Shown piece after piece: positions 1 to 64,000 of a stretch of DNA of 64,000 nt. The position numbers were made by a program, and so were the translations under genes. Positions within the stretch are counted from its first letter, which is position 1, and each line of letters starts with the position of its first letter. Source of the stretch: Picrophilus oshimae DSM 9789 (lineage in GTDB: Archaea > Thermoplasmatota > Thermoplasmata > Thermoplasmatales > Thermoplasmataceae); contig NZ_FWYE01000001.1 in assembly GCF_900176435.1 (NCBI RefSeq), forward strand, positions 124,001 to 188,000, in the 5' to 3' direction. A model generated the notes under the pieces. That model had not been told where the DNA came from. It saw only the letters and a list, made by a program, of their open reading frames with translations, and made no database searches.

Positions 1-444
1 TCTTTTTATATCATCCAGTGTTTCCTGTTTTATGAACTCTGTCCTTGATTCAATTAAGATTTTATCGACAGAATCCTTAAAACTTTCAAAGAAATAGTCA
101 CGGACGTTCTTTGGTATTTCCCTTGGATCAAGAAAGCTCCCTGAGGTAAAGATCTTTAGGACTTTTGCGCCATTGAGTGATGACTTTAAAATATCTATCT
201 GCTTAAATAGATTCTCATCTATTATACCTGATGAAACGTCATTAAAATAACCGCACATTGAGCATGAGCTGAATTTGTACCAGGCACAGCCGTTTGTTCT
301 GAATATGCATACAACGGTCTTTTCAGGAAAACCTCTTAATCTATCAAGTTCCTTCCATATAGATACCGGCTTGTTTGGATCTTTTGAATTTTCGAATTCG
401 GGCATGAGATTTTTAACAAACAGTGCAAGATCTCTGTTAATCAT
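1..444 (-). CDS. RaSEA-like radical SAM protein (archaeosine synthesis), partial
   Basis: From an ATG at 444 the frame runs open to the window edge (148 codons), so only the N-terminal part is present. Residues 49-69 hold the cysteine motif C53-x7-C61-x2-C64 in the context TNGCAW...CSMCGY, followed by a FTSGSFLDPREIP block near residue 105. This pattern is typical of the archaeal radical SAM family related to Elp3 (TIGR01210), whose members act as RaSEA, the partner of archaeosine synthase in G+ modification of tRNA position 15. The [4Fe-4S]/SAM role follows from the family; the archaeosine role is inferred. It is divergent from the aldo/keto reductase at 523 across an AT-rich spacer of about 80 bases. 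Confidence 0.62.
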   Translation of the reverse strand, partial: MINRDLALFVKNLMPEFENSKDPNKPVSIWKELDRLRGFPEKTVVCIFRTNGCAWYKFSSCSMCGYFNDVSSGIIDENLFKQIDILKSSLNGAKVLKIFTSGSFLDPREIPKNVRDYFFESFKDSVDKILIESRTEFIKQETLDDIKR

Positions 445-522
445 TGATTAAATATTGATTATTGATATATTTAGTTATTTATTGATATTATAGATTAATA
501 TAGAATAAAAAAATTCTTGTTT

Positions 523-1485
523 ATGGATTATGTTAATCTTGGCCACACAGATCTAAGGGTTTCAAGGCTATGCCTTGGTGGAATGTCCTTTGGCAGCTCT
601 GAATGGATGGTTCGCGGCGGGGATGCAGATAGAATTATTAAAAAGGCAATTGATTCCGGTATAAATTTTATAGATACTGCAAATATATATTCAAATGGCG
701 AGTCTGAAATAATCATAGGTAACACCATAAAGGATTACAGAGATGACCTTGTAATAAGCACAAAGGGCGGCGGCAAACTCTCTGATTTTTACCAGGGCTT
801 CAACAAGAGGGTAATTAAAAGGGAAATTGATATGAGCCTGAAAAATCTAAAAACAGATTATGTTGATGTCTATTTCATGCATACAATATTTTATTCTACT
901 GATCTAAATGATTTAATCAAAACGCTATCAGAATTAATTGATTTGAATAAAACACATTACATAGGATTAAGCAACTTTCCAGGATCATTGCTCGGTGAGT
1001 TTTATGCAATATCTGATTTGGTTTATAACTTCAGACCTGTAATAGTTCAAAACCATTACAATGCGGTATACAGGGAGGATGAGCGTGATGTTATACCGTT
1101 CTGTTATAAGCATAAAATATCATATTCGCCGTTTTCACCAATGGCCGCAGGCTTTTTATCAGGAAAGTATTCAAGACATGGAAACAATGAAACAGCGAGA
1201 ACCAGGAGCTATCCAGTCATGAAATCAAGGTATTTCAAGGATTATGACTTTGACGTTCTTGAAACCATGGAGAATATCGCAGAGGAAAAAGATGTCAAGG
1301 TATCTCAAATTGCACTGGCCTATGTAATATCAAAGAATTTTATACCCGTTATTGGTGTTACAAAACCGGAGTACCTTGATGATGATCTTGAGGCCCTTGA
1401 AATAAAGCTCAGCGATGATGACATTAAAAGAATCGAGGAAAATTATAAGCCACATAACGTTATAAATGGTACCGCTGGTTATTAA
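523..1485 (+). CDS. Aldo/keto reductase
   Basis: A 320-residue TIM-barrel oxidoreductase of the NADPH-dependent aldo/keto reductase superfamily. The expected catalytic tetrad is visible: Asp51 and Tyr56 in IDTANIYS, Lys81 in ISTKGGG, and His120 in VYFMH. The N-terminus MDYVNLGHTDLRVSRLCLG is classic for the YajO/Tas-like branch. I chose the ATG at 523; a TTG at 517 would only add two residues. The C-terminal IALAYVISKNFIPVIGVTKPEYLDD is the usual cofactor-binding end. The gene stands alone, divergent from the radical SAM gene, with tRNA-Val 39 bases downstream. Substrate cannot be told from sequence; sugar-derived or other aldehydes are usual for the family. Confidence 0.88.
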   Translation: MDYVNLGHTDLRVSRLCLGGMSFGSSEWMVRGGDADRIIKKAIDSGINFIDTANIYSNGESEIIIGNTIKDYRDDLVISTKGGGKLSDFYQGFNKRVIKREIDMSLKNLKTDYVDVYFMHTIFYSTDLNDLIKTLSELIDLNKTHYIGLSNFPGSLLGEFYAISDLVYNFRPVIVQNHYNAVYREDERDVIPFCYKHKISYSPFSPMAAGFLSGKYSRHGNNETARTRSYPVMKSRYFKDYDFDVLETMENIAEEKDVKVSQIALAYVISKNFIPVIGVTKPEYLDDDLEALEIKLSDDDIKRIEENYKPHNVINGTAGY

Positions 1486-1494
1486 AAGTAAAAA

Positions 1495-1504
1495 ATTAAA
1501 TATT
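1495..1504 (+). promoter_or_regulatory. TATA-like box of tRNA-Val
   Basis: ATTAAATATT centred about 25 bases before the first base of the tRNA, the normal archaeal spacing of TATA box to start site. Confidence 0.5.
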
Positions 1505-1524
1505 ATCTTAAAATTAGGTGGTAA

Positions 1525-1596
<72 letters not shown>

Positions 1597-2091
1597 TTCA
1601 AAATTATAATCAGGCCCTAATTCTTGCGGATAGGTAAAGCGTTGTGTAATTGATTAAGTGTATATGAAAGAGTAATTTGTTCCTTCTCTCTAAATAAGTT
1701 CTTTCCAGAGCAGGATGACTTTTATGTCAATCTCATGAGACAGTGGCCTCTGGGCGAATGAGCATATATACTACTTGGTGATCCGACCTGTATCAATTCA
1801 AATAATACCATGAATTAATGGCCATTTTCTTCCATTTTTAATTTATTTGTTGTTATCCATACTTTTGTGTGGGCAACTTTGGACAAAATGTATACCCGGA
1901 GTGCCCAACAGACGGGCAGGTAGTGTAAACAAAGATTGTTATTGCAGAAATTTCATACATTTTATGTAAAATCCATATTATCTAAGGCTTTTTCGTTGCT
2001 ATTGCGTTGTGAACCAACATGAAAGTGTGATGACCTCTATTTGTTGGTAATGTAGAAACAGATCTCTCGATGTATATTCGGTCTTTTATCG
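1597..2091. other. Decayed former coding sequence downstream of tRNA-Val
   Basis: About 495 bases without an intact gene. It is noticeably richer in G and C than normal spacers in this window, and on the minus strand short open stretches are broken by stops and frame changes. One example at about 1985-2089 reads like protein (IERSVSTLPTNRG, then HHTFMLVHN). This looks like the remains of one or more genes. A transposase remnant is possible, but I cannot name the family and saw no terminal inverted repeats. Together with the broken GNAT gene next to it, this marks a decaying patch just 3' of a tRNA gene. Confidence 0.45.
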
Positions 2092-2572
2092 TTAAGATTT
2101 GTACCTTTTTTCCATTACGAAATCATCTCAATAAATATACCTAACATCGAATCCATTCTTTTTATAAAACGATACGCCAATACTGTTTTGTTGGTGAACT
2201 TATAATCTGCATTCTACAATACCCTTAGTTCATAATTTTCTCAGCTTCCGACAGCAATAATTTTCCTATTCCTCTGCGTGTGTATTCTGGCTTTAGGTAT
2301 AGGCGTAGTAATTCAGCTTTGTCAGCAATTATCTTTAATTCTATGAATCCGGTTAGTGCTGAATTTACAAGAGCACCAAGGAAAATTATATCAAAGTTTG
2401 ATAGAGACCTTATTATTTCATTTAAAATTTTTTCCTTAGAATACTTTTCACTTATCCAGCTCTCGATGAATTCGTTACTGTAAATGTCCCTGTATGTCCA
2501 TTTCCATGATTCTCTGGCAATTTCAATCAGGGCATCCACATCTTCAGCAGTTAATTTCTTAATCGTTATCAC
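2092..2572 (-). pseudogene. GNAT-family N-acetyltransferase pseudogene
   Basis: The intact 5' part (GTG at 2572 to the stop at 2225) encodes 115 residues of a GNAT fold, including the acetyl-CoA-binding motif with the P-loop-like RRGIGKLLL near residue 100. Family members normally run about 150-170 residues. The missing C-terminal motif B is still readable downstream after a frame change: CRL, stop, VHQQNSIGVSFYKKNGFDVRYIY, stop, DDFVMEKRYKS, ending at 2092. So the gene has a frameshift near 2225 plus two in-frame stops (TAA and TGA). It was a free-standing small-molecule or peptide acetyltransferase and is now dead or makes only a truncated product. Sequencing error is unlikely because three lesions would be needed. 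Confidence 0.82.
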
Positions 2573-2704
2573 ATCTATGGTAATTCGCCTCCAGATAATT
2601 ATAAAGCTGATTTGTTTTTTATATACACCAAATTTGCTATTTAAATATTTTATATAGATAAATTGAATATAACACTATTAATAATTTAAAGTTAAATTAA
2701 TTTA

Positions 2705-3334
2705 TTAAACGAAGCCTATCCATAAGAGCACTATTCCTATAAATTCGGCATAGTAAAGAAATACAGGGAATCTTGCTATGTAAAGTGTTCCAGCTATGCT
2801 TACTATTATAACACCGGCTATAATGCTTAACAATTTTTTGTTTTTATTTTTTTTATAGCTTATAATTGCTATTAAGACTATAAAAAATGCTGCAGGAAAA
2901 GTAACAAATGATGATGAAATTGTTACTGGCAGTGGCAGCGGTCCGTAAACGATGTAATCTGATATTAAATAACCTGGAGGATACAATGCAAGTGTGATTA
3001 TTAAAAATATCACAGTTATTCCGGAGTAAATATAATAATAGTTCTCAAATTTTTTATTATTGTAAAGTGCAAATGAACCAAGTGAAAGGAAGTTAACAAG
3101 CACGGCAACAAGAAACAGGTAAAGTGATATTATAAAAACATTGTAAATGCCCGAGGCCATCAGGGTTTCAAGAAGCACGCTTACAGTAAAAACAAACAGG
3201 CCGGCACTCCAGTAAAATAAATGCGTTCTTTTGGTTTTCATGTATGTTTTTGATATCACATAGGTTAATATTGCACTTAATATTAATATCACGATTGTGG
3301 ATGCAACAACAAATGACCTTGATGTAACAATCAT
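2705..3334 (-). CDS. Seven-helix membrane protein of unknown function
   Basis: A 209-residue integral membrane protein with about seven hydrophobic segments (roughly residues 8-27, 38-62, 66-91, 98-123, 133-157, 165-184 and 188-207), separated by short lysine-rich loops. The sequence ends directly after the last helix. I do not recognise a family. Rhodopsin was considered and dropped because the last helix has no lysine for retinal. The divergent side is AT-rich, and the next gene (3369-3980), also minus strand and also with membrane helices, lies 34 bases upstream, so the two may be co-transcribed. Confidence 0.7.
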   Translation of the reverse strand: MIVTSRSFVVASTIVILILSAILTYVISKTYMKTKRTHLFYWSAGLFVFTVSVLLETLMASGIYNVFIISLYLFLVAVLVNFLSLGSFALYNNKKFENYYYIYSGITVIFLIITLALYPPGYLISDYIVYGPLPLPVTISSSFVTFPAAFFIVLIAIISYKKNKNKKLLSIIAGVIIVSIAGTLYIARFPVFLYYAEFIGIVLLWIGFV

Positions 3335-3368
3335 AAAAAGTAATTCAAATGTTGTATATTAATAATGT

Positions 3369-3980
3369 TTAATAACGCCTTCTAAAGAATAAAAACCTGA
3401 TTGCATATGATAATATAATCGCTGCAAAGAATATATAAAGCCCATCATTGTAGTTAAGGCCAAGATAACCATAGGATGATAATGATATAAAAACAAGGCC
3501 TATTAAAAGTATTAGTAATGGTATGTATCTTGCCGCAGGGCTTACGTTTCTTCTGTAGTACCTGTTATTTAACACCGGTGATGCGTATGGCGATAGAAAG
3601 GCAAGGTATATCAGGCCAACATCGGTATTCGATGTATCCACCTTTATCTCACCATTTGACTTTGATATTGTTGCAACCGGTGTGCCCATGGAATCAACTG
3701 TAAGCTCTGCCGCAGGTGACTTAACAAACCAGTTCAGATCGCCTATGATGCGGTATTCCTGACCGTAATAATTCAATTTAAGGCCCCTGGTCTCATCGCC
3801 CACCGGGGCACCTGATTGCATTATTTCAAAACGGTTTCTATCCCTTCGTTTTATATCTATGTTATAATTCCCGCTTATTATTATTTCATCTGTTCTAAGA
3901 CCTGAATTTGTCCTGGTAATATCAGCGATCCTTGTCTCGCCATCATAGACAGCGCCATTTCTGTAAACATAAACAGCCAT
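3369..3980 (-). CDS. Unknown protein with C-terminal membrane anchor
   Basis: 203 residues. The first 130 or so are polar and look beta-rich, with repeated short strands such as VYVYRNGAVYDGETRIADI and NGEIKVDTS. They are followed by two hydrophobic helices (about 153-170 and 180-196) and a basic tail FFRRRY. The layout suggests a cytoplasmic or extracellular beta domain held to the membrane by a helical hairpin. The beta part faintly recalls LURP-one/tubby-like scramblase folds, but no diagnostic motif was found. It is followed at 34 bases by the seven-helix protein gene on the same strand. Confidence 0.65.
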   Translation of the reverse strand: MAVYVYRNGAVYDGETRIADITRTNSGLRTDEIIISGNYNIDIKRRDRNRFEIMQSGAPVGDETRGLKLNYYGQEYRIIGDLNWFVKSPAAELTVDSMGTPVATISKSNGEIKVDTSNTDVGLIYLAFLSPYASPVLNNRYYRRNVSPAARYIPLLILLIGLVFISLSSYGYLGLNYNDGLYIFFAAIILSYAIRFLFFRRRY

Positions 3981-4051
3981 TTTATCACCTGTAAATCAAA
4001 GAAACCATTGAATATAAATCTTTATATATTATATAAATTTTTAATATAAAA

Positions 4052-5197
4052 CTATGAGAATATCCTCTTTGATATGATTAATTTCATTATGTTAAGCGCA
4101 CCTTCTGCACCGACAAGATAGCTGTAAATGCCCCTTGCAGCCCTTTCAAGCCCGGCATCCTTTGTGTAACCGTAGGCACCATACCACATCATAACACTTT
4201 TTAATATTTTTAATGCAAGCTGCGGTGCCCTCAGTTTTGCCATTGCACTGTACACTGGTAACTCATCTGAGTTTTTATCAGCCAGGTATGCGGCCTTGTA
4301 GGTAAGAAGCTTTGTCATTTCCAGCTCGGTTCTCAGTTCCGCAGCCTCAAATGATATTGATTGAAAATCCATGAGTTTTTTACCAAAGGCTGATCTGTTC
4401 TTTATATAATCAATGCCAAGATCGAGTATTTTTTCAGAGAGCCCGTTACATGCTGCTGCAACCGCTATTCTTGCATGGTTAAAACCATCCATTGAATAGT
4501 AAAAACCACGGTTCATATCACCTATTATGTAATAATCAGGTATCTCTGTGTTTTCATAGTACATAATGCATGTTGATATGCCCATCCTGCCCATGTTCTC
4601 TATCTTCTCTATTTTTAATGCACTGGCAGGTACATATGCCATTGTTATGCCACTATGACCTGTGCCGGATGTTCTGAAAAGGGTTAGATGACCGCCACCA
4701 TATTTATACGCCTCCATGCCACCGCTTATATACATCTTCTGACCGTTTATAATAACCCTGTTTTTTTCAACTCTTCCCGATGTTTTTATACCTGCAACAT
4801 CGCTGCCGCCTGATGGCTCTGTTGATGCAACGCCTATGAACTTTTTTCCTGAGGTGACATCGTATAATAACTCATCTTTTATTGAGTCGTTGCCATACTT
4901 TTCAATTATGTATGGCCATGCATTGTCCAGCAGGAAATATACGGACGTAGCCATGCTTGTATCAACCTTTGATATCTCCTCTGCTATTATTGCAGATTGC
5001 AAAAATGTAAGATTTGAACCATTGTATTTCGATGATACCACAGGCGCTATTATTCCCTGTGATGCCGCCTTTAATATGAAATCATGTGGTATTCCAGAAT
5101 TATCTATGTTTTTTGATATTGGCCCAAGCTCCCTCTGCAGGAATTCGGATACGTTTTTTCTTATTTCAAGATCCTCCTCAGTGAATGAGAAATCCAT
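4052..5197 (-). CDS. Acyl-CoA dehydrogenase
   Basis: A 381-residue flavoprotein of the normal acyl-CoA dehydrogenase length. Visible hallmarks are the N-terminal helical domain (FTEEDLEIRKNVSEFL), the FAD/substrate signature GVASTEPSGGSDVAG, and the C-terminal motif YGYTKDAGLERAARGIYSY. The segment GAEGALNI aligns with the MCAD-type YEGTSQI, so it carries the likely catalytic glutamate. It would oxidise an acyl-CoA (fatty, branched-chain or aromatic; the chain length cannot be read) and pass electrons to an electron-transfer flavoprotein not encoded here. It is a single gene with an AT-rich upstream region shared with the divergent hydrogenase-like operon. Confidence 0.93.
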   Translation of the reverse strand: MDFSFTEEDLEIRKNVSEFLQRELGPISKNIDNSGIPHDFILKAASQGIIAPVVSSKYNGSNLTFLQSAIIAEEISKVDTSMATSVYFLLDNAWPYIIEKYGNDSIKDELLYDVTSGKKFIGVASTEPSGGSDVAGIKTSGRVEKNRVIINGQKMYISGGMEAYKYGGGHLTLFRTSGTGHSGITMAYVPASALKIEKIENMGRMGISTCIMYYENTEIPDYYIIGDMNRGFYYSMDGFNHARIAVAAACNGLSEKILDLGIDYIKNRSAFGKKLMDFQSISFEAAELRTELEMTKLLTYKAAYLADKNSDELPVYSAMAKLRAPQLALKILKSVMMWYGAYGYTKDAGLERAARGIYSYLVGAEGALNIMKLIISKRIFS

Positions 5198-5280
5198 GAG
5201 ATGAATTCTTTAATGCTTATTTAAATCTTTATTTTAAAACCTATGATGAATGATTATAAACATAAAAAAACGATGTAAAT

Positions 5281-5290
5281 ATTTAAATAT
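5281..5290 (+). promoter_or_regulatory. TATA-like box of the hydrogenase-4-like operon
   Basis: ATTTAAATAT centred about 24 bases before the ATG at 5309. That fits a leaderless transcript and supports the long N-terminus of the first gene. Confidence 0.5.
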
Positions 5291-5308
5291 ACATAATCAA
5301 TTACGAAA

Positions 5309-6310
5309 ATGCGGAATGACACCTCCGCGGGCCATGCCCAAACCGCCGAAAGGCTGATGGCGTCTACTCTTGCGGGTGGTGTCATGCTGGTGCTTGAAAC
5401 ATTAATACAGATAATTACGGTAATTTTTATATCGCCTTTAATAGCCGGTATCTACGAGAATTTAAAGAGCAAGGTTGAATTAAAAAAAGGGCCATCGGTA
5501 TTCCAGCCATATTATGACCTTTTTAAATACATTAAAAAGGAGACCATAGTACCCTACAATGCCGGATTTCTATTTATATACGGCTCATATCTTGTCTTTG
5601 CAATACTTGTATTAATATCATTTATAATACCTGTTGTCATTCCTGAGCCGGTATATTTCACGGCATCAGCAGATTTCCTTGGGGGTGCACTGCTATTTTC
5701 CCTTGCGTCATTTATAAAGATTCTTGGCTCTGTTGATTCCGGCAGCAACTATTCTGTAATGGGTGCTGCAAGGGCATCGTCTTTTACATACCTTGGTGAG
5801 GCAACATTAATAACGGTCTTCTTTGCAGTTGCCTTTATAACAAGAACTGATAATCCTTATGTAACAAACCATTACCTTGTAATGCATCCTTTTAGCTATT
5901 TAACGCTTTTACATATCTTCGCAAGCGTTGCATTCTTCATGGTCTTTTTATTCGAAACCGGAAGGATACCTGTCGAAAGCGAGGGCCTAATGGAACTTGG
6001 CATGATAGACGGTGCATTTAATTACGAGTACAGCGGCAAGCTACTGGCAATAAACAAATGGTCCGGTTATATGAAAAACTATCTTCTAGGCTCTGTTCTT
6101 TTAAACGTTTTTATATTTCCATGGTTTATGTTCTCCGGCAGGTTATTCTTTCTGGATGTTCCGGTGATGATATTAAAATGGCTTCTCTTAATGCTTATAC
6201 TGTTATTCATAGAAACAACGCTGTCAAAACTGAGGCTTTATAAGGTCCAGGACTTCCTTGCCACGGCCTTCACCCTTTCAATAGCATTCTTAATAGTATC
6301 GGTGATATAA
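5309..6310 (+). CDS. Hydrogenase-4-like membrane subunit, HyfC/NuoH type
   Basis: 333 residues, about eight helices. Family hallmarks are the quinone-chamber/coupling loop GPSVFQPYYDLFKYIKKE (61-78) and FETGRIPVESEGLMELGM (215-232), followed by NYEYSGKLLAINKW. These match the HyfC/EchB/NuoH subunit that links the redox arm to the antiporter-like subunits. The start at 5309 fits the TATA spacing, but the first 25 residues (MRNDTSAGHAQTAERLMAS...) are unlike the family, and their DNA is about 60% GC by hand count (55 of the first 92 bases). An internal ATG at 5384 gives a normal-looking N-terminus. The stop overlaps the next ATG by one base. Confidence 0.9.
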   Translation: MRNDTSAGHAQTAERLMASTLAGGVMLVLETLIQIITVIFISPLIAGIYENLKSKVELKKGPSVFQPYYDLFKYIKKETIVPYNAGFLFIYGSYLVFAILVLISFIIPVVIPEPVYFTASADFLGGALLFSLASFIKILGSVDSGSNYSVMGAARASSFTYLGEATLITVFFAVAFITRTDNPYVTNHYLVMHPFSYLTLLHIFASVAFFMVFLFETGRIPVESEGLMELGMIDGAFNYEYSGKLLAINKWSGYMKNYLLGSVLLNVFIFPWFMFSGRLFFLDVPVMILKWLLLMLILLFIETTLSKLRLYKVQDFLATAFTLSIAFLIVSVI

Positions 6311-6918
6311 TGATTTACATTTACATAATCTCGGCATTTATAATGATAGCTGCCCTTTACGTTCAGACACAGCAGTACATAAGGGCAATGATCAGGGGTA
6401 TTGTCATTGAGGCCATGCTTCTTGGAATTCTATCAATTTACATTGGCATAATTTTAAAGGAGCCTGATTTAATCATTTTAGGTATTTTAATTGTAATACT
6501 AAGAGGTTTTTTAATATCATACATGCTTGAGAGAAGAATACCTGGCATTAAGGAGATCTATCGTGAGAAGCACAGCGGTCTTGCATCTTCATTAATATTC
6601 TCGATAGTATTCTCTCTTGTGCCGGCATTCTTTATTTATTATTATATTTTTAATATATTATCAAATATCATAGTTTTCCCATTGATAATACTATTTTTGG
6701 CACTCTTTCTTTTTATATTCAGAAAGAGCACATTTGCACACGTTATGGCATACATAGAGGAGGAGAATGCCATGATACTCCTTGCAATCTTTATTATACC
6801 CGTGCCATTTATAATAGAGGCAAGCGTCCTTCTCGATGTCTTTGCATTTATAATAATAGCATTTATAGTAATAAAAGAAAAGACAAGGCATGAACCAATG
6901 GAGGAGCTGCGTGGTTGA
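6310..6918 (+). CDS. Hydrogenase-4-like membrane subunit, HyfE type
   Basis: 202 residues, almost wholly hydrophobic, with about six helices, an ILIVILRGFLISYMLERRI segment and the later conserved-type acidic helix YIEEENAMILLAIF. Length and position between the NuoH-like and antiporter-like genes identify it as the HyfE subunit, whose N-terminal half is NuoK-like. It has no cofactor. It starts by a one-base overlap with the preceding stop, so it is translationally coupled. Confidence 0.8.
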   Translation: MIYIYIISAFIMIAALYVQTQQYIRAMIRGIVIEAMLLGILSIYIGIILKEPDLIILGILIVILRGFLISYMLERRIPGIKEIYREKHSGLASSLIFSIVFSLVPAFFIYYYIFNILSNIIVFPLIILFLALFLFIFRKSTFAHVMAYIEEENAMILLAIFIIPVPFIIEASVLLDVFAFIIIAFIVIKEKTRHEPMEELRG

Positions 6919-6919
6919 G

Positions 6920-8230
6920 ATGATAATAGACATTATATTAATGTTAATGCCACTGATATCGATTATTTTTTATAAATACAATAATTATTCGTCATTTGCA
7001 TCCGGAATAATAGCGATGTTTTTATTGTTATTTATAAAAAATTCAGAGAATATATTTTTAATAGATTCAACATCGAGAATCTTTATATTTATGATACTTG
7101 CGATATACACTGCATCATCGATCTATGGAACAAAATATATAAAAAAATATGCATCATTTATATCATATAATACATATTTTTTGCTTAATTCATTGTTTGC
7201 ATTCACAATGCTTTTCACAGTCATGATAAACAACTATGGCTTCATGTGGGTTGGCATAGAGGGCACAACCATAAGCTCGGCACTCATGGTTATAACAGAG
7301 GGCACTGAAACGGCAAAGGAGGCGACCTGGCGTTATATAATAATCGTTTCGGCCGGCATTTCAATAGCATTTATTGCAATAATATTAATTTATTATTCCT
7401 TCCATACATTAACTGTATCATTAATAATCAATGAAAATAAAAAAAGCATACTAATTGCCCTGGCTGTTGCATTATCATTGATAGGCTTCGGCACAAAGGC
7501 CGGGATATTTCCAATGCATTCCTGGCTTCCCGATGCGCATAGTGAGGCACCTGCACCAACAAGTGCAATGTTCTCCGGTGTTTTGCTGCCAGTGGCACTT
7601 TACGTTGTTTATAGAATCTATGAAATTGATAGATTAAGGATGCTTTTTATAATATTTTCAATTACATCCATGGGATTTGCAGCCATATTTTTATCATACC
7701 AGACAAGGTACAAGAGAATGTTTGCATACTCAACGATGGAGAACATGAGCATGGCCCTTCTTGGCATTGCCCTTGGAGGCTATGCATTCCTCGGTGCAAT
7801 AATACTTTTACTTGCACACAGCTTTGGCAAGGCAGGGGCCTTCTTCTCATCCGGGAATATTCTTTATTACAGCGATAAAAAAAGCATATTTGATATTAAT
7901 TCAATTTACAAAAACAACAAGGTTCTTGGGATCTCGCTTTTACTATCGTCACTGGCGGTGACAGGAACACCTCCTTTTGGAACCTTCATAGGAGAGTTTC
8001 TTATAATCTATGGAATATTTAAATCCGGATTATGGTATCTTGCAATACCTGTTATTATATTTATCTTCATGGCATTTGTTTCGATAAACATGAACGTAAC
8101 TGGCATGATGCTTGGAGATGAAAACCATGATATTAAGATACCAAAGATCATGCTTTACACATCATTGATCATGCCTGTTATATCACTTATTATAGGACTT
8201 TACCTGGTGGTTTATCATGAGATACTATAG
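6920..8230 (+). CDS. Hydrogenase-4-like antiporter subunit, HyfF/NuoN type
   Basis: 436 residues and about 14 helices of the Mrp/NuoLMN proton-translocating family. Key residues are in place: Glu114 (WVGIEGTT), Lys193 in GTKAGIFPMHSWLPDAHSEAPAP, and Lys304 in AHSFGKAG. The ion path therefore looks intact. I start at the ATG at 6920, directly after the hyfE-like stop and behind a GGAGGAG at about 6900. A start at 6890 would overlap hyfE by 29 bases and add a polar MNQWRSCVVE. The C-terminus overlaps the large-subunit gene by 14 bases. Confidence 0.9.
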   Translation: MIIDIILMLMPLISIIFYKYNNYSSFASGIIAMFLLLFIKNSENIFLIDSTSRIFIFMILAIYTASSIYGTKYIKKYASFISYNTYFLLNSLFAFTMLFTVMINNYGFMWVGIEGTTISSALMVITEGTETAKEATWRYIIIVSAGISIAFIAIILIYYSFHTLTVSLIINENKKSILIALAVALSLIGFGTKAGIFPMHSWLPDAHSEAPAPTSAMFSGVLLPVALYVVYRIYEIDRLRMLFIIFSITSMGFAAIFLSYQTRYKRMFAYSTMENMSMALLGIALGGYAFLGAIILLLAHSFGKAGAFFSSGNILYYSDKKSIFDINSIYKNNKVLGISLLLSSLAVTGTPPFGTFIGEFLIIYGIFKSGLWYLAIPVIIFIFMAFVSINMNVTGMMLGDENHDIKIPKIMLYTSLIMPVISLIIGLYLVVYHEIL

Positions 8231-9362
8231 CTATGGTGGGAGATCCGGAAGGCTTATAGGTAAGGCTGGCGATCTTACAATTTATGCTAGAACCTACAAT
8301 TACGATGATATTAATCATGAAAATGAAAAAAGTACTGATTTTTCGTTCAATTTTTCATACGGACCATTGACAGGTGGTATACCAGAACCATTTAGATTTG
8401 ATATAAACACATCCGGTGAGAAAATAAATTACATAAAATATTACAATTACAAGATAAGAAACATAAAATTAAAGGGAATTAATATAAAAGATGCAATACC
8501 ATACATTGAAAGAATAAACGGAAACTTTGCAGCATCATACACTATATGCTTCTTAAGTTCTGTTATGGACGCGCTTGAAATTGAAATACCATATGAATTA
8601 AAGATGTACTATATTATTGAGATGGAGCTTGAAAGGATAAGAAATCATTTGTATGTACTTGCAAGGATGTGCGAGCCTGCAGGCTTTAACGTTCCGGCAA
8701 ACATGTTAATGCACATAAAGGAAAGATTTTCAAGGATAATAGATATAACCTTTGGGCACAGGTATTTCTTTGGTGTGAATCAGTTAAAATCAAAAAGACT
8801 TGATATCTACAAAATGATAAATGTATATAAAAACGAGATAAATGATATATATTTAAATCTCCTAAATTCAAGGCTTTTCACGGACAGACTTCAGGACAAT
8901 GGAAGGATTCTTGATGATGATATGACAGGCCCTGCTGCCAGGGCCGCAGGATATAAATATGACTCAAGATACGATTTTGATATATTTTACTATAATGATA
9001 CAGGCTATGAGATAAAAACAGATGATTCTGGAGATGCTATGTCAAGGTTCAATGTAAGGTTCAATGAGATCCTTAACTCCATTGATATAATAGAAAATGC
9101 CGAGAATAAAACAGGGGATTCATGCTATAATATATTAGATGGTTCCGGCACGGGATTAACAAGGGTTGAATCGCCATCTGGTGATGTCGCATTTTATCTT
9201 GAATTAAGCAATGGCGTTATAAAAGATTTGAAGATCCATACAGCCCTGGAAAGGAACATGAAAAGCTTTCTGAAATCATCAACCGGAACAATATTTACAG
9301 ATTTCCATTTTAATTTTGAAAGTTTTGGCCTCTGGGCGGCTGATGAGGTGAATATAATATGA
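8217..9362 (+). CDS. Hydrogenase large-subunit homologue lacking the Ni-Fe site (HyfG/NuoD type)
   Basis: 381 residues. The conserved core includes GPLTGGIPEPFRF, the helix ELERIRNHLYVLARMCEPAGF, and SRIIDITFGHRYFFG. At the normal N-terminal Ni motif ERICGIC the protein reads ERINGNF (residues 98-104), so both cysteines are gone (Asn101, Phe104). At the C-terminal DPCxxC it reads DFHFNF (362-367), with His364 and Phe367. All four Ni-binding cysteines are therefore absent and it cannot hold the NiFe centre. It also lacks the NuoC-like N-terminal domain of HycE. It resembles the NuoD-like subunits of hydrogenase-related (Ehr) complexes and is coupled to both neighbours by overlaps. Confidence 0.85.
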   Translation: MRYYSYGGRSGRLIGKAGDLTIYARTYNYDDINHENEKSTDFSFNFSYGPLTGGIPEPFRFDINTSGEKINYIKYYNYKIRNIKLKGINIKDAIPYIERINGNFAASYTICFLSSVMDALEIEIPYELKMYYIIEMELERIRNHLYVLARMCEPAGFNVPANMLMHIKERFSRIIDITFGHRYFFGVNQLKSKRLDIYKMINVYKNEINDIYLNLLNSRLFTDRLQDNGRILDDDMTGPAARAAGYKYDSRYDFDIFYYNDTGYEIKTDDSGDAMSRFNVRFNEILNSIDIIENAENKTGDSCYNILDGSGTGLTRVESPSGDVAFYLELSNGVIKDLKIHTALERNMKSFLKSSTGTIFTDFHFNFESFGLWAADEVNII

Positions 9363-9967
9363 ATATATGGTTTTTGAAGGGTATAAAATCCGGTATAAAA
9401 ACAGAGGATATATACAAAAGTGAATACAAACCACAGTGGTCAACTGAAATAACAGGCTCCGGGGATGTTAAATGCCCGACAAATGCAATATCAAACAATA
9501 CCTGGGATAGCAGAAGATGCATATACTGCAGGCGGTGCTATCCTGAATATAACATAAATGGAAACGATGATATATCTATAATATCAGGAAGCATAGATAA
9601 AAAATTTAGGAAATCGCTTAACATATACAGCATAGATTCAGGAACCTGCGGTGCATGCAATTCAGAGCTATTTTCAATATCAATACCTGAATACGATCTG
9701 ACAAGGTATCATATATTCTTTACAAACACACCAAGGCATGCCGATGCAATAATATTATCAGGAATATACAATGAATCCATGAAGGATGTAATAGATAATG
9801 CATTAGGTGCAATGCCAAAACCAGGGTACCTGATACTGCTTGGTGCCTGCGCCCTATCAGGAGGCATTATTGGTTCCGGGCATGAGATAAAAGCAGTGCT
9901 TGAAATACCAGGATGCCCGCCGAATCCATATACAATATTAAAGGGTCTTAGGAGGCTCATGCTATGA
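9359..9967 (+). CDS. Hydrogenase small-subunit homologue with half-ferredoxin, HyfI/NuoB type
   Basis: 202 residues. The C-terminal two thirds is a NuoB/HyfI domain with all four ligands of the proximal [4Fe-4S] cluster (equivalent to N2): Cys97 and Cys100 (TCGACNSE), Cys164 (LGACALSGG) and Cys186 (PGCPPNP). In front is a short segment with Cys39 (KCPTNAI) and Cys54-x2-Cys57-x2-Cys60 (CIYCRRC). That is the cluster-II half of a two-cluster ferredoxin, normally found in the separate HyfH/NuoI subunit. The protein can thus carry two clusters in series. It overlaps both neighbouring genes by four bases (ATGA). Confidence 0.86.
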   Translation: MNIWFLKGIKSGIKTEDIYKSEYKPQWSTEITGSGDVKCPTNAISNNTWDSRRCIYCRRCYPEYNINGNDDISIISGSIDKKFRKSLNIYSIDSGTCGACNSELFSISIPEYDLTRYHIFFTNTPRHADAIILSGIYNESMKDVIDNALGAMPKPGYLILLGACALSGGIIGSGHEIKAVLEIPGCPPNPYTILKGLRRLML

Positions 9968-11679
9968 TGTACATAATTTTATTTTTCATCATTGCGGCGC
10001 TGATCTCATTTATATTTAAAAGGACCGGATACATAATTTCAGTGATATCATCATTTTTATTGATAATATATGGCATAATAAATTTTTCATACCTGCACTT
10101 TTTTTACATAATATCAGGAACTGTCTGGGCACTGTCATCATGGTATTCAATATCATACGATGATGAAAAAGGGTATTTATCGATACTATACAATATTTCA
10201 ATACTTGGCATGGTCACGGTCCTAATATCAAATAATTATTTAATGTTCCTTGCAGGCTGGGAAACCATGTCCATTTCAGGCTATTTAATAATAGCATTAT
10301 ACAGCAATAAAAGCTATCCTGCATTTGTTTTTTCTGCGTTCAGCGAGATCAGCACCGTTCTTATAATAACAGGATTTGCATACGCCTATTATATCACGGG
10401 CACATTCAACTTCGTTATAATAAAATCAATTGTTCCATTGATAATGGTTTCATTTGGTTTTATGACAAAGATGGGCATGTTCCCTTTTATGATCAGCGAA
10501 TGGCTGCCCATAGGTCATGGCAATGCACCTGCAAACGCCTCCATAATACTAAGTGCAACCATGACGTTAATGGGTGTCTATGGAATCCTAAAAATGGCCA
10601 TGTTAAGTCCGTATAATATCTACCTTGGATACATATTAATGCTAATAGGCGCATTTACAGTGCTCTTTGCAGGTTTATATTCATACCTCTCAGACCACGT
10701 AAAGTCACTACCGGCATTCAGCACTGTTGAAAACAACGGGGGCATACTTGTGGCCCTTGGACTTTACATATCAGTAGATGATTCATTGATAAGGATCTTC
10801 TTCCTATCCACGGTTCTTGTCTTCTCAATGGCACATTCACTTGCAAAGACTGGTATATTCATGGTAAGCGGCAATGTTTCATCCAGGACGCATGAGTATT
10901 TATTTAACATAGAGGATAAAAAGAGCAGCATGACCTATATCGGGGCGGTAATCCTTGGAGCATCATTATCAGGATTGTATCCAACCATAGGAGGCGTGGC
11001 CACATGGATGCTCCTGGAATCATTATTTATGAATGCAATATATTCTGTTTATGGCGTTTATTCGATAATTATAGGTGCAATGATAGCACTTGGAGAGGGT
11101 CTTGTATCTGCTGCATATATAAAATACATAACGTTCTCACAGCTCTTCAGGAAAAAGGGCAGGGTAAAAATCAAAGAGCAACCGGTTATAATAACAGGCG
11201 CCCTTGTGATTATACTAAGCCTGCTCAGTGTTTTAATAATAAACAGGAATTTTATATCTGGATTTGAATCGATAGGCATAGCCAATAGTTTTTTAATAGA
11301 GTCAAGGTATAGCTCTGGTGACTTTGGCCTCATAGCGCCGGCTTATGCCATTGCAATAATAGCGATCTCATTTTTATTATCTTTAATAATATTCAAAAAG
11401 CCCAGAATAAGATATAATATTCCATGGAACAATGGATTATCATACTTTGAAAGATACAATTCCATAGCATTTACATCAAACATAAAGGCAATGCTGAGTA
11501 AATTAATAACTGAAAAAATAGATGTTTTCTGGGAGGTTATGATTTTAATATCTGTTGAATACAGGAAGTTTGCAAAAAAATTATTATATAAAATAATGTC
11601 CAGTTCAATGTCAATTTACATGCTTTACATGGTTCTCGGGCTTTTCTTTGCAATAATCTTTGTCTATATTTTTTATTAG
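9964..11679 (+). CDS. Hydrogenase-4-like antiporter subunit, HyfB/NuoL type
   Basis: 571 residues and about 15 helices. It has the proton-channel signatures of NuoL/HyfB: Glu100 in LAGWETMSISGY, Lys169 in FMTKMGMFPFMISEWLPIGHGNAPANAS, and a later lysine in AHSLAKTGIFMVSGNVSS. The C-terminal part (about 460 on) carries an amphipathic segment and a last helix, as in NuoL-type subunits. It is the second antiporter module of the complex and the last gene of the operon. The convergent hemerythrin-like gene ends right at its 3' end. Confidence 0.9.
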   Translation: MMYIILFFIIAALISFIFKRTGYIISVISSFLLIIYGIINFSYLHFFYIISGTVWALSSWYSISYDDEKGYLSILYNISILGMVTVLISNNYLMFLAGWETMSISGYLIIALYSNKSYPAFVFSAFSEISTVLIITGFAYAYYITGTFNFVIIKSIVPLIMVSFGFMTKMGMFPFMISEWLPIGHGNAPANASIILSATMTLMGVYGILKMAMLSPYNIYLGYILMLIGAFTVLFAGLYSYLSDHVKSLPAFSTVENNGGILVALGLYISVDDSLIRIFFLSTVLVFSMAHSLAKTGIFMVSGNVSSRTHEYLFNIEDKKSSMTYIGAVILGASLSGLYPTIGGVATWMLLESLFMNAIYSVYGVYSIIIGAMIALGEGLVSAAYIKYITFSQLFRKKGRVKIKEQPVIITGALVIILSLLSVLIINRNFISGFESIGIANSFLIESRYSSGDFGLIAPAYAIAIIAISFLLSLIIFKKPRIRYNIPWNNGLSYFERYNSIAFTSNIKAMLSKLITEKIDVFWEVMILISVEYRKFAKKLLYKIMSSSMSIYMLYMVLGLFFAIIFVYIFY

Positions 11680-12108
11680 TTATTTTCTTAGTTTAACACA
11701 GACCCAGTTTTCAGGCACAGTGTATTCCTCAAGTTTTATTGAATCGTCGTTGCCAAATGCCGGGTAGACATAATCCTCTTCCTGCTTATTATGTGCCCTT
11801 AATATGCTTATAATCTCATTTATGTATTTTTTATTATGTGCATCATTTATATTCCTGTCTATTCGATCCATGAGCATCCATATTGATGCATGCTCCATCT
11901 CCAGGCCTGATATTCTTGCAGGTTCAACTCCAAGCTTCAATGCCCGCGGAAACATTACCTCCTCCTCAACGTATATATGCCTTTTAAGTCCTTTCTCTAT
12001 CTCGCTGTATAAATTAACATCAGGGTTATTTTCCATGGATTCCAAAAGTTTTGACAGCATCTCATCAACGATTACATGGTCATTCTTCATCTCTGATTCG
12101 GTGTCCAT
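11680..12108 (-). CDS. Hemerythrin-like HHE domain protein
   Basis: 142 residues, all-helical. The repeated H-x-x-x-E pattern of the HHE cation-binding domain is complete: His11, His44 with Glu48 (RHIYVEEEVMFP), His73 (MEHASIW) and His106 with Glu110/111 (RAHNKQEEDYVYP). A non-haem di-iron site for O2, NO or peroxide sensing or protection is expected from the family. I use the ATG at 12108; the frame also allows a TTG six bases earlier. A TATA-like element lies at 12125-12136. It converges with the hydrogenase-4-like operon and abuts its last gene with no spacer. Confidence 0.85.
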   Translation of the reverse strand: MDTESEMKNDHVIVDEMLSKLLESMENNPDVNLYSEIEKGLKRHIYVEEEVMFPRALKLGVEPARISGLEMEHASIWMLMDRIDRNINDAHNKKYINEIISILRAHNKQEEDYVYPAFGNDDSIKLEEYTVPENWVCVKLRK

Positions 12109-12738
12109 GATCAAAAATTTTGCTATTTTATATAAATTTTTATTAAGAATATTAAGAAAAATTAACTTTCCAGGGCCATGATGATCATTTATAAAGATAT
12201 TAAAAGATACATCAATAAAAATACCTTATATTATATCCATGCGATCTTGGTTATTACATTTATGATCTTCATGAATTATGCATTTTAAATGGCCGGGATC
12301 TTTTCTTAGTAACATTGATATACATTGAATTTTTTAAATTCCATGTAATTATCATAAAATTTTTTACAGGTTTACCAGGCCTTATTATTTCAAATTATAA
12401 ATCTTTATGATTGTTCATTTACATTTAATAATTTAAATATTAAGGTATTACAGCATTATTTTAATCTGCTTTTATCATGACATTTGGAATGTTCTTTAAA
12501 ATTAGTTTGCGTTAATTTACATATGTTAATGATTATTGATATCTTAAATTAACGTCAATAAAAGAATATATAATATTTTTTTATGGATTTTTTACAACAT
12601 TAATTTTTAAGGTTTTCCAATGAAACATAAATATAATTATCATGTAAATTATGAATTTCTGATCATTTTTTATGGAATTTTTTACGGTTATTAACGAAAC
12701 AGACATAGACAAAATATAAATAGATGTTATATAATATA
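12109..12738. other. Long AT-rich spacer, possible 36-residue ORF
   Basis: This holds the promoter of the hemerythrin-like gene (TATA-like ATTTTATATAAA at 12125-12136) and that of the small RHH gene (12713-12722). Between them I see only AT-rich sequence. An ATG at 12178 opens a 36-codon frame to 12288 on the plus strand with one hydrophobic stretch (YYIHAILVITFMIFMNYAF). It has no convincing ribosome site or TATA spacing, so I do not call it a gene. No repeat or strong hairpin was noticed. Confidence 0.4.
12713..12722 (+). promoter_or_regulatory. TATA-like box of the small RHH gene
   Basis: AATATAAATA centred about 22 bases before the ATG at 12739, consistent with a leaderless transcript. 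Confidence 0.45.
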
Positions 12739-12900
12739 ATGACAATGGCAAGCATAGAGATAGATGAAAATGTTTATAAATACATATCCTCATCAGGGGA
12801 TGATGTAAGCCTTTTTGTGAATAAGATGTTAAGGAGCTACGTTGAGGCTATGCAAAGGCCTGACTTCAATGAATACACAGAACATGGAAATGGTGACTGA
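12739..12900 (+). CDS. Small ribbon-helix-helix-like protein
   Basis: 53 residues. It starts with an alternating strand MASIEIDENVYKYI followed by two predicted helices (DVSLFVNKMLRSYVEAM), the layout of a ribbon-helix-helix DNA-binding dimer such as AbrB-independent antitoxins or CopG regulators. Codon use matches the genome, and a TATA-like box sits at leaderless spacing. No toxin gene lies beside it; the convergent neighbour is eL41. Assignment rests on short patterns only. Confidence 0.55.
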   Translation: MTMASIEIDENVYKYISSSGDDVSLFVNKMLRSYVEAMQRPDFNEYTEHGNGD

Positions 12901-12937
12901 TTTTTTATTTAAATAATTTATAAAATAAAAATTAATT

Positions 12938-13045
12938 TTACTGTTTGTTTGCCTTTCTTGCCCTTTTGAGCCTTCTTATCTTTTTCTTCCTCCATTTCCA
13001 GCGCATCTTGCCTCTCTTTTTCCAGTCTCTTGAACTTCTCTTCAA
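12938..13045 (-). CDS. rpl41e: Ribosomal protein eL41
   Basis: 35 residues, about half of them Arg or Lys, with the diagnostic core GKMRWKWRKKKIRRLKRARK of L41e. It is a single basic helix in the large subunit at the subunit bridge. It starts with TTG at 13045, supported by GAGGTGA about six bases upstream; no ATG is available before the core. It is too short for most gene finders and easily missed. Confidence 0.88.
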   Translation of the reverse strand: MKRSSRDWKKRGKMRWKWRKKKIRRLKRARKANKQ

Positions 13046-13127
13046 AATGTCACCTCAGATACTCAGGTATTGTTTTTTAATATAAATATCTATAGGCATT
13101 ATAAACTGCTATAATAAAAAAACAAAT

Positions 13128-13137
13128 TTTATATTTA
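13128..13137 (+). promoter_or_regulatory. TATA-like box of the Usp gene
   Basis: TTTATATTTA centred about 24 bases before the ATG at 13156. The upstream region is shared with the divergent eL41 gene. Confidence 0.45.
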
Positions 13138-13155
13138 TCTTTATAATTTATAACC

Positions 13156-13590
13156 ATGAAGATATTAATAGCCTATGATGATACGAACGGTGCAAAGGAG
13201 GCCCTTAAATACGGCCTGAAATTTAAAAAGATCGTTGATGAGTACATCATTGTGTATGTTATTCCAGCCATAGTTGGTATAAGTGCATCCTTTGATTCCT
13301 ATGTTCCGGAAACAGTTTACCAGGGTCAGGACAAGACTGCAGATGAGATATTAAACAATGCCAGGGCCATACTTGATAATGAAAATGTGAAATACAACAT
13401 TGTAAAGATCAGATCCGAAGGTGATGAGGTTTCAAAGTTAATAGCAGATTATGCAGTCCAGAACGGTGCTGATATGATAATAACCGGTACAAGGAAGCTG
13501 CATGGCATAAGCAAGTTAATATTGGGATCCGTTAGCTCAGGAATTATAGCGCATTCAGAGATTCCTGTTCTGGTTGTTCCGCCCAGCTGA
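13156..13590 (+). CDS. Universal stress protein (UspA family)
   Basis: 144 residues, one UspA domain. It begins KILIAYDDTNGAKEAL and ends with the nucleotide-binding block GADMIITGTRKLHGISKLILGSVSSGIIAHSEIPVLVV. Within the ATP-binding pattern G-x2-G-x9-G(S/T) the second glycine is Lys, while the distal LGSVSSG is intact, so ATP binding is likely but not certain. Its role is general stress adaptation in the cytoplasm. The eS17 gene follows 37 bases downstream on the same strand. Confidence 0.88.
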   Translation: MKILIAYDDTNGAKEALKYGLKFKKIVDEYIIVYVIPAIVGISASFDSYVPETVYQGQDKTADEILNNARAILDNENVKYNIVKIRSEGDEVSKLIADYAVQNGADMIITGTRKLHGISKLILGSVSSGIIAHSEIPVLVVPPS

Positions 13591-13612
13591 TTTATATACT
13601 AAATTATAATTC

Positions 13613-13619
13613 AGGAGTG
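13613..13619 (+). promoter_or_regulatory. Ribosome binding site that fixes the TTG start of eS17
   Basis: AGGAGTG lies eight bases before the TTG at 13628. It decides the start, since no ATG exists in this frame near the conserved N-terminus. Confidence 0.6.
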
Positions 13620-13627
13620 TGATATAA

Positions 13628-13858
13628 TTGGGAAGCATAAGACCATCAAATATAAAGAGGATAGCCGAGGAGATTGTGGATAACAACCCTGGTATATTCA
13701 ATGAGGATTTCGAAAACAACAAGAAGATATTATCTGAGATGCTGAAGAATTCTGTTACAAAGAAGACAATGAATGCAATAGCGGGCTATGTAACAAGATA
13801 CATATTAAAAAAGAAGTCCAAGGAAAAAAGCGAGATGGAACAGCTTGGGCTTGCATAA
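13628..13858 (+). CDS. rps17e: Ribosomal protein eS17
   Basis: 76 residues with a TTG start. The sequence GSIRPSNIKRIAEEIVDNNPGIFNEDFENNKKIL and NAIAGYVTRYI matches eS17, a small-subunit protein found only in archaea and eukaryotes. Length is normal for the archaeal form, which lacks the eukaryotic C-terminal extension. The start is supported by a clear ribosome site at 13613. It sits behind the Usp gene and converges on the rhodanese gene, with one base between the stops. Confidence 0.92.
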   Translation: MGSIRPSNIKRIAEEIVDNNPGIFNEDFENNKKILSEMLKNSVTKKTMNAIAGYVTRYILKKKSKEKSEMEQLGLA

Positions 13859-13859
13859 A

Positions 13860-14210
13860 TTATTTTACAACAGGAAAATTTTGTTTTTTCCAGTTATCCA
13901 TGCCACCTTCGAGGTGTGCAAGATTTTTATAGCCCATTCTTGTTAACCTGTTTGCCGCAGCCCTGCTTCTATGACCTGTCTTGCATATTAATATAATCCT
14001 GGTGTTTTTTGGTATTTCCTTTTCTATATCACCCTCATGACCAAGAGGATAGTTTATTGCAGACTTTATATGACCAGAGGAATACTCATATTTTGTTCTA
14101 ACATCGATGATTATTGCATCCTTATTTTTTAATGATTCTATTACATCCTTTGGACCTAGTATTTCAAGATTTTCTGGATCCTTAAAATAATCTGTTATAA
14201 ATTCAAACAT
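13860..14210 (-). CDS. Single-domain rhodanese (sulfurtransferase)
   Basis: 116 residues, one rhodanese domain. The persulfide-forming cysteine is in the active loop CKTGHRS, and the flanking motifs IIDVRTKYEYSSGHIKSAINYPL and GYKNLAHLEGGMDNWKKQNFPV are typical. It probably moves sulfane sulfur or detoxifies sulfur species. It overlaps the upstream HemQ-like gene by one base, so the two are co-translated. With SOR elsewhere in the window, sulfur handling is a plausible context, but the direct partner is the haem protein. Confidence 0.9.
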   Translation of the reverse strand: MFEFITDYFKDPENLEILGPKDVIESLKNKDAIIIDVRTKYEYSSGHIKSAINYPLGHEGDIEKEIPKNTRIILICKTGHRSRAAANRLTRMGYKNLAHLEGGMDNWKKQNFPVVK

Positions 14211-14875
14211 TATAAAAGCAGCTCCCTTCCATTATAAATGCCAACGAAGATTGGCTCCTCCTTTATGATCCACTTCCTTGCAAGAACCTCTCTTAAATGC
14301 TCCGTTACATGGGACCATGCACTTAATGAGTCTGTTTCATACAAAACCACGAATTCCTGGTCACCAAGGCCAAAAGAGTATGTCGTGTATGATAGTATAT
14401 CCTGACCCTCCTTGTCGCTCCTGGCAGCACCTATATGCCCTGCCATGATCTTTCTTCTTTCATCGTAGTTTAAAAGGTACCATTCACGGTCCTTGCTCAT
14501 TGGATATGCTATAAAATATTTTTTTGGTTCCGTTTTTAATGTGTCCTCCAGCTTCTGGCCCTCCTTTATGTATGGCGATTCCTCATAAAGTGAGAGCATG
14601 CTGTACTGTGGATAACCATAGTTCCCTATTATTGCATTTAATCTTTCCTTTAATTTGACAATGTTCAATGGTTCATTTGATGATGCCCAGAATATAATAT
14701 CGCTATCATATCTCATTGATTTATAATATTTTACATTAATTAGATTGCCATTTTTTATATTTTCATCTATTTCTGAAATTATTGATGAATTTATATTCTG
14801 CTTTTCCTGTACTGGAAGCTGCCAGAATGATCCGTATAATTTGTAATTAAGTATATACATGTATATCATAGCCAT
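14210..14875 (-). CDS. Chlorite dismutase/HemQ-like haem protein
   Basis: 221 residues with the Cld-family core: AYPMSKDREWYLLNYDERRKIMAGHIGAARS, then YTTYSFGLGDQEFVVLYE. His147 aligns with the proximal haem ligand, and Tyr124 in YPMSK aligns with the catalytic tyrosine of coproheme decarboxylase (HemQ). The distal Gln/Arg position of characterised members appears to be a small residue, possibly Ser162 by hand alignment. That argues against chlorite dismutation. Coproheme decarboxylation or haem-peroxide chemistry is the likely role. A GTG three bases before the chosen ATG is an alternative start. It is coupled to the rhodanese gene. Confidence 0.78.
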   Translation of the reverse strand: MAMIYMYILNYKLYGSFWQLPVQEKQNINSSIISEIDENIKNGNLINVKYYKSMRYDSDIIFWASSNEPLNIVKLKERLNAIIGNYGYPQYSMLSLYEESPYIKEGQKLEDTLKTEPKKYFIAYPMSKDREWYLLNYDERRKIMAGHIGAARSDKEGQDILSYTTYSFGLGDQEFVVLYETDSLSAWSHVTEHLREVLARKWIIKEEPIFVGIYNGRELLL

Positions 14876-14913
14876 CACTTTAATAATTAATAATTCTCTT
14901 ATAAATTTATTTA

Positions 14914-15492
14914 TCAGTCAAGCCTCTGCTGGTTATTGTTTGAAACACAGTATTTCTTTAAATCATACTGCTGGAATATAAAGTTTTTTAAAAGCGATAT
15001 TAATTTTAATCGATCTATGTTCTGTGGTTCTATGAGCTGATTGCTCTTTGGTATCTTTAATCCGGCCTCGTCCAGCTTTTTTATATATTCTGATCTGTAT
15101 GATGATGTAACAATCTTATAATCCCTTGGCTGGCTGACATTGCATTTCTCAAGTTCACGCATGAATACCGGCCTGTCAAAGAGCGAGTATAAAAGCAGTA
15201 ATGCATTGTTGCCTGATTCCTCCTCGTCATCCATTCTTGCCACCTCACCAACCATTGAATATATATCCTTATCATTCCTTTTTATAATTGAATAGATCTT
15301 TGCTGGTTTAATCTCCTTTTCATTTATCATGCCCATCTCTGTTAATGCCCTTAAATAGCCTGTGAGAACCAGCCTGTGTATGTTTAGACCCTTCTTTTCA
15401 AGTGATTTCTGTATCCCTGTTATTGATTTTTCCTCGGAGCCGATATCATCGAATATAATATCCATAATCCTCTTTTCATCCAAATTATTCAT
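14914..15492 (-). CDS. Winged-helix-like protein linked to purB
   Basis: 192 residues. The N-terminal 70 or so (SITGIQKSLEKKGLNIHRLVLTGYLRALTEMGMINEKEIKPAKIYSI) have the helix pattern of a winged-helix DNA-binding domain, ending in a strand-like wing. The rest is helical without a recognised domain. It overlaps the 3' end of purB by eight bases, so it is co-expressed with it. I do not recognise the family; a regulator specific to this lineage is a guess. Confidence 0.6.
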   Translation of the reverse strand: MNNLDEKRIMDIIFDDIGSEEKSITGIQKSLEKKGLNIHRLVLTGYLRALTEMGMINEKEIKPAKIYSIIKRNDKDIYSMVGEVARMDDEEESGNNALLLLYSLFDRPVFMRELEKCNVSQPRDYKIVTSSYRSEYIKKLDEAGLKIPKSNQLIEPQNIDRLKLISLLKNFIFQQYDLKKYCVSNNNQQRLD

Positions 15493-16840
15493 CTGCGTCT
15501 TTCATCACCCTTTCCGCATTATTTATTACGTTATTACATATACTAACGGCCTGCCCTGTGAATTTAACAGGATCCATGGCAGCCTCAAGTATTTTTTCAT
15601 CAATGTATTTTAATACACCTGCTGAAATTAGAGATGATTTTAAAGATTTATTATTTTTATAGGCCTCCATAGAAGCTTTTCTTACAAATTCATGCGCCTC
15701 CTGCCTTGGCATGCCACTCAACGTTAATGCCCTCACTATACTTTCGGACATTATAAACTCATCGGATCTTGCCTTTCTAAGCATCTCCTCTTTGTTTATA
15801 TATAGATGTGAGAACACATCGTTCATGTTATATAAAACGTAATCAATAAGCACAGAGGCGTATGGTATCGTGAATCTTTCAAGAGCACTGTTTGCAAGAT
15901 CACGTTCGTGCCATATAACAGCAGCCTCGTATTCTGGTATTATTAATGACCTTATGAATCTGCACAGGCTTGATATATTCTCAGAAACTATTGGATTCCT
16001 CTTGCTTGGCATTGAGCTTGAACCAACCTGTGATCGCTCATCGAAGTATTCAGAGACCTCATTTATCTCAGGCCTTTGAAGGTTTCTTATCTCGGTTGCG
16101 AACTTTTCAAGTGATGTTGCAATATTATTTATAATTGATAAATACTCTATGTACCTGTCCCTGCAGACGATCTGCGAGGATGCAAGCTCACTTTTTATTC
16201 CAAGTATCTCGCATACCCTATTCTGTATCTCTATTGAATCCTTTCCAAGGGATGCACCGGTGCCAACAGGTCCTGATATCTTTCCGGCCACTATTCTATC
16301 CTCTGCCTCTGTTAAACGTTTTAAATGCCTGGACATTTCATCAAGGTATACAGATAATTTAAGGCCGAAGGTTATTGGGCTTGCGTGCTGCCCATGCGTT
16401 CTTCCAACCATGACCGAGTCCTTGTTCTCATCTATTAGTTTTATCAATGTTTTCATAAGATTTTTTATATCGTCTTTTATTATTTTTACTGCTGATTTTA
16501 TCTGCATTGCTGTTGCAGTATCAATAATATCATTTGATGTTACACCAAAATGAACAAAATTTTTTCCTGCGCTGCACTGCTCTGTGAGTGCCTCAACAAG
16601 TGCCATTGTATCATGATGTATTCTTGACTCTATTTCATGAACCCTTTCAATTCTCACGGAATTTGAATCGACCGCATTTTTAATGTCAAGAAAGGCATCC
16701 CTGCTAATTATATTATATTCATACTCGGCCTGTGCAAGTGCGGCCTCAACCCTTAACATAAGTCTCATCCTGTTCTCCTCAGAAAATATGTATTTTACAT
16801 TATCCCTGCCGTATCTATAATCTATTGGAGAAATAATCAT
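15485..16840 (-). CDS. purB: Adenylosuccinate lyase
   Basis: 451 residues of the fumarase/aspartase superfamily. The signature loop GSSSMPSKRNPIVSEN, the TSNDIIDTATA block and the GRTHGQHASPITFGLKL block with the catalytic histidine are all present. It acts twice in purine synthesis, splitting SAICAR and adenylosuccinate to release fumarate. It starts at the ATG at 16840, close to the conserved PIDYRYG. The divergent neighbour is a small membrane protein at 17009. Confidence 0.96.
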   Translation of the reverse strand: MIISPIDYRYGRDNVKYIFSEENRMRLMLRVEAALAQAEYEYNIISRDAFLDIKNAVDSNSVRIERVHEIESRIHHDTMALVEALTEQCSAGKNFVHFGVTSNDIIDTATAMQIKSAVKIIKDDIKNLMKTLIKLIDENKDSVMVGRTHGQHASPITFGLKLSVYLDEMSRHLKRLTEAEDRIVAGKISGPVGTGASLGKDSIEIQNRVCEILGIKSELASSQIVCRDRYIEYLSIINNIATSLEKFATEIRNLQRPEINEVSEYFDERSQVGSSSMPSKRNPIVSENISSLCRFIRSLIIPEYEAAVIWHERDLANSALERFTIPYASVLIDYVLYNMNDVFSHLYINKEEMLRKARSDEFIMSESIVRALTLSGMPRQEAHEFVRKASMEAYKNNKSLKSSLISAGVLKYIDEKILEAAMDPVKFTGQAVSICNNVINNAERVMKDADE

Positions 16841-16982
16841 GTAAGCTTATTGCAGCTATATTAAAAATTTTTTGTAATTGTTTGATATTTAATTAATACA
16901 ATCATATAATTATATAAATATTATTTTTAATACAAAATATTCCTGAACCATTAATATTTAACATTTTATTATGCATAAAATT

Positions 16983-16992
16983 AATATATATA
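16983..16992 (+). promoter_or_regulatory. TATA-like box of the small membrane protein gene
   Basis: AATATATATA centred about 22 bases before the ATG at 17009. Confidence 0.4.
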
Positions 16993-17008
16993 TTGTACAT
17001 CCTATATA

Positions 17009-17215
17009 ATGTTATCTATAAAACTCTTTAAGGTACTTATTATAATAACCATTTTAATATCATTTATTGCAACATATCTTAATCTGCAGGGCATATTGAG
17101 TTACCGGGCAAATGCATATATAACATATAATATAGGTGCCATGGTTGGGCTTGTTTTTACAATAATAAGCGTGCTTCTGGTTCTTATGCTTCCTGAAAAG
17201 AAAATTACCAAATAA
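17009..17215 (+). CDS. Small two-helix membrane protein
   Basis: 68 residues with hydrophobic segments at about 6-28 and 40-60, a short loop (LQGILSYRANAY) and a basic tail PEKKITK. It has no recognised family. The TATA-like box at leaderless spacing and genome-like codons support it as real. Confidence 0.55.
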   Translation: MLSIKLFKVLIIITILISFIATYLNLQGILSYRANAYITYNIGAMVGLVFTIISVLLVLMLPEKKITK

Positions 17216-17434
17216 AGGATTTTATAATGATTGTTATATAGCTTTATTAAAAAGTAAACAAATTTAATATTATGTTTTTCATGGATAAAGATAAACTGTA
17301 ACTATTTTATATGTTTGAACATATTAATATACAAACAGGCTTTTAACTATAAAAATATTTAATTTTCATTAATTATAAATGCTATTTTTATTGTAAAATT
17401 TGAAATTTTATGTATAAAAGTTGAGCCTTTATAA

Positions 17435-17519
17435 TGCGAGGAGTGGGATTTGAACCCACGAACCCCTTCGGGACAGGATCTTAAGTCCTGCACCTTTGGC
17501 CAAGCTTAGTTATCCTCGC
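17435..17519 (-). tRNA. tRNA-Leu (TAA)
   Basis: 85 bases, with a long variable arm as expected for leucine. The acceptor GCGAGGA pairs with TCCTCGC, and the discriminator is A. The anticodon stem CAGGA/TCCTG holds loop CTTAAGA, giving anticodon TAA for UUA codons. The T arm has GGTTCAAATCC. No intron or encoded CCA. Confidence 0.95.
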
Positions 17520-17554
17520 ATTTAGGATATTTATAAGTTATTAATAAGTTTTTT

Positions 17555-18994
17555 TCATTTTGTGTAATCAGCACTGTATTTTTTATTTTCATTGTATGAT
17601 TTTCCCTTTATTAGTGCAGCAATGCCTGCAACGATTAGTATAAAGAAGCTTATTAAAAGTGATGTGTCTATTCCTGACAGGAATTTAACTGAAACAGCGC
17701 CGTTGAGCTTTCCTATACCGAGGAAAACCTCGAAGGCAACGTACCTTGGAACCGTTATCGATGCGATTGTTATTGCAAGAACATAGCTTATTAATGTTCC
17801 TATGTTTGACAATGATCTTAATAGTCCGGATATTGAGCCATAAAGCCTCCTTGGTGCACTTGACATAACCGCGCTGCTGTTTGATGGCCAGAACATTGAG
17901 CTGCCTATTCCGGTTATTATTGAGCCTATTATTACAATATATATTGGAGATGAAACCTTCATTGTTAGATATACTATTATGCCAGCGGCCATTATGAATA
18001 TGCCTATTGATGATAGAATCCTTGGACCGGTTCTGTCTGAAAGCCTGCCCATCCTAGGTGCAAGAAAACTTGCCAGGATATATCCTGGAATCAGTATCAA
18101 TGACGCATAAAATGGTGTAAATCCACGTATCCCCTGCAGGTACATTATTAATATAAAAAGAACGGCAAGGTATCCAATGGCCTGAAGTGTGGCTGCAATT
18201 AATGAGAATGACAGCATGCGCTCCCTAAATGCTGAGATCTCTATAACAGGATACCTTGAGATTTTCTCTATAAATATAAATGGTATTATAAGTATTATGC
18301 CGGCCAATATCATTGCAATATATGTTAATTTTATTCCTATGCCGGCTATTTCAACCGCACCGTACGCTATTAATGATAATAATATCAAAAGCAATGCTGT
18401 TCCAGGAACGTCTATTTTTGCATCAGGATTTTTGTTGTTATCCTTTATGTATATTAATGCTATAATAAATCCTATGATTCCTATCGGCACGTTTATATAA
18501 AATATGTACCTCCAGCCAATGAATGTTGTTATTATGCCGCCAAGTATTATGCCAAGAGAGCCGCCTATGTTCCAGCCCATGCTTGTTATGCCAAAGGCCC
18601 TGCCGCGCTCGTTAACCGGAAAGTAATCTGCAACAATTGCATTGCTGTTTGCCTGAAGTAAAACCGCTCCAAAGGCCTGGAATCCCCTGGATATTATTAA
18701 ATAGTTTATATTTGGCGATGCACCTGCGGCGGCGGAGCCGGCTATGAATATTATAAAGCCTATATAGAATATCCTTGACCTGCCAAAAATATCCCCAAGC
18801 CTGCCCATCTGGGTTGTCAGGGCCGCCAGTATTAAAAGGTATATTATAATAATCCAGATTGTCTTTATAAATGGAACCTTAAGATCATCAGTTATTGTTG
18901 GAATGGCCAGGAGCACTATTGTTGTATCTATTGCTGACATCAACGTGCCTATAAATACACTTATAAGAACCATGCTTCTTGATTTATACTCCAT
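17555..18994 (-). CDS. MFS exporter, DHA2 (14-helix) family
   Basis: 479 residues with about 14 helices, as in the EmrB/QacA branch of drug:H+ antiporters. Typical motifs are FIGTLMSAIDTTIVLLAIPTI at the start, GRLGDIFGRSRIFYIG (motif A), and the proline/glycine-rich GWNIGGSLGIILGGIIT before GWRYIFYINVPIG (motif C region). Likely substrates are toxic organic molecules or metabolites, but none can be named. It is followed by a tRNA gene and preceded by tricorn on the same strand with a 49-base gap. Confidence 0.9.
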   Translation of the reverse strand: MEYKSRSMVLISVFIGTLMSAIDTTIVLLAIPTITDDLKVPFIKTIWIIIIYLLILAALTTQMGRLGDIFGRSRIFYIGFIIFIAGSAAAGASPNINYLIISRGFQAFGAVLLQANSNAIVADYFPVNERGRAFGITSMGWNIGGSLGIILGGIITTFIGWRYIFYINVPIGIIGFIIALIYIKDNNKNPDAKIDVPGTALLLILLSLIAYGAVEIAGIGIKLTYIAMILAGIILIIPFIFIEKISRYPVIEISAFRERMLSFSLIAATLQAIGYLAVLFILIMYLQGIRGFTPFYASLILIPGYILASFLAPRMGRLSDRTGPRILSSIGIFIMAAGIIVYLTMKVSSPIYIVIIGSIITGIGSSMFWPSNSSAVMSSAPRRLYGSISGLLRSLSNIGTLISYVLAITIASITVPRYVAFEVFLGIGKLNGAVSVKFLSGIDTSLLISFFILIVAGIAALIKGKSYNENKKYSADYTK

Positions 18995-19043
18995 AATGCT
19001 TAATTAATAAATACATAATTAATAAAGCTTTTTGTAAAATAAT

Positions 19044-22000
19044 TTAATCTATATTTAATTTTTTGTAGTTTTTCAGATCATCCATTATTATTTTTATTGC
19101 CTCATCAAGCTGTTTGTCGTTGCTGTTTAAAAAGTCCTGCGGCATGTTTTCAATGTATATATCAGGATCGACGCCGTAGTTCTCTATGCCGTACTTTACG
19201 CCTTTAAACCATGTTGCGAATTGAGGCTGGGTTACTGTTGTTCCATCTATTAATCTTATGTTTGGATTTATTCCCACAACGCCTCCCCAGGTCCTTGTGC
19301 CTATGACCTTTCCAAGCTTATATTCCTTAAAAACAAAGGTTCCTATATCACCGTCTGAACCTGCATACTCATTTGTTATTGCAATCATTGGCCCATCAAC
19401 CGAGTCCTCCGGATATGGTGTTATAACCCCACGCCTTGGTATATCATAGCCTATGCGCTTTCTTGCAAGCTTTTCCATTAAAAGCTGTGAAACAAAACCA
19501 CCGCCATTGAACCTCAGATCAACAATTAACCCGTCAAGCTTTGATTCCCTTGAGTAAAGTCTGAAGAACTCGTTGAAGCCGTTCATGCCCATGTCAGGTA
19601 TATGTATGTATCCTATTCTATTATCCGTCTTTTTATGTACATAGTCGCGGTTTCTTTCAACCCATGCACGGTATCTCAGATACTTTTCATCACGCATTGG
19701 CATTACATAGTCGCTGCATAATTTTCCTTCGTGCTCGTATACAATGTTAACCGGATCGGTAATATTAAGAAGTGCCCTGTCTATATTTGTTTTTTCATCA
19801 AGCTTAACTCCGTTTATTTCTATTATTGCATCACCCCTGGATATGTTTGTAAACAGCATTGGAGATTTCTCATTCTCGTTTGATACGTCGCCATAGTATA
19901 TCTCATCCACAATGTATTTACCATTTTTATAGGAATAATCTATGCCGAGTTTGCCAACAGGAACAGATTTAACATCTGTTATGTCTCCGCCAATTTCGTA
20001 TGAATGGGATGTTTCGTATTCACCCTGCATCTCCCTTATTAAATCAGAGAGCTCAAACCTTGTTCCTATTTTATCTATTAATTTTGCATACTTTTCATAT
20101 GGTTTTCTTCCAAGGGCCTCTACCTTTTCCGGATTCCAGAAGTTTTCCTGTATCAATTTGAATGCATCATAAAGCATGTTACGCCATTCATCTACAGGAT
20201 CTATCATTATTGATATGTTCTTTATTTTTATCTCCTCGGTTTTTTTATCGCCTGTATTTTTCTTTATATATGAATCCGGCTTTCTTATTAATAAATATTT
20301 CTTGTTCAATGATACTGAAAAGTCCATGACATGATCCTCATAGTCCTCCTCCTTCTTTTTTGCAAGGTCAAAGAATGATATCTTTCCGGTTCTCTTTTCA
20401 TTGCTGAATAGATAATACTTCATATATCCCTCAACAGGGAAGTGAAACAGTAGAACTCCGTTATCAACGGCAACCAGGGCCTCATAGTTCCTTGAATCCA
20501 CAGGGAAGGCCGTGCTCTTTTTATCAAGGTTATTTAGATCGTAATCACCAGGATTGTTCTCTGATAATGTTTCGATGAATGGTGGCCTTACACCTGATCT
20601 TACTGGAACGGCAAATGGTTTTGTTATATTCTGGTATCCCAGGTCGAATACAAGCTCATCCTGTACAGGATCAAGGGATCTTTTTGATAGATAGAATAAA
20701 TATGAATTATCGCTGCTAAATGATGGTGAAAAATCTATGTATCCCGGCGTTGTTACCTGGTGTATACTATCATTTACTGTATCATAGATCCTTATGGAGC
20801 TGCTGCCAACATCGCTTAAAAAGTACTTTTTCTCAGGATATGAGTATGCAAGCAGCCTTGAGTCTCCTGACCATGAGAAATCAAGGATCGCACCTGATTC
20901 ACTTTCATCAACCTTCTTTAAATTAAGCTGGTCATCAAGTATGTAAAGCGAGAACCTGTTATTTCCAATTGCTATCTTTTTACCATCCGGGGATATTACC
21001 ATTGATCTTATGATTCCGTCATTAAAATCCTTTTCATTTATTAATCTTCCATTGAAATCATGGAAAAGTATCTTGCCTTCCTTTTCATTGTAAATATATG
21101 ATACTATGCAGTCCTTTGAAAATACTGATATCTGGTTCTTCAATTTTTTTATATTAAATACAGGCCCACCGGATATACCAGATGAGTATACCTGCCCTCT
21201 GGAAACGGCAAGAAAACGCTTCCCATCCGGGCTTATATCATACGATGTGATGAAATCATCCATGGATATCGATTTCTGAAGGGATTTTAGCTTTGGTGCC
21301 TTTATATTTATATCAAGCTTTTTTATACCATTGCCCATTAAATAGAGATCACCGGCCATCTGAAATACTATGTTTTTACCGTCTGATCTTGCATTTCTTA
21401 CATAGTATTCATTGAAATCTGTTTCCTTTTTAATGTTTTTACCGTTTAAATCGCATGAATAAATATTGGCGGTGCCCTCATGATCCGATATAAAGTATAT
21501 TCTATTTGATACAATCATTGGTGAGTTTACATTTGAGTTAAGATCCACTATAATTTTAAAATCCCTGCCATTCTCAGAATAAAGTATCTTTCCCCTGGTG
21601 CCGCCCCTGTAATGCTTCCAGTGTGGCATGTCAACAGTGTTCCTGCCTATTAAGATACCATCACCGTTGTATATTATCTCCATGGCCGGTCCGAGGTTCA
21701 TTGGATACAGATTATTATTTTTTAATTCATATAGCATCGGGGAGCTAAATGGATAGTATGCATCTGTTGATATAACAGGGTTACCATCCTTTGTAAAACC
21801 TGCAACGGATGTGTACATCCTGCGGCTCGTGCTTCTTCCCTGTAAATATGTTACACGGCTTATCTCACCGGTATTTAATGATACATAATATATATCAGAA
21901 GAATCCGCGCTTTTTCCTGTCATGACGCGGAAGTAAACGCCCCTCTTATCAGGTGATATTCTCGGCATTGTAACAACACCCATGTTATATGTAAGCCTTG

Positions 22001-22100
22001 AAATCTCCTTTGTTGAAATATTATATTCCCAGAGGTCATCATCATTGACAAAAACAAGCAGATCATCTCTTATATCCGGATACATAAAATAACGCTGCAT
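19044..22100 (-). CDS. tri: Tricorn protease
   Basis: 1018 residues, close to the roughly 1070 of the Thermoplasma enzyme. The order is a six-bladed propeller, a seven-bladed propeller, a helical/PDZ region (about 720-830) and a tail-specific-protease-like catalytic domain. Catalytic residues by alignment are Ser698-His699 (ETSHSYE), nucleophile Ser915 with Asp916 (YAGSDGD), and Glu973 (IENYGVD). It cuts proteasome products into small peptides as a hexamer that can assemble into large capsids. The proteasome alpha gene is in the same window (30835-31539) but not in the same operon. The near absence of insertions supports a functional enzyme. Confidence 0.97.
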   Translation of the reverse strand: MQRYFMYPDIRDDLLVFVNDDDLWEYNISTKEISRLTYNMGVVTMPRISPDKRGVYFRVMTGKSADSSDIYYVSLNTGEISRVTYLQGRSTSRRMYTSVAGFTKDGNPVISTDAYYPFSSPMLYELKNNNLYPMNLGPAMEIIYNGDGILIGRNTVDMPHWKHYRGGTRGKILYSENGRDFKIIVDLNSNVNSPMIVSNRIYFISDHEGTANIYSCDLNGKNIKKETDFNEYYVRNARSDGKNIVFQMAGDLYLMGNGIKKLDINIKAPKLKSLQKSISMDDFITSYDISPDGKRFLAVSRGQVYSSGISGGPVFNIKKLKNQISVFSKDCIVSYIYNEKEGKILFHDFNGRLINEKDFNDGIIRSMVISPDGKKIAIGNNRFSLYILDDQLNLKKVDESESGAILDFSWSGDSRLLAYSYPEKKYFLSDVGSSSIRIYDTVNDSIHQVTTPGYIDFSPSFSSDNSYLFYLSKRSLDPVQDELVFDLGYQNITKPFAVPVRSGVRPPFIETLSENNPGDYDLNNLDKKSTAFPVDSRNYEALVAVDNGVLLFHFPVEGYMKYYLFSNEKRTGKISFFDLAKKKEEDYEDHVMDFSVSLNKKYLLIRKPDSYIKKNTGDKKTEEIKIKNISIMIDPVDEWRNMLYDAFKLIQENFWNPEKVEALGRKPYEKYAKLIDKIGTRFELSDLIREMQGEYETSHSYEIGGDITDVKSVPVGKLGIDYSYKNGKYIVDEIYYGDVSNENEKSPMLFTNISRGDAIIEINGVKLDEKTNIDRALLNITDPVNIVYEHEGKLCSDYVMPMRDEKYLRYRAWVERNRDYVHKKTDNRIGYIHIPDMGMNGFNEFFRLYSRESKLDGLIVDLRFNGGGFVSQLLMEKLARKRIGYDIPRRGVITPYPEDSVDGPMIAITNEYAGSDGDIGTFVFKEYKLGKVIGTRTWGGVVGINPNIRLIDGTTVTQPQFATWFKGVKYGIENYGVDPDIYIENMPQDFLNSNDKQLDEAIKIIMDDLKNYKKLNID

Positions 22101-22184
22101 AATCAGATAAGTTAAGATTTTATTTAAATCTATGTTGCATGAATTTTACATTAACTAAAGCTTACTGTCTTTAATTAAAAAACA

Positions 22185-22197
22185 TTTTAAATATATA
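22185..22197 (+). promoter_or_regulatory. TATA-like box of the cobalamin operon
   Basis: TTTTAAATATATA centred about 22 bases before the ATG at 22213. No cobalamin riboswitch-like structure is visible in the short upstream spacer. Confidence 0.45.
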
Positions 22198-22212
22198 TTG
22201 CATTAACTTAAA

Positions 22213-23235
22213 ATGGGTCATGGCGGCAACGTACTGGAGGCTGCATCAAAATCGGGCATGTCAATAAGAGATATTATTGACTTTTCAGCCAGCATAAATG
22301 ATTTCATGGAGATCAATGACATAATTATAAAAAAGGATCAGATAAAAATGTACCCGCAGGGGCTTAAAATAAAAAATAAAAGTTTATGTGAATTTAATGA
22401 TGCCCTGCCGGTTCCTGGATTAACATTCTTCATACACAGGCTATTATCGTATATAAATGGAAATATTATAATTGTTGAACCAACGTTCAATGAGTATAAA
22501 TATGCTTTTACACATGGAACAAGGATAAATCTGCCATTTAATTTAATTAATAATAATCCTGAAATACTAAATAATTACAATTTCTCGCTGATAATTATTG
22601 TTTATCCTGATAACCCACTGGGAAATCTAATATCAAGGGATTCTCTATTGACAATATCCGAGATATGCAGAAAAAAATCCGCCCTGCTATTTATTGATGA
22701 ATCATTTATCTTTTTTTTAAAAAACAGATACAATGAAAATGATCTTTTAAATGGAAGCACGATAATAGGCAGGTCATTAACAAAGATCCTTGGAGTTCCA
22801 TCCCTTAGGATTGGATACATAGCCACCGATGATTATAACATGGAAATATCTAAAAAGATAACAGGTCCATGGAGCGTGCCGGATTATGTTATAGATTACA
22901 TAAATAGCATCAAATTAGATTATGATTTTTTGGATATAATGGAAAATGAAAAGTCCTTTATGATAAATAATATGGAGGCCATGGGCTTCAGGGCCGCAGG
23001 CGATCACAGTGCAAACTTTATAACATTTATGATTCCTGATTTTATAGATGCCCATGATTTTTATTCCTATCTTATAAAAAACGGCATTCTTGTAAGGCTT
23101 TTGGATGATTATGAATGCCTTGGAGAACAATACATTAGAATAGGCATTAGAAGGCACGAATTTAATATAAAACTTGTTAATGCCATCCGGGGGTTTTTAA
23201 ATGAAAATGATTCAGGTTCTCGGGACCTCTTCTGA
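22213..23235 (+). CDS. cobD: Threonine-phosphate decarboxylase-like PLP enzyme (CobD/CobC)
   Basis: 340 residues of the fold-type I aminotransferase superfamily, HisC-like. The N-terminus MGHGGNVLEAASKSG is characteristic of the cobalamin L-threonine-phosphate decarboxylase. Asp162 (LFIDESF) and the PLP lysine Lys191 (GRSLTKILGVPSLRIGY) are present. It would make aminopropanol phosphate for the nucleotide loop of cobalamin. A HisC role is less likely because of the N-terminus and the neighbours. It overlaps cobQ by about 35 bases. Confidence 0.85.
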   Translation: MGHGGNVLEAASKSGMSIRDIIDFSASINDFMEINDIIIKKDQIKMYPQGLKIKNKSLCEFNDALPVPGLTFFIHRLLSYINGNIIIVEPTFNEYKYAFTHGTRINLPFNLINNNPEILNNYNFSLIIIVYPDNPLGNLISRDSLLTISEICRKKSALLFIDESFIFFLKNRYNENDLLNGSTIIGRSLTKILGVPSLRIGYIATDDYNMEISKKITGPWSVPDYVIDYINSIKLDYDFLDIMENEKSFMINNMEAMGFRAAGDHSANFITFMIPDFIDAHDFYSYLIKNGILVRLLDDYECLGEQYIRIGIRRHEFNIKLVNAIRGFLNENDSGSRDLF

Positions 23236-24610
23236 TTCTGGTAAATCTACGCTGGCAACCGCGTTTTGCAGGATCCTAAAAGACCTTGGATACAGGGTCT
23301 CGCCATTCAAGGCTGTGAACATGTCACTGAATTCCATTGCGATAAAGGATGGTTCTGAGATTGCAAGGGCCCAGTGGGTCCAGGCCATGGCTGCTGGAAC
23401 CGAGCCCTCGGCCTATATGAATCCCGTCCTGTTAAAACCAGAAGGCCATCATAAATCACAGGTAATAGTACTTGGAAGATCCATTGGTTCTATGAGCATA
23501 AATGATTATTATAATTACATAAATAAAAATGCAAAAATAATAAAGGAGAGCATAGATTTTCTTTCAAATAAATATGATGTAATAATATCCGAGGGTGCAG
23601 GATCGCCAGCAGAGATAAATCTTGCCGGCAGGGATTTTGCAAATATTTATGTATCGTCGCTATATAATACACCGGCCATTCTTGTTGCTGATATAGACCG
23701 CGGTGGAGTGTTTGCATCAATATACGGAACAATAAATTTAATGCAGAGAAGTGATCTTCTAAAATATTATATAATAAATAAGATGCGTGGTGATCAATCA
23801 CTTCTTTACCCTGGCATAGAGAGGATTGAAGAGCTAACTGGTAGGAAATGCCTTGGCATAGTACCTTACATTGATTTAAAGCTTCCCGGAGAGGACTCCC
23901 TTGATTACAATTTTTCAGGCTCTGGAAGCATAGGCATAGTTAGATACCCTTACATGGAGAATTACAGCGATTTTGATCCTTTGATATTCAATGAAAAGGC
24001 GTTTTATATAAAAAATAAGGAAGATTTAAAAAGATGCGATGTTATAATATTGCCAGGATCAAAGGATGTCTTTCATGACCTTGAATACATAAATAGTAAT
24101 GGCATTGCAGATTCAATAAAAAGATGCAGTGAAAAGAAGATGATAATAGGCATATGCGGCGGCTATCAGATGCTTGGAAAAAGGATAAACGATGCATCCG
24201 GTGTTGAGTCAGATGGTGTTTCTATTCCAGGTCTTGGCCTGCTAGATATAGAAACATATTATAATAAAACAAAAACAACCGGATCCGTAAAATATAGATT
24301 TGCAGAGAACCAATTGAAAATCAATGGCTCAGGAACAGGCTATGAGATACATTATGGTAGCATAGTAAAAAACAATGAGATGCCGCTTTTAATAACGGAT
24401 CACGGCCCTGAGGGATCCGTTTCAAGCAATGGCATGGTCATAGGAACAAATGTCCATGGAATTTTAGAGAACAATGAGTTTTATAGGTACATAACTGGAG
24501 AATACCTAGACTATGATAATATAATTGAAAACAGCATTGAAACGCTTGCAGGGATTGTTAAAAAGAGCATAAATATTCAAGAATTCCTGGAACTTTTAAA
24601 TGATGCTTGA
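23201..24610 (+). CDS. cobQ: Cobyric acid synthase
   Basis: 469 residues. The N-terminal ATP-binding (BioD-like) domain begins QVLGTSSDSGKSTLATAFCR and contains FKAVNMSLNS. The C-terminal class I glutaminase-like domain has the nucleophile region GICGGYQMLG and the later histidine in GTNVHGI. It amidates four side chains of adenosylcobyrinic a,c-diamide. An alternative ATG lies at 23207. It overlaps both neighbours, so the three cobalamin genes form a tight operon. Confidence 0.95.
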   Translation: MKMIQVLGTSSDSGKSTLATAFCRILKDLGYRVSPFKAVNMSLNSIAIKDGSEIARAQWVQAMAAGTEPSAYMNPVLLKPEGHHKSQVIVLGRSIGSMSINDYYNYINKNAKIIKESIDFLSNKYDVIISEGAGSPAEINLAGRDFANIYVSSLYNTPAILVADIDRGGVFASIYGTINLMQRSDLLKYYIINKMRGDQSLLYPGIERIEELTGRKCLGIVPYIDLKLPGEDSLDYNFSGSGSIGIVRYPYMENYSDFDPLIFNEKAFYIKNKEDLKRCDVIILPGSKDVFHDLEYINSNGIADSIKRCSEKKMIIGICGGYQMLGKRINDASGVESDGVSIPGLGLLDIETYYNKTKTTGSVKYRFAENQLKINGSGTGYEIHYGSIVKNNEMPLLITDHGPEGSVSSNGMVIGTNVHGILENNEFYRYITGEYLDYDNIIENSIETLAGIVKKSINIQEFLELLNDA

Positions 24611-25517
24611 GCTTATAGTTTTGCCTGCTGCATATGTATACGATGTTTTACGAGGTGAGCCTTACCTGCATCCTGTGGTTTTTATTGGTAAAACAATATC
24701 GTTTTTCAAAAAATACTTTTATAAAGATAGTATTATAAATGGGCTTCTTTTCGAGCTTTTTATTATAATAATAAATTTAATACCATTGATAATAATCTTA
24801 ATATTATTAAAAGATGTTCTGTTCTTAATCTATATTATCTTTTCGATTTACATTGCAAAATCAACATTTGCTGTAAAATCCATGAATCAGCATATAAAAA
24901 GAATAATAAATAGCTATAAAAACAATGACCCTGATGCGGCCAGGCATTACCTTTCATATGTTGTTAGAAGGGATACTAAAATAGATGATGTTTTAATGTT
25001 TTCAGCCGCAATAGAGACCATAGCAGAGGGCTTTGTTGACGGCTTCCTTTCCGAGATCATGATCTTTCCATTTCTTGGAATGGCCGGGGCCTATGCATTT
25101 AGAATAATAAACACAATGGATTCAAACATAGCTTATAAGAATGATGATTACAAGAATTTTGGCAGGGCCGCTGCCATATTTGATACGGTAATAAATTACA
25201 TACCTGCAAGGATATCACCATACCTTTTCTACATTGCCGCGATTAAATATTCCAATTCTGGATTTAAATGGCCTGATAATACAACGGATAGTTACAATGC
25301 TGGTTATCCAATGTCCTTTATGGCACATGTATTAAATGTAAGGCTGGAAAAGCCCGGGGAGTATATAATAAACGATGGTGCCAGGAATCCAAGCATAGGA
25401 GATGTTGAGACTGCATTGAAAATATATAATAGGGCATCTTTTATTGCATTTTTAATATCATTTATGATCTCAATATTATTGTTTTATCTTAATATATACT
25501 CTGTAATTTTAATATAA
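24600..25517 (+). CDS. cbiB: Adenosylcobinamide-phosphate synthase
   Basis: 305-residue membrane protein with about five helices. The N-terminal AAYVYDVLRGEPYLHPVVFIGKTISFFKK and the later AGAYAFRIINTMDSNIAYKNDDYKNFGRAAAIFDTVINYIPARI are the defining CbiB/CobD stretches. It joins aminopropanol (phosphate) to cobyric acid. It overlaps the cobQ stop by 11 bases, and a second ATG follows at 24603. The corrin-ring genes are not in the window, so this set alone supports late synthesis or salvage. Confidence 0.93.
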   Translation: MMLELIVLPAAYVYDVLRGEPYLHPVVFIGKTISFFKKYFYKDSIINGLLFELFIIIINLIPLIIILILLKDVLFLIYIIFSIYIAKSTFAVKSMNQHIKRIINSYKNNDPDAARHYLSYVVRRDTKIDDVLMFSAAIETIAEGFVDGFLSEIMIFPFLGMAGAYAFRIINTMDSNIAYKNDDYKNFGRAAAIFDTVINYIPARISPYLFYIAAIKYSNSGFKWPDNTTDSYNAGYPMSFMAHVLNVRLEKPGEYIINDGARNPSIGDVETALKIYNRASFIAFLISFMISILLFYLNIYSVILI

Positions 25518-25557
25518 AGATAGGTTAAATTTAACTACAATTAAATGATAAGCCATT

Positions 25558-25839
25558 ATGTTTAAGGTTTACAGCCTGGATAAAAACTCCAGGGAGGATC
25601 TTGATAAAATATTAAATGACGATGTTATAGGAAGGCAGACGGTAATATACAGGGATGGCGATAATTATGGTTTCCCTGGCAAATACATAATTATAATAGA
25701 GGGTTCAAGCGGGATCTTCGATTCACTGGATAAAATCTCAACAAATCTTAAAATCATTGAGAACGGAGAGGATATCTACAAAAAAATAAAGGATGAGGAG
25801 AACAGCTCCCAGGATGGTATGGGATATATTTTTGGTTAA
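25558..25839 (+). CDS. Small unknown protein upstream of the kinase
   Basis: 93 residues, soluble, with alternating strands (QTVIYRDGDNYGFPGKYIIIIEGSSGIF) and helices, followed by an acidic tail. I do not recognise it. Its stop is one base before the kinase ATG at 25841, so the two are an operon. The fold pattern would fit a small alpha/beta domain. Confidence 0.6.
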   Translation: MFKVYSLDKNSREDLDKILNDDVIGRQTVIYRDGDNYGFPGKYIIIIEGSSGIFDSLDKISTNLKIIENGEDIYKKIKDEENSSQDGMGYIFG

Positions 25840-25840
25840 T

Positions 25841-26404
25841 ATGATAATTATAACCGGTATGCCCGGTGCGGGCAAGGACGAATTCGTTAAGGTCGCAAAG
25901 TCCATGGGCTTTCTGGATGTTCATATGGGAAACACCGTTAAAAAATACGCATATGAAAATAATATAAAAATTGATGATACAAACATAGGTAAATTTGCCA
26001 GTGATGAGAGGAAAAAGTATGGCATGGACATATGGGCGAAAAGAACATCAAAGTACATACTGGACGAGGACATAACAATAGTTGATGGACTTAGAAATTA
26101 CGAGGAGCTCGAATATTTTAAAAACAACTATGATGATATAATTGTCATAGCAATATTCGCCAATGAGGAGCAGCGCTTTGAAAGAATAATAAAAAGAAAC
26201 AGGGAGGACGATATAAAGAGCTACAATGAGATGAAGAGCAGGGATGACAGGGAATTGACATGGGGAATAGGCAAGGTTATATCACTTGCAGATTACATGA
26301 TTGTGAACAACAAAAGCCTTGAGGAATACAAAAGCGATGTGAAAAGCCTTTTAAAGACGATCATTGATTCGAGGCCAAAAATTAGGGAAAAGCTTGGTTT
26401 ATGA
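25841..26404 (+). CDS. UPF0200/dephospho-CoA-kinase-like P-loop kinase
   Basis: 187 residues. A P-loop NTPase begins at once with MIIITGMPGAGKDEFVKVA, and a later VDGLRNYEELEYF and RNREDDIKSYNEMKSRDDRE fit the archaeal UPF0200 family (COG0237 relatives). The true start is the ATG at 25841; a longer frame from 25793 puts unrelated residues before the P-loop. It is a nucleotide or CoA-precursor kinase by family. The real substrate is uncertain, since this archaeal family is only distantly like bacterial CoaE. Confidence 0.82.
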   Translation: MIIITGMPGAGKDEFVKVAKSMGFLDVHMGNTVKKYAYENNIKIDDTNIGKFASDERKKYGMDIWAKRTSKYILDEDITIVDGLRNYEELEYFKNNYDDIIVIAIFANEEQRFERIIKRNREDDIKSYNEMKSRDDRELTWGIGKVISLADYMIVNNKSLEEYKSDVKSLLKTIIDSRPKIREKLGL

Positions 26405-27151
26405 TTATGTGCTATTGTATAAAATCCTGAAGAAGATCTCTCCTGTGCCCTTATCTGAATTACGCTCATTTCCTGACATCTGGTATGGATAGTAAACACG
26501 TTCAGGATGTGGCATCATGCCTATGACATTTCCTGAATCATTTGTTATTCCAGCTATGTTCATTATGGAACCATTTGGATTCCATGGGTATCCTGAATAA
26601 TTGCCATTGTTATCAACGTATCTAAATATAATCTGATCGTTTTCTATTAATTCATCAAGTGTTTTATTATCACAGTAAACACGGCCCTCAAGATGTGCAA
26701 CAGGAACCTGAAACGGTCTGTTTCCAAGATCGGAAAGAACCTTTTTTGTTGATAATCTTATGTATGTGAACCTGCATTCAAATCTGTTTGACTCATTTAC
26801 AGTTAATGCTATTTTCCTGTCTCCATTGAAGAACAGGCCGAGCTCTGTAAGAACCTGAAAACCGTTGCAGACGCCTATAATAAATCTTCCAGAATCTATG
26901 AATTTATTTATATCGCTTAAAAATGGCCTCAGCCTGGCGGCAAATATAGCACCGGCCCTTATATAATCACCTGCAGAAAAGCCGCCAGGTATGAACATTA
27001 AATTATAATCGTCAATAAACTTTCTTTTTCTGGCAAGATCATTTATATGAACATACTCAGGCTCAAATCCGGCTCTTTTAAGGGAAAGGAAGGCCTCCTC
27101 CTCGTTGTTTGTGCCCTCCATCCTAAGAACCATGGCCCTTTTACTGTCCAC
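26405..27151 (-). CDS. purQ: FGAM synthase glutaminase subunit PurQ
   Basis: 248 residues, a class I glutamine amidotransferase. It has the N-terminal [19 protein letters not shown], the nucleophile cysteine in [15 protein letters not shown], and the His/Glu pair in [13 protein letters not shown]. It supplies ammonia to PurL in purine synthesis together with PurS; neither lies in the window. A GTG at 27151 with GGAGAG upstream gives a coupled start overlapping eL40 by 11 bases. An internal ATG at 27133 is the alternative. Confidence 0.93.
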
Positions 27152-27290
27152 TCTTTCTCTCCTTGGCCTTTAACCTAAGACCTGTGTAACCGCACTTTCT
27201 GCATCTTGTGGCGCTAACAGCGTTCCTTGCATAGCAACGCATGCATATCTTTTTATTAAGTCTCCTCTCAATTGCTTCTGGAAAAGGCAT
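27141..27290 (-). CDS. rpl40e: Ribosomal protein eL40
   Basis: 49 residues with a four-cysteine zinc ribbon: Cys16-x2-Cys19 ([10 protein letters not shown]) and Cys30-x2-Cys33 ([12 protein letters not shown]). The N-terminus [13 protein letters not shown] is typical of archaeal L40e, which in eukaryotes is fused to ubiquitin. The basic tail KAKERKSGQ overlaps the purQ start, so both are in one transcript. Confidence 0.93.
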
Positions 27291-27332
27291 AGTATCACTT
27301 TCACTTAATATTTAAAAAATATTTTAATTTTG

Positions 27333-28469
27333 TTATTGCACTTCCTTTAATTCATTTAAATCGCTTAACTTTTCGAATTTCGATGAAAGCTTTTCAAGTA
27401 TCTTTGGAAGCGCGGTGTACTCCATATCATCATCAGGAAGCCTGTGTGGTTCGAAAACACCCATGCGCCTCAGATAATCTGCCATTTCGAGTGCCTTTGT
27501 TCTGGCATAGTCAAATGCTATATCATCAAACATATCAACCGGTCCTGCAAGCCTGCCATCCTTCAAAACGAAGCCAAGCGCAGCAACCCTGGGCGGGCCA
27601 TCGAACCTTGTCATTCTGGAGTTTTTTATTCCAACCGGCATTAACGGACCGTTGAATGAGCCACGCATCCATCCTGAAACAAGGTAAGAATTTGCAAATG
27701 GTTCCAGTGCCTCACCTGCCGCAGGAAGACCTGACTGTATTCTAACAACCGCAGCCGGATCGTCCTTTCCGACATATTCTCCTGCTATGAATGATAGTTT
27801 ATCCGTTGATATTACAGCAACGTTTTCTGCAGGCAGTTTTGTGTGCTCTTCCTTTGTATAAACCCTTTTTATTACGTATCTTCCCTTCGAGCCTATCAGG
27901 GCAAGCAGATCATAGGTCTGCTCGGGCAATGATAGCATTATGCGCTTTCCCTCAATTATGTCCCAGACCTCAAATTTGAATCCGGCATGCATGTTTGGAT
28001 CTATTACCAGGCCGGGCGTGTTGAATGGATCTCCAAACATTTTATATATTGGATAATTAAAGGATCCTGGCTCTGTTTTATCCATCATGTAAACAATAAA
28101 CGGCTCTGACTTTCTCGGTGTTATCTCCATTTCAGCAACGCCAGGACCCATGCCCTTGACGTTTCCCGAAAACGCATCCTTTAAAAGATCCTGACCGGCA
28201 CCGTAAAGCCCGTACTTCTTTGCAACCTCGGTGCCTGCCTTAAATGCATTCCAGGCAAGCCCATGAACATCCGGGTTGTCCACACCATGATTATGAACCA
28301 TTGTTATCTGTATATCATCACCTATATGTGATATTCTGTAATCACTTATTATATTCTTACCATTTGATTTTATATAATCCTCAACAGCATCAACAACAGG
28401 CTCGAAAACTGTGGTATGTCCTGGCAGGCTGCCTATATCTGCCTTTATATGGCTTATTGTAACCTTCAT
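27333..28469 (-). CDS. fbp: Fructose-1,6-bisphosphate aldolase/phosphatase (type V)
   Basis: 378 residues, the normal size. The archaeal bifunctional FBPA/P is recognised by ISHIKADIGSLPGHT at the N-terminus, HIGDDIQITMVHNHG (Asp and His for Mg2+), GAGQDLLKDAFSGNVKGMGPG and the schiff-base region GRYVIKRVYTKEE. One enzyme condenses triose phosphates and removes the 1-phosphate, giving one-way gluconeogenesis. It is a single gene with an AT-rich upstream region. Confidence 0.97.
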   Translation of the reverse strand: MKVTISHIKADIGSLPGHTTVFEPVVDAVEDYIKSNGKNIISDYRISHIGDDIQITMVHNHGVDNPDVHGLAWNAFKAGTEVAKKYGLYGAGQDLLKDAFSGNVKGMGPGVAEMEITPRKSEPFIVYMMDKTEPGSFNYPIYKMFGDPFNTPGLVIDPNMHAGFKFEVWDIIEGKRIMLSLPEQTYDLLALIGSKGRYVIKRVYTKEEHTKLPAENVAVISTDKLSFIAGEYVGKDDPAAVVRIQSGLPAAGEALEPFANSYLVSGWMRGSFNGPLMPVGIKNSRMTRFDGPPRVAALGFVLKDGRLAGPVDMFDDIAFDYARTKALEMADYLRRMGVFEPHRLPDDDMEYTALPKILEKLSSKFEKLSDLNELKEVQ

Positions 28470-28664
28470 GCATATGTATTACAAAGTATAGTATTAAATT
28501 TTTTTATATTTATACTTTATTATTTTTTACCATGCATAAATCGTTTCAAAACACATAATTTATTGATTTGAAAAATCATATTTAAAGAATTTTACCATTA
28601 CATTAATCATTTTAAAAAATTCAATGTATAAACTTATTAATTATGATTTCATTATTTGATCTAG

Positions 28665-30182
28665 ATGAACGGTTATTTAATAGCTGCACTGGTAGTATTC
28701 GCATGGATAATTATAATCATAGGGCTGGCCCCATCAATAAGAAAATCAAAGTATTTTTCACTGCTTGGCCCCGCCCTCATGGTAAAATCCACAAAAAATT
28801 TTGGAATTATCGACTGGATATCAAAACATTTTCCTGGAAAGATTTTTTCAAGGATTTCTGTTGTTATTGTTATTCTTGGTGCAATATCGGCCCTTGGTAT
28901 GCTTCTTTATGAATCGTATCTTGCCTTTTTTATACCTCCATCAAGGGCACCCGCACTTAATTTATATCTTGCAATACCCGGTATAAATCCGTACATACCA
29001 ATAGGCTACGGTATATTTGCCCTTGTATTCGCCGTTGTTATACATGAGATGTTCCACGGTATCGTTGCAAGACGCCATGGCATCAAGGTTAACAGCGTCG
29101 GTGCACTGTTCTTTATAGTGCCTGTTGGCGCCTTCGTTGAACCGGATGAGGATGAGGTCACAAAGGCAGATCCGGTAATAAGAAGGAGAATCTTTGCCGC
29201 AGGACCGGGTATAAACATAGTCATAGCTGTTATATGCATAGTGCTTCTAATATTTGTTATGATGCCTGCATCCGCGCCGGTGCACAATGGAATTTATATA
29301 GAGGATTCCGCGGTATCCAGTATACCAACCGGAACCGAAATCATAGGTATTAATAATTACACTGGATCAATGCTATGCAACATAGAGTATACATCAATGA
29401 TAAAGCCAGGAACCATTGCACATGCCGAGATATACAATGGTAAAAATGTATACAATGAAAGCATATACGCAGGTGTTTACATAGAGAATTTAATCTCAGG
29501 CTATCCAAGTGAAAAGGCCGGTGTTAAACCGGATTCAATAATAATGTCAATAGACAATAAAACAATATACAATGTCAATACCCTTGGAAACGTTCTGGAT
29601 CATATAAGACCTGGATCTTTAATAAATATGACTGTTTTTTACCCCGCAAGCCATATAACAAAGACATACACAATGAGAACGGTGTCAACATATTCATATT
29701 ATGCAAAGGCAGATCCTATACAGAATTCGAATGCATACAAAAATCAGAGTTTTATCGGTGTTGAGATAGGATACTCCGGTCTTGGATACGAGCCGATAAA
29801 TTATATACACAAACTTGTCTTTGGCGGTTATTTGTTTGGGCCGGGTTTCTTTGATGAGATAGGCCTTCCTTTATTAGGGCTTTCACCAATACCGGCATCA
29901 ATGACGCATCTTTTTAAATCGCCTTTTGATCCTTATATATTCTTTGGGATTGCAAACGTGCTTTACTGGCTTTTCTGGATAGACTTTCTGCTTGGTATAA
30001 CAAATGCCCTGCCACTATCAATACTTGATGGCGGCCAGTTCTTCAAGGATAGTTTAACAATAGGTTCCAGAAGGTTCAGGTTCCTCAAGGATGAAAAAAA
30101 TGTTAACAGAATATACTACGGCGCCAGTGTTCTTGTCTTTCTTATACTGATCTGGGTTATAATAGCACCCAGAATTTTTTAA
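28665..30182 (+). CDS. Site-2-type membrane metalloprotease (M50) with PDZ domain
   Basis: 505 residues. The zinc motif HEMFH is in VVIHEMFHGIVARRHG (about residue 127), and the second metal motif is NALPLSILDGGQFFKDS near residue 445. In between is an extracellular PDZ-like stretch with ENLISGYPSEKAGVKPDSIIMSIDN. At least six helices are predicted. It should cut membrane-embedded anti-regulators or signal peptides inside the bilayer. The convergent neighbour is the ACT-like protein gene. Confidence 0.92.
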   Translation: MNGYLIAALVVFAWIIIIIGLAPSIRKSKYFSLLGPALMVKSTKNFGIIDWISKHFPGKIFSRISVVIVILGAISALGMLLYESYLAFFIPPSRAPALNLYLAIPGINPYIPIGYGIFALVFAVVIHEMFHGIVARRHGIKVNSVGALFFIVPVGAFVEPDEDEVTKADPVIRRRIFAAGPGINIVIAVICIVLLIFVMMPASAPVHNGIYIEDSAVSSIPTGTEIIGINNYTGSMLCNIEYTSMIKPGTIAHAEIYNGKNVYNESIYAGVYIENLISGYPSEKAGVKPDSIIMSIDNKTIYNVNTLGNVLDHIRPGSLINMTVFYPASHITKTYTMRTVSTYSYYAKADPIQNSNAYKNQSFIGVEIGYSGLGYEPINYIHKLVFGGYLFGPGFFDEIGLPLLGLSPIPASMTHLFKSPFDPYIFFGIANVLYWLFWIDFLLGITNALPLSILDGGQFFKDSLTIGSRRFRFLKDEKNVNRIYYGASVLVFLILIWVIIAPRIF

Positions 30183-30186
30183 ATTT

Positions 30187-30750
30187 TTATGAGTAGAAGA
30201 GGCTGCTTAAATGATAAAGCGCCTTTCCTGCATTTGTATTATCAATCATTATCCATATCTCTGTATCAAGTCTGTATATGTTTGTGAACTTTATATCATA
30301 TGTCATTAGATAATCAGTTATTAGGAGTGTTAATCCTGGTGTAAATGCGCTTTCCTTTGGAAGCAGTATCTTTATTAATGCAAAATCGCTCTTCTCATCG
30401 TTTACGTTTGCTATGCATGTATAGTAGTTTGATTCCTTCATTACAAGTATTGAATTCTCAGGGATTTCCCTTATATTATTGCAGTAAACCTTGTTGTATT
30501 TATATTCAATGGTCATTGAAGATTTTTTAAAGATGTCAAGGCTCTGATCATAGCTCTTTGCATTTTCCTTCATGCCTGCAAGAACCTTTACTATTGTATT
30601 CACCTTTACATCCTTGCCGGTCATTGTTTCAACCTTTGATTTTATGGCCTGTGCAAGCTTTGTGTAATTGCACATGCCGCTTGATATAGAAAGTGAGTAT
30701 ACAAGATTGTTTTCAACTATTACCTTGACTGCATCGGATATCTTAGTCAT
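30187..30750 (-). CDS. Unknown protein with ACT-like domain
   Basis: 187 residues. The first 60 or so are helical (ISDAVKVIVENNLVYSLSISSGMCNYTKLAQAIKSKV), and the rest has two ACT-like beta-alpha-beta patterns (ENSILVMKESNYYTCIANVN and KFTNIYRLDTEIWIMIDNTN). It resembles archaeal proteins that join a helical or HTH-like N-terminus to an ACT small-molecule-binding region. I cannot name a ligand. It lies downstream of the proteasome alpha gene on the same strand, 84 bases away. Confidence 0.6.
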   Translation of the reverse strand: MTKISDAVKVIVENNLVYSLSISSGMCNYTKLAQAIKSKVETMTGKDVKVNTIVKVLAGMKENAKSYDQSLDIFKKSSMTIEYKYNKVYCNNIREIPENSILVMKESNYYTCIANVNDEKSDFALIKILLPKESAFTPGLTLLITDYLMTYDIKFTNIYRLDTEIWIMIDNTNAGKALYHLSSLFYS

Positions 30751-30834
30751 ATTTATGAATAATGAAATTGTATATATAAATTTCTGATGTAAATATTCAC
30801 AAAAAATGCAAAGTTAATATATTTTAAAATATTT

Positions 30835-31539
30835 TTAATTCAAATATTTTGAGACTTCCTCTGATGTAAAGACGTGGAAAGTCTCACCCATCTTTATTGA
30901 GGCTATTTCAGGTTCCTTCATTGATGATTCATCTGCAACTGCGGATTTTAAGGCTGCAATGCCCATCCTTATTGCCTCATCCTCGCTAAGATTCTCCTTG
31001 TATTCCTTTTCAAGGTATGCCGTGACCTGATCCTTTCCGGCACCAATTGAAACACATTTGTACTCATTTATTGTGCCTGCTGGATCGCAATCAAATAACC
31101 TTGGTCCAATTGAATCCAGGCCTGCAAATATTATGGAAACGCCATATGGCCTGACACCACCGTACTGTGTGTACTGCTGCATCTGATCTGCAACCCTCTT
31201 AACAAGGTTTTCTATGTTCATTAATGATCCGTATGTCACCTTTTCCTGCTGATCGCTTATCCTGGCAAAATCAATTAAAACCCTTGCATCGGCAACAAGG
31301 CCTGATGTTACCGCTGCAACCCTGTCATCTATTAATTGTATCTTTTCAAGTGATGTTTTCTCAACAAGTCTGCTCCTTACCTTTTTTTCTGATATTAAGG
31401 CAACGCCATCCTTGAATTTTATACCGAGAGCTGTCGAACCTTTTTTTACGGCCTCCCTTGCGTACTCAACCTGAAACAGTCTGCCATCAGGAGAGAACAC
31501 GGTTATAGCCCTATCATAAGCCATTTGACCTTGCTGCAT
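30835..31539 (-). CDS. psmA: Proteasome alpha subunit
   Basis: 234 residues with the alpha-type N-terminal extension and signature [33 protein letters not shown], and the [16 protein letters not shown] block. It forms the outer, non-catalytic rings of the 20S proteasome and the gate through which substrates enter. GAGGGTGA lies about four bases before the ATG, so this gene has a short leader with a ribosome site rather than being leaderless. The beta subunit is not in the window. Confidence 0.98.
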
Positions 31540-31644
31540 GTATTCACCCTCTATTCCTTTATTATAAATGTGTTATAAATATTTCCCATAAAGAATGTCA
31601 ATTTAAATTATTAACTTTTCTTTAAATATTTTCATAAAAAACTG

Positions 31645-31989
31645 TTAATAACCAGACAGAATCATAAACATTGATAGGATAACAGAAAACGAGGCATCCA
31701 TCATTGCGGCTGCCGATATTATAAATGGTTTTGGTACATCCTTTATAAGATGCATAAATGGATTATACCTTGGATCGTATTTATCCAGATGCACTTCATA
31801 TTTATCATAGTATTCCTTTATATGAATTGAAAAACCATTAATGCTCCCCCTGTAATCCGCAATCTGGCCGCAGGGCAGGCCTATGCTTTTTCTAAATTTC
31901 CTTTTTATCAAATCACTTAAATCATCACTTTTTTTAAATGATATTATACGCCCGGCCAGTAATTCATGCATGTATTTTTCAATTTCCAT
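31645..31989 (-). CDS. Unknown small protein with C-terminal hydrophobic segment
   Basis: 114 residues from the ATG at 31989. A longer frame reaches 32109 but its extra part is AT-rich spacer-like and overlaps the primase start, so I exclude it. It begins MEIEKYMHELLAGRIISFKKSDD, has a central acidic/basic mix, and ends in the hydrophobic FIISAAAMMDASFSVILSMFMILSGY. It has no recognised family. It is divergent from priS with about 70 bases between. Confidence 0.5.
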   Translation of the reverse strand: MEIEKYMHELLAGRIISFKKSDDLSDLIKRKFRKSIGLPCGQIADYRGSINGFSIHIKEYYDKYEVHLDKYDPRYNPFMHLIKDVPKPFIISAAAMMDASFSVILSMFMILSGY

Positions 31990-32057
31990 AAAAATACATC
32001 GTATATCAATATAAAAATATTGGCAATGTTTATAAGAATAGATAATATAATAAATGC

Positions 32058-33170
32058 ATGATTTCATATGATAAATCTTTAAACTATTTTTCATTGTATT
32101 ACAGATCAAATCACCTAATAATGCCTGATCTTATATCAAAAAGGGAGATTGGTTACATACCATTCTCCGGAACAATGATAAGGCATTTATCATTCAGGAA
32201 TCATAGAGAAATAGAAAGCTTTGTTAAAAGAAATACACCAAGGCATCTTTACTATTCATCGGCGTATTATGTTAAACCTGATGAAAAACGTATGGAAAAA
32301 AAGATCTGGGAGGGTGCTGAGCTAATCTTTGATCTTGATGCTGATCATATTCCTGGATCAGATAAAATGACATATGAGGAGATACTCCTGGAGGTAAAAA
32401 AGCACGTCTTAAGGCTTTTAAATTACCTTATAAACGACTTTGGATTTGATGATGACAGCATAAAATTATACTTTTCAGGTGGCCGTGGTTACCATGTTCA
32501 TGTTGTCTCTGACAGGGTTTACTCCCTTGATTCAGATGCGAGGCGTGAGATAGGAAATTACATAAAAATGGAGGATTTTACCATTGATAACATAATAAAA
32601 GCATCAAGGGAGAGACCTGAAAGCGGACCTGTAAAAAGATTCAATGAATATATTTCAGAGATTTACAGCAATGAGAATTATTTAAAAAGATTTTATAATG
32701 GTGATTTTGGCAGTTACTATAAATCCCTGGATGTTTATAAAGATGGTAAAAAAAAGATTGATATAATGAGGGAAAATAATTATGAAAAATTTAAGATTGT
32801 TTCAAAAAGGGATTTGGATGTCCTGAACAATATATTAAATGATTTTAAGGATAAATATTCCGCAGAGATTGATGAACCTGTAACCACAGATATCCATCGT
32901 TTGATAAGATTCCCTGGAAGTCTTCATGGCAAAACCGGTTTGGCGGTTACGCCTGTAAATATTAATGAACTTGATGATTTTGATCCATTAAGCTCGGCAG
33001 TTCCAGAGGTTTTTAAAGATAAATATGAGCATGTTTATTTAAACAGCGATTATGTGATAACAATGATGAATGAAAAATTTTCTTTAAATGCAGGCGAAAA
33101 TAAAGTTCCACTTTACCTAGCACTGTTTTTAACAGGCATGAAAATTGGAAATTTTATAGAAAAAAAATAA
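32058..33170 (+). CDS. priS: DNA primase small (catalytic) subunit
   Basis: 370 residues. Catalytic motifs are the metal-binding Asp pair in ELIFDLDADHIPG, then SGGRGYHVHVVS with the nucleotide-binding histidine, and the later DIHRLIRFPGSLHGKTGL. The N-terminus YFSLYYRSNHLIMPDLISKREIGYIPFSG is typical of archaeal PriS. It makes RNA/DNA primers with PriL, which is not in the window. It converges with SOR; the stops are two bases apart. Confidence 0.95.
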   Translation: MISYDKSLNYFSLYYRSNHLIMPDLISKREIGYIPFSGTMIRHLSFRNHREIESFVKRNTPRHLYYSSAYYVKPDEKRMEKKIWEGAELIFDLDADHIPGSDKMTYEEILLEVKKHVLRLLNYLINDFGFDDDSIKLYFSGGRGYHVHVVSDRVYSLDSDARREIGNYIKMEDFTIDNIIKASRERPESGPVKRFNEYISEIYSNENYLKRFYNGDFGSYYKSLDVYKDGKKKIDIMRENNYEKFKIVSKRDLDVLNNILNDFKDKYSAEIDEPVTTDIHRLIRFPGSLHGKTGLAVTPVNINELDDFDPLSSAVPEVFKDKYEHVYLNSDYVITMMNEKFSLNAGENKVPLYLALFLTGMKIGNFIEKK

Positions 33171-33172
33171 AT

Positions 33173-34093
33173 TTACTGGTTTAGGTACTCTCTCCAGCTT
33201 GTGCCTTCCATCATTGGGTTTAATAATCTTATGTATGGTCCTTTTATCAATGTATCAAGAACCTTGTCGTGTAAAACCCTTGTCTCGTGCTTGAATAAAA
33301 CCCTTGCTATTCCGAACTGTGCATCCTGTGGTGTTGCCCATTCCATGTGGACAAAGTATTCTGGTGGTGTTGGCCTTGCCTCCTCGTATGAGAATGCTCC
33401 CTCCTGGTGCTGCGGTACCTCGCCGTTTGATTCAAGTGCCTCGTGTATACCCTGTGATTTCAGCTGGAAGCTTCCAACAGCAGATACACCGACTTCCTTT
33501 AATATCATGTATCCAAGGAATCCTGGTGCATTGCTAAAGTCCTTCATAACCTCAACTATGTTTGACTCAAAGTCCTTTTCCATTCCCTTCTTAACTGTGT
33601 GCTCTGAAAGAGCTATTGTCCTCCTGCCATATGGCTGTGATATTGGCGGTACACCACTTGGGTCTCCTGCTGCAAACTTCTTTCCAAACATTACAGTGAA
33701 ATCCATCATATCTGTGTTCAATGGCATGTCTGCATCGACTATTTCGAATAATGGCTCCCATGGTCCATATACAACCTGGCTCAGGCATGATGAGCATAAT
33801 CTGAATATTGATGAGAAGTTCTCCCTGTGCATGTCCTCATGATCCTTTATATTCTTCCACATTGTGTACTGGTAAACATTCATTGTGCTCATTTTTGTCA
33901 TATCCATGCTTGCACCGCCGTATCTTGTTCCAAGAGGTATAACACCGAACTGCACATGGTTCTGGAATCCAACAAATCCTGGATGGCGTGCTGTAACCAT
34001 GCAGACCTTTGGACCGACCTGCTGGAACATGTTCATTGTTGTTTCATTATTCAGCATTTCTACAATATTTATGGCAACGTATGGTTTTGGCAT
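33173..34093 (-). CDS. sor: Sulfur oxygenase reductase
   Basis: 306 residues, the standard SOR length. All functional residues of the Acidianus enzyme are conserved one position lower after residue 31: Cys31 ([12 protein letters not shown]), the iron ligands His85 and His89 ([10 protein letters not shown]) and Glu113 ([11 protein letters not shown]), and Cys100/Cys103 (LCSSCLSQ). The enzyme disproportionates elemental sulfur with O2 to sulfite, thiosulfate and sulfide inside a large hollow 24-mer, without external cofactors. The ATG is preceded by GGTGA and a TATA-like box. Codon use is more GC-rich than the neighbours, which may mean high expression or acquisition. Confidence 0.96.
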
Positions 34094-34097
34094 TTTT

Positions 34098-34102
34098 TCA
34101 CC
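34098..34102 (-). promoter_or_regulatory. Ribosome binding site of SOR
   Basis: GGTGA four bases before the start codon at 34093. This gene has a leader, unlike many others here. Confidence 0.5.
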
Positions 34103-34120
34103 ATATGATGTATCATTAAT

Positions 34121-34132
34121 TCATATATAAGC
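34121..34132 (-). promoter_or_regulatory. TATA-like box of SOR
   Basis: On the minus strand this reads GCTTATATATGA, about 33 bases before the start codon and therefore about 25 before a leader start near 34101. Confidence 0.45.
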
Positions 34133-34348
34133 CTTTTTTTTCATAAAAAAAGAAATAAGCGAAATATAATCTTTTATAACGAAATAGATTATTTTTAATA
34201 TGAAAATTTAAAAATTTATACAAAAATAGCCATGAATATATCATAAATATATAAATATATAAAAGTAAAAACATAGATTTACATTTAATATAAAAAATAT
34301 AATATTTCTTCTTAGAACTTTTATGTAATTCCTGCATCTTCCATTAAA

Positions 34349-34783
34349 TTAATCATAAATATGATATTTATTCATAAAAAAATCCTTTAAAATCCTGTAT
34401 GTCATGCCAAAGACCACGTGGTTTTTAATAATATAGGTATTGCCGAGTTCCTTTAGATCATTGTACGATGCCCAGAAACATTCAGAGACCTCATTGTCAA
34501 TCTTTATGTTTAATGTTAGCGGCCTTGCAATGAATGCGGCAACGTTTAGATCGGTTCTATTTCCAGGTACATAAATGCCAAGAAAATCAATTATTTTTAT
34601 TTTTAAACCAACCTCCTCATAAGTCTCCCTAACTGCCGCCTGCTCGCATGTTTCATGGTTTAATCTATGTCCGCCTGGAAGGGCCATGTGACCCGACCAT
34701 GGGTCATTTAAATTTATCTGCCTTTTTATTAAAAGTATACTTTTATCGTTTATTATTATTGAAACAGAGGCCTGGCAGTCCAT
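34349..34783 (-). CDS. Nudix hydrolase
   Basis: 144 residues. The Nudix box is complete and regular: GHRLNHETCEQAAVRETYEEVGL (split GHRLNH-E...REx2EEVG), with glycine before it in MALPGGH. The N-terminal strand is CQASVSIIINDKSILLIKRQ. It is a Mg2+-dependent pyrophosphohydrolase of an NDP-X type compound. The substrate is unknown; the conserved ligand-specific extras of ADP-ribose or CoA pyrophosphatases are not evident. It lies just downstream of the RNase P RNA on the same strand. Confidence 0.9.
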   Translation of the reverse strand: MDCQASVSIIINDKSILLIKRQINLNDPWSGHMALPGGHRLNHETCEQAAVRETYEEVGLKIKIIDFLGIYVPGNRTDLNVAAFIARPLTLNIKIDNEVSECFWASYNDLKELGNTYIIKNHVVFGMTYRILKDFFMNKYHIYD

Positions 34784-34826
34784 TTAATAAAAATATCAAT
34801 TATTATAAAAAATTTCTTAAAGGAAT

Positions 34827-35121
34827 GAAATGCCCGGAGTAAGCCCCCTTCTGTTCACCTTTAAGGCTGGCAACATTCGACTATGCGTCTTACCTGGGCC
34901 TCGGGATGGTGCTCACGGGCCCATCTTAGACTTGCTCCATGCGGGGAGAGTTCTCATCGGCTGCCGGGGAACGTCATCTTTTCGAATCATGCTTTTACCC
35001 GGACCGTTTATTTCTTTTCTCTTTACCATCCCTCTCGGGACTCCGCCTTTCGACGGACGCATTCCATCCAGGAGGGGGGACTTTCCTCACCTTTGCGGCG
35101 TCGGTTGCCCTCGGGCTTTTC
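34827..35121 (-). ncRNA. rnpB: RNase P RNA
   Basis: The minus strand carries the universal GAGGAAAGTCC near the 5' end (plus 35076-35086) and the 3' core ACAGAAGGGGGCTTACTCCG at the far end. A P1 helix is seen: GAAAAGCCCG at 35112-35121 pairs with CGGGCATTTC at 34827-34836. The length of about 295 bases and the locally high GC fit an archaeal RNase P RNA. It matures tRNA 5' ends. It sits 20 bases past the stop of the PadR-like gene, so it has its own promoter in that gene's end or is read through. Confidence 0.93.
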
Positions 35122-35140
35122 ATAACTGTATACAAAATTT

Positions 35141-35635
35141 TTAGATAATCTTTTTGTAACGGTCTATTAATTCATTAATACTTTTTATAAAGTCATCTTC
35201 AGGAATCCTGTTTTTCTTTAACCTAAAAATGATTCTTATAATGTTTATTATTATGTCTATGTGATTGTCTACAACATCTTTTAATATATAAAAATCATCG
35301 CGGCTTGATAAAACCTCTAGGAATGGGGCATCCTCACTTAAAGAGTTTTTTATAACGTTTGATTTTATTTCAAGACTTAAAGATTTGAGATTTTCTATGT
35401 ATTCCCTGCCACGTTCTGTTATTTTATAAACCTTTTTTCTGCCGTTTATCTCGAATTCTATTAAACCCATGGATATCAATTTATTTAAGGCAGGTATTAG
35501 TGTCCCGTTTGAAATGTTCCTACCCGTTGATTCATTAATTAATAATTTTGATAATGAATATCCGGTCATATCCTGAAGGCTGAGATAATATAATATTCTG
35601 AGCTGGTAACCCCTTAAATTTATCATAAAAATCAT
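35141..35635 (-). CDS. PadR-family transcriptional regulator
   Basis: 164 residues. The N-terminal winged helix has the PadR pattern LRILYYLSLQDMTGYSLSKLLINES...NGTLIPALNKLISMGLIEFE, then a basic wing GRKKVYKITERG. The C-terminal half is a helical dimerisation region. It lies 21 bases downstream of a secreted-protein gene, so it may control that gene or its own operon. The alternative start is the second ATG at 35626. Confidence 0.82.
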   Translation of the reverse strand: MIFMINLRGYQLRILYYLSLQDMTGYSLSKLLINESTGRNISNGTLIPALNKLISMGLIEFEINGRKKVYKITERGREYIENLKSLSLEIKSNVIKNSLSEDAPFLEVLSSRDDFYILKDVVDNHIDIIINIIRIIFRLKKNRIPEDDFIKSINELIDRYKKII

Positions 35636-35656
35636 TTAAAAATATTTTAATTAAAT

Positions 35657-37297
35657 TTATTCTTTTTTATTTTCACTTTTTGATTCCTTTTTGCCCTTCC
35701 TGGATCTTGCTGCCACGATTCCAATAAGTATCAGAACTATTACGATCAGAACGATTATAATTATGTACAGTGGATCTGTAAATGTCTTTACAACCTTCTG
35801 CGATATTGTTGGTGATATCTTTGCATTGAAATTGTATGTTTTTGTAAATAATTCCTGTGTGTTGTTAAAATGCCAGGTAACTAGAATCTGTGATGGATAG
35901 GTTCCGTTCGCTACAGCAGGGCTTGTGTCAACTATAAATGTAACCTTTATTGACTGGCCAGGCCTGATCTCTGAAAATGTAACATTGTTTACATCGAGTG
36001 CGCTAAGTGGATTTGATGATGATACGTGTATTGAAATCACACTGGGCGTAAGTAAATGAATTTCAACATCACGGAATGTTTTGTTTCCAGTATTGTTTAA
36101 ATAAAATGTCATGAGCTGCTTCTTTGTATTTGATAGTAATTTAACTGTTCCTGAGCTTATCTTAAGGTCATTGTAACCGCTTGAGTGTATTCTTTCATTT
36201 ATTGTATAGTTCATTGAATCTATACTTAGATATACCTTATGATATCCTGTTATGTTCATTGCATTGACATAAAATGTAACGTTTATTACCCCGGGCTCAA
36301 AGTATTTTAAATGATAATAGTCTGGTGATACGACCTTAAAGTATTTTGAATATAATGAAACGTTTAAATCCTTTTTAAATGAATTACCGGAATTCTCAAG
36401 AACAAACGTCATTTTTATGAATTTTTCGTTCTGATATATTACAGGAGGATTTGAGTAATAGCTTACAAGTGATATGTTTGAATAACCCGTAACCGGAACC
36501 ATAAAGCTGGTGTTATGACATGCACCATTGTAGTAAAGTGTTAGGTTCTGCCTGTAAAATGAATCATTAACATTCTTTATTGATGCAATGAATGTTAAAT
36601 TGACAACACCAAATGAATTCAATGCAGATATATTCTCATACTGTTTATAACCTGTTAATGGATTTGAAGGCTTATACATAACAGTAATGTTTGAAACTGG
36701 CATATTGCCAAGGTTTTCAAGAATTACCGTTAATGGTATATTTTTCATTCCAGGGGTTCCGTTTATATGTTCTGATGCCTCGCCGAAGTATGATGTCAGC
36801 ACTGAAAGCCTGACATTGCCAAGTAATGGTATTATAAATGTTGTGTTGCCACTGTAAAAGGTTCCGTTGATCGTGTAATTATAAACAAGTGCCTCCTCGT
36901 AGTATCCAGTACCTGCCACAGGGCTTATGTTAACGAACTGGTATATTAGACCGGGTTCTCCTGCCTGGAATATTTTGTATGAAACATTGTTTTTTACCAT
37001 TTTGTCAGGACCATTTATGTAGCTGCATGAAAATGGAGAGTCCTTAAAGTACTTTAAATTCAGTGTAACATTAAGATTATCAACTGTCTTTACCGAGGTA
37101 AAGTTCACAAACAATGGTACATTGTTCATTCCAGGAGAGACCAACTTATCTGATTCCGGGGAATACCAGTGGGTACCTGTTACCGTTATCAAAGAACTGC
37201 TGTTCGAAACTGCCGGCTGGTTATTATGAACCACTGGCACGGCAGATGCCAGAAGCATTAAAACGATTACTGCAGGAATAAAATACTTTATTTTCAT
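35657..37297 (-). CDS. Secreted/surface protein with CARDB-like repeats and C-terminal anchor
   Basis: 546 residues. A signal peptide (MKIKYFIPAVIVLMLLASAVPVV) is followed by four or five repeats of about 100 residues, each with an FLENSGN- or LENLGN-like core, typical of the COG1361/CARDB surface domains. Then comes a membrane helix (IIIIVLIVIVLILIGIVAA) and a basic KGKKESKSENKKE tail. Many N-x-S/T sequons fit heavy N-glycosylation. It is probably a cell-surface or transport-associated protein, with the bulk outside. Co-transcribed with the PadR-like gene behind it. Confidence 0.82.
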   Translation of the reverse strand: MKIKYFIPAVIVLMLLASAVPVVHNNQPAVSNSSSLITVTGTHWYSPESDKLVSPGMNNVPLFVNFTSVKTVDNLNVTLNLKYFKDSPFSCSYINGPDKMVKNNVSYKIFQAGEPGLIYQFVNISPVAGTGYYEEALVYNYTINGTFYSGNTTFIIPLLGNVRLSVLTSYFGEASEHINGTPGMKNIPLTVILENLGNMPVSNITVMYKPSNPLTGYKQYENISALNSFGVVNLTFIASIKNVNDSFYRQNLTLYYNGACHNTSFMVPVTGYSNISLVSYYSNPPVIYQNEKFIKMTFVLENSGNSFKKDLNVSLYSKYFKVVSPDYYHLKYFEPGVINVTFYVNAMNITGYHKVYLSIDSMNYTINERIHSSGYNDLKISSGTVKLLSNTKKQLMTFYLNNTGNKTFRDVEIHLLTPSVISIHVSSSNPLSALDVNNVTFSEIRPGQSIKVTFIVDTSPAVANGTYPSQILVTWHFNNTQELFTKTYNFNAKISPTISQKVVKTFTDPLYIIIIVLIVIVLILIGIVAARSRKGKKESKSENKKE

Positions 37298-37512
37298 TTT
37301 AACACCTGTCTATTTCGACATATCTATTTAATATAAAAGATTTTTTTGTCACCGTTTATTCTAAAATATGTTAAATTAAAAATGTATTTATTTAACATAT
37401 TATTAAATTAATATTTATTTTTTTAATATTATTGACATTGTTTTAATATGCATGGATCAAAAATTATTTATGTATATTTAAAAAAGTATTTAAATAATAA
37501 AAATTTTTAAGT

Positions 37513-38859
37513 ATGATTTTAATATTTTATACTATAGGTAATGTAATAGATGACATAGATAATGCAAGAACGTCATCATTGCATTTGAAATGGACAGTAA
37601 TAACAACGCTTGGTGATTTTCTTGATGGTGCAATGTTCGGGATAACAGGAATAACATTGATACCATTAATACCTTACCTTCATTTGAATTCTTTTGAGCA
37701 GGGAATACCGGCATTTTTAACGCTTCTCGGAACAGCAGCCGGTGCAATAAGCGTAAGCAGGCTTGGCGACAAGTTTGGAAGGAAGCATATTTATTCATTT
37801 GATGCAATAATATACGGAATAGCTGCAATAATGCTTTCAATAACGTTTAATCTCTACTGGGCAATGGTATTCTTCTTTATGGTTGGCTTCGGTGTTGGTG
37901 GAGATGTGCCAAATTCATGGTCTTTGTTAATAGAATTTGCACCAAAGGATAAACGTGGCAGTCTTTTTTCATTTACATACATACTATGGTTCCTTGGAGG
38001 TATTATAGGAACGCTGCTTGCAGTTCTTCTGGTTCCCTATGGCATGCTTCTTTTCAGGATAGAGTGGGCCTTTTTTGGTATTATAGCATTCTTTGTCTGG
38101 TTCCTTAGGAAACAGCTACCTGAATCGCCAAGGTACAATGCATTAAACAATAATGAAAAGGAATTAATAAGCACGGCAAACATGGTTGGCAGCAATGAAA
38201 AAAATATAAAGAGCTATAAAAGGCATGCTTACAGGGAACTATTTAATAACTATGGAAGGTACATGCTGCTTGCATTTCTATTATACATGATGTGCGGAAT
38301 ACCTGAATCAACAAATGGTGAGTTCTATCCTTATATATTCAGGTTACTTGGTCTCTCACTTGCACAGTCTTATGAGCTTGAGGCCATGATATTCATAATT
38401 ACATTGCTATCAGTCTTTGTGTTTAGATACATTGTTGATCTTATAGGCAGGGTAAAAACCTATATAATAAGTGGATCGATCTACGCAGCAGGCATGTACA
38501 TGCTTGGCAGCAGGTTTGTTTACCATAGTATATATCTATTGATATTCACGGCCATTCTTCTTGCAGTTGGTCTTGGTCTTGGCTTTGATATAATAAATAG
38601 ATTATACTCAACAGTGCATCTACCGGTTAGCATAAGGGCAAGTGGCCAGGGTTTAATCTGGTTTTCACTTAGAATTGAGGTTGCATTCTTTGGACTTTAC
38701 ACACCTTATTTAATCTCAGTTTACGGTTTACCGGTGCTTTACACAATCTTTGGATTCATGATACTTTTAGATGTAATAACAATTATTGTTCTGAACTTTA
38801 AGTCCCCGGGAATGGTGAATACAGAGAAAAGGAGCATAGATGAGCTTGCAGGGGAATGA
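37513..38859 (+). CDS. MFS transporter, metabolite:H+ symporter type
   Basis: 448 residues and 12 helices. It has motif A SRLGDKFGRKHIY, then VGFGVGGDVPNSWSLLIEFAPKDKRGSLF and LPESPRYNAL, which point to the sugar/organic-acid:H+ symporter group. The first helix pair begins WTVITTLGDFLDGAMFGITGI. It is divergent from the secreted protein gene, with an AT-rich 215-base region in between. Substrate is unknown. Confidence 0.87.
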   Translation: MILIFYTIGNVIDDIDNARTSSLHLKWTVITTLGDFLDGAMFGITGITLIPLIPYLHLNSFEQGIPAFLTLLGTAAGAISVSRLGDKFGRKHIYSFDAIIYGIAAIMLSITFNLYWAMVFFFMVGFGVGGDVPNSWSLLIEFAPKDKRGSLFSFTYILWFLGGIIGTLLAVLLVPYGMLLFRIEWAFFGIIAFFVWFLRKQLPESPRYNALNNNEKELISTANMVGSNEKNIKSYKRHAYRELFNNYGRYMLLAFLLYMMCGIPESTNGEFYPYIFRLLGLSLAQSYELEAMIFIITLLSVFVFRYIVDLIGRVKTYIISGSIYAAGMYMLGSRFVYHSIYLLIFTAILLAVGLGLGFDIINRLYSTVHLPVSIRASGQGLIWFSLRIEVAFFGLYTPYLISVYGLPVLYTIFGFMILLDVITIIVLNFKSPGMVNTEKRSIDELAGE

Positions 38860-38884
38860 TTTATATTTAAAAACAATAAATTAT

Positions 38885-40030
38885 TTAATATTCCATGCCA
38901 GAGAAATTCTTAAGAAATTTTATTAAAATTGCCATTATAAACATTGGTATGCTTAAAATCATAAAAGAACGGAAACCAGAATAATCGTAAAGCAGACCGC
39001 CTATTACGCTTGATAGTGCCGTAACTGCTATTGTAAATGTATTAAAATTCCCCTGGATTCTTGACATCATATTTATTGGTATTATCCTTATCAATGATGT
39101 GTTAATTGCAACGTTTTCGATCCCTATTGAAATGCCGGCAATGAGGACTGGAAATACATCGAAAATAATATTGTTCAATATTGATATAATAAAGAGTGCC
39201 GATGCTATAACAGCAAAGATAATAACACTTATTACTCCAATGTTACCTTTAATTTTCTGGCCTGTAAATGATCCTATTGAAACACCAAATATGAATAATC
39301 CAAAAACTATTGAAACATAAATTGCAGGGAGTCCAAAACCCACCTGTATCATTGATATAAAAAGTATTCCAAACATTCCAAGTATAAAATTCACTATTAG
39401 ACCTATTAATATAATTTCTTTTATCCTTTTATCATTAACAACAAATTTTATTCCATTCTTAATGTATTCATTTATTGACCCGGTACCACCGTACCCTGTA
39501 TGTTTTATAATTATAACAGGTATCAACGACGCAATAAATATTATGTTAATTATTATAAATGATTTAATATCACCAAGTGCTATTATTATGCCGGATATTA
39601 CAAAACCAAGCCCCTCCCCAAACATGGATGAAAATGACATAAGTGATAATCCTGATTTATACTGCGCTTCACCCAGGAATGCCTTTGTCCATGAAGCCCT
39701 TACAGAGTCAACGATGTCTGATGTAAAACCAAGCATGAAGGTTGATATAAATATAGATAAAACGATGTAAGCATCAACATTATAATATAATGAAGATATT
39801 ATTAATATCAGGGATATTCTAATAATCATTGCGGCCATTGCAAGCTCCTTTTTTATCATCGTTCTATCAACAAATGATCCAACTATTATGCTTAGCATCA
39901 ATGGGAGTGTCATCATGCTGTCTGATAAACCTGCCAGAACCGGGCTTCTTGTAATATCAAGTATTACCCAGATGATTACGAGATTATATGCAGAAAGGCC
40001 AAGCCTGGAAAAGGATGAGTTTAATATCAT
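38885..40030 (-). CDS. MFS transporter (MFS_3-like)
   Basis: 381 residues from the ATG at 40030. The open frame extends upstream to 40135, but that part overlaps the divergent regulator and is not family-like. It has 12 helices, with a FKLMILNSSFSRLGLSAYNLVIIWVILDITRSPVLAGLSDSMM start and VGSFVDRTMIKKELAMAAMIIR (motif A region), as in exporter-like MFS. The regulator at 40087 is divergent, so it may control this gene. Confidence 0.85.
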   Translation of the reverse strand: MILNSSFSRLGLSAYNLVIIWVILDITRSPVLAGLSDSMMTLPLMLSIIVGSFVDRTMIKKELAMAAMIIRISLILIISSLYYNVDAYIVLSIFISTFMLGFTSDIVDSVRASWTKAFLGEAQYKSGLSLMSFSSMFGEGLGFVISGIIIALGDIKSFIIINIIFIASLIPVIIIKHTGYGGTGSINEYIKNGIKFVVNDKRIKEIILIGLIVNFILGMFGILFISMIQVGFGLPAIYVSIVFGLFIFGVSIGSFTGQKIKGNIGVISVIIFAVIASALFIISILNNIIFDVFPVLIAGISIGIENVAINTSLIRIIPINMMSRIQGNFNTFTIAVTALSSVIGGLLYDYSGFRSFMILSIPMFIMAILIKFLKNFSGMEY

Positions 40031-40086
40031 TAGTTTAAAATTATCACTTATACGTAGATTATTATCATATATAAAAATATGGTGCC

Positions 40087-40704
40087 ATGGACGGTTTAAT
40101 AAAAAACATTGATGTTCTTTTAAATAATTTCTCAAACAAAACCAGGCTTATGATAATAACATTGATAATAAACAACGGTCCAATGACTGTAACACAGCTA
40201 TCAAAGGTTATAAAGACGAGCAGATCCAACCTTTACCAGATAATTAAGGGCATGCTGCGAGATAATGTACTAATCCAGGACAGGGTCGAAACAAATAAAA
40301 ATTACGTTGAAAAATACTATAATATAAATGAGAAGCTCTTTTCAAGTGTAAGATCCAAGGACATCATAAATGCCATATCAAATATGAATGATGAAAGGCT
40401 CAGGGATTTCATGGTATCATTTCTTACAACTGCCTCTGCAGTAATATCAATGATCGCAGGCCAGGTTGCAATGGCAGATACAGATGATATGAAACGCTAT
40501 CATGAAGAGATAAAAAACAGGTTTATTACAATGTCATTTTCATCCATTTCAAAGGAGATGGCTTCAAGATATTATGATATTCACAGAAAATTCATGGAGG
40601 ATGTTGATAGCGATGAGGATCAGAACTATGATCATTTACTTTATGTTATATCCTTTCCGGTAACGCCATACTCAATGTTTTTAAATAGAAGGAATCACCA
40701 TTGA
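40087..40704 (+). CDS. Winged-helix transcriptional regulator
   Basis: 205 residues. Residues about 15-70 form an ArsR/MarR-like winged helix (NKTRLMIITLIINNGPMTVTQLSKVIKTSRSNLYQIIKGMLRDNVLI), followed by a wing ETNKNYVEKYYNINE. The C-terminal 100 residues are helical with a hydrophobic stretch (FLTTASAVISMIAGQVAMAD), a possible ligand or dimer region. It is divergent from the MFS exporter gene, 56 bases apart, with a TATA-like ATATATAAAA at 40067-40076 usable in both directions. Regulating the exporter is a natural inference. Confidence 0.78.
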   Translation: MDGLIKNIDVLLNNFSNKTRLMIITLIINNGPMTVTQLSKVIKTSRSNLYQIIKGMLRDNVLIQDRVETNKNYVEKYYNINEKLFSSVRSKDIINAISNMNDERLRDFMVSFLTTASAVISMIAGQVAMADTDDMKRYHEEIKNRFITMSFSSISKEMASRYYDIHRKFMEDVDSDEDQNYDHLLYVISFPVTPYSMFLNRRNHH

Positions 40705-40771
40705 TAGATTATAAAATTATTAAAAGAATTTCTATCCATTAAAAATTAATCCCTGGACATGATCGTTTTGC

Positions 40772-41347
40772 TCAATGCAGCCTGCCGGCTATGATTTTTA
40801 ACAATCTTTTAGATTTTTCAGGGGAAATTTTTGAAACTGCCCCCTGTGTGGATATTACACAGTCGTTTTCACGCATTTCAGAGAATGATATTATGTTTTT
40901 TGTAAGGTTGTATATATCTTTCATAATATAGCCAATGCCCTTCTTTTTCTTTTCTGCTATGCTTTCATTTATAATTTTATCTGTGTCGCCAAAGAACCAG
41001 ACATCTAAAAAATAGATCTTTAGCGGCCTGTAACCCTCTGGCGTGAATGCACCGTCATATGGCTCATTATCAATTATTTTTTTGCATGAAAGGATTCCGA
41101 TACCTATTATACCTGTTTTTACGCCCGGATCAGCAGGCAAATATTCCTGTTTCATTGAGTGGAATACAAAGATATCGCCTTTTTTAAATGATGCATAGGC
41201 CCTCTCGGTTTTATCATAACGCCTGAAACCCCAGGATTTTAGGTTGTATGTTTTTAACCAGTCGCATGGTGGTCCTGTAATCTTCATAATATCCTTTGTG
41301 TATGCATACTCAAGAAATTTATCTCTGTCAATGTTATTCCCAAACAT
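40772..41347 (-). CDS. Unknown protein, possibly PUA/EVE-like fold
   Basis: 191 residues. The stretch ERAYASFKKGDIFVFHSM and GIIGIGILSCKKIIDNEPYDG recalls EVE/ASCH-type PUA domains, which bind modified nucleobases, but no diagnostic site is certain. The C-terminal half (TDKIINESIAEKKKKGIGYIMKDIYNLTKNIISFSEM) is helical. It sits alone between a regulator and a 366-base spacer before tRNA-Cys. Confidence 0.55.
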   Translation of the reverse strand: MFGNNIDRDKFLEYAYTKDIMKITGPPCDWLKTYNLKSWGFRRYDKTERAYASFKKGDIFVFHSMKQEYLPADPGVKTGIIGIGILSCKKIIDNEPYDGAFTPEGYRPLKIYFLDVWFFGDTDKIINESIAEKKKKGIGYIMKDIYNLTKNIISFSEMRENDCVISTQGAVSKISPEKSKRLLKIIAGRLH

Positions 41348-41713
41348 GTTAAAATCGAATTATAGAATTATATATTTATATTTAAACTTCAGTATTTATT
41401 ATTTACTAAATATATATCTGGATAAAATTAACTGCAGCTCATAACAGTAAATAATATTATCAATGATGGATTTCCTCATTGATTATCAACAAAAATAGAA
41501 AATTTATTTTTAATAAACACAACAAAACTTACATAAAATTTAATATATAAAAATAGACCCTTTCCTGAAACGGCCCCGGATGATTTAAATGTTATTGATT
41601 TACCAAGGTGCTGTTAAATGTTGAACAGAATTTTGATTTCAGAGCCTGATGTGCCAGGGTCCATATATAAATTTACCAGGTTTGTAATGGATAATAATTA
41701 TAAATCCTGATAA
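41348..41713. other. Spacer with a palindrome and a possible ACT-like fragment
   Basis: Mostly AT-rich. At 41460-41482 there is a perfect 7-base inverted repeat (TCAATGA ... TCATTGA) around a 9-base loop. At 41618-41710 a plus-strand frame of 30 codons reads MLNRILISEPDVPGSIYKFT then RFVMDNNYKS, resembling the start of an ACT domain, and ends four bases before tRNA-Cys. I cannot tell a gene fragment from chance. The stretch at about 41560-41580 is GC-rich compared with its surroundings. Confidence 0.35.
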
Positions 41714-41785
41714 AGGATAGGTAGGGATTTGAACCCTAGTAAATGGGATCTGCAGTCCCACGCATGACCTCTCTGCCACCTATCC
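41714..41785 (-). tRNA. tRNA-Cys (GCA)
   Basis: 72 bases. The acceptor GGATAGG pairs with CCTATCC, and the discriminator is T, the identity base of tRNA-Cys. The anticodon stem GGGAC/TCCCA (last pair mismatched at the loop end) holds loop TGCAGA, with anticodon GCA. The T arm has GGTTCAAATCC. No intron; CCA not encoded. Confidence 0.94.
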
Positions 41786-41888
41786 ACATAGCCATTATTG
41801 TTTTTTGATATATATTTTTAGCCCTGATGTTTTAAATTAATTTTTATCATTTAATTATTTTTTTAAGCAATATTATTATACAAGATTT

Positions 41889-42380
41889 ATGAAGGTAAAG
41901 GATTCAATGGTTGAGATTAGTAGACTTGTCCTTCCTGAGGATACAAACGTTGTAAATGCACTTTATGGTGGCAGGCTTGTGGGATGGATGGATAATATAG
42001 CAAGCATAACCGCATACAAGCATTCAAGGAAAAACATAGTAACAGGAAGCATAGACAGCCTGTTTTTTATATCACCGATAAGACTTGGAGATATCGTTAC
42101 AATAAGATCATTCGTTACATACACAACAAGATCTACAATGGAGATCGAGATAGATGTTTTTTCAGAAAATGCAATAACAGGAGATAAAAAGATAACAACC
42201 CAGGCATTCTTTACATATGTTGCAATAGACGGCGATGGAAAGCCTGTTGAGATAAACCAGATTGAGCCGGAAAACGATGAGGAGATGAAAAGGTATAAGG
42301 AAGGTGAAATAAGAAGCGCCGAAAGGCTTAAAAGGCTTGCAGAGACAAAGGAAAGGATTAAAGCCACTCTTAAAATATAA
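41889..42380 (+). CDS. Acyl-CoA thioesterase, hotdog fold
   Basis: 163 residues, one hotdog domain of the YciA/BFIT group. It has the N-terminal LVLPEDTNVVNALYGGRLVGWMDNIASITAYKHS (the Asn and Asp of the active site), then VTGSIDSLFFISPIRLGDIVTIRSFV, and a charged C-terminal helix (ERLKRLAETKERIKATLKI). It hydrolyses acyl-CoA, possibly paired with the acyl-CoA dehydrogenase chemistry in this genome. The next gene starts four bases after its stop. Confidence 0.88.
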   Translation: MKVKDSMVEISRLVLPEDTNVVNALYGGRLVGWMDNIASITAYKHSRKNIVTGSIDSLFFISPIRLGDIVTIRSFVTYTTRSTMEIEIDVFSENAITGDKKITTQAFFTYVAIDGDGKPVEINQIEPENDEEMKRYKEGEIRSAERLKRLAETKERIKATLKI

Positions 42381-42384
42381 GTCC

Positions 42385-42906
42385 ATGAACGGCAGCATCT
42401 ACGAAAGGGAGCTTTTAAATATACTATCAGGTGATGAAAGATCCATAGAAAGGATCTCCAGAAGCAGGGATCCATATTATAAATACGTTTTATCATCGCT
42501 TATTGAGAGGCCATTCTATGTTACAAGGGCTGCTGGCTCCCTTGGTGCGGATCTTGTTGCAATCCGTGATGATTACTCAATGGTTATAGAGGTGAAATCT
42601 TCAGAGAGAGATAAATTAATCTTCAGTGAGAACTCCGGCACAAAGCAGGAACAGGCCCTTAGGCTTCATAACAAATGCCTTAAATCCGGATTGTTTATAA
42701 CATATGCATACAGGTTAAAAAAGGCATCCGGTGATCCCTGGCATTTTTTCACAATAAAAAGCGATGTTGAATATAAAGGAAATCTTTCCGGTCTTTATAA
42801 TATTCTCCCAAAGCAGGAGGTTACAAAAAATGGTAATTTTATACTGCAGTGGAGTTCTGGCCTGCCACTGCTTAAACTTGTTTCATATCTAAATAATATT
42901 ATTTAA
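42385..42906 (+). CDS. Holliday-junction-resolvase-like nuclease (Hjc family)
   Basis: 173 residues from the ATG at 42385; a longer frame overlaps the thioesterase in another phase. It has the PD-(D/E)xK core of archaeal Hjc: YERELL (Glu8), Asp56 in GSLGADLVAI, and Glu69-x-Lys71 in IEVKSS, followed by EQALRLHNKCLKSGLFITYAYR. It is longer than Hjc by a helical insert between the first acid and the RAAGS block. It is a structure-specific nuclease, possibly a resolvase or a paralogue. Converges with the aminotransferase gene, overlapping by eight bases. Confidence 0.75.
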   Translation: MNGSIYERELLNILSGDERSIERISRSRDPYYKYVLSSLIERPFYVTRAAGSLGADLVAIRDDYSMVIEVKSSERDKLIFSENSGTKQEQALRLHNKCLKSGLFITYAYRLKKASGDPWHFFTIKSDVEYKGNLSGLYNILPKQEVTKNGNFILQWSSGLPLLKLVSYLNNII

Positions 42907-44245
42907 GCTCCCTGTTTATTGATTCATCAATGATCTCCATTGCATTATCAATCTCTTCCTCTGTTATTATCAATGGTGGTATCAGCCTTATTGCGCTCTC
43001 ACCAGCACCGAGAAGTAAAAGACCGTTTTTGAATGATCTTTCTATAACCCTGTCCCTGAGCCCTACATTAAAGTCCCTCCTTGACCTGTCATTCACAAAA
43101 TCAATGGCCTGCATTAATCCAAGACCACGTACATCACCGATCTCCTCGTATTTGTCCTTTAGTTCGTTTAACCTCTTGTTAAGGTATTTTCCCATCTTTC
43201 TTGAATTTTCAAGCATCTTCTTTTCCTTTATTTCATTTATTGTGGCAGTGCAGGCCACTGATGCAAGCAAATTCCCGCCAAAGGTGTTTGAATGTAATCC
43301 CTCCTTATCAAAGTCGAATTTTTCATTGAATATTGATGCACCCATTGGTATTCCAGATGCTATAGACTTTGCAACAGATATTATATCAGGCTCAACCTTA
43401 AAGTATTCCGATGCAAAGAAGTATCCTGTTCTGCCAAAGCCAGTCTGAACCTCATCCATTATTAAAAGTATGTTGTTTTCATGCGCAAGCTTTATCAGTT
43501 CCCTGTGAAAGTTCTCAGGTGGTACTATGTATCCGCCCTCGCCCTGTATTGGTTCAACCATTATTGCCGCAACATCGTCTGCAGGCAGATATGTTTCAAG
43601 TGTGTACTTTTCTATGAAATCAATGGTTCTGTTAACAAGCTCGTCAGGGTTTTCATATCCATCTATGTTAAATGGATTCCTGTAAGGATTTGGATATGGC
43701 ACATGGACAACGCCAGGCATTTCAGGAAAATACATTGAATGCTGCACCGGTTTTGATGCTGTAAATGCAAGTGCACCCATTGTCCTGCCATGAAATGCAC
43801 CGATAAAGCCTATGAACTGCCTCTTCTTTGTATAATTCTTTGCAACCTTTAATGATGCCTCATTGCTTTCAGCACCGCTGTTTGCAAAAAACACCTTTTT
43901 GTTAAAATTGCCAGGGGTAACCTCGCCTAATGCCTTTGCGGCGTTCACCTGTGCCTCGTAATAAAAGTCAGTTCCTGCAAAGTGCCAGAGCTGATGAAGC
44001 TGTTCCTCAACGGCATCAAGGACGTTCTTATTCATGTATCCTATGTTTGTTGTGCTTATACCTGTTGTAAAATCCAGGAAAACGTTTCCATCAACATCCT
44101 CTATGTATGAATTATAGCCACGTTTTGCAACAATTGGCAGTGATTTTGTGCTCCTTGCGAGATATTTTTCATCCATTTCTATAATCTTTTTTGCTATTGG
44201 TCCAGGGGGTTCAACCTTTATATTTATACCTTTCAAAGCTTCCAT
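42899..44245 (-). CDS. Class III aminotransferase (acetylornithine/4-aminobutyrate type)
   Basis: 448 residues of the PLP-dependent ornithine/GABA transaminase family. Visible are FFANSGAESNEASLKVAKNYT, GAFHGRTMGALAFT, LLIMDEVQTGFGRTGYFF with the PLP-pairing Asp, and the Schiff-base lysine in ISVAKSIASGIPMGA. N-terminal GPIAKKIIEMDEKYLARSTK is typical of the archaeal clade with broad or omega-amino acid use. No arg or lys biosynthesis genes are next to it, so the donor cannot be named. Confidence 0.92.
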   Translation of the reverse strand: MEALKGINIKVEPPGPIAKKIIEMDEKYLARSTKSLPIVAKRGYNSYIEDVDGNVFLDFTTGISTTNIGYMNKNVLDAVEEQLHQLWHFAGTDFYYEAQVNAAKALGEVTPGNFNKKVFFANSGAESNEASLKVAKNYTKKRQFIGFIGAFHGRTMGALAFTASKPVQHSMYFPEMPGVVHVPYPNPYRNPFNIDGYENPDELVNRTIDFIEKYTLETYLPADDVAAIMVEPIQGEGGYIVPPENFHRELIKLAHENNILLIMDEVQTGFGRTGYFFASEYFKVEPDIISVAKSIASGIPMGASIFNEKFDFDKEGLHSNTFGGNLLASVACTATINEIKEKKMLENSRKMGKYLNKRLNELKDKYEEIGDVRGLGLMQAIDFVNDRSRRDFNVGLRDRVIERSFKNGLLLLGAGESAIRLIPPLIITEEEIDNAMEIIDESINRELK

Positions 44246-44375
44246 GATATATTAAATAGAAATAATATTATATATTTTTCTAAAAGAATCTCGTATTTTT
44301 TCTTCATTTTTCGATAATTAGGTTAAGTGAACATAATTTTTTTAATATTTATATAACAATAATAATTAACTTATA

Positions 44376-45341
44376 ATGAATTACGATCAAAAAATGCGTT
44401 TAAGTTTTCTAAGGGATGAATTAACAGATATGACATTTTACATCTACCTTTCAAATAGATTCAATGATATGAGGGAAACAATGATAAAACTTTCAAAAAT
44501 AGAGAGAAAACACTCTGAATTCTGGAGAAAGAGCCTGGAAAGCGAGGGTATAGAAACAAAGAATGTAACTCCAAGGCGGCTAAAAATAATTTTTTTGAAG
44601 ATTATAATACTTTTTATAGGCAGATCATTAACAATAAATCTGCTTGAGCATGGTGAGTACTCATCGATAATAAAATACAAGAACTACATGGAATCAAGCA
44701 ATGGGAATATTAAAGGATTAAGGGAGCTTATAACAGAGGAGATGCAGCATGAGGACATCTTTGAAAGTGATATAGACAGAAGTGCACAGAAAATTGATAG
44801 AAGCCGTGATTTTTTGTATGGCATGAGCGATGGCCTTGTTGAGGTTCTTGCCGCACTGGCAGGGCTTACAGCAATAATAGATAATCATATTTTAATAGCC
44901 CTGAGCGGCGTTGTGATAGGAATATCTGGAACGTTCAGCATGACACTTGGCGCCTATTTATCACAGAAAACCGAATCGGATTATAAGATAACAAGGATAA
45001 AGAAGATCAACATTTTTAACATAAAAAACGAATCCAAAAGGATAGATGAGTATAAAAAGGAGGCAAACAGCTCAGCACTTGCCACGGCCATATCCTATGT
45101 AATAGGTGCTGTTATACCGATATTGCCCTTTGTCTTCCTTTATAAATACTATGCAATTATGTTATCAGTTTTTCTTGTTGCCATGGCACAGGGGATATCA
45201 AATTCAATAATATCATTATCAATGGGAATAGCAATAATAAAAAATGCGATAAGAGCGTCAATGCTTGCCCTTGGGGCGGCACTTGTAACATTCTTAATCG
45301 GTTACATGTTCCACATCGTTTTCCATATATCAGTTATTTAA
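44376..45341 (+). CDS. VIT1/CCC1-like transporter with N-terminal ferritin-like domain
   Basis: 321 residues. Residues 1-140 are a rubrerythrin/ferritin-like four-helix bundle with di-iron ExxH motifs (KIERKHSEF and EEMQHEDIFE). The rest is a CCC1/VIT1 iron/manganese transporter with the FLYGMSDGLVEVLAALAGLT start and ISGTFSMTLGAYLSQKTE. The fusion combines metal sensing or oxidation with metal export. It probably moves Fe2+ or Mn2+ out of the cytoplasm, useful in an acidic iron-rich habitat. An MFS gene follows 34 bases later. Confidence 0.87.
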   Translation: MNYDQKMRLSFLRDELTDMTFYIYLSNRFNDMRETMIKLSKIERKHSEFWRKSLESEGIETKNVTPRRLKIIFLKIIILFIGRSLTINLLEHGEYSSIIKYKNYMESSNGNIKGLRELITEEMQHEDIFESDIDRSAQKIDRSRDFLYGMSDGLVEVLAALAGLTAIIDNHILIALSGVVIGISGTFSMTLGAYLSQKTESDYKITRIKKINIFNIKNESKRIDEYKKEANSSALATAISYVIGAVIPILPFVFLYKYYAIMLSVFLVAMAQGISNSIISLSMGIAIIKNAIRASMLALGAALVTFLIGYMFHIVFHISVI

Positions 45342-45375
45342 AAAAAATTAAATAAAATTATAATATCACTCAAAA

Positions 45376-46518
45376 ATGGATGACAGATTACCTTACTACG
45401 TGGGCTTCTCTGCCTTCTTTGCAGATCTGGGATACCAGGGGGCCATGGCCATTCTACCGGTGTTTTTGATCTTTGCGTTGAAACTCAATTTTCTTGAATT
45501 TGGTATTGTTGAGGCTTTTATATATGGCCTTGGATCATTATTCTCTTATATTGGTGGTAGATTATCAGATATCTATGGAAGCAAAAAAACCTGGATTCTT
45601 GGTAATTCATTGATACCGCTGTTATCGTTTACTGCATTTACATTAATACCTGTTCTATCCATATCACTGTTCTCTGCAGGCTGGTGGATGAGAAATTTAA
45701 GATCCCCGGCAAGGAGGGCGTACCTGGCCGAGAACACTGAAGATGAAAAAAGAACCAGGAGCTTCGGCATACTTCATGGCCTTGATGTTGGTGGCGGTCT
45801 TTTTTCAATAGTTATTTTAATAATACTTGTTCTGGAAAGGTTTCCATATAAAATACTGTTCTTATATTCAATTATTCCTTTAATAATATCGACACTGATA
45901 ATAATACCATTGAGGCTTGGAAGGCCTGTAAAAAGGGAAAAAATATCCAAAAAGAACATATTTAATGGTATAATAATAGCAACAGCCTTCTTTGGATTCA
46001 GTTCATACAGCATGGGCTTTCCAATAATAACGGTGTCCGAATCAACACACTATGGTTTATATTTAAGAATAGCCACTGGTGTTGCAATATACGGTATATT
46101 TCTTGGATTCTCTTCATTAACAGGCTTTCTGTTAAGCAGATTCAAATCAAGGAATGAGGCTTTATCACTTAGCATCTTTGGATACATACTTTACGGCCTT
46201 GGTACATTTGGCTTTGTTCTATCGATAATATACAGAATGGGCATAGCCGGATTTTATACATCTGCAATAATCCTTGCTGTTGCCTTTGGCTTTGTTGAAA
46301 CATATGAACCTTCCATAATATCAAGGCTTGCCAGGACACAGGGTTCTTCACAGGGTATATTATCCGCATCGAGATCAATTGGGTTCTTTGCGGCAAATAT
46401 TATAATGGGTGCACTTTACAGTGTAAGTGCCGTTTACTCTTATACATACGGTGCGTTGATTGGTATTGTTGCAGGTATAATACTAATTTCAGCAATGTAC
46501 CTATCCAGAAATAAATAA
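45376..46518 (+). CDS. MFS transporter
   Basis: 380 residues and about 11-12 helices. Motif A is GGRLSDIYGSKKTWILG, followed by GWWMRNLRSPARRAYLAENTEDEKRTRSFGILHGLDVGGG. The C-terminal half has ETYEPSIISRLARTQGSSQGILSASRSIGFFAANIIMGAL. It looks like an exporter or facilitator, with no diagnostic substrate motif. Same strand and 34 bases downstream of the VIT1-like gene, so probably in one transcript. Confidence 0.85.
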   Translation: MDDRLPYYVGFSAFFADLGYQGAMAILPVFLIFALKLNFLEFGIVEAFIYGLGSLFSYIGGRLSDIYGSKKTWILGNSLIPLLSFTAFTLIPVLSISLFSAGWWMRNLRSPARRAYLAENTEDEKRTRSFGILHGLDVGGGLFSIVILIILVLERFPYKILFLYSIIPLIISTLIIIPLRLGRPVKREKISKKNIFNGIIIATAFFGFSSYSMGFPIITVSESTHYGLYLRIATGVAIYGIFLGFSSLTGFLLSRFKSRNEALSLSIFGYILYGLGTFGFVLSIIYRMGIAGFYTSAIILAVAFGFVETYEPSIISRLARTQGSSQGILSASRSIGFFAANIIMGALYSVSAVYSYTYGALIGIVAGIILISAMYLSRNK

Positions 46519-46572
46519 TTTTCATTTTTAAAAACAAAAAACATTTAAGCAATAATATAATTTATATATTAG

Positions 46573-47214
46573 ATGGTTCGAATTGGAGTTTATACCACAG
46601 ATTTCAAATTCTACCATGATGTGGTAAAGGACTTAAAAAGATGGAGGCTGCCATTTGTAAGCCTTGCCAGTCTGAATGTGCCTGATGATGTGACCGTTGT
46701 TTTAAGCTCAAGAAAGGATGACTTTGATATACCAAGACAGATTAAGGCAGAGAATTCCATGCAGGCAATAAGGATGTCATTATCATACCTTGTGGCAGGC
46801 GAGAGATTCTACAGGGTTATAATAGGCATAGATCCAGGTCCAAGACCCGGAATAGCAGTAATGGCAGATAATATATTAATGGAGGCCTTTGAATGCCCAT
46901 CAATTGATAAGATTAGGGATCTTTTAAGCGATATTATAAATGGTTATATCTATGAAAATATATTAATAAAAATAGGAAATGGTGATAAACCAAACAGGGA
47001 ATTAATAATAAAGGAGATAAAGGGCATAGCGCCAATTATCATTGTCAATGAAAAAAATACAAGCACACCCCATAAAATCCATGATAATGCACTCTCGGCT
47101 GCAAGAATATCACTAATAGAGGATCACTATGACTGCACAAGAGTTCCTGAAAAATTCAGCAGGAAGAACGTTTATGAAAAGGAATTTATAACATTAAAAA
47201 GCGTAATAAAGTGA
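46573..47214 (+). CDS. RNase H-fold (RuvC/YqgF-like) protein
   Basis: 213 residues. The motif IIGIDPGPRPGIAVMADN (Asp87) at 83-100 is the first strand of an RNase H-like fold as in RuvC and YqgF, but the remaining acidic positions cannot be placed with confidence. The N-terminal 70 residues (MVRIGVYTTDFKFYHDVVKDL) are a separate alpha/beta part. It belongs to a little-known archaeal group; a nuclease role is plausible, not shown. The secreted-protein gene converges on it. Confidence 0.68.
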   Translation: MVRIGVYTTDFKFYHDVVKDLKRWRLPFVSLASLNVPDDVTVVLSSRKDDFDIPRQIKAENSMQAIRMSLSYLVAGERFYRVIIGIDPGPRPGIAVMADNILMEAFECPSIDKIRDLLSDIINGYIYENILIKIGNGDKPNRELIIKEIKGIAPIIIVNEKNTSTPHKIHDNALSAARISLIEDHYDCTRVPEKFSRKNVYEKEFITLKSVIK

Positions 47215-47222
47215 TTTTATAA

Positions 47223-48008
47223 TTATTTCTTTTTGCCTTTATTTCTCTTCCACTTTGGAACCTTTAGCCTTGTCCTTCTGCCAGAGGATATTATTAAAAT
47301 TGCTGCAAAGACTATTGCTATGCCTGCTATGTAATATATCCAGTCATAGTTGGGCGGCTTTCCATAGTAGAATTTGACCGAATCCTGGCCTGCAATGCCA
47401 AGTTCTACGGAGTTTGTCCTTATTGAGAGGGTGTTCTCACCATGGGGTACAATGGATGATGGTACCGTTATATTTGCGGTGTAATTTGAATTTGCGTTTA
47501 TTTCCTTGACCAGTGTGCTTCCGACCATGGTTCCATCAAGATAAAAGTAAACTGTTACGTTGTTAACAGGTGTTTTATTTACATTCTTTATTGTTGCACT
47601 TAGAACTATTGGCTTTTGAACAGATACCGTGTATGTCCTTTCATATGTGTAATTCTGATTTGTTTTGTTGTCATATGCATATTCATAGAACATAAAGTAA
47701 AGATTTTCTATTATATCCGGTGCTGTTATCCTTTCACTGAAGTTCCCATTTGATCTTGAAAATCCATGGTAATACGTTGTGATGCCTGTAAGATTATCCC
47801 CGGCAATGTACAGTGCAAATGTATAATTTGAAAGACCGGGCTCTGTACCGTTTATATAAAGGGTGAAGTTCTCACCCTCATAGACAATGCCCGGGATGCT
47901 AACAGTGGCGTTTAAATTGGTGCCAGTACTGTTGTAAGAATCATGATTCACCGGCACCGCAATCGAAAGTATCAATGGTATTAATATAAAAAATACCTTA
48001 TAATTCAT
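47223..48008 (-). CDS. Secreted CARDB-like protein downstream of STT3
   Basis: 261 residues. A signal peptide (MNYKVFFILIPLILSIAVPV) is followed by two beta-sandwich CARDB-like units (one ending in TIKNVNKTPVNNVTVYFYLDG), then a membrane helix (WIYYIAGIAIVFAAILIISS) and a basic tail RTRLKVPKWKRNKGKKK. Many N-x-S/T sequons. It begins seven bases after the STT3 stop, so it is co-transcribed with the glycosyltransferase. It may be an accessory or a main substrate of it. Confidence 0.75.
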   Translation of the reverse strand: MNYKVFFILIPLILSIAVPVNHDSYNSTGTNLNATVSIPGIVYEGENFTLYINGTEPGLSNYTFALYIAGDNLTGITTYYHGFSRSNGNFSERITAPDIIENLYFMFYEYAYDNKTNQNYTYERTYTVSVQKPIVLSATIKNVNKTPVNNVTVYFYLDGTMVGSTLVKEINANSNYTANITVPSSIVPHGENTLSIRTNSVELGIAGQDSVKFYYGKPPNYDWIYYIAGIAIVFAAILIISSGRRTRLKVPKWKRNKGKKK

Positions 48009-48015
48009 TTAAATT

Positions 48016-51000
48016 TCACCTTTTCTTCCTTGATCTATAAGTCGATACTGCAAGACCAACTATTAATGCTATTAGTATTATCATTACGCCATAGTATATT
48101 GTTGTGTATGGATCCTTATCGTAGTTTACAATAACGTTGTTCCCCCTGCCGGTAACGCTTACAGTTACGTTCTGGAATACAGGTTTAAGTGATTCATTCT
48201 GGTATATATTATTATAATATGATTCGACGTTCACAGTTATATCAGGATCTGGATGTGATGTTACCGGCACAAGCTTAACATAAAATGTTACATTTGAATT
48301 ATATGGCACTGTAATATTTCTTACATACTTTCCATTGTATATTATGTACGCATGCCATTCATCTATGCTAAATAATGTATTATTATTCGTTATATTCAAT
48401 GTAACATTTATCGGAGTGTTTCCAGTATTTGATATTGTCACTGGCATTAAGGTCACATTGCCGTTTGCTATTGTGTTAACCAGTGTGCTTCCTATTAGGA
48501 GCCTGAAGCCATAGTGCTTTGAAACGTTGAACTCAAGGTATCCGGCAGTCATGTTTCCTGATGTATAGTTTACATTCACCGGTACATAGTTTGTTCCTGC
48601 CGGTGCATTCTCTGGAACTGTTACGTTTATATCTATTGTTTTGTTCATTCCAGGCGCCAGTGTGAAGTTATTATCACTAAACCTCATTGCCCAGGTTGAA
48701 TTTCCTGAGTAAAGATATAATGTACTGTTTGTGTTTCCAAGGTTTGTCAGCCTAACCCTGTAAGTAACATTTTCATCTACAGTTACATTCTTTACATTAT
48801 TTATCTGCTTTAGTTGATAATCATAGACGTTTATCTTTGTTAGATACAAATTAACGTACTGTGTTTTGTTCAAGAACAATGACTGTGATGCGGAGTATGT
48901 TACATTTATAGTTATGTTTGTGCTGCTTAAATGCTCTGATGTTAAATTCGATGATACATTGTATTTTCCCTGTGGAAGGACATAGATCTGCTTTGATGAA
49001 TTTACATTTATGTATGCATTGTTCTCTGTGATGTTTACATTGTTATATATTGTTTTATTATCGAGGTATGTAAATACATAGAGATCGTATGCGTTAACAA
49101 GGTATGCACTGTAGCTTGTGTTTTTAAATGGATTCAATTCAAATGTTGACATGTATGCGTACTTCATCGATGGTGACAATATGTATATTGTATAGTTGCC
49201 AGGCGCTCCTGCAAATTTGAAGCTACCGTTCGAGTTTGCTATCTCTGTTCCAACAAGCTTTCCGTCCTTATATATGTAAACTATGGACTTTGCTATCCTG
49301 GTCGTGTTGTAATAATCAACACCTGATAGCACACTCTTTACCTCAATGGTTTTTACAGGCATTGTTATATTTTTATTATTGTTAAGATCGACTTTTAAGA
49401 TACCCATTGTAATATATGCACCTGTTGAGTTTACGTATTTATCATTGTTAATGCTTACCGTGTAGTTGCCCTCCGGAAGATAAAGAGATTTTGATGTGCT
49501 TATTGTTTCGTTGTTTCTTGATATATAATATGTTAACGTTGTGTTCAATGTATTGTTTAATGATAATTTATATGATTTTACAAAGACCGGTTTTATTGTC
49601 AGGTTTGAATTTACATAAACGCTTGACATGTAGCTTTCATTGTTCTTCTGGGCATATAATGTGTATGTTCCTGGTGCCAGGTAATCTATGTTTACCCTTG
49701 AGCCGTTTTTGAATGCATTTAATGTAACATTAGATTTTATTGCAAAGTGTAGCTCAGAGTTGCTTGTGAAGCTGTTATCGTATGGTATTACAAGTGATGT
49801 GTTTAATAGACTAACATAGGATTCATTGCTGTAAACACCAACATGGTAAACGCCAGCTGCAACGTTAAATGATGCGGAGCCATTCTTTAATGTTACATTG
49901 TACGTATTATTTGATGATGTTAATATAACATCCCCGTGAACTGGCATGGTGCCGTTGTATATATAAACATTCAGCGGGAATGTTATCTGCTTCATTGAAT
50001 ATACAATACTTGTATTATTTAATAGAACCATCCTTCCTGAGAGGTATGGAGCCATTACCTTTACGTATGAATTGTTTCCAGGATAGCCTAAATATGTCCT
50101 GCTTGATGAAACGTCGTTGAATGTTACCGGGTTTCCATTGTAGTACACCACTGCTATTCCGTACTCAACCTCCTGATTAACATCATTATTTGATGTTAAC
50201 AGCAGCGTGCTGTTATATTTGTAGGTTAAATTCAGTTTAATGCTCATATTTGATGTCAGGTCTATCCTTGAATAGTTGAACATCGCTGCACCAACATATT
50301 TGCCTATGCCTGATATATAGTATTCCCCTGCCGGAAGGCTTATATTGTATTTAGATGAATTTGAGTAATTATTCTTTATATATATGTCATTTCCAATTAT
50401 TGAATAGTAACCTGTATAGTTATCATGGTTTTCTATCTTTGATGATATATTTAATTTATATGCGGCCACAGGCACTATGTTTACATTCATATTTGATGTT
50501 AGGTTAACAGTTTTTGCAAATGCCTGGCCGGAATTGTTATAATATATTGTATAGACTGCGGGTGGCAGTGAAACATTATATGTCCTATTTGATGTTACAT
50601 TTATAACGTGATCAAATGAGCCGTCCTTTAATATTTCTATGCTTGCATTTTTTGGTGCTGAACCAGATATATAGTATTCCAGCCCCGGGCTTAATGTAAC
50701 TGATCTTGATTCGTTCCATGCATTTATTGTTAATGTTTCATTGATTATTGATGGGCCCTTTACAGCTTTTATATTGTATTTTCCTGGTATTAATTCAAAT
50801 GATACAGTCCCATTGTATGATGTTGTCTTTGATTTAAAGTATGATCCGGAACTTACCATAACATTGTAGCCGCTTAAAGGACCGTTTCTATTAACAGTTA
50901 CATTTAATGTATCATATACGATATTTATATTGTTAACACCATTGTAGCCGTCTGTTATGTTTACCTGTGTTACATTGTAATAGCTGTATCCATTGTAATT

Positions 51001-54000
51001 TACGCTGACATTGTATAGGTACGGTGGCAGATCATTTAATATGTATTCTCCGTCAATGATCCTTGCCTTGAACAATGCATTGTATGTGCTGTTATAGAAA
51101 TATATCGTTCCATATGGCACTGTATGATTCTCAAGCGAGATCGTTCCGCTTACATGGCTTTTATTTAATGTGTAATTAACCGTTATATCATATATCGGCC
51201 TTCCTGTTGTTGCGTTGTACATTGGTAATCTCTCTGCCTGGTCATATGATATTGTTATGTTCTTTGAACCGAGCTCGTTTGTGCCACCGAGCAAAAGATT
51301 GTTAAATTTGCCTGTGCTGAATACTATTGTGTCATTTCCAGGAAGTCCTGTTAGATTGTAATAGCCATCACTGTTTGTTCTTGTGTATTCATGGGGTATT
51401 CCATACTGATCATATATTGTTACATAGGCACCGGCAACCGGCTGGCCGTTAGGAAGCGTTAATCTTCCGGTTATGTTTGCCCCCGGGAAGTACTCTATTA
51501 TTGGATCCTCATCCTGGAGAACCTCGCTGCTTGGTGGTAATAGTACTGTTGTTCCCTTATTCTCCTGTTCATAGGTGTATGCCTGCTGTATCGGTATTAT
51601 CCTCCAGGCACTTGGATGTGCGGAGTAATCCTTGTATGGATTCCATAATGAACCGTAATAAACAAGTTCAAAGTTGCTCATGTTGAATGCTGGCATTGGT
51701 GTGTAGTCCGTTCCATATGATATGCCTGGAACACCATTTGTTTCATTTACAGCCTCTGGTGGATATCCAACTACTGTTCTGTATATTGTTGTGTTATAGA
51801 ACTGCGATGTGTAAACTATCTGATAGCCTGTTATTGTTGCCGTTGCTGGTGTTTCATTTAATGGATATATTGAACCATTGCTTGTTTCTGCAAATATGTC
51901 ATAGTACTCGGTTGGAACCACCTCACCAAATGCAGTATAGCTTGGTGTGTATGTAAGATAGGCCGGTGCATAGAATATTCCAGGATCAGATCCTGAGAAT
52001 GGGAACAGGCCATGATCAACGCCTATGTATGCTATGTTCACACCTGTTGCATTTTCCAGGGCTGAGTAAAGGTTTATCAATGTTGGCAGTGAGTACTTCG
52101 TTGATAGCTGTCCCATTATCAATGCATGGTAAACAGAGCTCTTTGCACTGTAAACATTGTTTAATATTGCCTTTGAATGGTTTCCATAGATGCTTGGCTC
52201 ATTTAGAACAAGATTTTTATATTTCTCAGGATCATTGTACATCTTCTCAAGGAGTAATGTTTCATTTGCACCTAGGTATTTATCAAGTATTAACGTTACC
52301 TTATTATTGAAATGCCCATTTACAACAACACCAGGAGCCTGGAAGACCCTTGATATGAATACCCCAAGGATCTGGCTCTCATTCTGTGCCAGCAGAACAT
52401 CACCTGCAGTGACGTATCCCTGCTGGAAGTCATCTGCCACGGTTGGATGCTTCCCCTCCTCTGCCTCCTGGAAGCCGTAATCCCACCATGAAACGTATGC
52501 AGGCCTGTCCTGCGGAGGCACATTTGTATTCTGTGTTGCAAGCCATGCGAATGACTCTGCCAGAGGCTGTGATGAATTATCTATTGCAAAATCATAATCA
52601 CCAAGTATTGATGTGTCATTTGGCCTCAATGGAGTCGGTATTGATGATATTAACTGGTTGTTAACGGCACTTGCATTGTTAACAGGCACTGCTGCTGATA
52701 TTGCACCCATGCCTGAAGGAACTATAATTGCTATAACTATTATAACCGCAAAGGCAACGTGTGTCCATTTAATATTTCCCTTAAGATTGCGCTTTAATGA
52801 GTTGTATGATATCCTCTTCTTTATATCTGATGTCTTTATTAAATCTGCAAAGTACATTATTAGGCCGCCGCCAAGTATTGCATATGCAGGCGCTGCTGTT
52901 ATATTGAACCTTGCAGCCTCAAAACTCATGTATATAGATACCAATGAAAATACCGTTACCAATAAGAATAGATCCCTTCTGTTTTTAAGGAATCTGTATA
53001 TTATATATGGAACGCCGGCTATTCCAAGGAGGAATGCACCCGGGCCAAAACCTGCTATGTAAAATCCAAGTGGAGGTGCTGCCGCCTCTGCTATTGTGCT
53101 ATAGACCCTGGTCTTTATAAAATAGCCATCTCCGGATACAATTTCCCTTAGAATGCTCGGGTCTATCTTATCTAGTGCTATAATGGCAACGGCGACGATC
53201 ACTGCCATTATTGGTATTGTTATTATCCATGGTTTCTTTGCTATTAGATTTATTAATATTCCAAAGCCTATTATTAAGACACCCATCAGCAATGGCGGAT
53301 AGTACCATGGCATTAACATCTTTGTAATATCGTAGTAATAATATCCAATCGGGAATGAGAATAATATCATTAATGTTGTGAAGTATGTTAGGTAACCTGT
53401 TGGCCTCTTCATGAAGAGATTATACAAAAGCTGTACAACAACGTAAATTAAAACTATTGCCTCTATGTAAGGATATCCCTGCCATGCAACTATCAGGGCG
53501 CCAAGTGATACCCCGGATAATATTCCATAAATTGTGGCAACACGGTTCTCATTGAAGTATGCTTTTATTGAGCCTAAATATGACCTGAAATCATAGAAAT
53601 TTGATATTATCTGTGTTTTCCTTGCCTTTGAGATTGCCATCTCAAAGAAGTAAACTGTTAAGAAGACGAACAAAAGCTCTGGCGTGTGCATTCTGCCGTC
53701 TGTTATTATTCCTGCCGTTAAATTGCTTGGCATTAATGTGTACAGCAGTGCGGCAAACAATGCAGCCTTTTTGCCAAATATCTCCTTTGTTATTAAATAA
53801 ACTGGAATTATTAACATGGCACCGAATACGGCGTCAAACTCCATGAATGAATAGTATCCTGCAAGGTGAAGCCCGAATATCGGTGATAAAACATACGCCG
53901 AGAATACTATCACCCAGTGGAAGAATGGCGGCCTGTAATTGAACGTGCCTATAGGATAATCTAACATATTTGTGTGAACCAGCTGCGCCTTGTACTGTAA

Positions 54001-54189
54001 TATATACTGTATAATCTCATAATTAAAATACGGATCACTACCTCCTGAGAAGTTTAAATAGTCCTTTGCAAATGCAAGATTCCATGCAAAGAAGTTCGAT
54101 AAGAATAGGTAGATGATCACGAGCGCAGCAAGTCCTGGTACCTCTGGATACCTCTTAATTTTTTCTTTAATTGAAGCCGTCAATGACAT
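48016..54189 (-). CDS. Giant oligosaccharyltransferase STT3/AglB
   Basis: 2057 residues from the ATG at 54189 (a TTG at 54210 adds seven). Residues 1-895 are a normal archaeal AglB: about 13 helices, the metal-binding DPY with Asp52 (GGSDPYFNY), the TIxE loop (STIAE, Glu368), Arg427 in AARFNITAAP, and the catalytic WWDYG at 568-572. After residue 900 comes an extra 1100-residue outside part. It starts with a carboxypeptidase-regulatory-like domain (ITGRLTLPNGQPVAGAYVTI), then many similar beta repeats, then NPCBM/CARDB-like units. The protein ends in one membrane helix and STYRSRKKR. The extension is rich in sequons and carries no recognised catalytic motif. Confidence 0.93.
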   Translation of the reverse strand: MSLTASIKEKIKRYPEVPGLAALVIIYLFLSNFFAWNLAFAKDYLNFSGGSDPYFNYEIIQYILQYKAQLVHTNMLDYPIGTFNYRPPFFHWVIVFSAYVLSPIFGLHLAGYYSFMEFDAVFGAMLIIPVYLITKEIFGKKAALFAALLYTLMPSNLTAGIITDGRMHTPELLFVFLTVYFFEMAISKARKTQIISNFYDFRSYLGSIKAYFNENRVATIYGILSGVSLGALIVAWQGYPYIEAIVLIYVVVQLLYNLFMKRPTGYLTYFTTLMILFSFPIGYYYYDITKMLMPWYYPPLLMGVLIIGFGILINLIAKKPWIITIPIMAVIVAVAIIALDKIDPSILREIVSGDGYFIKTRVYSTIAEAAAPPLGFYIAGFGPGAFLLGIAGVPYIIYRFLKNRRDLFLLVTVFSLVSIYMSFEAARFNITAAPAYAILGGGLIMYFADLIKTSDIKKRISYNSLKRNLKGNIKWTHVAFAVIIVIAIIVPSGMGAISAAVPVNNASAVNNQLISSIPTPLRPNDTSILGDYDFAIDNSSQPLAESFAWLATQNTNVPPQDRPAYVSWWDYGFQEAEEGKHPTVADDFQQGYVTAGDVLLAQNESQILGVFISRVFQAPGVVVNGHFNNKVTLILDKYLGANETLLLEKMYNDPEKYKNLVLNEPSIYGNHSKAILNNVYSAKSSVYHALIMGQLSTKYSLPTLINLYSALENATGVNIAYIGVDHGLFPFSGSDPGIFYAPAYLTYTPSYTAFGEVVPTEYYDIFAETSNGSIYPLNETPATATITGYQIVYTSQFYNTTIYRTVVGYPPEAVNETNGVPGISYGTDYTPMPAFNMSNFELVYYGSLWNPYKDYSAHPSAWRIIPIQQAYTYEQENKGTTVLLPPSSEVLQDEDPIIEYFPGANITGRLTLPNGQPVAGAYVTIYDQYGIPHEYTRTNSDGYYNLTGLPGNDTIVFSTGKFNNLLLGGTNELGSKNITISYDQAERLPMYNATTGRPIYDITVNYTLNKSHVSGTISLENHTVPYGTIYFYNSTYNALFKARIIDGEYILNDLPPYLYNVSVNYNGYSYYNVTQVNITDGYNGVNNINIVYDTLNVTVNRNGPLSGYNVMVSSGSYFKSKTTSYNGTVSFELIPGKYNIKAVKGPSIINETLTINAWNESRSVTLSPGLEYYISGSAPKNASIEILKDGSFDHVINVTSNRTYNVSLPPAVYTIYYNNSGQAFAKTVNLTSNMNVNIVPVAAYKLNISSKIENHDNYTGYYSIIGNDIYIKNNYSNSSKYNISLPAGEYYISGIGKYVGAAMFNYSRIDLTSNMSIKLNLTYKYNSTLLLTSNNDVNQEVEYGIAVVYYNGNPVTFNDVSSSRTYLGYPGNNSYVKVMAPYLSGRMVLLNNTSIVYSMKQITFPLNVYIYNGTMPVHGDVILTSSNNTYNVTLKNGSASFNVAAGVYHVGVYSNESYVSLLNTSLVIPYDNSFTSNSELHFAIKSNVTLNAFKNGSRVNIDYLAPGTYTLYAQKNNESYMSSVYVNSNLTIKPVFVKSYKLSLNNTLNTTLTYYISRNNETISTSKSLYLPEGNYTVSINNDKYVNSTGAYITMGILKVDLNNNKNITMPVKTIEVKSVLSGVDYYNTTRIAKSIVYIYKDGKLVGTEIANSNGSFKFAGAPGNYTIYILSPSMKYAYMSTFELNPFKNTSYSAYLVNAYDLYVFTYLDNKTIYNNVNITENNAYINVNSSKQIYVLPQGKYNVSSNLTSEHLSSTNITINVTYSASQSLFLNKTQYVNLYLTKINVYDYQLKQINNVKNVTVDENVTYRVRLTNLGNTNSTLYLYSGNSTWAMRFSDNNFTLAPGMNKTIDINVTVPENAPAGTNYVPVNVNYTSGNMTAGYLEFNVSKHYGFRLLIGSTLVNTIANGNVTLMPVTISNTGNTPINVTLNITNNNTLFSIDEWHAYIIYNGKYVRNITVPYNSNVTFYVKLVPVTSHPDPDITVNVESYYNNIYQNESLKPVFQNVTVSVTGRGNNVIVNYDKDPYTTIYYGVMIILIALIVGLAVSTYRSRKKR

Positions 54190-54211
54190 AGCTAAGGAAG
54201 TGTAATTCAAT

Positions 54212-54224
54212 CTTTATATAAAAA
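54212..54224 (-). promoter_or_regulatory. TATA-like box of STT3
   Basis: TTTTTATATAAAG on the minus strand, about 29 bases before the ATG at 54189. This supports that start rather than the TTG at 54210. Confidence 0.45.
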
Positions 54225-54257
54225 TCTAATTGATAATTATATTCATGGAATTTAATT

Positions 54258-55523
54258 TTAATTGATGTAAAAATTTATTGATTTGTAATAATCCGATGAC
54301 CTTATTATTAAAACAATTATTATTGATATTATTAGATAAATAATAAATGCATAGTTTATCGATGGTATTAAGGCCATGTTTCCAGAAAATGACAGTATCA
54401 TGCTTATTATAAGGAAAATTCCTGAAAGCACAGGTACAAAGGATCTATTTATCCTGATCAATGATATGTTTGTTATAATATGAACAACGATGTATAGAAA
54501 GCTTATTAGACCTGCAATGAAGACAAAGGCATTAAAAAATCCAAGGAGGCTTATTGATAAAAATGATATTAAAATTGAAATTAAAAACAGTAAGATGATA
54601 TAATTACCACGATTTTTTATTTTAAGATCGTTTAGCATCCTTGGCATCATGTGAACAAAGGCATTTAAATATGAAACACTGAGATTGAAGGCGCTTAGAA
54701 TTGCAAAGAATGCAAAGACCATCATGAAATATATCCCGAATCTGTCTGAAATGTATGAAACAATATAGTAGGGATCTATTGAATATGAATAAATGCCATT
54801 TACACCAACGAAGAATAAAAGTGCAAATGCCGAGAACACCATTATTGAGCCTGATAATGTATATGATATCAGGAGCGCCCTTGGTGTCGTCCTCTTTGAG
54901 CTCCTTGTGTTCTCGGATAGAAAGATGCTTGAACCGCCACCAGAGAATGCCAGTATTCCAAATATTACACCAAGGAAGAATGCATTGAAGCTGTATTTAT
55001 ATTCAATTGGATAATGCCTGTAACCAAGGAATAGAATGCTCATTATTATTATAAAGGACATCTCCATTAATCCGGCAATTAATGTGTATTTTATTGATAT
55101 CCTTGAACCTGAGGCTATAACAGAATAAACAAGTATTATAAAAATTATCAATATTACATATTCAATGGCCTTATAATCTATTCCAAAAATTATTAATATA
55201 TTATAAATAAAGGATGAAACAAAGATTGATAGGTTTGGCACAGTTAATATTGAATACATAATATAAAAAAGCATCACAAAAAGCCCAAGCGATTTGCCCA
55301 TGGTGTTTCCAACATATGAGTAATAGCCACCATTTGTTGTAAATCTCCTTGAAAATTGATAAACGGTGTATAATGTTGAGTATGAAAGTATAAATGAGAA
55401 TAAAACAACAAATGGAAGCATGGTTCCAGAGTATGATGCAATAATTGAGAATAATGCAACGAAGTCCAGCATCGGGCCTATTGATGTGAATGACTGCATT
55501 ACAGACTGGGAGAGCCTGATCAT
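54258..55523 (-). CDS. APC-family amino acid permease
   Basis: About 421 residues with 12 helices. The regions FTTNGGYYSYVGNTMGKSLGLFVMLFYIMYS and ILAFSGGGSSIFLSENTRSSKRTTPRALLISYTLSG are typical of APC-superfamily amino acid or polyamine importers. I take the ATG at 55523; one at 55568 would add a hydrophobic 15-residue lead, and both have a TATA-like element at suitable distance. Divergent from the HTH/substrate-binding regulator gene, whose ligand domain may sense the same or a related solute. Confidence 0.85.
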   Translation of the reverse strand: MIRLSQSVMQSFTSIGPMLDFVALFSIIASYSGTMLPFVVLFSFILSYSTLYTVYQFSRRFTTNGGYYSYVGNTMGKSLGLFVMLFYIMYSILTVPNLSIFVSSFIYNILIIFGIDYKAIEYVILIIFIILVYSVIASGSRISIKYTLIAGLMEMSFIIIMSILFLGYRHYPIEYKYSFNAFFLGVIFGILAFSGGGSSIFLSENTRSSKRTTPRALLISYTLSGSIMVFSAFALLFFVGVNGIYSYSIDPYYIVSYISDRFGIYFMMVFAFFAILSAFNLSVSYLNAFVHMMPRMLNDLKIKNRGNYIILLFLISILISFLSISLLGFFNAFVFIAGLISFLYIVVHIITNISLIRINRSFVPVLSGIFLIISMILSFSGNMALIPSINYAFIIYLIISIIIVLIIRSSDYYKSINFYIN

Positions 55524-55604
55524 GTAAAGCCCATTTAATAAAAATATAAATATATTTTGTAAAATCATTGAAAAAGAATAAATCCATATTAAATATTTTA
55601 AGCC

Positions 55605-56567
55605 ATGGATCTAAAATCAATAATATTAAGGGCGCTTAGATCGAGGAAATATACCGGCATGGCACAGTACGAAATAGAGATATTATACAACTTCTCAAGG
55701 TCACATATATCAGAGGTTTTATCATCAATGGAATCTGAAAACATTATTATAAGAACCGGTGATGGAAGATTAATAAAGAGGGTATGGCTGCGTGATTATT
55801 ACCCGGGCCATATAGATAAATTTATAAGGATAGGCATACTAAGATCCAGTGAGTACATACCATTAATATCCGGGATATACTCAATGTTCAATGATTATAA
55901 TATTAAGATAATACCATTTGATGACACGGTTTCATTGATGGATGCATTGAAGTACGAGGCCCTCGAATTTGCGATGGCACCTTCACTATCCCAAATAATG
56001 TATGCAATGACCTCTGATAATATAAAGATCATAGGCGCGGTTGCCTCAGGTGGTTCGAGTATTATTAAAAACAGCAATGATAACAAAAGGCTTTTATCAT
56101 CTGCGCTTTCATCAATGATGATCATGAGCAGGGAGTTTGCCAGGGGTAAAAATCTTGAAATTGAGTTCTTTAAGAATCCTTTAAGGGCAGTAAAGGAATT
56201 TAAGAATTCAGGATATATATCAATATGGGAGCCATATTCAACATTTTTAATAAATAATGGATATAAAAAGGTATCATCCTATGAGGATTACCTTGACAGC
56301 ATGCCATGCTGCATGGTTGCCTCGAATCCTGATTTCATAGCAAGGAATCCTGGGGTTTTAAGGATAAAAAATGGGGATTACAATAATGACATATTAAAAA
56401 TGTTCTATAAAATAACCGGTATAGGCATTAAAAATATAAAGGAATCATTAAAAAACTATGATTTCAAGACAGATATATCAATGGAAACAGTATATGGAAT
56501 TATTGAAAAAACAGGTATATTAATGGATAAAAACAAGATAAAGAACGTATTTTATTTAAATAAGTGA
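55605..56567 (+). CDS. HTH regulator fused to a substrate-binding-protein-like domain
   Basis: 320 residues, cytoplasmic (no signal peptide or helix). Residues 1-65 are a winged helix (RSRKYTGMAQYEIEILYNFSRSHISEVLSSMESENIIIRTGDGRLIKRV). From about 70 on it reads like a periplasmic-binding-protein fold of the NMT1/nitrate-sulfonate type: strand IRIGILRSSEYIPLISGI, then PFDDTVSLMDALKYEALEFAMAPSLSQIMYAM, then hinge-like alternation to the end. So a transport-type ligand pocket has become a sensor. It is divergent from an amino acid permease, 81 bases apart or 36 with the longer permease start. Confidence 0.74.
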   Translation: MDLKSIILRALRSRKYTGMAQYEIEILYNFSRSHISEVLSSMESENIIIRTGDGRLIKRVWLRDYYPGHIDKFIRIGILRSSEYIPLISGIYSMFNDYNIKIIPFDDTVSLMDALKYEALEFAMAPSLSQIMYAMTSDNIKIIGAVASGGSSIIKNSNDNKRLLSSALSSMMIMSREFARGKNLEIEFFKNPLRAVKEFKNSGYISIWEPYSTFLINNGYKKVSSYEDYLDSMPCCMVASNPDFIARNPGVLRIKNGDYNNDILKMFYKITGIGIKNIKESLKNYDFKTDISMETVYGIIEKTGILMDKNKIKNVFYLNK

Positions 56568-58118
56568 TTCAACATCTATCTCAAGGAATGCAATTGGATT
56601 GTATATATCGAATTTTGTGTATATCTCAGGGTCCATCTCACCTATTATACCGGCATCGACCCCGTTTATTTTTATTACCCCGGATCTTCCCGGTATTAAT
56701 GTTTCTATATCCATTGGCTCAACGTGAAAATCAATTGATAATCTTAATGATAGATATCTTAGTATTTTATATATTGATGTGTAATCGGTTTCAGAATCGC
56801 ATATCATTGCACAGAGATGTGTTTTCTCCTCGGTTTTGGAAATTACATTACCTATCTCAAAGATCTTCTGCGGTAGTGGATTTCTTTTATTTATATTAAG
56901 AAAATTTAAAAAGTTAAGATAGAGTCTATCCCTTATTACAGAGAAGTCAATGCTCTTTGGGTTTTCAATTTTAAAACCGCCATCGTATTTTATATTATTA
57001 TAATAATTCGATGATAAAACAAAGGTCATGATCTCCTGAAAGCCTGATGATATCATAATGTCCCTAATTATATTCTTAAAATCGTTGATTTTATAATGCC
57101 TTGCAATGCCGGATGTTTCAGGAACGTTCTCATCTATGTTGTTATATCCATAGGCCTTTGCAATATCCTCTATTATATCGACATCGCCCATGACATCGAT
57201 CCTGTTCCCTGGTACAAGTACATTATAGCCATATGATGATACCTCGGCACGGTACCCCATCCTTCTTAATGATTCTATTGTATTCTCCCTGCCAATGCTT
57301 ATACCAAGGTACCTTTTTATAATATTATCATTTAATTTCAATGGTCTGAAATCGTATTTTAAAACACCTTTTAATCCTGGAAAATTGGCGTATGAAACCT
57401 TATAGTTAAGGTAATGCATCTCGTACATAAAAAGCATCAGTGCGCTTCTAACAGCATTGAAATCACTGCCTGTTATATCAAAGAAGAGATTTTTTGTATC
57501 CTCCGTAACAATGGACTTTTTGCCGTTTATAACAGGAGGCATGGATAAAACATCATTTTCATCATCGATAATAACGATTGGCCTCTTAACAAGGCTTCCG
57601 TATTCAATACCCTTTGGGTGACCTGATATAATTTCATTCACGCTGCCTTTAAATCCATCATAGGTTTCAAATGAAATATCATCAGCGTATTTTAATAAAA
57701 ACGGCGGTTTTATCTTATCAAGGTCATGAATGCCTATTGCCATCTTCTTTCTGTTTTTGCCTATTGTTTCATGAAGCCTTTCCTGGTATTCTATTATATG
57801 TTTAAAGAGATTGCCAAGCCTGTGTCCGCTGGCTGTAAATCCCATTATGTATCTATCATTTAATTTTGATGTGAATTTTACATTTGATCTATCAAACGGG
57901 CTTTTTACAATAAAATTGTTGTGATAATATGTTTTTATTGCATTGTTTATTGCATAAAATGAAAAAAGATCGGGCCTGTCTGGATTCAGCTCCACCTTTA
58001 TATCATCATCGCATTCTATAGAGAATCCTATAATATCAGAAAATTTATTTAAATAATCAATAAAGGATTCACCAAATGAGGTCCTAAGATATGATCTATC
58101 AGCCCTGATTACAACCAT
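56556..58118 (-). CDS. pheT: Phenylalanyl-tRNA synthetase beta subunit
   Basis: 520 residues, slightly short for the archaeal form. It has the B3/B4-type region NPDRPDLFSFYAINNAIKTYY at the N-terminus, GHPKGIEYG, and the core VNVPGNRIDVMGDVDIIEDIAKAYGYNNI-like stretch (VPGNRIDVMGDVDIIED) of the B5 domain. The C-terminal pseudo-catalytic domain lies at about 330-520 (IMISSGFQEIMTFVLSS, KIFEIGNVI). It pairs with PheS, whose gene is not in the window. The upstream RHH gene is 23 bases away on the same strand. Confidence 0.93.
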   Translation of the reverse strand: MVVIRADRSYLRTSFGESFIDYLNKFSDIIGFSIECDDDIKVELNPDRPDLFSFYAINNAIKTYYHNNFIVKSPFDRSNVKFTSKLNDRYIMGFTASGHRLGNLFKHIIEYQERLHETIGKNRKKMAIGIHDLDKIKPPFLLKYADDISFETYDGFKGSVNEIISGHPKGIEYGSLVKRPIVIIDDENDVLSMPPVINGKKSIVTEDTKNLFFDITGSDFNAVRSALMLFMYEMHYLNYKVSYANFPGLKGVLKYDFRPLKLNDNIIKRYLGISIGRENTIESLRRMGYRAEVSSYGYNVLVPGNRIDVMGDVDIIEDIAKAYGYNNIDENVPETSGIARHYKINDFKNIIRDIMISSGFQEIMTFVLSSNYYNNIKYDGGFKIENPKSIDFSVIRDRLYLNFLNFLNINKRNPLPQKIFEIGNVISKTEEKTHLCAMICDSETDYTSIYKILRYLSLRLSIDFHVEPMDIETLIPGRSGVIKINGVDAGIIGEMDPEIYTKFDIYNPIAFLEIDVESLI

Positions 58119-58141
58119 AGATGCGTAATTGTATATCTTAT

Positions 58142-58447
58142 TTAACGTTTGTTTTGTATGCTCTTTGCCTTTTCCTTAACGTATTCCTTTAGTATTTCAC
58201 GTATTAGCTCCTCAATGGATACTGCCTCTCCCGAGGATACTTTTTCCTCAAGCTCCTTGTATACCTTTCCCGGTATTTTTAAATCCAGATCGCTTACATT
58301 GCTTGTTTCGTTCTTTGCTATGAACTCCTCTATTGCACGTCTTATAACCTCAGAGACCCCATTATAATGATATTTTTTCACCAGTTTCTCAAGTTTTTCC
58401 ATCACATCGGAGGATATCCTTATTGTTATCCTATAAGATAATGACAT
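58142..58447 (-). CDS. Tandem ribbon-helix-helix protein
   Basis: 101 residues holding two RHH-like units in one chain: RITIRISSDVMEKLEKLVKK...SEVIRRAIEEFI (residues 5-44) and DLDLKIPGKVYKELEEKVSSG...IEELIREILKEYVKEKA (about 54-96). Each has a strand followed by two helices. Single-unit CopG regulators dimerise through the strand; this may form the equivalent within one chain or make an extended tetramer. It is upstream of pheT, so it may be autoregulatory. No toxin partner is adjacent. Confidence 0.75.
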   Translation of the reverse strand: MSLSYRITIRISSDVMEKLEKLVKKYHYNGVSEVIRRAIEEFIAKNETSNVSDLDLKIPGKVYKELEEKVSSGEAVSIEELIREILKEYVKEKAKSIQNKR

Positions 58448-58498
58448 AATACACCAGTTTTTTTGATAATAAGATTATTGAAATATAAACCTTTTGAT

Positions 58499-59236
58499 TT
58501 ATACATCGATTGATCTTAAAAAAACTCTGTAAATGATTGATTCTATAAATAATGAATTATATTTATTTTTTATATATCTGTTATCAAAACGGTATTTTAT
58601 AAATGAAATATTATCATAAATTATGTCGTATAAAATTAATGGCTCTGGTTCAGCAAGGAACCTGTTATGGTATTTTATTGAAAATGGATCCTCATCGGAG
58701 TGCATTGCAAAGCCCATTATGCTCCTCAGCTGATGCCATACAAAGCTTTTTCCGTAGAAGTTTACAACGGTAAAATCATTATATTCCTCAAATTCTATTT
58801 TGTTTATTGTCCTTACAGGATTTCTGTAATCATTTTTTGAGAAGTTTGTAAAATCGTGTGTCCCAAGAAACCTTGCTATATTATTCTTTAATCTGGAATC
58901 TATTCTGTATGGTATTATATATTTATATATCTTCATTGAATTATACCTTGGATTTATATAACTGTTTGATAAATAATATGAATGAAAGAACATGTTTTTT
59001 ATGTTTCCATTTAATATGCCAAGGATTTTTTCAGGCCTTTCCTCTGTTTTTATATAAAATACATTTCCGGCGGCCGAAACGTTTTTATCTGTTCTTGCTG
59101 CAGATTCAATGTTTTTTGTTATATTATATTCAGAAAGAACATTTATTATAACAGATTCAACGCTATTTTTTGAGTTTGAACGGTCAAAGCCCTCAAACTT
59201 TGTACCATCATAGCCGTATTTAATAAGCAGATGCAT
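58499..59236 (-). CDS. truA: tRNA pseudouridine synthase TruA
   Basis: 245 residues from the ATG at 59236. It has the catalytic aspartate in ARTDKNVSAAGNVF, plus NPRYNSMKIYKYIIPY and the C-terminal HQLRSIMGFAM of the TruA/Pus1 family. It makes pseudouridine at tRNA positions 38-40. The frame also permits a start at 59254. It overlaps the 3' end of the upstream MFS gene by 17 bases, so the two are coupled. Confidence 0.92.
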   Translation of the reverse strand: MHLLIKYGYDGTKFEGFDRSNSKNSVESVIINVLSEYNITKNIESAARTDKNVSAAGNVFYIKTEERPEKILGILNGNIKNMFFHSYYLSNSYINPRYNSMKIYKYIIPYRIDSRLKNNIARFLGTHDFTNFSKNDYRNPVRTINKIEFEEYNDFTVVNFYGKSFVWHQLRSIMGFAMHSDEDPFSIKYHNRFLAEPEPLILYDIIYDNISFIKYRFDNRYIKNKYNSLFIESIIYRVFLRSIDV

Positions 59237-60401
59237 TTCTCTTTGAGAGGCCATGCTTTACCATATATATAAGTGGTATAAATACGATTGAAATTATGCC
59301 CATGGACGTCCATGCATATTCATAATTATAGAAATGAACGATACCAGAGAATATAACAGGTAATATAAATGCTATGAGCAGCTGGAAAAGATTTATAATT
59401 GAGAGTGTAACTGAAACCATATCCCTTCTTGATATATACCTTCCAAATGTATATGAAATTGAAAAGCCGTAGACAGTGAGCATGCCAAGTATGATTATTA
59501 TAAAAGTCAATAATAAATAGTTATAAACGAAGGATATTAAAATTAAAAGGAATCCTGTTATCATATTGACCAGGGCAAACGTCATAAATTTTTTTGACGT
59601 CCTTGAAAAGTGGAGGCCGCCAAGAATGCCGCCGACAAAACCTATAAAAAGGTAAATTGATGATATTGAGCTTGCATTTATCGGTGGTATTCCCCTGGAT
59701 TCAAGGTAATAAACAAAGAACTGCCCCATGATTGTTTCAGAGACCATGCTTGCTATGCTTGCCAGTGCTATTATAAATATTAATGGTGATAGAATAACAT
59801 GCGTCATATCTTTTAATATCATGGATCTGTTGCTTTTTATATTCTCCGTTTCCCTGTTTATAAAAACATTGAAAAACAGTATAACAAAGGTTATTATTCC
59901 GGCTATGATAAACGCCGTCCTGTAATTTAAATACATATCAAGATAGCCCCAGCCTATAACGCCTATGCCGGCGCCTAGATTAAAGGAGCCATTGTATGCT
60001 CCAATATGAAATGTGTACCTGTCCTCCGGGACTATTGATGCAAGGACACTGAGCGCAGGCGAGAAAAACAGCGCTGCAGAGAATCCGGCAAAGAACCTTG
60101 ATAAGATTAATTCCGGAAAATTTGATGACAGGCCTGATGCTATTGCAAAGAAACCTACAAGGAAAAGCCCGATAAAGCTTATGTTCTTATCACCAATTCT
60201 TGATGACAGGTATCCACCAAGGATCTGAAAAACAGAGATGCCAAGATAGAATGCAGATACAAGGAATCCAATGTATACAATGTTTATATTTAAATAGGAT
60301 TTTATATAACTAAGAGCTGGGGCCATATCCATCCAGTTTAAGGCATATATGGCCCTGGCGGCATGTATACCTGCAGCCCTTGCCCTGTAATCCATTGCCA
60401 T
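59220..60401 (-). CDS. MFS transporter
   Basis: 393 residues and 12 helices. The N-terminal IHAARAIYALNWMDMAPALSYIKSYLNINIVYIGFLVSAFYLGISVFQILGGYLSSRIGDKNI (motif A) and RFFAGFSAALFFSPALSVLASIVPEDR are typical of organic anion or cyanate-type MFS proteins. Asp near TM1 and RxG in TM4 are plausible proton-coupling features. It is upstream of and overlaps truA. Substrate is unknown. Confidence 0.86.
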   Translation of the reverse strand: MAMDYRARAAGIHAARAIYALNWMDMAPALSYIKSYLNINIVYIGFLVSAFYLGISVFQILGGYLSSRIGDKNISFIGLFLVGFFAIASGLSSNFPELILSRFFAGFSAALFFSPALSVLASIVPEDRYTFHIGAYNGSFNLGAGIGVIGWGYLDMYLNYRTAFIIAGIITFVILFFNVFINRETENIKSNRSMILKDMTHVILSPLIFIIALASIASMVSETIMGQFFVYYLESRGIPPINASSISSIYLFIGFVGGILGGLHFSRTSKKFMTFALVNMITGFLLILISFVYNYLLLTFIIIILGMLTVYGFSISYTFGRYISRRDMVSVTLSIINLFQLLIAFILPVIFSGIVHFYNYEYAWTSMGIISIVFIPLIYMVKHGLSKRNASAY

Positions 60402-60498
60402 GTATGTAATATAATTAAATAACCTTTACTAATAAATAAAAAGCAAATAAATGAAAAAAGTAATAAAGAATTAAATATCGAAATGTGTTTAAGCATTA

Positions 60499-61212
60499 AT
60501 GAAGACAAGGGAATTATTTCTTGATGACCAGTACATGAAGGAATGTGACTCAAAGGTTACAATGGTTGAGTTTACAGATATGACCGTTGACCAGAGCGTT
60601 TTCTTTCCAACAAGAGCAGGGGAGCCAAATGACAAGGGTACTGTAACAATAAATGGTAAGGACTACGTAATCGTTGATGTCTGGGAGGACGGTGAAAACA
60701 TCCATTTGATCTCTCTTGATACCTATCCACAGGACATAGCAGGTCAAACAGTTCATCAAAAAATAGACTGGGATGTAAGATATAATCATATGAGGTACAG
60801 ATCAGCACTGTTTTTAATATCAGGAATAGCATATAAATTTTACAATGCAAGGTGCCGCATGAACCAGACCTATGAGGATAATGCATGGATAGATGTTTAC
60901 GTTGACGAGATGAACGAGGAAAAGCTTGAAAAGATAAAAACAGAGATGAAAAAGATCATAGAATCTGGAATTGACATTAATGCATCATACATATCAAGGG
61001 ATGAGTTTACAAAGAACAGCCAGCTTATGAATCTATCAAAGGATAAAATGCCAGAGGGCGATAATATAAGAATAATAAATATATCAGGGTTACCAATGCA
61101 GCCAGACAACGGCGTTCATGTAAAGAACACAAGGGAGATCGGTGATTTCGAGATAACAACAACGATGGCAAAGGGCAAAATGGAGAGACGCCTTACAGTA
61201 AAGTTAAAGTAA
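60499..61212 (+). CDS. AlaX-like editing-domain protein with degraded zinc site
   Basis: 237 residues of the AlaX (alanyl-tRNA editing) family: VDQSVFFPTRAGEPNDKGTV, TVHQKIDWDVRYNHMRYRSALFLISG, and GVHVKNTREIGDFEI. The family binds zinc with HxxxH and CxxxH. Here HTAxH is RSALF (Arg101, Phe105), and CGGTH is DNGVH (Asp203, His207), so three of four ligands are lost. The Gln of GGQ is also changed (AGEP). Family members remove Ser or Gly from tRNA-Ala; this one likely cannot by the usual mechanism. A different role, or tRNA binding without hydrolysis, is inferred. The next gene is 21 bases downstream. Confidence 0.8.
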   Translation: MKTRELFLDDQYMKECDSKVTMVEFTDMTVDQSVFFPTRAGEPNDKGTVTINGKDYVIVDVWEDGENIHLISLDTYPQDIAGQTVHQKIDWDVRYNHMRYRSALFLISGIAYKFYNARCRMNQTYEDNAWIDVYVDEMNEEKLEKIKTEMKKIIESGIDINASYISRDEFTKNSQLMNLSKDKMPEGDNIRIINISGLPMQPDNGVHVKNTREIGDFEITTTMAKGKMERRLTVKLK

Positions 61213-61233
61213 AAGTTTTAAAATAATTAATTT

Positions 61234-62346
61234 ATGAGTGAGAAAAGTATAATAGAGTCATTTAGTAAATTCATGTCATTTGTTGGCATATTTATAGCCA
61301 TGGTTTCATTCTTTTATTATTTGCCGTTTATTTCAAAGTATTATTATGTGCTAGAAAACATTCCATTAAGTTCATATATTTATATAGGTTCAAGACCTGG
61401 TTCAACTGATATATTAATAATTGCCGCAATCACATTGATATTTGTGATTCTTGGATTATCATCAGTGTTTTATAAAAATAATAAGATAATGAGCTTTAAA
61501 CCAAAGAATTCATTTTACACATTTTTCTCACTTTACACGGCAATAATAATCTTTGCCTCTGTTATATTGGATACAATTGATCCTGAAATAGTATTACAGA
61601 GCGTCTTTCATTTCAGACCGGCCGTTGAAAATATAATATATTCTGCAAATTCAGTGTTTCAGATGCTTTTACTTGTCCTTGTACCCGGATTCATATTAAT
61701 ATTTATAACGCTTCTTGCAAAAAGGGAGCTTACATTGAGTAATATTTTAAATCCGGAGAATTCAATAAAGAGCCTGCGCTGGGTCTACTCTGTTATAATA
61801 GCCGGTATTTCGGTTCTATTAACAAATTATGGTTTTTACAACACATTAATGCTTTACATAGATATACTTTTCATTTCATATATCTTCTTTTCATTCGGCT
61901 TTCTAAGGGCACTTTTAATAAATTTTACACTCTCGGAGATGGATTTTGTGGCAGTGCTTTTCCAGCACAATGTTTTTATCTATCCTGTTCTTTCAATATA
62001 TTTATTCTTATGGGCCTTTGCCGGCCTTTATGCCATAACCGCATACTATATTGAGAGATCTAAGAATAAAAAGGAAAAAAGTGAAAAAAATGATGATAAT
62101 ATAAATGATATGAATAATAATTATAACGAGGTAAATAATTACCAGAGAAGCTTTAATGCAAAAATGCCGGATCCAGATACATTATGGATAAGGAGCTCAT
62201 GCCCTGAATGCAATGGTGTTGATTTTAAAATTAATGATGATATGAGCCTGGAATGCCTGAGATGCCATTACAAAATTGATAAGGATGCGCATGGAATATA
62301 TAATATAAGATACAGCGATAATTTAAAACGTTTGAACAGATATTAA
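61234..62346 (+). CDS. Membrane protein with C-terminal zinc ribbon
   Basis: 370 residues. About seven or eight helices (residues about 12-285) are followed by an Asn/Glu-rich linker (KKEKSEKNDDNINDMNNNYNEVNN) and a cytosolic zinc ribbon, CPECNG...CLRCHYK, near residues 327-350. I do not recognise the membrane part. The stop overlaps the convergent HAD gene by four bases. It follows the AlaX-like gene at 21 bases on the same strand, so it is probably in the same transcript. Confidence 0.72.
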   Translation: MSEKSIIESFSKFMSFVGIFIAMVSFFYYLPFISKYYYVLENIPLSSYIYIGSRPGSTDILIIAAITLIFVILGLSSVFYKNNKIMSFKPKNSFYTFFSLYTAIIIFASVILDTIDPEIVLQSVFHFRPAVENIIYSANSVFQMLLLVLVPGFILIFITLLAKRELTLSNILNPENSIKSLRWVYSVIIAGISVLLTNYGFYNTLMLYIDILFISYIFFSFGFLRALLINFTLSEMDFVAVLFQHNVFIYPVLSIYLFLWAFAGLYAITAYYIERSKNKKEKSEKNDDNINDMNNNYNEVNNYQRSFNAKMPDPDTLWIRSSCPECNGVDFKINDDMSLECLRCHYKIDKDAHGIYNIRYSDNLKRLNRY

Positions 62347-62957
62347 ATTTCTATATTTATACCATAGTTTATGGCTTTTACAATATTTATTAGTTCATCG
62401 AATTTATATACGGTAAAATCAGCGTTTTTTATAACATTATAATCAAATGGATTAAATGCCACGAAGTATTTTGATGATTTTTTCATTGATGCGTCGAATA
62501 CTGTGTCGCCAACTGATAATGCCTCATCCTTTTTTATTTTATAGAGCCTCAGGAACCTGTCAAGGTTTAGATTCTTTTTCGATGGATCGACATTTTTTAT
62601 GAAATTTATATATCCATTTTTAATTATTATATCGTTTCCTATGTAATCATCAAAGCCGTATATGTTTGCTATCTTCTCCGCGAATGAATGCACTCCGGCT
62701 GATATTATAACCATCTTTATGTTTGTTCTCTCCCTGAAATCATATAATTTATAAAGATCGTTGTTTATGTCATTCACATCGAAGCTTTTTGATATATGTC
62801 TTCTTATGTTTATTTCCTCTGGAATTTTTATACGTTTTTTTGAAAGCCCCTGAAATGTGTACTCCTTGAAATCAAAAAGGTTTGAAAAAACCCTTTCCCA
62901 GGAGTTCCTGTGTTTTAAAAGAACCCCGTCCATATCAAATGCTATTAATTTTATCAT
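62343..62957 (-). CDS. HAD-superfamily phosphatase
   Basis: 204 residues with the HAD motifs: motif I FDMDGVLL (Asp8, Asp10), motif II VIISAGVHSF, motif III with lysine in DPSKKN, and motif IV LSVGDTVFDASM. The helical cap between motifs I and II (about 15-75) fits the phosphoserine-phosphatase-like subfamily. It dephosphorylates a small metabolite. The start overlaps the upstream MFS stop by four bases (ATGA), so they form one operon. Confidence 0.87.
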   Translation of the reverse strand: MIKLIAFDMDGVLLKHRNSWERVFSNLFDFKEYTFQGLSKKRIKIPEEINIRRHISKSFDVNDINNDLYKLYDFRERTNIKMVIISAGVHSFAEKIANIYGFDDYIGNDIIIKNGYINFIKNVDPSKKNLNLDRFLRLYKIKKDEALSVGDTVFDASMKKSSKYFVAFNPFDYNVIKNADFTVYKFDELINIVKAINYGINIEI

Positions 62958-64000
62958 TCTATTACCTCTATATTTCTCATTTCATTTAGCTCTCCGGACG
63001 TCTTTTCAAGAGAACCTTTTGTTTCAGGTATTATTACCCATGTTAGTATCCCGGCTATTATTGCAAGTGCTGTTAAATAGTAAAATGCAAAGCTTTCCCC
63101 AAAGGCTATGAACATGTACGGGAAAACAAAAGATGACAATGATGCACCTGTTCTTCCAGCTGCAACTGTATATGACTGTATCTGTGATCTTATCTTTGTG
63201 GGTGCCAGCTCAACACCAAGCATACCCGAGGCGCTTATTGATCCTGGACCATACTGGTTTGCAAAGTTCTGCATGCCGTATAGCATTAATCCAAGGAATG
63301 CCGGAAGCAGTGAAAAGTCCTTTAGTATTCCAAATGATAACAGGAATACGCCCATTAATATAAAGCCTGAAACCTGCAATGGCTTTCTTCCAACACGGTC
63401 TATCAATGATACTGCAACTATGCCGCCTGGTATTGTAAATGCAAGCTCCATTACAAACTGAAAGATATCTGATGGTATTCCAAGACCTGATGCTATTAAA
63501 CTTGGGCCAAAAAGTATGCTTGAATATGCTATCTGGTCGTATAAAAACCAGAGTATCATGGCCGTTATGTAAAATCCGGCATATCTTTTAAAGTAGTGCA
63601 TGAATGTATTATTATCTTTTATCTCGCCGTTTATTTTTATTTCCCTGTTTGCTATGTACTTTACCTCGTTAATGAATTTGTCCTTATCGCCAACGATCCT
63701 TGCTATGAACCTTGGTGTCTCAGGCATCCTCCTTCTTAAATAAACAACGGCAAGTGCTGGCATTGCACCGGCTGATAGAACAATTCTCCATAGAAGGTCT
63801 GGTGATACCAAAGGTGCAATTAATAGATAAACAACGGCTGCCAGTGTTGCACCGAAGCCCCACATTAAACCAAAGCCGAATGCTATTGTCTTTCCGCGAT
63901 CCCTTGAATTGGAATGCTCTGCCATTATCATTGGTGATAGAACATAATCTGCACCAACACCGAGACCAAGAATGAACCTTATTACTATTAAAAATGTTAT
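62954..64000 (-). CDS. MFS metabolite:H+ symporter, 5' end beyond window
   Basis: The frame is open to the window edge: an ATG at 63931 is internal, because the 23 codons before it continue as RFILGLGVGADYVLSP, the typical helix-4 motif of this branch. So at least 349 residues are here and the true start lies outside. MPETPRF and DRVGRKPLQVSGF (second motif A) match sugar/organic acid:H+ symporters, similar to the gene at 37513. The C-terminus is KTSGELNEMRNIEVIE. It is followed in the operon by the HAD phosphatase gene. Confidence 0.88.
   Translation of the reverse strand: MTFLIVIRFILGLGVGADYVLSPMIMAEHSNSRDRGKTIAFGFGLMWGFGATLAAVVYLLIAPLVSPDLLWRIVLSAGAMPALAVVYLRRRMPETPRFIARIVGDKDKFINEVKYIANREIKINGEIKDNNTFMHYFKRYAGFYITAMILWFLYDQIAYSSILFGPSLIASGLGIPSDIFQFVMELAFTIPGGIVAVSLIDRVGRKPLQVSGFILMGVFLLSFGILKDFSLLPAFLGLMLYGMQNFANQYGPGSISASGMLGVELAPTKIRSQIQSYTVAAGRTGASLSSFVFPYMFIAFGESFAFYYLTALAIIAGILTWVIIPETKGSLEKTSGELNEMRNIEVIE

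Follow-up and report, generated by a model that had tools for sequence, protein, structure and literature searches.

What reaction can a hydrogenase-4-like complex support once its large subunit has lost the nickel-iron site? The question is raised by six overlapping ORFs of the Thermoplasmatales archaeon Picrophilus oshimae DSM 9789, on the + strand at positions 5309-11679 of the window (the whole stretch of 64,000 nucleotides analysed here), which together encode a complete complex of the Ehr (energy-converting-hydrogenase-related) type. Ehr complexes range over acidophilic archaea, ammonia oxidisers, rhizobia and actinomycetes, and a literature search for a demonstrated function of these complexes found none.

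Operon layout and subunit residues

The intact order HyfC, HyfE, HyfF, HyfG, HyfI, HyfB with overlapping genes, given in a preliminary description of the locus, agrees with the ORFs and family assignments (table 1); the Pfam/NCBIfam search gave no match for the HyfE-like subunit. NuoB-like small, NuoH-like and antiporter-like subunits stand together in one operon with a large subunit devoid of Ni-binding CxxC motifs, as expected of an Ehr complex, and the four cysteines of L1 and L2 that characterize group 4 [NiFe] hydrogenases are missing. Complex I would require three antiporter-like subunits together with NuoJ/K/A, whereas two antiporter-like subunits and HyfE are found here.

Table 1. Genes of the operon and key large-subunit positions (LSU, large subunit; coordinates are those of the window).
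Feature	Positions	Strand	Details
HyfC/HycD/NuoH-like membrane subunit	5309..6310	+	333 aa; NADHdh 9e-29
HyfE-like membrane subunit	6310..6918	+	202 aa; aligns with E. coli HyfE
HyfF antiporter-like subunit	6914..8230	+	438 aa from ATG at 6914; Proton_antipo_M; NF005042 676 bits (cut-off 437)
HyfG/HycE/NuoD-like large subunit without Ni ligands	8217..9362	+	381 aa; Complex1_49kDa
Glu57, beta1-beta2 loop proton-donor glutamate (= HycE Glu193 / MbhL Glu21)	8385..8387	+	alignment
L1 motif ERINGNF (LSU 98-104), replacing ERVCGIC	8508..8528	+	alignment
L2 position GLWAAD (LSU 371-376), replacing DPCxxC	9327..9344	+	aligns with DPCYSC (HycE 529-534)
HyfI/NuoB-like small subunit	9359..9967	+	202 aa; Oxidored_q6
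HyfB antiporter-like subunit	9964..11679	+	571 aa; Proton_antipo_M; NF005046 776 bits (cut-off 460)

In the large subunit, ERINGNF does stand at L1, as first described. The second replacement had been misplaced: DFHFNF was taken for the remnant of DPCxxC, but alignment with HycE and HyfG puts GLWAAD there, and DFHFNF matches the SDxP segment (SDAPLI), ten residues upstream. The claim that all four Ni ligands are lost survives this correction, as HycE C241, C244, C531 and C534 align with N101, F104, W373 and D376, respectively. The fourth position is acidic in all 37 sampled archaeal sequences, and none of the 37 has a cysteine at the other three.

Around the lost site, Glu57 occupies a column that is glutamate in 37/37 archaeal Ehr sequences and in 9/9 NiFe rows, and glycine in NuoD; R242 and E284 (HycE R395 and E437) are likewise kept in all 37 archaeal sequences. 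The equivalent glutamate (Glu21/E193) sits where complex I has its quinone-protonating histidine (PMC11228991; PMC9474812). The quinone-site His and Tyr of NuoD are absent, their places being taken by Pro56/Glu57 and by Gly102 (the Tyr87 equivalent), and the canopy residues are changed as well (HycE R478 to Ser321, D529 to Gly371). The AF2 model of the large subunit (pLDDT 87.6) has E. coli HycE (7z0s_E, E 4.5e-20) as its best PDB match, and that of the small subunit (pLDDT 86.7) has HycG.

The small subunit retains the proximal-cluster cysteines (Cys97, 100, 164 and 186), as had been reported, and carries at its N-terminus a one-cluster ferredoxin domain (Cys39, 54, 57 and 60) that the preliminary description overlooked. 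All eight cysteines are invariant among 27 sequences of the archaeal family. A relative in Mycobacterium branderi has lost all four proximal-cluster cysteines and kept the operon.

The proton path of the membrane arm is preserved. E-channel residues R155, E164, E229 and E240 of HyfC are identical in all 29 aligned sequences, E. coli NuoH among them, and the HyfE-like subunit keeps E152 in 26 and E170 in 25 of 27. In HyfB, E100, K169 and K295 are kept in 27/27, E100/K169 being NuoL E144/K229; in HyfF, E116, K195, K267, H302 and E361 correspond to NuoM E144, K234, K312, H348 and E407. These equivalences bear out the ion-translocating Glu/Lys residues first noted in both subunits; only the HyfF numbering changes, Glu114/Lys193 having been counted from the ATG at 6920 rather than from that at 6914.

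Conservation in relatives and genome content

In 31 relatives, on intact contigs, all six genes recur in identical order, and almost all close relatives retain the complex. Since the Fe-S cysteines, the E-channel and the antiporter Glu/Lys residues are retained along with gene order, the operon is not in decay. At the level of sequence, these observations support a selectively maintained complex of Ehr type, in which the routes for electrons and ions are unbroken and the [NiFe] site has been lost, much as the preliminary description had supposed in writing of selection for electron and ion flow without H2 chemistry. Its likening of the complex to Ehr also agrees with the operon make-up and the Ni-less large subunit. 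In the large-subunit tree, which contained neither MBS nor the Ehr proteins first given that name (e.g. Geobacter), the Ni-less six-gene sequences sampled from archaea and bacteria all fall into a single clade (100/100), adjacent to HycE/HyfG. The bacterial carriers of the module include aerobic rhizobia, Methylovirgula and Cupriavidus.

No conserved neighbour gene emerged when 247 flanking ORFs from 32 loci were clustered, as no family occurred in more than five loci; the families found in up to five look like housekeeping genes. A divergent acyl-CoA dehydrogenase and a hemerythrin adjoin the operon in the window, and were rejected as partners because they are not conserved beside it in relatives.

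Elsewhere in the genome, a scan of the contigs revealed only two related loci, and only two proteins belong to PF00346, the Ehr large subunit and NuoD. A search with NiFeSe_Hases gave no match, hence no NiFe large subunit, and HypD, part of the Hyp maturation expected for a group 4 [NiFe] hydrogenase, was not detected above cut-off in 37 same-family genomes including this one. A second, intact large subunit that might pair with the operon, which the preliminary description considered fatal to its reading, was therefore not found, and a hidden intact partner is ruled out. The genome also encodes a Nuo complex, lacks NuoF and contains two POR-type enzymes (2-oxoacid:ferredoxin oxidoreductases).

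Proposed function and its alternatives

The predicted complex is complete in sequence: six subunits, an unbroken Fe-S wire, Glu57, the E-channel and the antiporter lysines, without any Ni ligand. It probably pumps protons while handing its electrons to an acceptor other than hydrogen. More specifically, we propose that it may be a Ni-free descendant of hydrogenase-3/4-type enzymes that uses electron transfer from ferredoxin to a quinone-like acceptor to pump protons, a proposal that might equally well prove right or wrong. Reduced ferredoxin would be supplied by the 2-oxoacid oxidoreductases, and its electrons would enter through the fused ferredoxin domain and reach the proximal cluster. The pocket that once held the [NiFe] site, now remodelled, would then donate electrons to an organic acceptor, for which a quinone of the menaquinone type is the likeliest candidate; Glu57 would take over the role of complex I His38, and loop movement would expel protons via the two antiporter-like subunits. 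The net result would be a second ferredoxin:quinone oxidoreductase besides Nuo, with two pumps versus three, which the large proton gradient might drive backwards in vivo. Ferredoxin as donor, first offered as a guess, seems a stronger candidate in view of the built-in ferredoxin-like domain, the 2-oxoacid:ferredoxin oxidoreductases and the lack of NuoF. The invariance of Glu57 and R242/E284 alongside the altered Ni ligands and canopy residues speaks for the quinone pump; against it, glycine stands at the Tyr87 position, both canopy positions, important for quinone reduction in complex I, are altered, and the resident Nuo complex could do the same job. It is possible, though rather doubtful, that a [NiFe] pocket was here turned into an organic-acceptor (quinone) site in an event separate from that in complex I, the second of its kind, using the same loop and proton-donor position with Glu for His, and with a donor ferredoxin domain joined to the small subunit.

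The complex might instead run in reverse, proton gradient and quinol driving the formation of reduced ferredoxin. Relatives of complex I are reversible, and the pH gradient of acidophiles is very large. Ehr has also been found in ammonia oxidisers, organisms that depend on reverse electron flow (PMC10432482; PMC10284858). However, POR enzymes make ferredoxin, so that a surplus of it is more likely, and we consider this direction unlikely. About as unlikely is a pH-homeostasis device that moves ions as a transporter or antiporter independently of redox chemistry, in which the hydrogenase-like subunits would be merely structural: the antiporter subunits are fully conserved, and the M. branderi operon indicates that the module can survive without the proximal-cluster wire, but the invariance of eight Fe-S cysteines and Glu57 in the archaeal family would be unexpected without electron flow.

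Formate could drive the complex if a separately encoded formate dehydrogenase docked as in FHL, with quinone instead of protons as acceptor. Such a pairing has been proposed for other lineages (PMC6349859), and the genome encodes one molybdopterin oxidoreductase (982 aa ORF). This gene does not lie near the operon, where HycB/HycF-type linkers are absent; moreover, five Ehr-positive genomes at least 94% complete (G003, G013, G019, G029 and G032) lack a molybdopterin oxidoreductase, and the converse, the enzyme without Ehr, holds for G006 (99% complete) and other genomes. Formate dehydrogenase was thus rejected as an obligate partner: the search for a redox partner elsewhere in the genome, suggested by the preliminary description, yielded a dispensable candidate, and a formate-driven complex appears improbable.

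A sulfane or polysulfide reductase like P. furiosus MBS, its Ni-free pocket reducing a sulfur substrate, is just as improbable. Sulfur respiration is known in Thermoplasma. MBS is itself a Ni-free relative that keeps a beta1-beta2 acidic residue (PMC9474812). Nevertheless, the large subunit matches MBH/FHL (E 2e-19 and 2e-16) far better than MBS (6u8y_L, 3.5e-7), its clade lies beside HycE/HyfG (in the tree without MBS), and the aerobic rhizobia, Methylovirgula and Cupriavidus carry the same six genes. Finally, a cryptic [NiFe] hydrogenase, whether through unusual ligands or by means of another, intact large subunit, is barely conceivable: the subunit set is similar to that of hydrogenase-4, but NiFeSe_Hases match and HypD are lacking, PF00346 retrieves only the Ehr large subunit and NuoD, and three ligand positions are free of cysteine in 37 sequences.

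If a quinone site did arise a second time in this way, this Ehr type would be a minimal ferredoxin:quinone proton pump of six subunits, spread across archaea and bacteria. The residue map offers direct test sites (Glu57, the N101/F104/W373/D376 pocket and the ferredoxin domain), and the six genes, a strictly closed unit, are compact enough for expression of the whole.

Comparison with known systems

Ehr complexes as described (Coppi 2005; Marreiros 2013) share the complex I-like membrane arm and hydrogenase-like large and small subunits without CxxC motifs. What sets the Picrophilus subtype apart is a small subunit with a fused one-cluster ferredoxin domain, an operon with no separate HyfH/NuoI, and a large subunit with no NuoC-like N-terminal domain. 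Ni loss itself is already published: the 'putative group 4 hydrogenases' of AMD Thermoplasmatales lack both Ni-binding motifs (Yelton 2013, PMC3750248), and Sulfobacillus has a six-gene Ehr of syntenic genes with nuoH, nuoL, HyfE and HyfB homology and no Ni motifs (Justice 2014, PMC4378227), a bacterial complex likened to ours by its published description. Ferroplasma acidiphilum FAD_0579-0584 are likewise six antiporter/hydrogenase-related genes (PMC5473848). To judge from the available portions of PMC3750248 and PMC5473848, the AMD and Ferroplasma complexes, from the same archaeal order as Picrophilus, differ in nothing essential, and these portions contain no residue-level account or partner test. 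Our contributions are the residue map, the single clade, the fused ferredoxin domain and the exclusion of two partner hypotheses.

E. coli hydrogenase-4/formate hydrogenlyase (HyfG, HycE) is the nearest Ni-containing sister in the tree and the best PDB fold match, and has what the Picrophilus complex lacks: Ni ligands, canopy Arg/Asp, HyfH/HycF, HycB, FdhF and Hyp maturation. Complex I (Nuo) is alike in its homologous subunits, its acid at the fourth Ni-ligand position and its proton path, whereas the Picrophilus Ehr has the beta1-beta2 Glu instead of the quinone-site His/Tyr, and two antiporter subunits. Were it a quinone reductase, it would show how a metal site that reacts with hydrogen can become one for quinone, a change from which respiratory complex I is thought to have arisen.

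Conservation of the complex and search for an intact hydrogenase

The six-gene complex, which belongs with the energy-converting-hydrogenase-related (Ehr) complexes, is not a decayed hydrogenase. Its large subunit was found in 21 of the 22 same-family genomes that are at least 90% complete (P. oshimae included; absent from G006), and the order HyfC, HyfE, HyfF, HyfG (large subunit), HyfI (small subunit), HyfB (C-E-F-G-I-B) was retrieved in all 31 relatives whose cluster is uncut by a contig end. In two of these 31 clusters, the second copy carried by G003 (L055) and the cluster of G034 (L059), the large-subunit frame is split in two, through real decay or assembly error. The preliminary description had named a second large subunit with intact motifs, paired with this operon, among the observations that would refute it; no NiFeSe_Hases match exists in the P. 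oshimae genome, nor does HypD, which is likewise undetected above cut-off in any same-family genome. HypD is present again in families f4, f5 and f6, and in f5 a further large subunit (L071), distinct from that of Ehr, has both CxxC motifs intact.

The f5 genomes G044 (loci L066 and L072) and G040 (L069) also carry an Ehr complex of a deep branch; besides Ehr, G044 holds an Mbh-like second cluster and HypD, and the Ehr small subunit of G040 has a degenerate ferredoxin domain. Two six-gene-type Ehr clusters occur in G003 (L053/L055), G032 (L061/L064), G055 (L063/L068) and G257 (L128/L130).

Features of the window (G000:C1:124001-188000; genome of 1.53 Mb, 6 contigs) and of plasmid loci
Feature	Sequence	Coordinates	Strand	Remark
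HyfC, HyfE, HyfF, large subunit (HyfG/NuoD-like), small subunit (HyfI/NuoB-like), HyfB	window	5309-11679	+	six overlapping genes
Hemerythrin-domain protein	window	11680-12114		downstream of the operon, convergent
Chlorite-dismutase-family protein	window	14210-14878		near the operon
Tricorn-type protease	window	19044-22100
Small subunit, Mycobacterium branderi	L077	10075-10869
Group-4-type cluster, Azospirillum lipoferum plasmid	L079	1365-10080
Nuo-like operon, Paracoccus aerodenitrificans plasmid	L081	7523-16392

Large-subunit pocket

Alignment with E. coli HycE and HyfG, other NiFe enzymes and NuoD places N101, F104, W373 and D376 at the HycE Ni-ligand positions C241, C244, C531 and C534, so that the loss of all four ligands, read earlier from the sequence, is upheld. 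The motif then taken as the DPCxxC replacement, DFHFNF, lies roughly ten residues before the true counterpart: TDFHFNF pairs with SDAPLII, and DPCYSC of HycE corresponds to GLWAAD. Across 37 archaeal large subunits (the window's included), N, H, W and E predominate at the four ligand positions; all 37 have an acid at the fourth, as in NuoD, and a single Cys occurs at the first position in three relatives and at the other three in none. Bacterial-type relatives (GPVHAG group) have Ser, Ser/Asn/Thr, Ser and Gly there, indicating that the pocket is not uniform across subgroups.

Glu57, R242 and E284 are each found in 37/37 sequences. Glu57 aligns with HycE Glu193 and MbhL Glu21, the proton donor of the beta1-beta2 loop, placed as the quinone-protonating His of complex I (PMC11228991, PMC9474812). 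S321 and G371 stand where HycE has its canopy residues R478 and D529, the latter position being G in 37/37. With ligands and canopy changed and Glu57 kept, the pocket has been rebuilt around a retained proton donor. An AlphaFold2 model from 26 sequences (pLDDT 87.6, pTM 0.88) has HycE as its best PDB match (7z0s_E; E 4.5e-20, TM 0.84); the 49-kDa subunits of complex I come next.

Electron and ion path, and candidate partners

The small subunit carries an N-terminal domain with one ferredoxin-type cluster (C39, C54, C57, C60), invariant in 27 sequences, as are C97, C100, C164 and C186 of the proximal cluster, whose retention had been noted at the outset. Its model (pLDDT 86.7) best matches HycG in the PDB; the N-terminal domain has no strong structural match of its own among the matches listed. 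By alignment, HyfC R155, E164, E229 and E240 (invariant) correspond to NuoH R148, E157, E220 and E228; HyfF E116, K195, K267, H302 and E361 to NuoM E144, K234, K312, H348 and E407; and HyfB E100, K169 and K295 to NuoL E144, K229 and K342. The first Glu/Lys pair of each antiporter-like subunit thus bears out the earlier claim that ion-translocating residues are kept.

Since the P. oshimae genome lacks NuoF and encodes two POR-type enzymes, ferredoxin would be the obvious reductant. Quinone is the favoured candidate acceptor: complex I, which shares the fold, is known to use this organic acceptor, the large subunit retains the loop proton donor, and the complex has a full membrane arm and is found in aerobes. 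The lack of the complex I Tyr and of the canopy residues speaks against quinone. At most five of 32 loci share any one neighbouring gene family. The complex does not depend on formate dehydrogenase as its partner, because five Ehr-positive genomes at least 94% complete (G003, G013, G019, G029, G032) contain no molybdopterin oxidoreductase and Ehr-negative genomes do.

Distribution and relation to known complexes

The window's placement in the Thermoplasmatota agrees with two named relatives, L033 (Euryarchaeota archaeon) and L034 (Ca. Thermoplasmatota archaeon), and with its Tricorn-type protease. The cluster also occurs in other families of the archaeal class. Searching plasmids with tblastn retrieved the same six-gene set in Mycobacterium branderi (C-E-F-G-I-B), Rhodococcus WAY2 (I-B-C-E-F-G), and Methylovirgula and Rhizobium (B-C-E-F-G-I); archaeal and bacterial orders are circular permutations of a single order. 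In a maximum-likelihood tree with NuoD as outgroup, all 46 Ni-less large subunits from six-gene clusters form a single clade (100/100) adjoining HycE/HyfG, the long M. branderi branch having an uncertain exact position. With the root assumed, one loss of the Ni site would be the simplest reading.

The M. branderi small subunit has lost all four proximal Cys (GSNGSD, GTDA, PGAP) and kept those of the ferredoxin domain; in Rhodococcus WAY2 (L132) the proximal Cys remain and the small subunit has no ferredoxin domain. These changes may mark a redox-dead actinobacterial branch. In A. lipoferum, aldehyde:ferredoxin oxidoreductase and a MoaD-like gene adjoin a group-4-type complex with intact large-subunit CxxC, possibly an aldehyde-linked hydrogenase. 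The P. aerodenitrificans operon (A, a long fused ORF annotated heavy metal-binding, H, J, K, two antiporter-like genes, N) has a very divergent large subunit (branch length 3.9) without Ni or quinone motifs.

Ni-motif loss and the six-gene Ehr are already published: group-4-like genes without Ni motifs in AMD Thermoplasmatales (Yelton et al. 2013, PMC3750248), and the Sulfobacillus complex (Justice et al. 2014, PMC4378227). F. acidiphilum FAD_0579-0584 was noted as an Mrp/hydrogenase-related set (PMC5473848), M. tuberculosis Rv0082-Rv0087 apparently comprises the same six genes, going by published gene names (PMC6901956), and Ehr complexes are known from other lineages. New here are the absence of HypD, the finding that neither formate dehydrogenase nor any conserved neighbour is an obligate partner, the corrected L2 motif, the retention of Glu57, the fusion of a one-cluster ferredoxin domain with the small subunit, and the common clade of archaeal and bacterial six-gene complexes.
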